A stretch of 34,250 bases of DNA from Alphaproteobacteria bacterium (GTDB taxonomy: Bacteria > Pseudomonadota > Alphaproteobacteria > Rhizobiales > JAKIUO01), in assembly GCA_024280475.1 (NCBI GenBank), contig JAJRQA010000247.1:1-34250 (forward strand), read 5' to 3'. Shown here piece by piece: positions 1-34,250 of this stretch. The first letter of the stretch is position 1, and the number at the start of each line of letters is the position of its first letter. Under the pieces are notes generated by a model. It did not search any database. It was not told the DNA's origin and saw only the letters and a list, made by a program, of their open reading frames with translations. A program made the translations under genes and the position numbers.

Positions 1-6
1 ACTAAT

Positions 7-36
7 TTGACCTAATAAATCGATCTGAAATTTTAA
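7..36 (+). promoter_or_regulatory. Possible rpsU promoter
   Basis: TTGACC (7-12) is followed after 18 bases by TTTTAA (31-36). Transcription would start near 43, leaving a leader of only about 14 bases that is little more than the GAGAGGA ribosome binding site. The -10 match is weak, and a promoter further upstream, outside the window, is equally possible. Confidence 0.3.
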
Positions 37-56
37 ACCCGAGAGGATGTGCTCAC

Positions 57-284
57 TTGTTGGTACATGTCAGAGACAATAATGTCGATCAGGCGCTCCG
101 AGCCCTGAAAAAGAAAATGCAGCGCGAAGGCGTATTTCGTGAAATGAAGCTGCGTAATTTCTATGAAAAACCTTCTGAAAAGCGCGCTCGCGAAAAAGGC
201 GAAGCCGTTCGTCGTCAGCGTAAATTGCTCAGAAAACGTGCGCAGCGCGAAGGTCTGCTGCCGCACCGCGGTAGCACAAGCTAA
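57..284 (+). CDS. rpsU: 30S ribosomal protein S21
   Basis: Small-subunit ribosomal protein S21, which binds near the 3' end of 16S rRNA and helps translation initiation. The 75-residue product carries the family core [18 protein letters not shown] and the basic block [11 protein letters not shown], with an Arg/Lys-rich tail. The start is a TTG at 57: homologues begin with the pattern M-x-V-x-V-R-D-N-N, which this codon reproduces, and a good ribosome binding site (GAGAGGA, 41-47) lies about 9 bases upstream. The nearby ATG at 47 is in another frame. A hairpin just after the stop looks like its terminator, so it is probably monocistronic. Family identity is certain; the only unusual point is the rare start codon. 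Confidence 0.96.
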
Positions 285-286
285 TC

Positions 287-330
287 CAAATTAGCGGCAG
301 GTCATTTTCCAAGGGTCTGCCGCTAAATTG
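287..330 (+). terminator. Hairpin after rpsU
   Basis: Two 14-base arms (287-300 and 317-330) are reverse complements with one mismatch; the inner 10 bp TTAGCGGCAG/CTGCCGCTAA are perfect. It starts 2 bases after the rpsU stop. There is no clear T-tract, so it could be a terminator or a 3'-end stabilising hairpin. The rest of the gap up to the next gene holds a 12-bp palindrome CGTAACGTTACG (339-350) and the promoter at 436-464; I see nothing else in it. Confidence 0.6.
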
Positions 331-435
331 ACGATACTCGTAACGTTACGCGTATTTACGGGTGATTGTGGTGAAAGAGCCGCGGTCAGCTGGCTATAGC
401 GCCTGTTCTGGTGCTGATTGACCTTGCAAGTCGCC

Positions 436-464
436 TTAAAATCAATCATCCTTGCAGTTATAAT
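436..464 (+). promoter_or_regulatory. Likely promoter of the TPR lipoprotein-pabBC unit
   Basis: TTAAAA (436-441) is followed after exactly 17 bases by a consensus TATAAT (459-464). Transcription would start near 471, upstream of all candidate starts of the TPR gene. The -10 is perfect, the -35 matches four of six bases. Confidence 0.45.
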
Positions 465-613
465 GAATCTTATCTGGTTTTGCGGCTAAATAGCGTGCAA
501 ATGAGTATGGATTGATCGAACGACAAGCGAACGCGATGATGAAAATAATTGCTTCTTTTTCAAAACAGACTGACGGGGCTTTATCGGCTCAACAAGCGCG
601 TTGGTGTGTGCCG

Positions 614-1522
614 ATGAGCCAAAAAACGTGTGTGATCGCTAGCATTGCGGTTTGCGGGTTGTTGATCAGCGGCTGCCAGTCCTCCATTCAGATTGGTGGG
701 CTTGCTGGGTCCGATACAGGCGATGACGCACGGCAAAAAGGCTCGCTCGCCAGAGGCAGTAGTTTTCGCCCAGTCAATAAAGCACGACCAAAAATACTGA
801 CAAGCGATGCACGTACGAACCTTGCCTCCTTGTCTGAAGTGGTTCGCCGCAATCCAACGGACGTCAACGCGCTGAATATGCGCGGCACAGCCTTTGCCAA
901 GAGCGCGAACTATCAACGGGCTTTGGCCGATTTTAATGCAGCTATTGATATTGATCCTCAATATTATCAGGCCTATGGTAATCGAGCGCTTGTTCACATC
1001 AAGATGGCGCGCACTGATCTTGCCAAGGCGGACTATGAACAGGCCCTGCGCTTGTCGCCGCAATATACTGCCGCCTATCTGGGGCGCGGCAGGCTAAATA
1101 TGAAAAGCAAGAATTATGCGATGGCGCTGGCCGATTTTCGCCAGACTATCAAGCTTGATCCCTCCAATGCCATTGCCTATTTCCAGCGCGGCGCCACCTA
1201 CCAGCTGATGGGGCAACACGAAAACGCCATCAGCGATTTCAATATCGCCATTGGTCTCAAGCCGGATACTCCGCAACCCTATTTCGCGCGTGGGCAAAGC
1301 CGCTTTGAATTGCAGCAATATGAAACCGCCTATGATGATTTCTATATTGCCGCCAAGCGCAGCAATGGTAATGCGCGGGCCTGGACCTATCGGGGCTTGT
1401 CGGCCGAGCGATTTGGTGATCCCAAAAAGGCCGTACGCGCCTATCGCCGCGCTCTCAAAGCCAAGCCCTATTATAAGCCTGCCCTCGATGGCATGAAGCG
1501 CCTTGGCGTGAAAGCCGCGTGA
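614..1522 (+). CDS. TPR-repeat lipoprotein
   Basis: Predicted lipoprotein built of tetratricopeptide repeats, probably a periplasmic protein-interaction scaffold anchored to a membrane. From the ATG at 614 the product has a textbook lipoprotein signal: a Lys near the start, a hydrophobic stretch, then the lipobox LISGC with Cys at residue 21. About six TPR units follow, recognisable by recurring patterns such as A-F/Y-x-N/R-R-G and A-L-A-D-F-x-x-A-I-x-x-D/K-P. In-frame starts at 512 (TTG) and 536 (ATG) would give a long n-region before the signal; none of the three has a strong ribosome binding site, so the start is uncertain. The stop overlaps the pabBC reading frame's possible GTG, so the two are probably co-transcribed. 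A partner or exact role cannot be read from the sequence. Confidence 0.85.
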   Translation: MSQKTCVIASIAVCGLLISGCQSSIQIGGLAGSDTGDDARQKGSLARGSSFRPVNKARPKILTSDARTNLASLSEVVRRNPTDVNALNMRGTAFAKSANYQRALADFNAAIDIDPQYYQAYGNRALVHIKMARTDLAKADYEQALRLSPQYTAAYLGRGRLNMKSKNYAMALADFRQTIKLDPSNAIAYFQRGATYQLMGQHENAISDFNIAIGLKPDTPQPYFARGQSRFELQQYETAYDDFYIAAKRSNGNARAWTYRGLSAERFGDPKKAVRAYRRALKAKPYYKPALDGMKRLGVKAA

Positions 1523-1536
1523 ATAAGGGCGCGAGG

Positions 1537-3426
1537 ATGGGGTCCCCAAAAATGAGGGACGTGAACAGGGCTGAAAAATCCTCTGCAGCTCCCTGGTTTT
1601 TATTTGATACCGGTCAAGACCCGCAAGCGGGTAGTGCTTTACTGCTGGAAAATGCAGTAGAGATCATTCGTGCGGACGAGATCGGGCAGATTGACCGAGC
1701 CATTGAGCAGTTAAGCGATGCCATCGATCGCGGGCTAACTGCCGCTGGATTTTTTTCCTATGAACTGGGCTACGGGCTGGAGCCTTCCTTGCAGGCGTTG
1801 ATGCCAATAAACAGGCAGGTGCCACTGATCTGGTTTGCCCTATATCCCAAAACACAATATCTGCAAGGCGTGCAGCTAGCGCGTTTTTTAGCGCCTCAGG
1901 GCTCGCTCGCGAACGCTTCAACACTTAAAAATATCAGTGCCTCCTTGTCAAAGCAGGACTATTTACACAGCTTTGCAAGGGTCAAGGAATTGATTGGTGC
2001 AGGCGATATTTATCAGGTTAATCTGACCTTCAAGCTTGCTCTTGAATATGAGGGATCGCCCTTTGCTCTTTACGCCGATTTGCGAAAGAGCCAGCCCGTT
2101 TCTCATGGGGCTTATCTGGAGTGCGCCGATTTCTCGATCCTGTCTCATTCACCCGAGCTGTTTTTTGAAATCGACAATGACAATATTTTAACGAGACCAA
2201 TGAAAGGCACGATCAGGCGTGGTGTCACTGCCAGTGAAGATCGGGCATTATCGCGTGAGCTGCAAGGGGACATCAAAAATCGCGCAGAAAATTTGATGAT
2301 CGTTGATCTCATGCGCAATGATTTGTCCCGGATTTGTGAAGTTGGAAGCGTTGAGGTGAATGATCTGTATGAGGTCACAGCCCTGCCAACGCTCTATCAA
2401 ATGACCTCTGATGTAACGGGCCGGTTGCGCGCTGATGTGCCGCTCAGCGAGATTATAAAGGCGCTGATCCCAGCTGGCTCGATCACGGGTGCCCCAAAAA
2501 TACGCGCCCAGGAAATCATTCGCCAATTGGAAGACCAGCCACGCGGTGTCTATTGCGGGGCCATGGGCGTCCTCCATCGTGACCAGAAAACGCATCAGCT
2601 ATCAGCCCGCTTTAATGTGGGGATCAGAACTTTGACTCTCTTTCCAAATGGCCGCGGCGAAACCGGCATTGGTTCTGGCGTGGTGCAAGACAGTAAGGGG
2701 GAAGCCGAATATGAGGAATGTCTGCTAAAGGCAAAGTTTATGACTGAAGCAGATCTGGAACTGGCCGGTCAGCAACGAGATGATCTCAAGCTCCCCGAAT
2801 TTAATTTGATAGAGACCATGCGCCTTGATCCGGACGGTAGCTATTTTTTACGCGATCGACACCGTACACGCCTTGCGCGCTCGTCTAGAGATCTGGGGTT
2901 TTTATGCCCGACACAAGAGATCGACAAGGAGTTGGACAAGCTGGCAGAGCAGTTAAAAACCAACACCTATCTGGTGCGCCTCTTGTTGTTGGCGAGCGGA
3001 GAATTTACATTGACGTCAACACAAATCGATCCGCCAGATCCAGGCAAAATAATCAGCTTCGTGATATCAGACAAGCGCGTTGATAGCGCCGATCGCTTGC
3101 TTGTTCACAAAACCACCAGACGAGAATTATTTGATGAGGAATGGGTGCACGCCAACAAACAGCTTGGTGCCAACGAGGTTTTGTTCTTGAACGAGCGCGG
3201 CGAACTAACAGAGGGGAGCCGCTCAACCTTGTTTGTTGAGCGTGAGGGAAAACTGCATACGCCTCCACTGTCTTGCGGATTGCTGCCCGGGACCTTGCGT
3301 GGGCAATTGATCAAGGAGGGGCGCGTCGTTGAAACCATCCTGACACCGGGCGATCTTGAGGGCGCAAAGATTTTTTTCGGTAATTCCGTGCGCGGGATGC
3401 AACCTGCGAAAATGTTAGAAAAGTAA
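1537..3426 (+). CDS. pabB-pabC: Fused aminodeoxychorismate synthase component I / aminodeoxychorismate lyase
   Basis: Makes p-aminobenzoate for folate: the N-terminal part aminates chorismate (with glutaminase PabA), the C-terminal part removes pyruvate using PLP. Residues about 1-410 form the chorismate-binding domain, with the PabB-type motifs RPMKGT (Lys223, the residue that forms the covalent intermediate in E. coli PabB) and SITGAPKIRA. Anthranilate synthases usually read differently at these sites. Residues about 425-629 are a class IV aminotransferase/PabC domain starting FNLIETMRL, with the likely PLP lysine in VHKTTRRE (Lys525) and the motif LTEGSRSTLF. The ATG at 1537 has AAGGG 7 bases upstream; the GTG at 1519 overlapping the TPR stop is an alternative. 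The fusion is common in Rhizobiales. Followed by a REP-like element in a convergent gap. Confidence 0.93.
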   Translation: MGSPKMRDVNRAEKSSAAPWFLFDTGQDPQAGSALLLENAVEIIRADEIGQIDRAIEQLSDAIDRGLTAAGFFSYELGYGLEPSLQALMPINRQVPLIWFALYPKTQYLQGVQLARFLAPQGSLANASTLKNISASLSKQDYLHSFARVKELIGAGDIYQVNLTFKLALEYEGSPFALYADLRKSQPVSHGAYLECADFSILSHSPELFFEIDNDNILTRPMKGTIRRGVTASEDRALSRELQGDIKNRAENLMIVDLMRNDLSRICEVGSVEVNDLYEVTALPTLYQMTSDVTGRLRADVPLSEIIKALIPAGSITGAPKIRAQEIIRQLEDQPRGVYCGAMGVLHRDQKTHQLSARFNVGIRTLTLFPNGRGETGIGSGVVQDSKGEAEYEECLLKAKFMTEADLELAGQQRDDLKLPEFNLIETMRLDPDGSYFLRDRHRTRLARSSRDLGFLCPTQEIDKELDKLAEQLKTNTYLVRLLLLASGEFTLTSTQIDPPDPGKIISFVISDKRVDSADRLLVHKTTRRELFDEEWVHANKQLGANEVLFLNERGELTEGSRSTLFVEREGKLHTPPLSCGLLPGTLRGQLIKEGRVVETILTPGDLEGAKIFFGNSVRGMQPAKMLEK

Positions 3427-3427
3427 T

Positions 3428-3607
3428 GCGCTCGCCGCGCGGCAGCTTGTGCAGCTGGCACCAAGGGCTGGCCCTTGGAACCCATTTTAGGGGTGTTGGT
3501 AATTCCCAGCGGTGCAATACGTCGCTGCTATTGTGACCCCCATCCATAAGCTGGGGTTTGGGGGCCAGTGCCCAACACCGTCTGTGAAGACGCCGCGCGG
3601 CGAGCGC
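3428..3607. repeat. REP/BIME-like element A, two inverted units
   Basis: The gap between two convergent genes is filled by a paired palindromic repeat. Perfect 16-bp terminal inverted repeats lie at 3428-3443 and 3592-3607 (GCCGCGCGGCGAGCGC at the right end). The left unit (3428-3483, read on the minus strand) contains an 8+2+8 palindrome CCAAGGGCTGGCCCTTGG (3461-3478). The right unit (3552-3607, plus strand) has GGGGTTTGGGGGCCAGTGCC and the small hairpin GTCTGTGAAGAC. Related units occur at 17268-17330 and 29777-29914. Confidence 0.8.
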
Positions 3608-3644
3608 ATTTGGCTGGTACATCGGTAATCGGGTGCGCAGGCGA

Positions 3645-3995
3645 TCAGTTTGCCACAAAGAAATAGATGACAGAGCCAAGTACTGCGATTGTGATGAGTG
3701 CCGTGAGTAGAGAATTTGCAAAGCGATTGCTAAAGACAAGGGCGTTGCTGATCAAATCGGAACAGAACACGAGAAAACCTCCTACAAGCACTATTTGGGG
3801 TGAGGCAAAATCGCCAAAGAAAAAATAGACGGCCCCAAATAGCAAGACAAAAATCAGGCCGGTTACAAGGGCATTCATAAAGCGATTGTCAAAAACAAGC
3901 ATATTGCCGATGGTGTCGGCGATAAATACAATGATCAGCACGCTCAAGGCCATGATGGCCAGGAATTCATAAAGTCCATCGCTTGTCATTTCCAT
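3645..3995 (-). CDS. Small membrane protein with an internal duplication
   Basis: I do not recognise the family. The 116-residue product is strongly hydrophobic, with about four predicted membrane segments. It consists of two similar halves: the first contains ADTIGNMLVFDNRFMNALVT, the second SDLISNALVFSNRFANSLLT, each followed by a hydrophobic segment ending in V-Y/I-F-F. The repeated motif L-V-F-x-N-R-F-x-N-x-L sits between membrane segments. It lies downstream of rpsD on the same strand, but a strong terminator separates the two, so it should have its own transcript. AGAGAGAAG upstream of the ATG at 3995 could serve as ribosome binding site; a second in-frame ATG is two codons later. Function unknown. 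Confidence 0.75.
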   Translation of the reverse strand: MEMTSDGLYEFLAIMALSVLIIVFIADTIGNMLVFDNRFMNALVTGLIFVLLFGAVYFFFGDFASPQIVLVGGFLVFCSDLISNALVFSNRFANSLLTALITIAVLGSVIYFFVAN

Positions 3996-4085
3996 ATCGT
4001 CTTCTCTCTCTCTGGTTGTTCTTTGTTCTGATTGTTCTTATACCAAAGCGTATCGCAGCTGTCTTGTTTGTTTGTGGACTGGCAT

Positions 4086-4121
4086 AAAAAAATGCCGGCG
4101 ACATGAGCCACCGGCATTTTT
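4086..4121 (-). terminator. Rho-independent terminator of rpsD
   Basis: The arms ATGCCGG (4092-4098) and CCGGCAT (4111-4117) form a GC-rich stem flanked by runs of A on one side and T on the other, so on the minus strand it ends in seven Ts. It sits 24 bases after the rpsD stop codon. Confidence 0.9.
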
Positions 4122-4145
4122 GAATGTTGTGTTTTCGTGTCCCGC

Positions 4146-4766
4146 TTAGCGAGAATAGAATTCCACCACAAGGTTTGGTTCCATCACTACCGGATATGGC
4201 ACTTCAGCCAGTTCGGGCGTGCGCACAAAAGTGGATTTGAGTTTGCCGTGATCGACATCGAGATAGTCGGGGATGTCGCGTTCGGGGCTTCCGGCCGCTT
4301 CAATGACGATGGACAGATCGCGTGATTTTTCACGGATCTCGATAACATCACCTTCTTTGCAGCGATAGGATGGGATATTGACCCGTGTGCCATTGACTTT
4401 GACGTGGCCATGAGAAACGAACTGGCGCGCCGAAAAGACGGTTGGCACGAATTTGGAGCGATAAACAATGGCATCGAGACGGCGCTCAAGCAGGCCGATC
4501 AGGTTTTCTGACGTATCGCCTTTCATGCGGTCAGCAGCACCATAGATGCGCTTGAACTGCTTTTCGGTGATATTGCCGTAATAGCCTTTGAGTTTTTGTT
4601 TGGCGCGCAACTGAATACCAAAATCCGAGAGTTTGCCACGACGGCGTCCCTGTCCGTGCTGGCCGGGGCCATATTCTTTCCGGTTAACCGGGCTTTTGGG
4701 GCGACCCCAAATGTTTTCGCCCATGCGGCGGTCGATTTTATATTTGGCGCGAATTCTTTTCGTCAT
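4146..4766 (-). CDS. rpsD: 30S ribosomal protein S4
   Basis: Primary 16S rRNA-binding protein that nucleates 30S assembly; in E. coli it is also a translational repressor. The 206-residue product opens with [20 protein letters not shown], the form without the zinc-binding cysteines typical of alphaproteobacteria, followed by [11 protein letters not shown] and [19 protein letters not shown], and an S4 RNA-binding domain around residues 95-160 ([32 protein letters not shown] region). It stands alone rather than in a ribosomal protein operon, which is usual in this class. It has its own consensus promoter at 4920-4948, a leader of about 145 bases starting with a perfect hairpin, and a clear terminator. 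Confidence 0.98.
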
Positions 4767-4888
4767 GGATTTGCGTGTCCCTTAGACTTGATGCAATAAA
4801 ATATGGGATGAAACCCGCTTTCCTTTGAGTGCCTTTTGAGCGCTCCGACAGTACCAGAAGCCATATCTTCCAGCCACAAGCAGGTAGG

Positions 4889-4912
4889 CACCTTGGAAGT
4901 GTTCCCAAGGTG
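4889..4912 (-). promoter_or_regulatory. Hairpin at the start of the rpsD leader
   Basis: Perfect 8-bp arms CACCTTGG and CCAAGGTG around an 8-base loop. The predicted transcription start (near 4913) places this hairpin at the very 5' end of the rpsD mRNA. It could protect the transcript end or take part in control; nothing in the sequence decides this. I see nothing else recognisable in the 293-base gap besides the promoter. Confidence 0.45.
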
Positions 4913-4919
4913 ATGGATG

Positions 4920-4948
4920 TTTCTAGGTATAGCAGTGGTTTTTGTCAA
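4920..4948 (-). promoter_or_regulatory. rpsD sigma-70 promoter
   Basis: On the minus strand a perfect -35 TTGACA (4943-4948) is separated by 17 bases from TAGAAA (4920-4925). It points to rpsD and leaves a leader of about 145 bases. Confidence 0.65.
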
Positions 4949-5059
4949 GGAATATGCGGAGATTGCGACCTGATCCGCCGATATATATTCGCCGTGCGCA
5001 TTTTTCATTGTTATTTTAGGGGGTATGGCTGGATTTAAGATCTAGCCGTTTGTTCCCGT

Positions 5060-6028
5060 TTATTCAGAGATAGGCGTCGTCAGGTGGAAGCTGGCGGCCA
5101 TGCGGCGATATTCAAGCAGATAATGTGCAAACAACTTGCGCGGAGCAACGCCGACAATGCGGAAATAGCCGCCCTTTGGATTGGCGAGCACCAGCTGGTA
5201 AATGCCAACCGGTTGGCCATTGGATTTGTTGATGGCAGTGCCAGACAGACCATAGCCTTGCATGCCATCGACCATCAGATCTTCTTCGGCCATCAGTTTT
5301 ATATCGCGAAAGCGCGAGAATTTCGCCATCAGCTGCCGCCCGGTGTCTTTTAGCCCCGTGAGCTTGTTGCGCGACAGGGAGGGGGCGATGACAAACAAGG
5401 GTTTGCTGCTTTTTTTGGAGAGGCTTTCTGGAGGGCGTTTGAGAGCAAATATGGTGGTTGAACCTGCGATCGTGCTACGCTCCTTGAAGGCCCCCTTGTA
5501 AGTCAGATAATAGGATTTGTCGGTACGGGCACGCTTGGAGGAAAGGGAGACTTTGGCGAGAATGTTCTTGGCACCGATATAGCTCAAAGGGGTCTCCACC
5601 TGTTCAATCGGGTTGACGGTGATTGTCACATAGGCGGCGCGTTCATTATTTCTGAAAATTAGCAGATATTTATCGAACTGGCCAACAGGGGTGTGTTGGC
5701 GGGCGAAGAAAAACAGATGATCATCGTGCCGGCCATTCAGTTTTTCGCGCCGCACTTCGCTATAGCCCTTATTTGTCAATTCGCGTTCAAACCGGTTTGT
5801 AAACTGGCTATAGGCCTCGCGCGGCAAGTCGAGCACCATGATGGTCGCACCAGCATCCTTGGAGAAAAAGCCGGCAAAGCGGCTTTGGGGCTGGAAGGCA
5901 TCGGGCAGGGAGAACTTCACATAGCTGTTGGAGGCCTGCATTGATCGGGCCTGTGCACCAGACGCAAGCAATGGTAGAGCCAGCCAAAGGGCTGCTAGAG
6001 CATAAATTTTTATTTTTCCAGCAATCAT
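5060..6028 (-). CDS. Exported protein of unknown function, probably two similar domains
   Basis: Not recognised. The ATG at 6028 gives 322 residues beginning with a clear Sec signal peptide (Lys residues, then ALAALWLALPLLASGAQA with a likely cut after AQA). A TTG at 6055 would add nine residues. The mature part seems to hold two halves of similar layout: each has a short hydrophobic strand region, a central acidic/basic helix with K-F/R-F-x-x, and a later stretch of the type Y-x-L-V/I-F/L-x-N. This is a weak by-eye resemblance, reminiscent of small secreted PsbP-like folds. No catalytic motif or cysteine pattern is visible. It starts 44 bases after the gph stop on the same strand, so the two are probably co-transcribed. 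Confidence 0.8.
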   Translation of the reverse strand: MIAGKIKIYALAALWLALPLLASGAQARSMQASNSYVKFSLPDAFQPQSRFAGFFSKDAGATIMVLDLPREAYSQFTNRFERELTNKGYSEVRREKLNGRHDDHLFFFARQHTPVGQFDKYLLIFRNNERAAYVTITVNPIEQVETPLSYIGAKNILAKVSLSSKRARTDKSYYLTYKGAFKERSTIAGSTTIFALKRPPESLSKKSSKPLFVIAPSLSRNKLTGLKDTGRQLMAKFSRFRDIKLMAEEDLMVDGMQGYGLSGTAINKSNGQPVGIYQLVLANPKGGYFRIVGVAPRKLFAHYLLEYRRMAASFHLTTPISE

Positions 6029-6072
6029 ATCGTCGTCCAGGCACTGGTTCTTCAACTCATGAATTTGTCATT

Positions 6073-6750
6073 TTACAAAAACGAATCAAGCAAAGGCAGC
6101 AGATCACGATAGTGGGAGACTATTGCATCTGGATGGAAGTTGGCAACTGGTTCGAGCGAATAGCCAAAATCAACGGCAATTACTGGAATATTGGCGGCTT
6201 TTGCGGCCTTGATATCTGTTTCGCTGTCGCCGATCATGATGGCATGAGCGCTTGACCCGCCCAAAGCCTCTATGGTTCCCAATATGTGTCCGGGATGGGG
6301 CTTTTTGACCGCCAGTGTATCGACGCCGATAATGGCGGCGAAATAGTGATCCATAGAGAGGCTTGCAAGCAATTGTTTCGACAGATCTGCGCGCTTGTTG
6401 GTGCAAATGCCCATCGGCGTGCCCCGCGCGGACAATTGATCAAGCAGCTTGATGACCCCTGGAAAAGGGCGACTATTGACCGCGATATGATCGCTATAAT
6501 GGGCAATGAAGCATTTCGTCAATTGATCAAGCTGCGTGTCTGATTTAGGTTGTTTTGCCAGTTCAAAGCCTTTGGTGATCATGGCGCGCGCGCCCAGGCT
6601 GATCATGGTGCGCATCAGTGTTTCGGGAGCTGGTGGGCATTTTTCTGCGGCCAGCAAATGATTGAGCGTTGCGATGAGGTCAGGCGCCGTATCGACAAGC
6701 GTGCCGTCCAGATCAAACAAAACGACAGGTTTGGGTGGGGAGGACATATG
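6073..6750 (-). CDS. gph: HAD-family phosphatase, probably phosphoglycolate phosphatase
   Basis: Hydrolyses small phosphate esters, most likely 2-phosphoglycolate. All four haloacid-dehalogenase motifs are present: the nucleophile DLDGTLVDT near the N-terminus, Thr in ICTNKRA, the Lys in VKKPHPG, and GDSETDIKAAK with the metal-binding Asp residues. The cap domain is the helical type seen in Gph and related enzymes. The ATG at 6750 gives 225 residues, the family's usual length; an upstream ATG at 6795 adds 15 residues and neither has a strong ribosome binding site. It is divergent from the PEP carboxylase-like gene. Substrate is inferred from family resemblance only; pyrophosphatase PpaX-type or other Gph paralogues cannot be excluded. 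Confidence 0.88.
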   Translation of the reverse strand, partial: HMSSPPKPVVLFDLDGTLVDTAPDLIATLNHLLAAEKCPPAPETLMRTMISLGARAMITKGFELAKQPKSDTQLDQLTKCFIAHYSDHIAVNSRPFPGVIKLLDQLSARGTPMGICTNKRADLSKQLLASLSMDHYFAAIIGVDTLAVKKPHPGHILGTIEALGGSSAHAIMIGDSETDIKAAKAANIPVIAVDFGYSLEPVANFHPDAIVSHYRDLLPLLDSFL

Positions 6751-6905
6751 TGCTGGTTTATCCTGATTAAGAGCTAGGCTTGGCAGTGTGGTCATTTCCG
6801 GTTAGGTATGGGACACAAATTCACCGATCACAACCACTTGCCTGTTTAGCGCTGATTTGAGTGCCGGGCAATCTGCTTGTAACCGTACATGGAAATTTAG
6901 GCTAT

Positions 6906-9773
6906 ATGACCCATTCGGCACCCCAGCAGCTTGAGAGCTGGCGCAAACAGCTAAAAAAGCACAAATTGCGGATGAAAGATGATCCGCAGTTTTTGCCCAT
7001 CAAGCAGCTGGCTTTCGAAATTTCCCGCGGGCTGGAAAATCATGCAACGAGTGGCAATGAGCTGCGCGGGGTTTGCCAAAAGCTTTGCGACCGGGCCTTG
7101 ATCCACCGCGCCCACATGATGCGCGAGCGAATTGGTACGACGAAAGAAGATGACGTGCTCTCGCGCTTTCGCAGTCTGGTTGAGGCCTCGACCAGCATGG
7201 ACGGCAAGCCGGTTGATTTTGCAGGTTTTGCAAAAAAATGGCGTCAGCCAATGCATGGTGCGGTTTTTACTGCTCACCCAACCTTTATGATGTCGCGCGA
7301 AATGCGCGCTATTCTTGTTGAACTGATTGGCGAGGAAGGCGAGCTCGACAATGACCTGGCAGCGCAAAAGCTCAAGGGCATATCGCATGCGCCCGACGAA
7401 GATATCAGTTTGGTGTGTGAGCATGAGCAGGTGCAAGAAGCACTTGAATTTGCTCAAGAAGCAAACCGTCGTTTGAGCCTGACCATTCTTGAAGTGGCGC
7501 GCGAACACTATCCAAATGACTGGATGTCGCTCGACCCCAATCCCGTGGAGCTTAATAGCTGGGTTGGCTATGACATGGATGGGCGCAATGATATCAGCTG
7601 GTATGACAGTATTCGCTTTCGCCTTACGGAAAAACATTTGCAGATTTCGCGCGCTCTCAAAATGAGCGCTATGGTGCGAGAACTGTTGGGAGCAGGTGAA
7701 GCAGCTCTCCAATTGGAAAAACTCGAACAGCTGTTTGCCACCGAGCTGGCGCTGCTGGATCGCCATATTGAGCTGTTCGCGTGTGACCTTGAAGACCCTA
7801 AAATATTGTCGGTTGCGGCCAATCATTTGACCAAGAATAGCGACAAAGGGCTTGGCGGTGATCTCAAGAAGGTTCTGGCCTTTTTGAGCAAGGCCCTTGA
7901 TCATGCAAGCGATGATGATATGCGCCTGCAGCTGGTATTGTTGCGCGCCCGTATCAAGGCGCAAGGGCTTGGCACGGCCCGCATGCATTTTCGGGTCAAT
8001 GCTGCGCAATTGCACAATGTTGCACGTGCGCCTCTTAAAATTGTCGGCAATGTCGATCTAAGCTCTCGCGTCATGCTGACCAAGCTTGACGAGCTGATCA
8101 TCGCAACCAAGCCGCAAAAGATCAATTTTGCGTCGCTGGCGCTGGAGCGCGCCACCGCCATTCGTCAGTTTCTGGTGATGACGCAAATTCTCAAACATAT
8201 TGATCGCACCAATCCCATTCGCCTGTTGATCGCAGAATGTGAGAACCCGTTTACGGTACTGGCTGCCGTTTATCTGGCCAAGCTGTACGGGATCCAGGAA
8301 CAGGTTGATGTGTCGCCCTTGCTGGAAACCGAAGAGGCGCTCGACCATGGCGCACGGATCATTTCGCAGCTTTTGAAAACCGCATCCTACGCGCAATATG
8401 TGAAGGGGCGGGGCCGTCTTTGCGTGCAAACCGGTTTTTCTGATGCGGGGCGCTTTATCGGGCAGATTCCCGCCGCTCTGGCGATTGAGCGCTTTCATGG
8501 ACAGCTTGCGGACGTGGTGGCGAGAGAAGCGCCAGATAGTGATTTTGGCGTGTTGATCTTTGACACTCACGGGGAAAGCATGGGGCGCGGCGCGCATCCA
8601 GCTAGTATGCGCGATCGTTTCGAATATGTGATGACGCCGTGGGTACGCTGGCGTTACCACTCGCTGAAAATTCCGCTTTATCATGAAGTAAGTTTTCAGG
8701 GCGGCGATGGCTATGTGTTGTTTGGATCTGACAAACTGGCCCTTTCGACGCTGGTATCGATGTTGGTGTGCGGTTGCGAAGGCGCGCTGAAAAAGCCAGA
8801 TGATTTGTTCTATGATGATCTGGATTTCTCGCTCGATTTTTTCGAACATATCATGGACTATCAAACCTCATTGTTTGAAAAAGACGATTATCGCGATGCT
8901 CTGGGGGCATTTGGCACGGGGCTATTGGTGAAAACCGGCTCGCGAAAATCCATCCGTCAGTTCGAGGCAGCGCACGACCATCGTGCCCGGCTTGGAGAGA
9001 TGAGAGCCATCCCGCATAACGCGATTTTGCAGCAAATGGGTTATGCCTTGAATGTCATTAGTGGCGTCGGCGAGACGGTGCGCGACCAGCATGACCGCTT
9101 TGTCGATCTATATGAGGGATCGGAGCGTTTGCGGCGTATCATGTCGCTTGTTCAACATGCCAGATCCTTGTCGAGCATCAAGACGCTGGCATCTTACTCG
9201 GCACTGTTTGACGATGCTTTTTGGGTGACAAGACCGCTCAATGATGATGAGACACATCTTAAAAATGCCTGTATCTATCTGGCCGATTTGCTGCGCGGTG
9301 ACCGGCGCCACGATGGCATTATGCATTTGGCGACCTATCTGCGCGAGGATGCGGTGCGCTTGCATGACGTGTTTGACGAACTCAATATCAAGGTCTATCG
9401 CAGCAATGAGCAATGGCGCGAAGGCCTGGATATGATGCATGCCTTGCGCATTGCACTGATCCAGCATATTTACCTGCTGGCTGCGCAAATCCCTGAATTT
9501 TCCATGGCCAATGGTATTTCGCGTGAACGTGTGATTGGTCTGATTATTTCGTTCCATATCACGGATGCAGTGGCGCTGTTACGCGAGGTTTACCCCGTTT
9601 CCATGCCCCAGCCGCTTGATTATGACATGGAAGAAGAGGCAGGGGGGCTGGACCATCAGGGCGTTTCTTATGCGTCCATTCAAAGCGACCTTATCGACCC
9701 CATGGAGCAGACCTATGAGCTGGTGCTGTTGCTTGGAGCGGGAATAGCCCATAATTTCGGGGCTCACGGCTAA
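6906..9773 (+). CDS. Divergent phosphoenolpyruvate carboxylase homologue
   Basis: PEP carboxylase adds bicarbonate to PEP to make oxaloacetate. The 955-residue product has the family's length and several of its landmarks: the catalytic-histidine motif TAHPT (His124), FRVNA where PEPC has an IRQES-like motif, GFSDAGRFIG at the GYSDSAKDAG site, GSRKSIR at the GSRPAKR site, and a C-terminal G-x-G tail. Several active-site positions differ from the E. coli enzyme by my manual alignment: the Lys of SDSAKDAG is Arg here, and FHGRGGSIGRGG reads FDTHGESMGRGAH, losing one loop Arg but keeping the second. The start is ATG at 6906; a GTG at 6861 is possible. Whether it is an active carboxylase is open. 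Confidence 0.85.
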   Translation: MTHSAPQQLESWRKQLKKHKLRMKDDPQFLPIKQLAFEISRGLENHATSGNELRGVCQKLCDRALIHRAHMMRERIGTTKEDDVLSRFRSLVEASTSMDGKPVDFAGFAKKWRQPMHGAVFTAHPTFMMSREMRAILVELIGEEGELDNDLAAQKLKGISHAPDEDISLVCEHEQVQEALEFAQEANRRLSLTILEVAREHYPNDWMSLDPNPVELNSWVGYDMDGRNDISWYDSIRFRLTEKHLQISRALKMSAMVRELLGAGEAALQLEKLEQLFATELALLDRHIELFACDLEDPKILSVAANHLTKNSDKGLGGDLKKVLAFLSKALDHASDDDMRLQLVLLRARIKAQGLGTARMHFRVNAAQLHNVARAPLKIVGNVDLSSRVMLTKLDELIIATKPQKINFASLALERATAIRQFLVMTQILKHIDRTNPIRLLIAECENPFTVLAAVYLAKLYGIQEQVDVSPLLETEEALDHGARIISQLLKTASYAQYVKGRGRLCVQTGFSDAGRFIGQIPAALAIERFHGQLADVVAREAPDSDFGVLIFDTHGESMGRGAHPASMRDRFEYVMTPWVRWRYHSLKIPLYHEVSFQGGDGYVLFGSDKLALSTLVSMLVCGCEGALKKPDDLFYDDLDFSLDFFEHIMDYQTSLFEKDDYRDALGAFGTGLLVKTGSRKSIRQFEAAHDHRARLGEMRAIPHNAILQQMGYALNVISGVGETVRDQHDRFVDLYEGSERLRRIMSLVQHARSLSSIKTLASYSALFDDAFWVTRPLNDDETHLKNACIYLADLLRGDRRHDGIMHLATYLREDAVRLHDVFDELNIKVYRSNEQWREGLDMMHALRIALIQHIYLLAAQIPEFSMANGISRERVIGLIISFHITDAVALLREVYPVSMPQPLDYDMEEEAGGLDHQGVSYASIQSDLIDPMEQTYELVLLLGAGIAHNFGAHG

Positions 9774-9889
9774 TATGAGGTCGATATTTTTCAGTAACCC
9801 TATCGTCAGTTGACAAAGGCTTACCGATAGACTGGGCGCGTGCTTTGGTGTAAATGTCTATGATCGATAAACCTATCTAAGGGATTGAC

Positions 9890-11404
9890 ATGTCGCGTAA
9901 AAATTATGCCCAAAATCGCCTGGCGAGACTGAAAGAACACCTTCAGTTTGAGAATTCGGACCTCATGGAGGCAGTTGACAGCTATAGTGAGCTGGACCTG
10001 ATTGCCTGGCGCATCGGTCTTTTGCCCCGTGGCATTTCCTATGCTAACCATATTTCCTGGTGGCCGTTGGTGTCGATCCTTGGGACCTTTTCCGCCGGTA
10101 AATCCAGTTTTATTAATACCTGGCTGGGCGAGAATGTGCAGCGCTCTGGCAATCAGGCCGTGGATGATCGCTTTACCGTGCTTTCTTATGGTCCCGACAA
10201 AAAGATAAAAACCCTGCCCGGACAGGCGCTTGATAGCGATCCGCGCTTTCCCTTTTACCAGATCAGCAAAGACATTGAGAGCGTTTCACCTGGAGATGGT
10301 AATCGCATCGACAAGTTTTTGCAGATGAAAGTCGTGCCATCAGAGGTGTTGCGCGGCAAGCTGGTTATTGACAGCCCCGGTTTTGATGCCGATGAGCAGC
10401 GTAAATCGACCTTGCGACTGACCAAGCATATTGTGCGCCTAAGTGATCTGGTGCTGGTATTTTTTGATGCCCGCCATCCCGAAAGTGGCGCCATGCAAGA
10501 TACGCTCAAACATCTGGTCGAAGAGCAAGTAGATAGTATGGATAGCGAAAAATTCATCTATATTCTCAATCAGATCGATACCTCGGCTGCCGACAATAAT
10601 CTAGAAGACATCGTTGCATCATGGCGATCATCGCTGGCGCAAAAGGGACTGTCGGCGGGTAAGTTCTATGTTTATTTCAATGAAGAGATCGCGGTTCCGG
10701 TCGAGAACAAGGATGTCTGGAGTTCCTACAAAAGCAAGCGCGACCAGGACCACAAGCTGATCATGGGGCATCTTGATTCTCTCAATACTGTGCGCACCTA
10801 TCGTATTGTTGGCAATCTCAAATTGCTGGCCAATGATATAGAAGGGGATGCCATTCCGCGGCTTAAAACGGCGCTGGGAAAATGGCGCAATAGCGTGCGT
10901 ATTACCGACCTTGTCTTGTTGGCTGTGATCGCATTGATTGCGTTGATTGTCTGGTTCAAAACCGGCTTCGCTCTGGCCACGTGGAAACTGGTGGCACTGA
11001 TCGGCGGGGCGCTCGCGGCGTTTATCGGCGGTCATTATCTGGCCAGGCGCGGCTTTGCCTCTCTTTACAACAAGGGGCTTGGCGAGAAGGATGTTGGAGA
11101 TCTGGGAGCAGCTTTTGACAAAAACACCAGATGGTTCAGATCCGTCTGGTTGCGCCGTAATCCCGTTGGCTGGAGCACCGGTGTACGGCGCAAGCTGGAC
11201 CGTATCCGCAACAAAACCGAACAAATGATCGAGCATCTCAACAGCAAAAATTCCGATCCGTCGGGGCGTTTGTCGGATGAGCCAAGCTCTGCATCGAAAG
11301 CTAAATCACACACTGCAGCGCCAGAGGCATCCAAGCCAACGGCAACGGTGCACACGGGCGATAAAGTGCGGGAAAACGGAAGCGGCGAACATAAAATATC
11401 GTAA
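9890..11404 (+). CDS. Membrane-anchored dynamin/EHD-like GTPase
   Basis: A large GTPase of the bacterial dynamin-like type, expected to act at the inner membrane. Visible motifs: G1 GTFSAGKS (residues 65-72), G3 DSPGFD (161-166), and G4 NQID (227-230) in place of the usual NKxD. The wording around G1 and G3, and the FFDARHPESG segment, resemble eukaryotic EHD proteins more than classic Ras-like GTPases. Two hydrophobic segments (about 341-356 and 366-383) form a hairpin-like anchor, and the last 70 residues are a hydrophilic Ser/Ala/Lys-rich tail, probably disordered. The ATG at 9890 has AAGGG about 9 bases upstream. It stands alone on its strand, convergent with the caspase-like gene. Function in membrane remodelling is inference. 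Confidence 0.85.
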   Translation: MSRKNYAQNRLARLKEHLQFENSDLMEAVDSYSELDLIAWRIGLLPRGISYANHISWWPLVSILGTFSAGKSSFINTWLGENVQRSGNQAVDDRFTVLSYGPDKKIKTLPGQALDSDPRFPFYQISKDIESVSPGDGNRIDKFLQMKVVPSEVLRGKLVIDSPGFDADEQRKSTLRLTKHIVRLSDLVLVFFDARHPESGAMQDTLKHLVEEQVDSMDSEKFIYILNQIDTSAADNNLEDIVASWRSSLAQKGLSAGKFYVYFNEEIAVPVENKDVWSSYKSKRDQDHKLIMGHLDSLNTVRTYRIVGNLKLLANDIEGDAIPRLKTALGKWRNSVRITDLVLLAVIALIALIVWFKTGFALATWKLVALIGGALAAFIGGHYLARRGFASLYNKGLGEKDVGDLGAAFDKNTRWFRSVWLRRNPVGWSTGVRRKLDRIRNKTEQMIEHLNSKNSDPSGRLSDEPSSASKAKSHTAAPEASKPTATVHTGDKVRENGSGEHKIS

Positions 11405-11433
11405 TTGATACAAGAACTGGCAATGAGCGGAGG

Positions 11434-11452
11434 GAGGGGGAGGACACCCCTC
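11434..11452. terminator. Possible shared hairpin between convergent genes
   Basis: GAGGGG and CCCCTC arms around a 7-base loop lie in the 60-base gap between the converging GTPase and caspase genes. There is no T-run, so the call as terminator is weak. Confidence 0.3.
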
Positions 11453-11464
11453 ACCTCTGTTTGT

Positions 11465-12826
11465 CTATTGCGCCTTGCAGCGCTTTTTCTTTTCCCATAT
11501 CTGGATCAGTTTGACATTGAGATGTTCCACCGGCTTTTTCAGTATATTTGAGCTCGTGGTATTGCATGTCGCATTGTTGAAATATTGAATACCCAGTGGT
11601 GTGACAAAACAATAGCCATTGCGATCATATATTTCATTACGTGCCCGCCACAGTTCCAGACAACTCAGGGGTTTGACGTCTCGGGGCAGGATCGGTTTTC
11701 GCGAGCTATCTCTAAAGATGGGATCATTGTCCCTGACGCCCACTTTGATGAGCGAGGCTGGTATCGAGCTGGCTGGCTGTGGGTTAACGATTTTTGCGAT
11801 TCCTGATCCGGCAAAACTGGCGGGGTTGAGGAAACCAGCATGCATGATTGCTGGTTGCTTGTTGAACTCCAGTGCGCCAAATTTCTGAATTTTTAGTTTT
11901 GCAGAAGATATGAATTTTCCTTCTGGATAAACCTGCAAGTAGATTTTGAAGGCGGCGGCATTAGTATTGTTCTTGATGCTGCTCCAGAACAACTCCTCAT
12001 CGGTTTTCTTCTTTTCGTGAAAAAAGAATTTTCCGAACAGGCGGTCGATATAGAAGGGCGCCTGGCTCTGATTTTCTACTTTACTTTCAACGGTTGTCAA
12101 GACACTCAACTGGATATTTTTGGCAAGTTCAGCGAGTTCAAGGTCTGGATTGTCCAGCTGTTCCAGAAGGCTACGGGTGAACACAGAGTTATTGTTGGTG
12201 TCATCTTCGCCAAGACTGTCGAAGGCTTCTTGTCCCTCATCGGCAGAATACATGATGAAGGTGCCGCTTCGGGCTGAGCGTATGGGCACAAGACCGCGCG
12301 TCAGGCCGCCAATGGCTCTGGTTTTTTTACTGGCTTTAAAGGGATTATTGCGACAGGCATCAAGGATCATGATAGTGGTCTGGGCGCCGCGACCCTGGAT
12401 CATTTCGAGGATTTTTTGTACGTCGAACCCTTCAAACCGCACATATTCCTCTTCGATGCCCCCAGTCGCTGGAATGTCAGTGGCCAGCAACAGATTGGAG
12501 CGGTCGATTTGTACACCATGACCTGCATAAAAGAACACCACCTTGTCGCCAATGGAGATACGGCTGGCGAGGTCCTGAATTTTCTGCACCATTTGTCGGC
12601 GCGTGAGATTAGTCCCTTGAATGACTTCAAAGCCGAGCGAGGTAAGCTTTTTATCAAGCGCCGTTGCGTCATTGACGGCTTTTTGCAGGCTGGGAACCTC
12701 CGTGTACATATCATTTCCCAGCACCAGCGCGAGGCGCTTTGCAGCTATGGCGGATGAAATAAAACCGTTTGTGCCGAGCGCCAGACAAAGCGTTGATGCG
12801 ACAATAATCTTCTTAAAAATTTTCAA
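11465..12826 (-). CDS. Exported caspase-like (C14) protease with a YARHG-like tail
   Basis: Predicted cysteine protease of the caspase/metacaspase clan, exported through a Sec signal peptide (residues 1-29, ending SSAIAA). The p20-like domain runs from about 30 to 260 and carries both catalytic residues: His103 in FFYAGHGVQ and Cys158 in ILDACRNNP. After a linker with a tetratrico-like helix pattern (NNTNAAAFKIYLQVYPEGKF), the C-terminal region from about residue 386 has LELWRARNEIYDRNGY, resembling the extracellular YARHG domain, with several cysteines. GAGGGAG four bases before the ATG is a strong ribosome binding site. An inverted repeat CCCTAT/ATAGGG (12852-12870) lies in the leader. It follows the PhnA-like gene by 90 bases. 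Substrate unknown. Confidence 0.88.
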   Translation of the reverse strand: MKIFKKIIVASTLCLALGTNGFISSAIAAKRLALVLGNDMYTEVPSLQKAVNDATALDKKLTSLGFEVIQGTNLTRRQMVQKIQDLASRISIGDKVVFFYAGHGVQIDRSNLLLATDIPATGGIEEEYVRFEGFDVQKILEMIQGRGAQTTIMILDACRNNPFKASKKTRAIGGLTRGLVPIRSARSGTFIMYSADEGQEAFDSLGEDDTNNNSVFTRSLLEQLDNPDLELAELAKNIQLSVLTTVESKVENQSQAPFYIDRLFGKFFFHEKKKTDEELFWSSIKNNTNAAAFKIYLQVYPEGKFISSAKLKIQKFGALEFNKQPAIMHAGFLNPASFAGSGIAKIVNPQPASSIPASLIKVGVRDNDPIFRDSSRKPILPRDVKPLSCLELWRARNEIYDRNGYCFVTPLGIQYFNNATCNTTSSNILKKPVEHLNVKLIQIWEKKKRCKAQ

Positions 12827-12916
12827 AATTTTGCTCCCTCATAAGACGTACCCCTATGAGACATATAGGGTTCTATCTTAAGAGTACCAGAGTTGAGCAT
12901 TGCCTCAAGCAGATTT

Positions 12917-13513
12917 TTAACTGGATTTTTTGACAAACTGAGTGAGGATAACTATTTGCTGGCCGCTGACCCTCCCCTCGATATGTTCTGGATTGTCAGC
13001 GACCAGAGATATATTGCGTACAGCGGTGCCCCGTTTTGCGGTAAAGCCAGCCCCTTTGACATTGAGATCCTTGATCAAGGTCACCGTGTCTCCCGCCAGC
13101 AAGATCGCGCCATTGGCATCTTTGTGAGGGGTGCTTGTATCTTCGCTTTTCTCATCAGTAGCCAATTTGGCCCCGGACTTCGCCCATGTGAGGGTTTGCT
13201 CGTCAAGATAGAGCATGTCGAGCAGATCGCGTGCCCAACCCTCGCGCGATGATAGGTGTGTCAGCATGCGCCACGCCATCACCTGCACAGGGGGATGGGT
13301 GCTCCACATGGCGTCATTGAGGGCGCGCCAGTGATGCACATCAATTTTGTCGGGATGATCGATCTGATCCTTGCAGGTCTCACAGATCAGTACACATTGG
13401 GCGACACTGCCATCGCTGCCTGGCGGCACCTCAAAAACGCCAAGCTCATCAGAGGCGCTACACAGCTCGCATTTATGTTCACCGCGTTTTAGCAGTTCGG
13501 CTTCAAGGGTCAT
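12917..13513 (-). CDS. PhnA/YjdM-family zinc-ribbon protein
   Basis: Two-domain protein of the PhnA (YjdM) family. The N-terminal part has paired cysteines, CELC and CETC, typical of a zinc ribbon. The C-terminal part (about residues 130-198) is the PhnA domain: DANGAILLAGDTVTLIKDL, then KGAGFTAKRGT, then V-R-N-I-x-L-V and a C-terminal I-L-T-Q-F-V-K-K. The middle insert is Trp- and His-rich (VHHWRALNDAMWSTHPP). Despite the old name, the family is not known to break C-P bonds and its biochemical role is unclear. AGGACAG upstream of the ATG at 13513 is a reasonable ribosome binding site. It may share a transcript with the caspase-like gene downstream. Confidence 0.88.
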   Translation of the reverse strand: MTLEAELLKRGEHKCELCSASDELGVFEVPPGSDGSVAQCVLICETCKDQIDHPDKIDVHHWRALNDAMWSTHPPVQVMAWRMLTHLSSREGWARDLLDMLYLDEQTLTWAKSGAKLATDEKSEDTSTPHKDANGAILLAGDTVTLIKDLNVKGAGFTAKRGTAVRNISLVADNPEHIEGRVSGQQIVILTQFVKKSS

Positions 13514-13708
13514 TTTTCATCTGTCCTGAATTATTGTGAAAATTATTTTGCCTCTTATGCTTTGTACAAGATCTTGAAGTAAACAGATGATCTGTTTTTT
13601 TCTAATTCATCGCGCAGGCGTTAACAATTGTTACTCGTTAAGCTTTAGAAACTGTAGTATAGTTGCAGACAGGTACAAGAACTGTATTTCGAATAAAAGG
13701 AGACCCTC

Positions 13709-14128
13709 ATGCCCCAGCTATCCAGAATTTTGACTTTACTCACGATTGTGTTTGCTGGCTTTTTGTTTGTGCCGGTGGCAATGGCCCTGCCAGGGACTGG
13801 TGCAGTAAAGCTGACGCCGTTGTCAAAACCTGCCTCCTCCTTGCCTTTGACAAATGAGCAAGGTGCAATTACCGATGACGCAACACTGAAAGAGCTGATA
13901 AAGCAAGTTGGTTTTCGTATTCGGATTGGCTATGGATATTCTTATCCACGGCGTTATTACGGATATCGTCGTCATTATGCCCCCTCTTATCGCTATGGCT
14001 ACAAACGCCATTATCACCGTTATCCACGATATCGACGCTATCGTTATTCTCGTCGCTACAAACGCTATAAAAAACGGCGGGCTCTGCGCCACCTGCGCCG
14101 TTTATTGCGCCATCGGCTCTATTATTAG
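13709..14128 (+). CDS. Small exported Tyr/Arg-rich protein
   Basis: Not a family I can name. The 139-residue product has a Sec signal peptide (hydrophobic residues about 8-26, cut likely after AMA), a short linker, then a low-complexity C-terminal half made almost only of Tyr, Arg, His, Lys and Gly (for example YRRYRYSRRYKRYKKRR), ending RHRLYY. The mature protein is therefore extremely basic. AAAAGGAG 5-8 bases before the ATG is one of the strongest ribosome binding sites in the window, and a perfect terminator follows, so it is a well-defined single-gene transcript. A palindrome TAACAATTGTTA (13622-13633) lies about 75 bases upstream. Binding to an anionic polymer in the envelope is a guess from charge alone. 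Confidence 0.8.
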   Translation: MPQLSRILTLLTIVFAGFLFVPVAMALPGTGAVKLTPLSKPASSLPLTNEQGAITDDATLKELIKQVGFRIRIGYGYSYPRRYYGYRRHYAPSYRYGYKRHYHRYPRYRRYRYSRRYKRYKKRRALRHLRRLLRHRLYY

Positions 14129-14150
14129 GTGATGTAATATTTTTCTTCAT

Positions 14151-14184
14151 CCCCGGATTGGTTTTGTGCCTGTCCGGGGTTTTT
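14151..14184 (+). terminator. Rho-independent terminator
   Basis: Perfect 7-bp arms CCCCGGA (14151-14157) and TCCGGGG (14173-14179) followed by five Ts. It ends the transcript of the Tyr/Arg-rich protein gene. Confidence 0.9.
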
Positions 14185-14193
14185 GTTTGAGGG

Positions 14194-14778
14194 CTATTTG
14201 GCGGGGCATTTGTGCCGCGCTTTGCGTGTGTCGCATGCGGAAACCCGGCGTAGATATTTCGTCCATTTTACAATGCTGCTTTTCGCGGGCTTTTTCTTCC
14301 AGGCTTTTTGCACAACATAAAAGCTGTCTTTGCCACGAATGGTTTTGAACCAGGTATATTCGGGTTTTTTCGTTTTGGTATTTAGAGGGCAGATCAGAAA
14401 AAAGAACGAAAAGGCATAGCCATTTTCAAATCCTTTTTTGATCAAGATGGCGCGGCTGCCTTTACACGCCTTGGCGGGTGTTGAGCGCATGAGATGAAAG
14501 AATTTGATCGGCGAGAGCTTCTTGTCGTTGAGAAAAATTTGCACCGTGACCATTTCTGACCAGTTTTTCAATGACTGGGATTGCGGGATCATCTCCGTTA
14601 TCTTCATATTCTTGACGCGGGTTTGATAGGCCATTTTGTAGCCTTGCGGCAGGCCGACCAGCAGGTTCTCGTTTTTAAGGGCAGATGCTTCTGACGCAAA
14701 AGAGCCGGGCAAGAAGGCAAAGCCCAGCATTAAGAGGGCGCCTTTGATGGATAAGATGTTCGCGGTTAAACGGTGCAT
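14194..14778 (-). CDS. Exported protein of unknown function
   Basis: Not recognised with confidence. The 194-residue product starts with a signal peptide (hydrophobic LSIKGALLMLGFAFLPGSFA). The mature protein has a segment LLVGLPQGYKMAYQTRVK followed by ITEMIPQSQSLKNWSEMVTV, a pattern I associate with uncharacterised alphaproteobacterial secreted proteins. Four cysteines (in PAKACKG, FLICPL, VSACDT and HKCPAK) could form two disulphides. It ends in a very basic tail. GAGG eight bases before the ATG at 14778 is a suitable ribosome binding site. It converges with the Tyr/Arg-rich protein gene across a terminator and lies 62 bases after the DUF4261 gene on the same strand. Confidence 0.8.
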   Translation of the reverse strand: MHRLTANILSIKGALLMLGFAFLPGSFASEASALKNENLLVGLPQGYKMAYQTRVKNMKITEMIPQSQSLKNWSEMVTVQIFLNDKKLSPIKFFHLMRSTPAKACKGSRAILIKKGFENGYAFSFFFLICPLNTKTKKPEYTWFKTIRGKDSFYVVQKAWKKKPAKSSIVKWTKYLRRVSACDTRKARHKCPAK

Positions 14779-14840
14779 GGTGCGGGCCTCGCCAAAGAAT
14801 TTTGATTACGTTTGTAATTCATGCAAATTGGTGTGCCGCG

Positions 14841-15686
14841 TCAACTCATATAGAGACGGTAAACTTGGTTACCTGGATTGAGAGTAGAGTCTTCGAACTG
14901 GATTTTGATTTGCGTTTGCTCGTTTTGACCAACTGTATCACCATCATTGATAACGGGTCCCGACGTCATGAGATAGCTTGCCATATTTTGCATATTATCA
15001 ATCATTGGCTCGGGAGATTGCCCCTCAAAGCCGCGCGTTTCGATTTCCATCATGCCAAAGGTCCTCAGCCCAAATGTCATGGCTAGCCAGCCCGGTTCGC
15101 CGCTCTTGGCCGGGAACTCTGTGTCTCGACCAAGCTTTATGGACACAAACAGGGGCAAGGGCGGCTCCTTCTTGTACTGGTTGACGACGCCAAGAAACAT
15201 GTCGGTGCGCCACGCCGCATCGGCTCCGTTCCACAAGACGCCAATAGTGTCGTTGCTTTCAACCACAGCTGCGGTTAATCGGGCCAGCAAGGCGTGGTCC
15301 TCAATCGTTGGCTCACCAGCCATCACCGTGACAATGGCGTGGGATTTACGGGCCTCGACGTCCTTTTGGATATCGGGCCACCACCAGGCGCTCTGGAGGA
15401 AGCTTTCTTCGGGAGTCATGGGGTTGGGTTCATCAATCATCATGATGGCACATAATTTTTCATCGACGGTTCCCATTATGGGGGCATATTTTTCTGGCGC
15501 TTCTTCTGACTGCGCAGTTTCAAATTCTGGAACCCGTTTTTTGATCGCGGCGACCATTTGGTCAGTTGTGGGAAAATCAGTGTTTTTCATCATCACAAAG
15601 GACAAGAGAGGTATGGTTTCTTGCTCGTCGGGATTGTCCGTTTTTTCTGGCGATGCTGCGCCGGGTTCTTTGCCGTTCGAACTCAT
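14841..15686 (-). CDS. DUF4261 domain protein
   Basis: Cytosolic 281-residue protein with no signal peptide or membrane segment. The segment HAIVTVMAGEPTIEDHALLARLTAAVVESNDTIGVLWNG and the later GVVNQYKKEPPLPLFVSIKL match my knowledge of DUF4261, a family of unknown function often encoded near polymorphic toxin or immunity-like genes. The first 25 residues are Pro/Glu-rich and probably disordered. A good ribosome binding site (AAAGGATAGGG) precedes the ATG at 15686. The 210-base gap upstream contains a 12-bp palindrome GCGCTTAAGCGC (15779-15790) but no confident promoter. Its role here cannot be deduced; the neighbour upstream is the zeta-like kinase pair. Confidence 0.8.
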   Translation of the reverse strand: MSSNGKEPGAASPEKTDNPDEQETIPLLSFVMMKNTDFPTTDQMVAAIKKRVPEFETAQSEEAPEKYAPIMGTVDEKLCAIMMIDEPNPMTPEESFLQSAWWWPDIQKDVEARKSHAIVTVMAGEPTIEDHALLARLTAAVVESNDTIGVLWNGADAAWRTDMFLGVVNQYKKEPPLPLFVSIKLGRDTEFPAKSGEPGWLAMTFGLRTFGMMEIETRGFEGQSPEPMIDNMQNMASYLMTSGPVINDGDTVGQNEQTQIKIQFEDSTLNPGNQVYRLYMS

Positions 15687-15896
15687 TTACCCTATCCTTT
15701 CGGGACGTAAGATATATTGTTTGTCAATTGGAGATCTGTACACATTTTGCCAGGGTTTCGCAATATGTCGTATTGGCGGCGCTTAAGCGCGATTGTCAGC
15801 ATGTGCCGCTGGCTAGTTGCTATTTGGCGGCGGGTGTGGTCCAGAAAATAGATATAGATCGATCTGCCAAGGAATTGGCTGATTTCAGGCGTTTTC

Positions 15897-16721
15897 TTAT
15901 ATATCCGAGATGTGTTTGTCGCACATTGCCCAATATTGTTCGGCACTTTTACATTGAGCTTTGAAGTAAGAGTACATGCCTGCTTTGCGACCATAGGTTA
16001 TAAATTCAGTTGCTTCGGAAAAACTGGCGATGAAAATCATAGCTTGCCTTGCTTCCTTTTTGTAGTCTGTGAGTAGCAATGGACCAGCTGCTTTTGAGTG
16101 CGCCATAAGTGGAATCCTGAGATCAACTTTTAGCTGTATGTATAATTTACCAAGTTTGGTTTTTTGTTCTGCTTCTTGTCTTTTCTGTCGCTCTTCTTCT
16201 GTTTTTTTGTGATTTATGTAGCTGTTTGTTTTCAGATCTTTTGCCATTGTTTGACATTTGGTAATGTGTTCTTTCCATTCCTCTTCAAGACCAAGGGCGA
16301 GAAATGATACCTTGTGTTTTTCCTTGGCATAAGCTGGGTAATCCAAATCCAGTCTTCTATATTCTTTGAGAAACGCAGGAAATGTTTGTCCGCCTGTTTC
16401 GGCCTTATCAGTGAGGCGGAAGAAAATCAATAGAGCCTCGCGCCACGCGTTAATCAGGTTCATGTAAAGGACTGGGGTGATATCAGAACGAAAAGTTTGT
16501 TCGGTAAGGCAAAAACGCTGCCTTCTTTTGTTGAAAATGTGAGACTTCTCAACGAAAGCCCAGCTTTTGAGAGCCGAACGTGTCTCTATTACAAGCCTCT
16601 CATTGATCATTTCAAGTGGAGTTATAAAGCGACCATTGCGTTGCTGTGCTGAGCCATAACAGGCAGTTCGGGCAGTTTTATCTAGAGCTTTATTGGCCTT
16701 TGCGAGATTGAAATTGCTCAT
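15897..16721 (-). CDS. Unknown 274-residue partner of the zeta-like kinase
   Basis: Not recognised. Soluble, no signal peptide or membrane segment. The N-terminal part (residues 1-60) contains ARTACYGSAQQRNGRFITPL and MINERLVIETRSALKSWAF. A highly charged helix around residues 165-185 (KKTEEERQKRQEAEQK) suggests a coiled coil, followed by a more hydrophobic helical end with conserved-looking aromatic residues. Its ATG overlaps the TGA of the kinase gene by 4 bases, the hallmark of translational coupling. The gene looks somewhat richer in A/T than its housekeeping neighbours, consistent with recent acquisition. It could be the antidote, a substrate or a second effector of the kinase; the sequence does not say which. 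Confidence 0.75.
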   Translation of the reverse strand: MSNFNLAKANKALDKTARTACYGSAQQRNGRFITPLEMINERLVIETRSALKSWAFVEKSHIFNKRRQRFCLTEQTFRSDITPVLYMNLINAWREALLIFFRLTDKAETGGQTFPAFLKEYRRLDLDYPAYAKEKHKVSFLALGLEEEWKEHITKCQTMAKDLKTNSYINHKKTEEERQKRQEAEQKTKLGKLYIQLKVDLRIPLMAHSKAAGPLLLTDYKKEARQAMIFIASFSEATEFITYGRKAGMYSYFKAQCKSAEQYWAMCDKHISDI

Positions 16722-17242
16722 TTTGGATCATTCCATGTTTCTGCCGGTTTAAAACTGTTTTCGAGGCTGTTCCAGACATACCATTCATCAACAACTGGTT
16801 TGTAGCGCTCGTTGAGATAACTCAGACTTCTATCAAAACGACGGCGGATGGTAGCTTCAGGGATATTATGTCCCCCGAGTTCAACGCGCCGCTTTACTCG
16901 CGCCAATGCGTCCTCGATGCTGGGCAAGCGCAGATAAACCAGTATAACAACATATCCCTGTTTTTGCCATGTAGGGATTTTTCGCGCATAGCCCAGGTTG
17001 GCAAGCGTTGTTTCAAGTGTAAAATTTTGGCGTTGTTGGGCAAGTTCTTCTATTCGCTTCAGCATCTCCCTGCCTGCCTTGAGATCGAGTTGGCCTGTTG
17101 ACACACCTTCTTTTTTGAGCCTTCGGGCGATTTCATCGGCATTTATATATTCGGATTGGTGATTTTCGCTTGCATAATATTCATTGGCAAAGCTGGTTTT
17201 TCCAGCTCCATTTGGACCTGCAATAATGATGATTTCTTGCAT
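16718..17242 (-). CDS. Zeta-toxin-like P-loop kinase
   Basis: Small P-loop phosphotransferase of the zeta toxin/COG4185 type. The Walker A motif GPNGAGKT is at residues 9-16. Further family features are INADEIARRL (residue pair that binds substrate in zeta toxins), the ETTLANLGYA segment, and the basic lid R-V-K-R-R-V-E-L-G-G-H-N-I-P-E-A-T-I-R-R-R-F. True zeta toxins phosphorylate UDP-N-acetylglucosamine and poison cell-wall synthesis; the COG4185 branch is less well studied. No small antitoxin gene lies upstream; instead the next gene downstream overlaps by 4 bases. The gene starts 25 bases from a REP-like unit, so its promoter must lie in or near that repeat. Toxin activity is inference from family. 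Confidence 0.85.
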   Translation of the reverse strand: MQEIIIIAGPNGAGKTSFANEYYASENHQSEYINADEIARRLKKEGVSTGQLDLKAGREMLKRIEELAQQRQNFTLETTLANLGYARKIPTWQKQGYVVILVYLRLPSIEDALARVKRRVELGGHNIPEATIRRRFDRSLSYLNERYKPVVDEWYVWNSLENSFKPAETWNDPK

Positions 17243-17267
17243 CGTTTACTTTCATCATTTCCAAAAC

Positions 17268-17330
17268 GGGTTTGCAAAGGGCTGGCCCTTTGCTGTCAGC
17301 CGCACAGGCTGCCTGTCCGGCGAGGACGAG
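17268..17330 (+). repeat. REP-like element C, single unit
   Basis: Single plus-strand unit of the repeat family also seen at 3428-3607 and 29777-29914. It holds a perfect 9+2+9 palindrome at 17274-17293 (GCAAAGGGC then GCCCTTTGC), then CAGCCGCACAGGCTG and CCGGCGAGGACG, matching the order of parts in the other units but with more substitutions. Confidence 0.65.
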
Positions 17331-17384
17331 GGCGTAGCCCTTTTGCCAGCTGTTGTTTTGTGAAGAGTTACCCCCTCACCCTAA

Positions 17385-17422
17385 CCCTCTCCCCCCAAAT
17401 AGAAGAGAAGAGGGGGAGAGGG
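17385..17422. terminator. GC-rich hairpin downstream of thiC
   Basis: Perfect 11-bp arms CCCTCTCCCCC (17385-17395) and GGGGGAGAGGG (17412-17422), preceded by CCCCCTCACCCTAA. This motif is familiar as a short dispersed intergenic hairpin in many proteobacterial genomes. Here it lies 18 bases after the thiC stop and may end or protect its mRNA. Confidence 0.6.
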
Positions 17423-17440
17423 AACAAGAATGGCCTCGTC

Positions 17441-19773
<2,333 letters not shown>

Positions 19774-19906
19774 AATCTGCCTCACTAAACATGCCTTTCC
19801 CAACGAGGGGAGTGGCAGTTTATGCTCATGGATCAAGCTGGTATTGGCAAAGATTGGTGCAAGGAGGCTGCTTGTATATTTTCCCTCTATGGAGGTGCAG
19901 CATCAA

Positions 19907-20002
19907 GACCCCGTCCCTCCGCCGGTACGAACCGGATCAGGTTATCAGGGTTTGCCTCAAACAGGCATCTCAGCCCTTGCGCAAAGGGCACCCCTCAGGT
20001 GT
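19907..20002 (-). promoter_or_regulatory. TPP (thiamine pyrophosphate) riboswitch
   Basis: The minus strand shows the conserved parts of the THI element in order: GAGGGGTGC (complement of 19988-19996), GGGCTGAGATGC (19965-19976), ACCCTGATAACCTGATCC and CCGGTTCGTACCGGCGGAGG, ending at GGAGGGA (19914-19920). The RNA binds thiamine pyrophosphate and lowers expression of the downstream genes. The first start codon is about 130 bases downstream. No T-tailed hairpin is evident in that stretch, so control of translation start is more likely than termination. It governs the membrane protein gene and thiC. Confidence 0.95.
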
Positions 20003-20009
20003 TGAGCCT

Positions 20010-20038
20010 ATTTTGCTGCTTTATTTGGAGGAGTGCAA
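20010..20038 (-). promoter_or_regulatory. Likely promoter of the thiC operon
   Basis: On the minus strand TTGCAC (20033-20038) and CAAAAT (20010-20015) are 17 bases apart, which would start the RNA a few bases before the riboswitch. The two motifs each match four or five of six consensus bases. Confidence 0.4.
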
Positions 20039-20149
20039 GTCAATTGTGATGTGAAAATGTCTTGTTTCAATACAGCTATTAATTTCTTATTCATTTCCGG
20101 CGTATACAAATTCAAATGGTTTACTAATGCGATTTATGGGTTTTTTTAA

Positions 20150-21016
20150 ATGGGATCTCGATCCAAAAAGGGCTCACAAAATGGTGCTCTTTCCAGCTAC
20201 AGCCAGAATCTGGGCAGTGCTTTGTCTCGCCAGCAAGCCAAGATTGCCGAGCGTGCCGCGCGCGTTCAGGCTGAACAGGCGAGCAAAATGAAGTCGGCCT
20301 TCATTGCCAATATGAGCCATGAATTGCGCACGCCCCTGAACGCCATACTGGGATTTTCGAAAATATTGAGAAAAGCTGAAAATACAGAACTTACGCCCCA
20401 GCAGGTCGTTGAATTTTCGAGCTATATTCACGAAGCTGCCGATCATTTGCTGGATGTCGTCAATTCCATTTTGAATATTTCAAAGATTGAAAGCGGCACG
20501 ACCATGCTGGATGTGCAAGACGTGTCCATAAGCGAAATTCTTCGCTCCGCCATGCGGCTTATAGAACTCAAGGCAAAAGAGAACAATATTACGCTGCACC
20601 AGGAATATGAGTCTGACCTGGCGATTATGCGCGGTGATCCGATGCGATTGAAGCAGATTTATACCAATCTGCTATCCAATGCCGTCAAATTTACGCCAGC
20701 GGGTGGAAGCATCTCGGTATGTGTCTCGAGTTTTGAAAATAAAAAACTGATGGTGACGATCGGAGACACGGGCATTGGCATGAACCAGGCCGAGATCGAG
20801 GTCGCCATGAGCCCGTTTGGTCAGGTCGATAACAATCTATCGCGCGAGCAAGAGGGAACCGGCCTTGGGTTGGCCATTGCCAAGGGGCTGATCGAGCAGC
20901 ATGGTGGCAAACTGGAAATTTCCAGCGCCCGCGGCGAAGGAACAGTTGTTGCAACGATATTGCCGATAGATGTGAGTGAACAGAAACAAAAATTATCTGA
21001 AAAAGTAGCAGCATAA
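20150..21016 (+). CDS. Soluble histidine kinase without a sensor domain
   Basis: Two-component sensor kinase core. A short N-terminal coiled segment (residues 25-50) leads into HisKA with the phosphorylated His57 in MSHELRTPLNAILGFSKIL, then an HATPase_c domain with the N box NLLSNAVKFTP, G1 GDTGIGMN, and G2 GTGLGLAIAKGL. There are no membrane segments, PAS or receiver domains. In this class the core resembles PleC/PdhS-type kinases. A stop codon lies directly before the ATG at 20150, and no ribosome binding site precedes it (only a run of Ts), so the product may be weakly made or truncated relative to an ancestor. No response regulator is encoded in the window. The HerA-type ATPase follows by 52 bases. 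Confidence 0.9.
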   Translation: MGSRSKKGSQNGALSSYSQNLGSALSRQQAKIAERAARVQAEQASKMKSAFIANMSHELRTPLNAILGFSKILRKAENTELTPQQVVEFSSYIHEAADHLLDVVNSILNISKIESGTTMLDVQDVSISEILRSAMRLIELKAKENNITLHQEYESDLAIMRGDPMRLKQIYTNLLSNAVKFTPAGGSISVCVSSFENKKLMVTIGDTGIGMNQAEIEVAMSPFGQVDNNLSREQEGTGLGLAIAKGLIEQHGGKLEISSARGEGTVVATILPIDVSEQKQKLSEKVAA

Positions 21017-21068
21017 TTTGACATGCGCTTGAACGACTAAATTTTTCTTGATGAGGACGGATATAAAA

Positions 21069-23036
21069 ATGACACAAAAGGCGCACAGCACGACCCCCGT
21101 AGAGGACGCCACAAAAGGCGTACCGGTTGGTCGTATCGTCTCTGTGACAGGATCACAGGCGATTGCTCTGGTCTTCCATAATTCCAATGGATCAGAAGAG
21201 AGCAAGGCTCTGCAACCCGAAATGGGTACCCTTTTGAAGGTGGATACGCCGATCTCGGTAGTCCTTTGTCTGGTTTCGGCGCTCAGCGCTCCAGCTCCAA
21301 CCGAAGTCGATAGCGAGCAAGAGCTGTGGATTGCCGAGATTGAGCTGGTGGGCGAATTGTTCAAAAATGAACAAGGTGTGCCAGATAAATTTCGCCGCGG
21401 TGTCATGGCTTATCCAGCGCTGGGTGATCTCATTTATAAATGTTCTCACGAGGAGTTGAAAAAAGCTTATTCATGGGACAATGAGGAAACGATCCGTATC
21501 GGTAAAATCCATCAAGATCAAAGTATTGATGCGGTGATACGGGTGAATGAAATGCTCGGTAAGCATTTCGCCGTGCTGGGTTCCACCGGCACCGGAAAAT
21601 CTTGCTCAACTGCGCTATTGCTGCGCCAGATTCTTGATAAAAACCCCGAGGGTCATGTTGTCCTCATTGACCCTCATAATGAATATACGAAATGCTTTGG
21701 CAATATGGCTGAGGTTATTTCGGTGAATGAGCTGCAATTGCCATTCTGGTTTTTGACGTTTGAAGAAATCGTTGAAGTGTTGGTGGGAGATCGCAAGGGG
21801 CGATCCAAGGAGGTCGAAATTCTTGCTGACCTCATTCCCATGGCCAAGGCCCGCTACGCGAATGGCAAGCGCGGGGGGCGCCTGGCGATGCGTACCAGTG
21901 ATAATGCCAATTTCTCAGTCGATGCGCCATTACCATATCGGATCTCAGATATAAATGATTTGCTCAATGAGCATATGGGTCGCCTCGATATGAAAAACTC
22001 GATCGGCCCCTACAAGGTTCTTAAAGCTCGTATTGAAGCTGTGACTTCAGATGTTCGCTACTCCTTCATGTTTGGATCAACGACGGTGCAGGATCAGATG
22101 GCGGCCATCCTTGGACGTTTGTTCCGCATACCGGTGAATGGCCGGCCGATTACTATTATTGAAATGACAGGCCTGCCATCTGAAGTGATCAATGTGGTGG
22201 TTTCGGTAATCGCCCGCATGGCCTTTGATTTTGCCCTGTGGAGCGGCGGCAAGGTGCCGATCACCATCGTTTGTGAAGAAGCCCATCGCTACATTCCTGC
22301 GGACAGCAAAATGGGATTTGAACCGACTAAGCGCTCGCTGGCCAAGATTGCCAAGGAAGGGCGCAAATATGGGGTATCGCTTGGTGTGATCTCACAGCGC
22401 CCCTCGGAAATTGATTCAACCATTCTTTCCCAGTGCAACACTTTGTTTGTGATGCGCATGGCCAATGATCTGGACCAAACAATCGTCTTGTCGGCGATCT
22501 CGGATGCTGCCAGTTCTCTGCTGGAATTTCTGCCATCCCTTGGTATGGGAGAATGTATTGTTTTTGGCGATGGCGTGACCTTGCCAGTGCGCATGCGATT
22601 TGATCGTCTTGACGACAAATATTTGCCGCGTAGCTCGACCGCCAAATTTACTGAAAGCTGGCGCGAGACCATCGACGACGATGAGGATTTTCTCGAAAAT
22701 GTCGTCAAGCGCTGGCGGGCAGCTGGTACTCCGACCGCCAATACGACGGGGGACGCTAAAATCGCTGAGGCAGTTTTGATGCCAAGTGATGCGGCGGCAA
22801 AGGACCCGCTTATGTCCCCAGCAGCGCAAGATAACCCAGCGCCGCAAAAGCATGCTTCTATCCCAACGATGGCGGCACCGCAGTCGTCAGAAACCGAGGC
22901 GCCTGTGCTTGATGCTCCAGACTTTGAAGAAGAAGCATCTGACGCAGAGATGATCAAGGGATCTATAGAGTCTGCGATGGAAGAAAAAGAACGCATACGG
23001 GAAGCACTCCGGTCTAAAAGTCGTTTCTTTAAATAG
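21069..23036 (+). CDS. HerA/DUF87-type ATPase
   Basis: RecA-fold hexameric ATPase of the HerA/FtsK superclass (DUF87), which in archaea moves DNA during end resection. The 655-residue product has an N-terminal beta-barrel HAS-like region (VGRIVSVTGSQAIAL and onward), Walker A GSTGTGKS (residues 171-178), a Walker B segment ITIVCEEAHRYIP, and the sensor-like motif LGVISQRPSEID, followed by the arginine-bearing TLFVMRM. The last 130 residues are Ala/Pro/Glu-rich, probably disordered, ending in a charged helix. The ATG at 21069 has GAGGA 11 bases upstream; an ATG at 21051 has none. The usual partner nuclease NurA is not nearby, so the role is uncertain, although similar single-gene HerA homologues are widespread in alphaproteobacteria. 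Confidence 0.88.
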   Translation: MTQKAHSTTPVEDATKGVPVGRIVSVTGSQAIALVFHNSNGSEESKALQPEMGTLLKVDTPISVVLCLVSALSAPAPTEVDSEQELWIAEIELVGELFKNEQGVPDKFRRGVMAYPALGDLIYKCSHEELKKAYSWDNEETIRIGKIHQDQSIDAVIRVNEMLGKHFAVLGSTGTGKSCSTALLLRQILDKNPEGHVVLIDPHNEYTKCFGNMAEVISVNELQLPFWFLTFEEIVEVLVGDRKGRSKEVEILADLIPMAKARYANGKRGGRLAMRTSDNANFSVDAPLPYRISDINDLLNEHMGRLDMKNSIGPYKVLKARIEAVTSDVRYSFMFGSTTVQDQMAAILGRLFRIPVNGRPITIIEMTGLPSEVINVVVSVIARMAFDFALWSGGKVPITIVCEEAHRYIPADSKMGFEPTKRSLAKIAKEGRKYGVSLGVISQRPSEIDSTILSQCNTLFVMRMANDLDQTIVLSAISDAASSLLEFLPSLGMGECIVFGDGVTLPVRMRFDRLDDKYLPRSSTAKFTESWRETIDDDEDFLENVVKRWRAAGTPTANTTGDAKIAEAVLMPSDAAAKDPLMSPAAQDNPAPQKHASIPTMAAPQSSETEAPVLDAPDFEEEASDAEMIKGSIESAMEEKERIREALRSKSRFFK

Positions 23037-23101
23037 AGCGGCATGATCTTCTTGGCGCTCTTCTCGTTCACATGATCGTGTCAACTTGCCATGCAATTTT
23101 G

Positions 23102-23110
23102 TGTTATACT
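23102..23110 (+). promoter_or_regulatory. Extended -10 promoter of the thioredoxin-like gene
   Basis: TGTTATACT is an extended -10 (TG-N-TATACT) about 50 bases before the ATG. A -35 is weak (CAACTT at 17 bases). It suggests the gene can be transcribed apart from the ATPase gene. Confidence 0.4.
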
Positions 23111-23161
23111 TGATCAGGTATTTCGAGCAATTGCGCGCGCAACAGCAAGGGAGACACGCCG

Positions 23162-23821
23162 ATGGCACTCACAAGACGTAGCTTACTAAGTGGTTTTAGT
23201 GCTTTAGGAGGCGCCAGTGCCCTTGGGCTTGCTGGCGGATTGAGCGGTGCTGCGATCGCGCCTGCGCTTGCCAAAGATCCAGGATACACGATTGGCGAAG
23301 ATGGGCTTTACCATCAGGACTGGTTTGTGGAGAGCTTTTTGGATCTTCGTGACGACATCAAGGAAGCGGCCGACGAAGGCAAGAATTTCGCGATTCTGTG
23401 GGAGCAACGAGGCTGCCCCTATTGCAAGGAAATGCACAAGGTGAATTTTGCGGTTCCAGAAATTCGCAAATATATAAAAGCCAATTTCAACATCTTGCAA
23501 CTTGATATCTGGGGACCTCGCAAGGTCACGGATCTTGACGGCAAGGAAATGGGTGAACGCGAACTTGCCCAGCGCTGGCGGGTCAATTTTACGCCCACCA
23601 TGAATTTTTTCCAAATGGACACCAGTAAATCTCTTGGCAAAGTGGGCCGTGAAGCAGAAGTCATGCGTATGCCTGGCTATTTCAAACCATTCCATTTTGT
23701 GGCTATGTTTGAATATGTCCGCTCGGGCCGGACCAAAGAGATCGGCTTTCAGCGTTTTGTGCAGGAAAAAGGCGATAAATTACGCGAAGAAGGCAAGAAA
23801 GTTGAGCTGTGGGGCGGATAG
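23162..23821 (+). CDS. Exported thioredoxin-fold protein (SoxW-like)
   Basis: Periplasmic thioredoxin-like protein. The N-terminus has TRRSLLSG followed by a Gly/Ala-rich hydrophobic stretch, the pattern of a Tat signal (twin Arg, residues 5-6), with a likely cut after ALAK or ALA near residue 38. The thioredoxin active site is CPYC (Cys85, Cys88) in WEQRGCPYCKEMH. A cis-proline-like RVNFTPTMNFF lies about 55 residues later. This layout resembles SoxW-type thioredoxins, but no sox genes are in the window, so the partner is unknown. AAGGGAG eight bases before the ATG at 23162 fixes the start. Tat export of a cofactor-free thioredoxin would be unusual, and Sec export is possible. Confidence 0.88.
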   Translation: MALTRRSLLSGFSALGGASALGLAGGLSGAAIAPALAKDPGYTIGEDGLYHQDWFVESFLDLRDDIKEAADEGKNFAILWEQRGCPYCKEMHKVNFAVPEIRKYIKANFNILQLDIWGPRKVTDLDGKEMGERELAQRWRVNFTPTMNFFQMDTSKSLGKVGREAEVMRMPGYFKPFHFVAMFEYVRSGRTKEIGFQRFVQEKGDKLREEGKKVELWGG

Positions 23822-23882
23822 CAGCGGAGCATTGGCTTGATGATGATTGCATCAATTCATTTGAGGGCTTATCAGTAGCCCC

Positions 23883-24746
23883 ATGACCCATCGCTGCACC
23901 ATACCCTTTTTGAAAATGAACGGTCTTGGCAATGATTTCATCATCATTGACAATCGCACGCTCAATCTCTCATTCACGAATAGGCAGGTGCGCGACCTTG
24001 CCAATCGCGAGACCGGTATCGGCTGTGATCAGCTGATCGTCCTGGAGACTTCTAAGCCGGCTGACATTTTCATGCGTATTTATAATGCCGAAGGGGGTGA
24101 GGTTGATGCGTGCGGCAACGCAACGCGCTGCGTTGGCTGGTTGTTGCAAACTGAACTGGGGCGCGCGACATCACTGATCGAGACCAATGCCGGGCTGCTT
24201 GGCGCTGTGGTGCAAGCGAGTGGCGACGTTAGCGTTGATATGGGGTTACCAAGCATGGGGTGGGAGCAAATTCCCCTGTCCGAAGAGTTTTACGATACCA
24301 GCCGTATTGAGTTGCAAATGGGGCCTATTGATAATCCGGTCCTGCATAGCCCCTGCGTCGTCAATGTGGGCAATCCTCATTGTATTTTCTGGGTGGATGA
24401 TCTGGCGGCTCATGATCTTTCTAAAATTGGCCCTTTTCTTGAAAACCATTTCCTGTTTCCAGAGCAGGCCAATATCACCCTTGCCAAGGTGGAGAGCGAG
24501 AATGAGGTAACGATCCGTGTCTGGGAGCGTGGTGCGGGCCTCACCAAGGCTTGCGGAACAGCTGCTTGCGCGGTAGTGGTTTGCGGGGTTCGCCGCAAGC
24601 TCACCAATCGAACTATCACCGTCAATCTGCCCGGCGGCGCGCTCAAAATGGAATGGCGCGAGAGCGACGATCACATTATGATGACCGGCGCCACCGAACT
24701 CGAATATGCCGGTGAGTTCGAGCGCGCCGATTTTGCCTTTTCTTGA
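23883..24746 (+). CDS. dapF: Diaminopimelate epimerase
   Basis: Converts LL- to meso-diaminopimelate in the lysine and peptidoglycan pathway, without cofactor, using two cysteines. Both are present: Cys77 in EVDACGNATRC and Cys224 in TKACGTAACA. The N-terminus has the family motif KMNGLGNDFIIID. The 287-residue length is normal. It starts 61 bases after the thioredoxin-like gene on the same strand and ends 9 bases from the converging DsrE-like gene. In many alphaproteobacteria dapF precedes a MiaB-like gene and ftsY; that arrangement is absent here. Confidence 0.97.
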   Translation: MTHRCTIPFLKMNGLGNDFIIIDNRTLNLSFTNRQVRDLANRETGIGCDQLIVLETSKPADIFMRIYNAEGGEVDACGNATRCVGWLLQTELGRATSLIETNAGLLGAVVQASGDVSVDMGLPSMGWEQIPLSEEFYDTSRIELQMGPIDNPVLHSPCVVNVGNPHCIFWVDDLAAHDLSKIGPFLENHFLFPEQANITLAKVESENEVTIRVWERGAGLTKACGTAACAVVVCGVRRKLTNRTITVNLPGGALKMEWRESDDHIMMTGATELEYAGEFERADFAFS

Positions 24747-24755
24747 GCGCGTAAG

Positions 24756-25199
24756 TTATGGCTTGATATAGCTATAACCTTGTTCTTGCAGACCGATCAG
24801 GCGCACGACCCCTGATGGCACTTTGGAAGCCTCGGAAATAAGGGGAACTTTTTTACCCGATTTTTTAGTCATTTTTCGATGTGTATTGCCACAGGCTGAA
24901 AATTTCAGGGTCGGCATGGCAAGGCTCATGGTCTCGATGCGATCCTTCACGGGGCTGGTGTCAGAGCGCAGCATATGCAGGCCAGGGCCATACGCGACGA
25001 CTTCGACGATCACCTTGTCGCCTTTTGAGGTGTAATATTTGGTGAGATTTTGCACATTGTTCAAAGCCATGTTCATGACTTTCTTGTCATTTTGATTCAC
25101 GTGAACGGCGATCTTGTGGGTCATGCCTTCCGCGTGGGCAGCACTTATCAGGAAAAAAGCTGAAAATAAGCTGATCATCAGGGTTTGTAATCTCTTCAT
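24756..25199 (-). CDS. Exported DsrE-family protein
   Basis: DsrE/DsrF-like small sulphur-relay fold protein with a signal peptide. Residues 1-23 form the signal (hydrophobic ISLFSAFFLISAAHA). The mature part reads KIAVHVNQND, MNMALNNVQNLTKYY, VEVVAYGPGLHML, then Cys in LKFSACGNT, the position of the active cysteine in the family, and ends GVVRLIGLQEQGYSYIKP. Proteins of this type bind or pass sulphane sulphur or act with periplasmic redox enzymes; the exact role here is unknown. AAGGGA nine bases before the ATG is a good ribosome binding site, and a strong promoter lies 37 bases further upstream. Confidence 0.88.
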   Translation of the reverse strand: MKRLQTLMISLFSAFFLISAAHAEGMTHKIAVHVNQNDKKVMNMALNNVQNLTKYYTSKGDKVIVEVVAYGPGLHMLRSDTSPVKDRIETMSLAMPTLKFSACGNTHRKMTKKSGKKVPLISEASKVPSGVVRLIGLQEQGYSYIKP

Positions 25200-25235
25200 T
25201 TGTCACGTCCCTTTTTTCTGGTTATTGATTTGCAG

Positions 25236-25264
25236 ACTATAGAGAGTTTGGCGGGCGATCTCAA
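25236..25264 (-). promoter_or_regulatory. Promoter of the DsrE-like gene
   Basis: On the minus strand TTGAGA (25259-25264) is followed after 17 bases by TATAGT (25236-25241). Transcription would start near 25229, giving a leader of about 30 bases. Confidence 0.6.
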
Positions 25265-25364
25265 ATCACAATGGCCTGATGACTGGCCGGTGTTGCGTGC
25301 TTTTGTCTTAAAGATGCTCTATGTCAGCCAACTCTCGCTCATTTGCAAATAAGCGGGATCAATA

Positions 25365-26003
25365 TCAGCTTCCGGCGTTTTTAAGTTGTAGCAGGCCAAG
25401 GCCCATGGCGATAAACAGGCCGCCGGTGACGCGGTGAAACCAGCTCATGGCCCGTTGATTGCGAAACAGGCCTCGTGCCGATTTTCCAATAAAGCCATAG
25501 CTGAACAAGGACAAAAACGACAAGCCCATGAAGATCGCTGTTAAAATGAAAAATTGCGGCATCAAGGCTTGGTCGAGCGTGATGAATTGAGGGAACAGGG
25601 CCATGAAGAACAAAATGGCTTTGGGGTTGGTGAGTGCCAGCAAAAACCCTTCGCGAAAAAACGAAAAAGAACGGCGCTGATCGTTGGTGTTCATATGGGA
25701 AAGAGACGCATCCAAGATTTTGATCGTGCGAAACTGATTGATGCCTAGAAAGATTAAATAGAGCGCGCCGATCACTTTGACGATCAGGAACAAAGACGCT
25801 GATGAGATCAAAAGCACGCCAAGCCCTGAAATGGAAATGCACGACAAAATGAACAGACCGCTGATATTGCCCGCTGTCGACCAAAACACCGACATCAAGC
25901 CAGCAGCCATGCCGTTGGATATGGCAAGGAAGATCGCTGGTCCCGGACTAATGATGTAAAAGAACGAAAATACGCAAAATATGATCAGCAAATCAATGGT
26001 CAT
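25365..26003 (-). CDS. LysE/RhtB-family exporter
   Basis: Inner-membrane amino-acid exporter of the LysE superfamily with about six membrane segments. The family signature ISPGPAIFLAISNGMAAGL is near the N-terminus, followed by the central FLLALTNPKAILFFMALFPQFI, both strongly characteristic. The ATG at 26003 gives 212 residues, the typical length, and AAGGAAT lies about 10 bases before it; the frame remains open further upstream but reads into the neighbouring gene. It starts 8 bases after the stop of the preceding minus-strand gene, so the two form an operon. Substrate cannot be told; the family exports lysine, homoserine, threonine and similar compounds. Confidence 0.93.
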   Translation of the reverse strand: MTIDLLIIFCVFSFFYIISPGPAIFLAISNGMAAGLMSVFWSTAGNISGLFILSCISISGLGVLLISSASLFLIVKVIGALYLIFLGINQFRTIKILDASLSHMNTNDQRRSFSFFREGFLLALTNPKAILFFMALFPQFITLDQALMPQFFILTAIFMGLSFLSLFSYGFIGKSARGLFRNQRAMSWFHRVTGGLFIAMGLGLLQLKNAGS

Positions 26004-26011
26004 GAGGGGGG

Positions 26012-26470
26012 TTATTCCTTGGGTGCCAGGATCGCGTCTCCGATAATCCGCCAATGATCAAGATCAATGAGCAATAGTTTGAGCCCCTTGTTTTTGGTTT
26101 GCAAAGTGAGAACCAACCGATTGCCATTAATGGTACTATCAAGATAGGTCGCGCCCTTGGGAATAAGACCTTTTATGGCTCTGGTTGCTATTGGCGGGGC
26201 AGTTGTCAAGTTCTGGATGCCAGTAGTGGACGCTGATACCGTGTTTGGAACCATGACGCCGGCCGGGGCGATAGGTCCGCTCTTAGTTGCCGGTTGCGAG
26301 GCGCGGTAAGCGATGATACCAATCATCAGGGCAAAGCCGCCGATCAGCATGAGGCCCATAATTATAACCAGATATTTCAACATACGCGCCTGACGCTTGT
26401 TAAAAACGGTGCCAGGAATGGGTGCGTTATCGTCGATCTCGTCCTCAACCGGGTCTTCTATGGAGTTCAT
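26012..26470 (-). CDS. Small single-pass membrane protein divergent to rluD
   Basis: The 152-residue product has an acidic cytoplasmic N-terminus (EDPVEDEIDDNAP), a basic stop (KRQARMLKYL), one membrane helix (VIIMGLMLIGGFALMIGIIAY) and a C-terminal domain of short strands ending LLIDLDHWRIIGDAIL. This layout and its position beside rluD resemble the alphaproteobacterial DUF6476 proteins. The frame is open further upstream, but the ATG at 26470 has GAGGA nine bases before it. That ATG directly abuts the rluD ATG on the other strand, so each gene's ribosome binding site lies inside the other. Function unknown. Confidence 0.82.
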   Translation of the reverse strand: MNSIEDPVEDEIDDNAPIPGTVFNKRQARMLKYLVIIMGLMLIGGFALMIGIIAYRASQPATKSGPIAPAGVMVPNTVSASTTGIQNLTTAPPIATRAIKGLIPKGATYLDSTINGNRLVLTLQTKNKGLKLLLIDLDHWRIIGDAILAPKE

Positions 26471-27487
26471 ATGAGTTCGTCCTCTAGCCAAAAACATGTC
26501 CTGACCGCATTGGTCGAGGATGACAATATGCGTCTTGATCAGTTCCTTGCCGCAGGTATTGAGGGCTTGAGCCGCTCGCGCCTCAAAGTGCTGATCAAGG
26601 AAGGTCAAGTGCGCTTCAAAGGCGCTACGATAGAGGAGCCGAACCACCGGGTCAAATGTGGCCAACAGTTTGAGTTAAGCATCCCCGACTTGACCGAGCC
26701 GGACCCTCAGCCTGAAAATATTCCCCTTGATGTGGTCTATGAGGATGAGCATCTGATTGTTGTCAATAAACCCTCCGGTATGGTCGTGCACCCGGCTGCA
26801 GGCAACTGGGATGGCACTCTGGTCAATGCCCTTTTGCATCATTGTGGCGACAGCCTGTCGGGCATTGGCGGGGTGCGCCGCCCGGGCATTGTGCACCGGA
26901 TCGACAAGGATACCAGCGGCCTGCTGGTGGTGGCTAAAAGCGATGCCGCACACAAAGGCCTGTCGGCGCAATTTGCCGATCATGGCCGCACCGGCCCTCT
27001 GACACGGGCCTATCTGGCACTGATCTGGGGTGCCCCTGTGCGCAAGCACGGCACCATAAATGTACCGCTGGCCCGCTCGACAAAAAACCGTCTGAAGATC
27101 GCGGTGGTGCCAGAAGCTAAATTCAATGCGGGATTGGGCAAATTCGCCATCACTCACTATGAACTTCTAGAGACCTATTTCGACACTGATGGCATGGTGC
27201 GAGTAGGGCTTGTGCGCTGTAAGCTGGAAACCGGGCGCACCCATCAAATCCGGGTTCATCTCGCTCACATCCATCATCCGCTGCTCGGTGATGATGCCTA
27301 TGGGGCGGGGTATAAGGCCAGCGCCCGCAACCTGCCGGAAAAGGCGCAACAGGCACTGGAAAGCCTCAACCGGCAAGCCCTGCACGCCTCGGAACTTGGC
27401 TTCGAGCATCCCATTACCGGTGAAGAAATGCGCTTCAATAGTGCGCTACCAAAAAAATTACAATCCTTGCTCGACGAGCTGGAATAG
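26471..27487 (+). CDS. rluD: 23S rRNA pseudouridine synthase, RluD type
   Basis: Isomerises uridines of helix 69 of 23S rRNA to pseudouridine if it is a true RluD. The 338-residue product has an N-terminal S4 RNA-binding domain (RLDQFLAAGIEGLSRSRLKVLI), the linker with VVNKPSGMVVHPAAG, and the catalytic motif HRIDKDTSGLLVVAK, with Asp145 as the expected nucleophile; ETGRTHQIRVHLAHIHHPLLGD is the other conserved block. The ATG at 26471 has GGAG six bases upstream, so it is preferred over longer frames that run into the divergent gene. RluC or RluA paralogues share these motifs, so the exact target is inferred. The GNAT gene follows after 8 bases. Confidence 0.93.
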   Translation: MSSSSSQKHVLTALVEDDNMRLDQFLAAGIEGLSRSRLKVLIKEGQVRFKGATIEEPNHRVKCGQQFELSIPDLTEPDPQPENIPLDVVYEDEHLIVVNKPSGMVVHPAAGNWDGTLVNALLHHCGDSLSGIGGVRRPGIVHRIDKDTSGLLVVAKSDAAHKGLSAQFADHGRTGPLTRAYLALIWGAPVRKHGTINVPLARSTKNRLKIAVVPEAKFNAGLGKFAITHYELLETYFDTDGMVRVGLVRCKLETGRTHQIRVHLAHIHHPLLGDDAYGAGYKASARNLPEKAQQALESLNRQALHASELGFEHPITGEEMRFNSALPKKLQSLLDELE

Positions 27488-27495
27488 GGGACGAT

Positions 27496-27972
27496 ATGAA
27501 CATCCTCAAAGCAGATCTCAATGATCGCGGGCAAGCTGGCGACTTTATCTCACTGATGAGCCTTTATGCGCGTGACCCGATGGGCGGCGGCGAGGATTTA
27601 AGCGAGCAGATCAAGGCTGAGCTGCCAGCGGCGTTAGCGGCAAGAGACCATTGCATTAGTTTTCTCGCCTATGTGGACGATCGGCCCGCCGGGCTGTTGA
27701 CCTGCATGGAAGGGTTCTCGACCTTCGCGTGCAAGCCTTTGCTCAATATTCATGATGTGATCGTCCATCCAGATTTTCGCGGCCGCAATATTGCGGGTGC
27801 CTTGCTTGGGGCGGCACAAAAAGAAGCTGTGGTGCGCGGATGCGTGAAGCTGACCCTTGAAGTTTTGCAAGGCAATGAAGCGGCCCGCAAGGTCTATAGA
27901 CGCGAGGGTTTTGCCCCTTATGTACTTGATGCGCAGATGGGCTGCGCGGAGTTCTGGCAAAAGCTGCTTTAG
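27496..27972 (+). CDS. GNAT-family N-acetyltransferase
   Basis: Acetyl-CoA-dependent transferase of 158 residues. The central strand and the pyrophosphate-binding motif are in LLNIHDVIVHPDFRGRNIAGALLGAA (R-G-R-N-I-A-G-A as the Q/R-x-x-G-x-G/A loop), and the C-terminal part NEAARKVYRREGFAPY matches the usual motif B. The start at 27496 follows AGGGGA four to five bases away and lies 8 bases after rluD, so both are probably one transcript. The acceptor substrate is unknown. It ends 11 bases from the converging cyclotransferase-like gene. Confidence 0.9.
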   Translation: MNILKADLNDRGQAGDFISLMSLYARDPMGGGEDLSEQIKAELPAALAARDHCISFLAYVDDRPAGLLTCMEGFSTFACKPLLNIHDVIVHPDFRGRNIAGALLGAAQKEAVVRGCVKLTLEVLQGNEAARKVYRREGFAPYVLDAQMGCAEFWQKLL

Positions 27973-27983
27973 GCTCTTTGGGG

Positions 27984-28403
27984 CTAGATTGGGCGATTGG
28001 CGATTTCGATATAGCGGGGGTCGATCCGATATTTCTCCAAAGGCTGGCTGTGAATGCCTTCAATCCATATTCGGTCTTTGACATAGGCTGAGACCTTTTG
28101 TGGGCTGTCGCTGCCTTTCTGGTACACCTCAATTTTGATGCGCCGATAGCCATTTTGCAGATGGGTGGCTTCGAGCAAGTCCAGACTATCAAGAACCCGG
28201 TTACTAACGTTGAAGCATTCACCCAGTACCTGATGCCCTTCACCTGGTTCATCGATAAGGCACGGGGAGAACCATTTGCCGCCGATCACCAGTGGAAAAC
28301 GCAGCTTTGTCTGGGCGGGACCAATATAGTGTGCATCGTTCATGTAAGGATCGAAATTGGCAAAGCCGCGTTTTAAGGTGCCATAGATGAACAGGGCGTG
28401 CAT
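27984..28403 (-). CDS. Gamma-glutamylcyclotransferase-like protein (AIG2/GGACT fold)
   Basis: Small enzyme-like protein of the gamma-glutamylcyclotransferase superfamily. The family motif YGTLKRG occurs at residues 7-13, followed by FPLVIGGKWFSPCLIDEPGEG, where the Glu residues may include the catalytic acid, and VLGECFNVSNRVLDSLDLLE. At 139 residues it matches GGACT/AIG2-type proteins, which release 5-oxoproline from gamma-glutamyl compounds. Substrate is unknown. It is divergent to ilvA with a 99-base gap that should contain both promoters; I see an 11-base palindrome-like GATATTATATC there. Confidence 0.87.
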   Translation of the reverse strand: MHALFIYGTLKRGFANFDPYMNDAHYIGPAQTKLRFPLVIGGKWFSPCLIDEPGEGHQVLGECFNVSNRVLDSLDLLEATHLQNGYRRIKIEVYQKGSDSPQKVSAYVKDRIWIEGIHSQPLEKYRIDPRYIEIANRPI

Positions 28404-28502
28404 TGTGTGGTTCTTTGTCTGAGATAAAAATCAACGGTGCTAAAACGCGATATTATATCAAACCTCTTGCAATGCACATGGCTTGGCGCGATAAGTTTTC
28501 CC

Positions 28503-29777
28503 ATGAACAAACCAAAAAAATCCAGCTATCTGGCCGGCGTGGAAGCGGCGACCAGTGCCCTTCGCGGCGTGTTCGAGGAAACACCTCTGCAATATAATGC
28601 CTATTTGAGTGATCTCTATGGGGCGCAGATTTATCTCAAGCGCGAAGATCTGGGACCGGTACGCAGTTATAAATTGCGCGGTGCCTTCAATTTTTTTCGC
28701 AAAGCCATGCTGGCAAATCCCGATAATAGCAAATTTGTCTGTTCCTCGGCTGGCAATCATGCGCAAGGGTTTGCCTATGCCTGTCAGAAATTTGGTGTCG
28801 ATGGCGTTATCTATATGCCGGTGACAACCCCTCAGCAAAAAATCGACAAGACCCGCATCTTTGGCGGCACGCGCGTACGTATCGAACTGATCGGCGATAT
28901 ATTTGATGAAAGCAACAAGGCGGCCATTGCCTATGCCAAGGAAACGGGGGCGATGCTGGTGCCGCCCTTTGATCATGCTGATATCATTGAAGGTCAGGCA
29001 AGCGTTGGCGTCGAAATGCTGTCGCAGGCATTCCAAAGCGATGGCGCAATTGATTTGCTGATCATGCCGGTTGGTGGTGGTGGTCTTTCTGCGGGCGTCA
29101 GTCAGGTCTTTGCGGAATTGTCGCCACGCACAAAACTGCTTTACGTTGAGCCAGAAGGCGCACCAAGTCTCAAACGCTCGCTGGAAGCTGGCAAGCGCGT
29201 ACAGCTCAATCAAATCGATAGTTTTGTTGATGGGGCTGCCGTGGCGCAGGTCGGAGCAGTCAATTTCAAACGTCTGAAAAACGTGGATCCACAAAAAGTC
29301 CTGCTGCTTTCCGAAGACAAGCTTTGCGAGACCATTATCTTGATGCTCAATCATGAGGGCATTGTTCTGGAACCCGCTGGGGCATTGGCTATTGAAGCTT
29401 TGCGTTCACTTCCAGCCAGCGACCTCAAGGGCCGGAAAATTGTTTGCGTGACGTCTGGTGGTAATTTTGATTTTGAACGTTTGCCAGAGGTCAAGGAGCG
29501 GGCCATGAAAGCGGCGGGGCGTAAGAAATATTACATTATTAGATTGCCTCAACGCCCCGGAGCTCTGCGCGATTTTCTGGCTCTGTTTGGACCAGATGAT
29601 GATGTGGCACGCTTTGAATATCTGAAGAAATCAGCCCGTAATTTTGGCTCAATCCTGCTGGGTGTGGAAACCAAAGACGCCAAAAACTTTACGACCCTGA
29701 CCAAAAATATGAGTAAAGCGGGTATCCATTACGAGGACATCACCGATGATGATCTGATCGCCAGTTTTATAATTTAG
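28503..29777 (+). CDS. ilvA: Threonine ammonia-lyase (threonine dehydratase)
   Basis: PLP enzyme that deaminates threonine to 2-oxobutanoate, the first step towards isoleucine. The 424-residue product has the PLP lysine in VRSYKLRGAFNFF (Lys57), the phosphate-binding glycine loop SSAGNHAQGFA and GGGGLSAG, and a C-terminal ACT-like regulatory region from about residue 340 (KYYIIRLPQRPGALRDFLALF, ending YEDITDDDLIASF). One such module rather than two makes it the shorter form. The ATG at 28503 is chosen because homologues begin a few residues before YLAGVEAA; an in-frame GTG at 28437 is possible. A paired REP-like repeat starts right after the stop. Confidence 0.96.
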   Translation: MNKPKKSSYLAGVEAATSALRGVFEETPLQYNAYLSDLYGAQIYLKREDLGPVRSYKLRGAFNFFRKAMLANPDNSKFVCSSAGNHAQGFAYACQKFGVDGVIYMPVTTPQQKIDKTRIFGGTRVRIELIGDIFDESNKAAIAYAKETGAMLVPPFDHADIIEGQASVGVEMLSQAFQSDGAIDLLIMPVGGGGLSAGVSQVFAELSPRTKLLYVEPEGAPSLKRSLEAGKRVQLNQIDSFVDGAAVAQVGAVNFKRLKNVDPQKVLLLSEDKLCETIILMLNHEGIVLEPAGALAIEALRSLPASDLKGRKIVCVTSGGNFDFERLPEVKERAMKAAGRKKYYIIRLPQRPGALRDFLALFGPDDDVARFEYLKKSARNFGSILLGVETKDAKNFTTLTKNMSKAGIHYEDITDDDLIASFII

Positions 29778-29914
29778 CGCTCGAATGACCTCGTCGGTCG
29801 GGCATGCTACGCGCATGGCGTTGGGGACTAATCCCCAAACCCCAATTTACCAGACAAGGGCAGCAAGGGGCTAGCCCCTTGCTGCCAGCTGCATAAGCTG
29901 CCGCGCGGTAAGCG
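29777..29914. repeat. REP/BIME-like element B, two inverted units
   Basis: Fills the gap between the converging ilvA and GST genes. The left unit (29777-29843, minus orientation) begins GCGCTCG like element A and has the hairpin TTGGGGACTAATCCCCAA and CATGCTACGCGCATG. The right unit (29856-29914, plus orientation) contains a perfect 26-bp palindrome at 29860-29885 and ends CCAGCTGCATAAGCTGCCGC followed by GCGGTAAGCG. Its order of parts matches the units at 3428-3607. Confidence 0.8.
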
Positions 29915-29923
29915 TAATCTTGT

Positions 29924-30583
29924 TTACTTCACCAGCATTTTTTTGGCCCGTTCGATGCGTTCGTCCGCACTGATCATCGGCGGTAATTCCATGCCAGTTT
30001 CAACGGCTGGGCGCGCATCTATGAGGTCGATCCACCGTAAAAGGTTGGGTAGCTTCGCGCCATCAAGGTCGAGCATGTCATAGCGTGATGCCCAGGGAAA
30101 GGTGGCCATATCGGCAATAGAATAGTCACCAGCCAGATATTCAGCTTCTCCCAGCCGCTTGTCGAGGACGCCAAGCAGGCGGGCGCTTTCGTTTTTATAG
30201 CGATCAATGACGGATGGGATCTTTTCGGGGAAATAGTTCAAAAACACAAAAGCCTGTCCCATCATCGGGCCAACGCCAGCCATTTGCAGCATCAGCCATT
30301 GCATGACCAATGAGCGGCCCTTGGCGTCAGATGGCATGAACTGACCGGTTTTTTCCGCCAGATAAATCAGGATGGCGCCAGATTCAAACACTGCAAAATC
30401 ACCTTCATTGCGGTCGATGATGGCGGGAATTCTTCCATTGGGGCTGAATTTCAGAAAATCGGGTGCTTTTTGTTCTTCTTCATTGAAATCAATGGGGTGC
30501 AACTCATAGGGCAATTTCATTTCTTCAAGTGCAATCGAAATCTTGTGACCGTTGGGTGTGGCGGCCGTGTAAAAATCAATCAT
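29924..30583 (-). CDS. Glutathione S-transferase family protein
   Basis: Glutathione transferase of 219 residues with the two-domain layout. The N-terminal thioredoxin-fold domain begins [21 protein letters not shown], with the glutathione-contact block PNGRIPAI and the E-S-G motif ([17 protein letters not shown]). The C-terminal helical domain holds [19 protein letters not shown], the usual N-capping box. It resembles the YfcG/YghU-type enzymes, which reduce disulphides or peroxides. AAAGG nine bases before the ATG at 30583 is the ribosome binding site. It follows the MAPEG gene by 60 bases and is likely in the same, probably TetR-controlled, transcript. Confidence 0.93.
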
Positions 30584-30642
30584 GTCTTGTGCCTTTCAAG
30601 AGGAGTTGAAAAAAATGTGTTTCACTTTCAAGCTATTCAATT

Positions 30643-31041
30643 CTACAGCATTCCAACGGCAATATAGATCAAATAGAGGCCACCAGCCATACCGACAATG
30701 CCGGTCGCGGCGACACCTACAGCGCGGGGGATACTGGACCCTGATGTTTTGAACAGTCCAAGGGGATGCAGGAAGCGGCCAATGACAAAAGCGGATGCGG
30801 CAATAATGATGATCATCTGGTTGATGCCCGCCATTTCGAGCAAACCAAGCACCAGCAACACGATGGCTGCATTCTCGGCCAGATTACCATGAGAGCGGAT
30901 ACGCTTCAGCAATTCCGGTTGGCCTTTATCGCCCAGACCTTGTGAATGTTTGTAACGGCTCTTGCCGCAAATCATCATCAGGATCATTTGCAGATTGATG
31001 ATGATGCCTGCTGCGATAGCGGTGATAACTGGATAAGTCAT
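30643..31041 (-). CDS. MAPEG-family membrane protein
   Basis: Membrane-associated protein in eicosanoid and glutathione metabolism; bacterial members are often membrane glutathione transferases or peroxidases. The 132-residue product has four hydrophobic segments. The family block RSHGNLAENAAIVLLVLGLLEMAG contains the conserved R-x-x-x-N-x-x-E-x-x pattern, and GRFLHPLGLF follows. GGGAGGA eight bases before the ATG at 31041 fixes the start (the frame is open 21 codons further). Its promoter at 31076-31104 has a perfect palindrome between -35 and -10. The GST gene downstream supports a joint role in electrophile or peroxide detoxification. Confidence 0.92.
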   Translation of the reverse strand: MTYPVITAIAAGIIINLQMILMMICGKSRYKHSQGLGDKGQPELLKRIRSHGNLAENAAIVLLVLGLLEMAGINQMIIIIAASAFVIGRFLHPLGLFKTSGSSIPRAVGVAATGIVGMAGGLYLIYIAVGML

Positions 31042-31075
31042 ATTGTTTTCCTCCCTTTGGTTATAATTGCCACGG

Positions 31076-31104
31076 ATGCTAAAACAGACCAGTTGGTCTG
31101 TCAA
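31076..31104 (-). promoter_or_regulatory. Promoter of the MAPEG-GST operon
   Basis: On the minus strand a perfect -35 TTGACA (31099-31104) is 17 bases from TAGCAT (31076-31081). RNA would start near 31069, leaving a leader of about 28 bases with the strong ribosome binding site. The spacer consists almost entirely of an 18-bp palindrome. Confidence 0.7.
31084..31101. promoter_or_regulatory. TetR-family-type operator palindrome
   Basis: ACAGACCAGTTGGTCTGT is a perfect palindrome with 8-bp arms. It overlaps the -35 element and fills the spacer of the MAPEG promoter, the position where a repressor would block RNA polymerase. The AGACC-N4-GGTCT core resembles operators of TetR-family repressors such as NemR. 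No TetR gene is in the window, so the regulator is unknown. Confidence 0.65.
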
Positions 31105-31159
31105 TATATTCTGGCGATTTTATCGGGAGATCTGTGCATGAACTGGGGGTTTAGTTCAA

Positions 31160-32185
31160 TCAATCCAATTTGAATTGCATCAGCACGGTTCGCTGCAGGC
31201 CGTTCTTGTTGAAATTATTATCCGACATCAGTGTAATAATGGTTTCGCCGCCCTTGTTGGTGTGGGCGCTGATGCCTTCCATATTGTCGATATTGTAGCG
31301 CATGGTGGCGCTGACCAGAATTTCCCCATCCAGCACCGCTTTTTTTCGAATATCTTGGTGTTTGATTTCCCGGATGCGCATTTGCACGCCGGTCAAAAAA
31401 CTGAAATGGCGCTCCAGTACGAGCACATTGCCATTGGCCAGAGTGGTCAGGCCGGTAATATCAAATTTTCCGTAGCGTTTCAGGCGGATTTTCCATGATT
31501 TTTTATTGCGGATCAGCCAGCCTTTGTGATTGCCTTTTTTATCGTGACGGCGCTCCAGAAAAGTCAGAACTGTACCCTTGTTTTTCTTGTCAGTGAGGAT
31601 CGTCAGGGCTTCAAGACCCTTGTTTCTAGTGGTCTTGAACACGCCCTTGGGGAGTTTAAGATAGTTGGTGGGTTTTTGTATGCCAGTCTTGGTGATGGGA
31701 AAGCGCCCGATCCGATGCTTGCGTTCGAAGCTGATCAAGGCATAGGACTTGTTTTTCCTTGTCCATAGGGAAATGTCTTCGGCGTCGGAATATTTTTTAG
31801 CCCGCAGGCTTTTGCCATTTCTGGCTCGTAAGGGACCGATCAGGGTCTTTTCGATGCCGATGAGATGATCATCTTTGTAAAGAAGCTTGGCGCGCAGCCA
31901 GGTGCCCTTATCGGAGACTGCAAAGAATTGCTGGCCTTTTTTTGTGAGGGCGATCCCGGAATAGCCACCAAATTCATCATGGTCCGAATTGAGTACAAGG
32001 CCGCCGCGCCAGGTGAGGCGACCAAACACCGTTTTGCCGGGATTGAGTTTGTCAAACACTATTTGTGTCGCGCTGACCGCGATATCATAATTTCTTTGCA
32101 GCTCCCTGGAGCCGCTAAGAACATCGCTCGATACCATTGTACTGAACATGATGGCGATGGCGAACGATATGTAAGTGCGTTTCAT
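31160..32185 (-). CDS. Exported esterase-like/phytase-like beta-propeller protein
   Basis: Predicted exported protein with a signal peptide (ISFAIAIMFSTMVSSDVLS, residues 5-24). The mature part has the sequence pattern of the 'esterase-like activity of phytase' family: RLTWRGGLVL then FGGYSGIAL, a D-K-G-T motif (FAVSDKGTWLRA), an E-x-I/L block (NKGLEALTIL) and NIDNMEGISAH near the end. The family is a beta-propeller of uncertain substrate. At 341 residues it is of usual size. It is rich in Lys and Arg. In Rhizobiales this family is often found beside cobT, as here; the 237-residue gene lies between. No strong ribosome binding site is seen. Confidence 0.85.
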   Translation of the reverse strand: MKRTYISFAIAIMFSTMVSSDVLSGSRELQRNYDIAVSATQIVFDKLNPGKTVFGRLTWRGGLVLNSDHDEFGGYSGIALTKKGQQFFAVSDKGTWLRAKLLYKDDHLIGIEKTLIGPLRARNGKSLRAKKYSDAEDISLWTRKNKSYALISFERKHRIGRFPITKTGIQKPTNYLKLPKGVFKTTRNKGLEALTILTDKKNKGTVLTFLERRHDKKGNHKGWLIRNKKSWKIRLKRYGKFDITGLTTLANGNVLVLERHFSFLTGVQMRIREIKHQDIRKKAVLDGEILVSATMRYNIDNMEGISAHTNKGGETIITLMSDNNFNKNGLQRTVLMQFKLD

Positions 32186-32271
32186 AGGAAGCTATCTAGC
32201 CCTTAAATTGCTGACTATAGGGATTTACCACCTGATATTGTCGCATTCAAGGAGGTCATACCATCTTGGCA

Positions 32272-32985
32272 CTATTGAATGCAGCCGGTTTTGGCCAGTT
32301 GCGCATATTCAATCAGTTCGGGGCGTAAGCCCGGGTGTTTGATGAGGAGACTGTCAATGACCCGGTTGATCTGGCGAGCGTGTTTTGGGTGGATGAGAAC
32401 CATATGGCCAAGACCGTGCAATATGCTTTCAAGGCAAGCTGGATTGGCAGGGGTGTGGAGTAGTATTTCGCCAAAAGTCTCAACCAGTATGCTGTTCCCA
32501 TTATGCCCTGTTTGCAGGTCAATGAGACGATCTCCCAAAGCGGAGACATCCCAGAGCATATAGAGAAAGTAGCCAAGAGGGTGATCGCTGTTTTCGTCAA
32601 GATGTCCAAGGCCATGTGCACAACGATTAGCGAGAAAGTCAGTATAAAAAGGCTTTAGAGCCCGGGCAAGCCGGTCTTTTGGCTGATCGCAGATGGCTTT
32701 GTCACTGACCAAAAAAGAAATATCACTGTGATCGGGCATGAACAAAGCTTCAAGGCCCATGGCGATTTGTCGGTTGGAAAAGGGGGCGAGCTGTTGTGCG
32801 GCATTTTCCAGCATATGGGCAAACAGGCCGGGGAGTTCTTCATGTGGGACATCAAATTCCCATTCGTTTTGCCACGGGTCGTCCTTATCGCTTAAACGGC
32901 CAAAATAGAATTCCAGCCATTCGGGATAGCAAGGAGATAGAGGGGGAGGTTTATGGAGTTTGTGTTTTTTCTTTTTTCGAGACAT
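32272..32985 (-). CDS. Unknown soluble protein downstream of cobT
   Basis: Not recognised. The 237-residue product has no signal peptide or membrane segment. Its first 15 residues are strongly basic (SRKKKKHKLHK). The rest is helical, with several conserved-looking Trp and His residues (YPEWLEFYFGRL, CAHGLGHLDENSDHPLGYF, HGLGHMVLIHPKHA). The two H-G-L-G-H segments are striking and could bind a metal, though this is inference. It starts 53 bases after the cobT stop, so it is probably read with cobT. The ATG at 32985 lacks a strong ribosome binding site. Confidence 0.75.
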   Translation of the reverse strand: MSRKKKKHKLHKPPPLSPCYPEWLEFYFGRLSDKDDPWQNEWEFDVPHEELPGLFAHMLENAAQQLAPFSNRQIAMGLEALFMPDHSDISFLVSDKAICDQPKDRLARALKPFYTDFLANRCAHGLGHLDENSDHPLGYFLYMLWDVSALGDRLIDLQTGHNGNSILVETFGEILLHTPANPACLESILHGLGHMVLIHPKHARQINRVIDSLLIKHPGLRPELIEYAQLAKTGCIQ

Positions 32986-33038
32986 GATTTGCGGCGATCC
33001 CCTGGTCTGGCTATTTCTAAATCAAGTAAATCGAATGA

Positions 33039-34250
33039 TTATTGATCGTCGAACAGCTCGGCCAGCTTGTCGGTCATGGCGCCAGCCAGCTCTTCGACAT
33101 CGGAAATAGTAACGGCGCGGCGATAATAGCGGGTGACGTCATGGCCGATGCCGATGGCCAAAAGCTCAACGGGGGATTTGGTTTCTATTTCCTCGATCAC
33201 ATGGCGCAGATGGTTCTCCAGATAGCCACCTGAATTGACGGACAGGGTGCTGTCATCTACTGGTGCACCATCAGAAATCATCATCAGGATACGCCGTTGC
33301 TCGGGACGCGCCAGCAGTCGCCCGTGCGCCCAGGCGAGAGCCTCGCCGTCAATGTTCTCCTTGAGGATGCCTTCGCGCATCATCAGTCCCAGATTGCGCC
33401 GGGAGCGCCGCCAGGGGTTGTCGGCAGATTTATAAACGATATGGCGCAGATCATTGAGCCTTCCAGGGCCATTGGGCTTGCCTGCCTTGATCCAGTCGTC
33501 GCGTGACCAGCCGCCTTTCCAGGCCTTGGTGGTAAATCCCAGAATTTCCACTTTGACGCCGCAGCGCTCCAATGTGCGGGCCAGAATATCGGCGCTACAA
33601 GCGGCAATCAGGATCGGGCGACCACGCATTGATCCCGAATTATCAATCAGCAAGGTGACGACCGTATCGCGAAACTCGGTTTCGCTTTCTTCCTTGAACG
33701 AGAGGGCGGACAAGGGGTCCGTGATGAGGCGTGTCAGCCTTGCGGTATCCAGCACGCCCTCTTCAAGGTCGAAATTCCAATGGCGATTTTGCTGGGCCAT
33801 CAAGCGGCGCTGCAAGCGGTTGGCAAGACGTGAAATGACTTGTGACGAGTTCGCCAGCTGTTTGTCGAGAAAGGCGCGCAGACGATCAAGCTCAATAGTC
33901 TCGCACAGCTCGTAAGCATTTATAACCTCGTCATGCTGGGTCGTGAAGGTGCGATAGCCAAATGCTTCGGGGCTATCAAGGACGCTGATATTGGGTGGCG
34001 GCGGGGCGTCTGGCAGTTGCATGTCCCCAGACATATCCATACCCGGCGCATCGCTGTCGGGGAGGTCCTGCGGGTTCATCTCGTCGCCATCTTGCCCCTC
34101 GCCCGATTGTGCGTCTCCGTCCCCCTCCAGATCACCGTCCTGGCTGTCTTCGAGGCTCTCGTCTTGCTGGTCATCGTCACCGGGTTGTTGCGGGCGCTCA
34201 TCGTCGGCATCGTCACTGGAGATCTCATCGCCATCAAGCTCTTCATCCAG
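33039..34250 (-). CDS. cobT: Cobaltochelatase subunit CobT, C-terminal part
   Basis: Subunit of the aerobic ATP-dependent cobaltochelatase CobNST, which inserts cobalt into the corrin ring of cobalamin. The gene runs off the right edge, so only the C-terminal 403 residues are seen. The visible part begins with the long acidic Asp/Glu/Gln-rich linker typical of CobT (for example [20 protein letters not shown]-like composition), then [17 protein letters not shown], then a von Willebrand A domain with the metal-binding [10 protein letters not shown], and [14 protein letters not shown] near the end. No internal ATG is needed as a start, since the frame is open to the edge. CobS would be expected upstream. 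Confidence 0.95.

Follow-up and report, generated by a model that had tools for sequence, protein, structure and literature searches.

A gene for a MAPEG-family membrane protein and a gene for a glutathione S-transferase (GST) follow each other in the alphaproteobacterial DNA analysed here, and the promoter upstream of them carries an inverted repeat. This arrangement raises the question of whether the repeat is an operator and, if so, which regulator binds it and which other genes share it. The window, i.e., the whole stretch of 34,250 nucleotides that was analysed, corresponds to contig C21 in a draft genome of 3.79 Mb and 282 contigs (94.46% complete, 5.22% contamination). This genome, G000, was compared with four relatives of the same genus, G001 to G004, and the gene order MAPEG-GST is the same in all five. 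The features of the locus are the following:

29924..30583, minus strand: glutathione S-transferase, 219 aa (Pfam GST_N, 57.2 bits)
30643..31041, minus strand: MAPEG-family membrane protein, 132 aa (Pfam PF01124, 56.7 bits, cut-off 23.4)
31050..31055, minus strand: probable ribosome-binding site GGGAGG, from a reading of the sequence
31076..31081, minus strand: -10 box TAGCAT, read from the sequence
17-bp spacer between TTGACA and TAGCAT, minus strand
31084..31101, no strand assigned: inverted repeat ACAGACCA-GT-TGGTCTGT (plus-strand reading), predicted TetR operator, from the sequence and five of five genus genomes
31099..31104, minus strand: -35 box TTGACA, its last 3 bp common with the predicted operator

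The best NCBIfam model for the GST was that of a GSH-dependent disulfide-bond oxidoreductase, at 181 bits and under the cut-off of 332; the MAPEG protein had no match among solved structures at an E value of 0.01.

The promoter of the MAPEG and GST genes and its inverted repeat

The promoter, TTGACA-N17-TAGCAT, extends from 31104 to 31076 on the minus strand, matches the consensus at 10 of 12 positions, and was found upstream of the MAPEG and GST genes just as an earlier sequence-only reading had claimed. That reading also described a perfect 18-bp palindrome filling the promoter spacer, and on both points the description needs to be amended. The repeat reads ACAGACCAGTTGGTCTGT on the plus strand and ACAGACCAACTGGTCTGT on the minus strand; the two readings differ, and only eight of the nine pairs are complementary, which leaves the 8-bp arms ACAGACCA and TGGTCTGT around an asymmetric centre of 2 bp. 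The 18-bp site is also longer than the 17-bp spacer and extends over the final three bases of the -35 box. As in TetR operators, the short inverted repeat at 31084-31101 lies over core promoter elements. An RNA hairpin at this place was ruled out, given that the repeat is located upstream of the expected transcription start.

The shape of the repeat is by itself unremarkable. The window holds four repeats of this geometry (8-bp arms, 2-bp gap), against a mean of 0.87 and a maximum of 3 in 60 dinucleotide shuffles (none of the 60 reached four); nevertheless, the other three are alike and GC-rich. These three, at 3461-3478 (CCAAGGGCTGGCCCTTGG), 17275-17292 (CAAAGGGCTGGCCCTTTG) and 29864-29881 (CAAGGGGCTAGCCCCTTG), probably form one family of extragenic palindromic elements. 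The letters of the repeat are more informative than its shape: with uniform composition, 3.79 Mb would be expected to hold 0.014 perfect copies of ACAGACC-N4-GGTCTGT, and the MAPEG-GST site is the sole one listed for G000. The core AGACC-N4-GGTCT is not enriched genome-wide in G000 (3 against 11 for the reversed control), nor is the longer motif with up to two mismatches (9 against 15), and since these totals fall below the reversed control, the weaker matches are mostly background. At no more than one mismatch, three sites were observed where 0.61 would be expected, one each at the MAPEG, gshA and tusA promoters. The three exact cores of G000 are located in the MAPEG-GST promoter, before gshA on contig C259 and in a reading frame on contig C85; the last one (C85:2376), within a 188-codon open reading frame, was set aside. 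The weight of the evidence is thus in the location and conservation of the sites and not in their number.

Within the genus, the MAPEG-GST site was present in all five genomes, with 0, 0, 0, 0 and 2 mismatches in 14 arm positions; it reads ACAGACCAACTGGTCTGT in G000, G002 and G004, ACAGACCGACTGGTCTGT in G003 and ACAGACCAACTGGTTTGC in G001. In a 190-bp alignment, the sequences upstream of TTGACA sort into dissimilar groups across the genomes, and the promoter and the repeat are kept. The gene upstream of MAPEG-GST encodes a repeat-rich, surface-protein-like product in G002 and G004 (L033, L024), and a phytase-like esterase in G000 (in the window) and G001 (L077). As judged from these alignments, the locus has been rearranged and its promoter retained. 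Upstream DNA was read at 30 MAPEG loci (97 of 297 genomes matched; G003 and G004 were taken from other loci), and in the 25 loci from outside the genus the site was not found, the best match being one locus with 3 mismatches. The expectation that the palindrome would be kept at related MAPEG promoters holds, therefore, inside the genus and fails at the loci read beyond it.

Sites before gshA and other thiol and sulfur genes

A scan of the five genus genomes with up to two mismatches returned 53 sites, 43 of which were read (9/9 in G000, 8/8 in G001, 8/8 in G002, 7/13 in G004 and 11/15 in G003). In one batch of 25 sites, 19 were dropped for lying inside reading frames of at least 90 codons and 6 lay outside such frames. 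In G000 the core AGACC-N4-GGTCT recurs directly before the glutamate-cysteine ligase gene gshA (TIGR01436, 679.7 bits, cut-off 463.15) on contig C259, in the promoter TTTACA-GACCAGTTGGTCTTTTT-TGATCT, where the repeat has the same register with respect to the -35 and -10 boxes as at MAPEG. The gshA site is present in 5/5 genus genomes, with 1 mismatch in G000 and G002, 2 in G001 and G003, and 3 in G004, in 14 arm positions. The glutathione link that had been proposed from the MAPEG and GST genes is hence stronger than was claimed. Outside the genus, the site was not found at the 24 gshA loci read (29 of the 30 fetched loci were read, L116 being left out; 149 of 150 genomes matched), where the best match was a single locus with 3 mismatches, in G012. 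This genome has weak similar repeats at its MAPEG promoter (L080, ACGGACTGGTTGGTATAT, 4 mismatches) and upstream of its gshA (L133, TCAGACCAAACGGTTTGC, 3 mismatches), which, from their letters, may represent the same control in a diverged form. G008, G058 and G094, all from a single other family within the order, each have a MAPEG gene immediately after gshA and in the same orientation, at approx. 60-120 bp; this adjacency independently supports the association of MAPEG with glutathione synthesis.

Other genes carry near-copies of the site. Before tusA-dsrE2, checked in four genomes, it has 1 mismatch in G000, G002 and G004 and 2 in G001; it is positioned just downstream of a -10-like box, and in all four genomes tusA lies between the site and dsrE2. 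The G000 proteins exceed the cut-offs of Pfam TusA and NCBIfam DsrE2, respectively, and the three tusA products scanned score under the cut-off of the NCBIfam TusA model. A gene for a CMD/AhpD-like protein has the site near its start codon, with 1 mismatch in G004 and G003; in G000, G002 and G001 the site at this position has 3 mismatches and its right arm is degraded; an OYE-type reductase gene adjoins it (scanned in G004). In G003, a site with 2 mismatches precedes ovoA (TIGR04344, 505.8 bits, cut-off 400). A sulfurtransferase-like gene of the BLH/TIGR01244 type has sites with 1 mismatch in G001 and 2 in G000, G002 and G004. This last target is tentative, since the DNA around the site is also conserved, one arm is broken in G000, and the G000 protein scores 82.3 bits, just under the TIGR01244 cut-off of 85.85, although it exceeds that of Pfam BLH_phosphatase. 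From the sequences, the shared site marks a predicted thiol and sulfur regulon made up of MAPEG-GST, gshA, tusA-dsrE2, the CMD/AhpD-like gene and, in one genome, ovoA, genes that are probably switched on together under threat from reactive chemicals.

Two explanations would deprive these sites of a common function. One is that the inverted repeat arose by chance and does nothing, as could be suspected from the four repeats of this shape in the window and from genome-wide motif counts that stay under the control; nevertheless, the repeat has been preserved in all five genomes at two promoters, which lie on separate contigs, and has near-copies at other thiol genes, and this conservation makes chance extremely improbable. 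The other is restricted to gshA, where the repeat could serve only as the terminator of the upstream rsmE-like gene, the shared motif being a coincidence. A T run does follow the repeat in G000 and G002 (6 and 5 T in eight bases, respectively), with a fold of -6.0 kcal/mol; however, this count drops to 3 T in G001 and G003, and the predicted fold is weak in G004 (-3.5) and G001 (-1.4), where the operator-like letters are nonetheless kept. The repeat at MAPEG, between the -35 and -10 boxes, would moreover not be transcribed from the MAPEG promoter, and we consider the terminator account very unlikely. The repeat at 31084-31101 is, in our prediction, almost certainly a real operator, and very probably one of the TetR type.

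An orphan TetR protein as candidate regulator

The resemblance of the core to NemR-type TetR operators, also part of the sequence-only reading, is supported by the E. coli nemR promoter. Read directly, this promoter contains CTAGACCGACTGGTCTAC, and its AGACCGACTGGTCT is identical over 14 bp to the core of the MAPEG site in G003. According to PMC13178969, the operator through which NemR acts is an inverted repeat in the promoter of nemR itself, and its relative AltR uses a different repeat; kinship with NemR alone does not, therefore, fix the operator.

The five genus genomes contain 39 TetR_N matches, and the only TetR groups present in all five are those designated C99 and C191; the C262 group lacks a member in G001, and the C121 and C111 groups are found in four of the five genomes, absent only from G003, which is 88% complete. 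None of the 39 genes has the site with up to two mismatches between -300 and +60 of its start, and this includes C99 in each of the five genomes. The expectation that a TetR-family gene would bear the same site thus fails in the genus; outside it, 13 of the 16 nearest relatives of C99 have the repeat (up to 3 mismatches) near their own start, where about 0.2 would be expected. Two other candidates were rejected: C262, for want of an ortholog in G001 and with one of the 17 loci of its set carrying the repeat at 3 mismatches, and C251 (L013), which is found in two of the five genomes and is without a site. In G000 the C251 gene stands before genes for S-(hydroxymethyl)glutathione dehydrogenase and S-formylglutathione hydrolase, both above their NCBIfam cut-offs.

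The C99 gene is located outside the window, on contig C99 (L016:4483-5100), and four metagenome-assembled genome records carry it at 82-94% identity. Among its 16 nearest relatives outside the genus, L155 has only the relaxed motif, and L154 and L169 have neither form. In the whole C99 set 15 of 34 loci have the repeat with up to 3 mismatches near the start, compared with 0/30 in the C191 set and 1/17 in the C262 set, counts in which starts were placed at a fixed offset, so that a few loci at contig ends may be misplaced, those of the controls included; the control sets also contain genus members (4 of 30 rows for C191 and 4 of 17 for C262). With the relaxed motif the figures are 7/34 (0.16 expected), 2/30 (0.10) and 0/17 (0.09), respectively. 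L153, the closest relative of C99 among those read, is 44% identical to it and shares the helix KGAFYHHFTSK; its own promoter has ACAGACCAACTAGTCTGT at -101 and ACAGACCAACTAGTTTGT at -70. Computation thus establishes the operator type beside the C99 relatives, as it does the sites, their conservation and the gene families.

The relatives L153-L168 occur in clusters of a TetR gene and an MMPL transporter gene, some of them with a LolA_like gene. The neighbours were named by eye, and nine transporter genes and one LolA-like gene were then confirmed; the neighbouring transporter gene was scanned at 9 of 17 loci, and all nine exceeded the Pfam MMPL cut-off. The promoters of this group carry repeats of the ACAGACC, CATACC or TAGACC type, and from these sequences the type of repeat seems to vary with the recognition helix. 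C99 of the genus has the same operator type as these clusters at its predicted targets; in contrast to it, the clustered relatives carry the site themselves and adjoin an MMPL-family transporter gene (9/17 loci scanned). No MMPL transporter neighbour of C99 was seen in the region read in the genus.

C99 belongs, above the gathering scores, to the TetR_C_13 and TetR_C_13_2 families (PF16925, 50.5 bits; PF21993, 53 bits; cut-offs 27), and its sequence matches the solved structures 3qbm, 3bru, 1sgm (YxaF) and 4yze (NemR). Its Cys112 and Lys181, invariant in the five orthologs, align with Cys106 and Lys175 of NemR, and the predicted targets, like those of the NemR-nemA-gloA system of E. coli, are tied to glutathione or electrophile detoxification and share the core AGACC-N4-GGTCT. 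On the other hand, C99 is an orphan that is 24% identical to NemR and lacks the site in its own promoter; in the 10-kb region of G000 that was read, no nemA or gloA was seen by eye beside it, and its predicted regulon takes in glutathione synthesis, MAPEG-GST and sulfur carriers. Cys21 and Cys116 of NemR, which take part in its electrophile response according to PMC7464077, align with C99 positions that are not Cys. C99 scores 95.3 bits with the AcuR model NF051457 of NCBIfam, under its cut-off of 247. The C-terminal Pfam families are the same as in LmrA/YxaF (QdoR) of Bacillus subtilis, the YxaF structure 1sgm is among the best matches, and the LmrA/YxaF box would resemble the site of the genus. 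YxaF has Ile at the position of Cys112, and, unlike what is predicted for C99, LmrA/YxaF is flavonoid-responsive and autoregulated, with quercetin dioxygenase as its target (PMC8481877). From these sequence comparisons, C99 is the candidate regulator to which we assign a good probability.

Predicted repression and its release

The reading that we find likely on the whole is that the repeat is the operator of a TetR repressor with NemR-like DNA specificity, that C99 is the best regulator, and that release follows a thiol-reactive signal; binding, repression, the identity of the regulator and the signal are what we infer. A TetR dimer on 31084-31101 would occlude the spacer together with the end of the -35 box, excluding RNA polymerase from the MAPEG-GST promoter. 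At gshA, with the same -35/-10 register, the same repressor would block the polymerase, and it would also act just after the -10-like box of tusA-dsrE2, near the start codon of the CMD/AhpD-like gene and, in one genome, before ovoA. Glutathione synthesis (together with that of ovothiol in the ovoA genome), glutathione-dependent detoxification and the sulfur carriers would in this manner be held down together. Relief of repression by a thiol-reactive signal is moderately likely: an electrophile, an oxidant or polysulfide would modify the conserved Cys112 of C99 and release the protein, and glutathione synthesis and use would then rise together. By analogy with NemR, for which electrophile and oxidant sensing is described in PMC7464077 and PMC8748444, the signal may be an electrophile or an oxidant; the TusA, DsrE2 and BLH-like targets would suit reactive sulfur species.

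With the same operator and regulator, the regulon could in fact answer reactive sulfur species such as polysulfide or persulfide instead of electrophiles, in which case gshA, GST, MAPEG, TusA and DsrE2 would handle sulfane sulfur. The TusA and DsrE2 targets favour this, as does the tentative sulfurtransferase-like one, and because of the tusA-dsrE2 target reactive sulfur species are an equal alternative to electrophiles; nevertheless, the CMD/AhpD-like, MAPEG and GST targets suit electrophiles or peroxides equally well, the 43 of 53 sites read had neither a sulfide:quinone oxidoreductase gene nor one for persulfide dioxygenase beside them, and we hold this signal to be possible rather than probable. 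A different objection concerns the protein, for the operator could belong to the C191 TetR of the YHHGNLR type, to the C121 or C111 TetR, or to a repressor of another family. C191 is likewise present in 5/5 genomes and the relaxed motif occurs at 2/30 loci of its set (0.10 expected); moreover, the C99 promoter is without the site, and draft genomes may miss the true regulator. However, at up to 3 mismatches the C191 set has 0/30 against 13/16 for the nearest C99 relatives, C262 has no ortholog in G001, and another regulator is on this evidence unlikely.

Taking C99 again as the preferred regulator, the proposal can be compared with eukaryotic systems. With Nrf2 and Yap1, a single factor that senses stress ties glutamate-cysteine ligase to the detoxification enzymes that use glutathione; unlike the repressor predicted here, both are activators and they belong to unrelated families. 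Among the matches listed in literature searches there was none on a TetR regulator of gshA or of a MAPEG gene, nothing useful on TetR with DsrE2 or TusA, and no match to the motif letters. The proposal extends a NemR-like operator class to glutathione synthesis, under a probable orphan regulator.

A conserved predicted operator thus joins glutathione synthesis, MAPEG/GST detoxification and sulfur carriers, with one candidate regulator and exact sites, and the proposal is open to test using a single protein and a handful of short DNA pieces. Since the nearest relatives of C99 adjoin transporter genes, the system would be a readable case of regulator rewiring. We suggest only tentatively that it may be a bacterial counterpart of Nrf2, in which a cysteine-bearing TetR protein, whose relatives control an MMPL cluster, became separated and was rewired to the economy of low-molecular-weight thiols in response to electrophiles, persulfides or both. 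If true, its control would extend over the synthesis of glutathione and, in one species, ovothiol, MAPEG/GST conjugation and TusA-DsrE2 sulfur trafficking.
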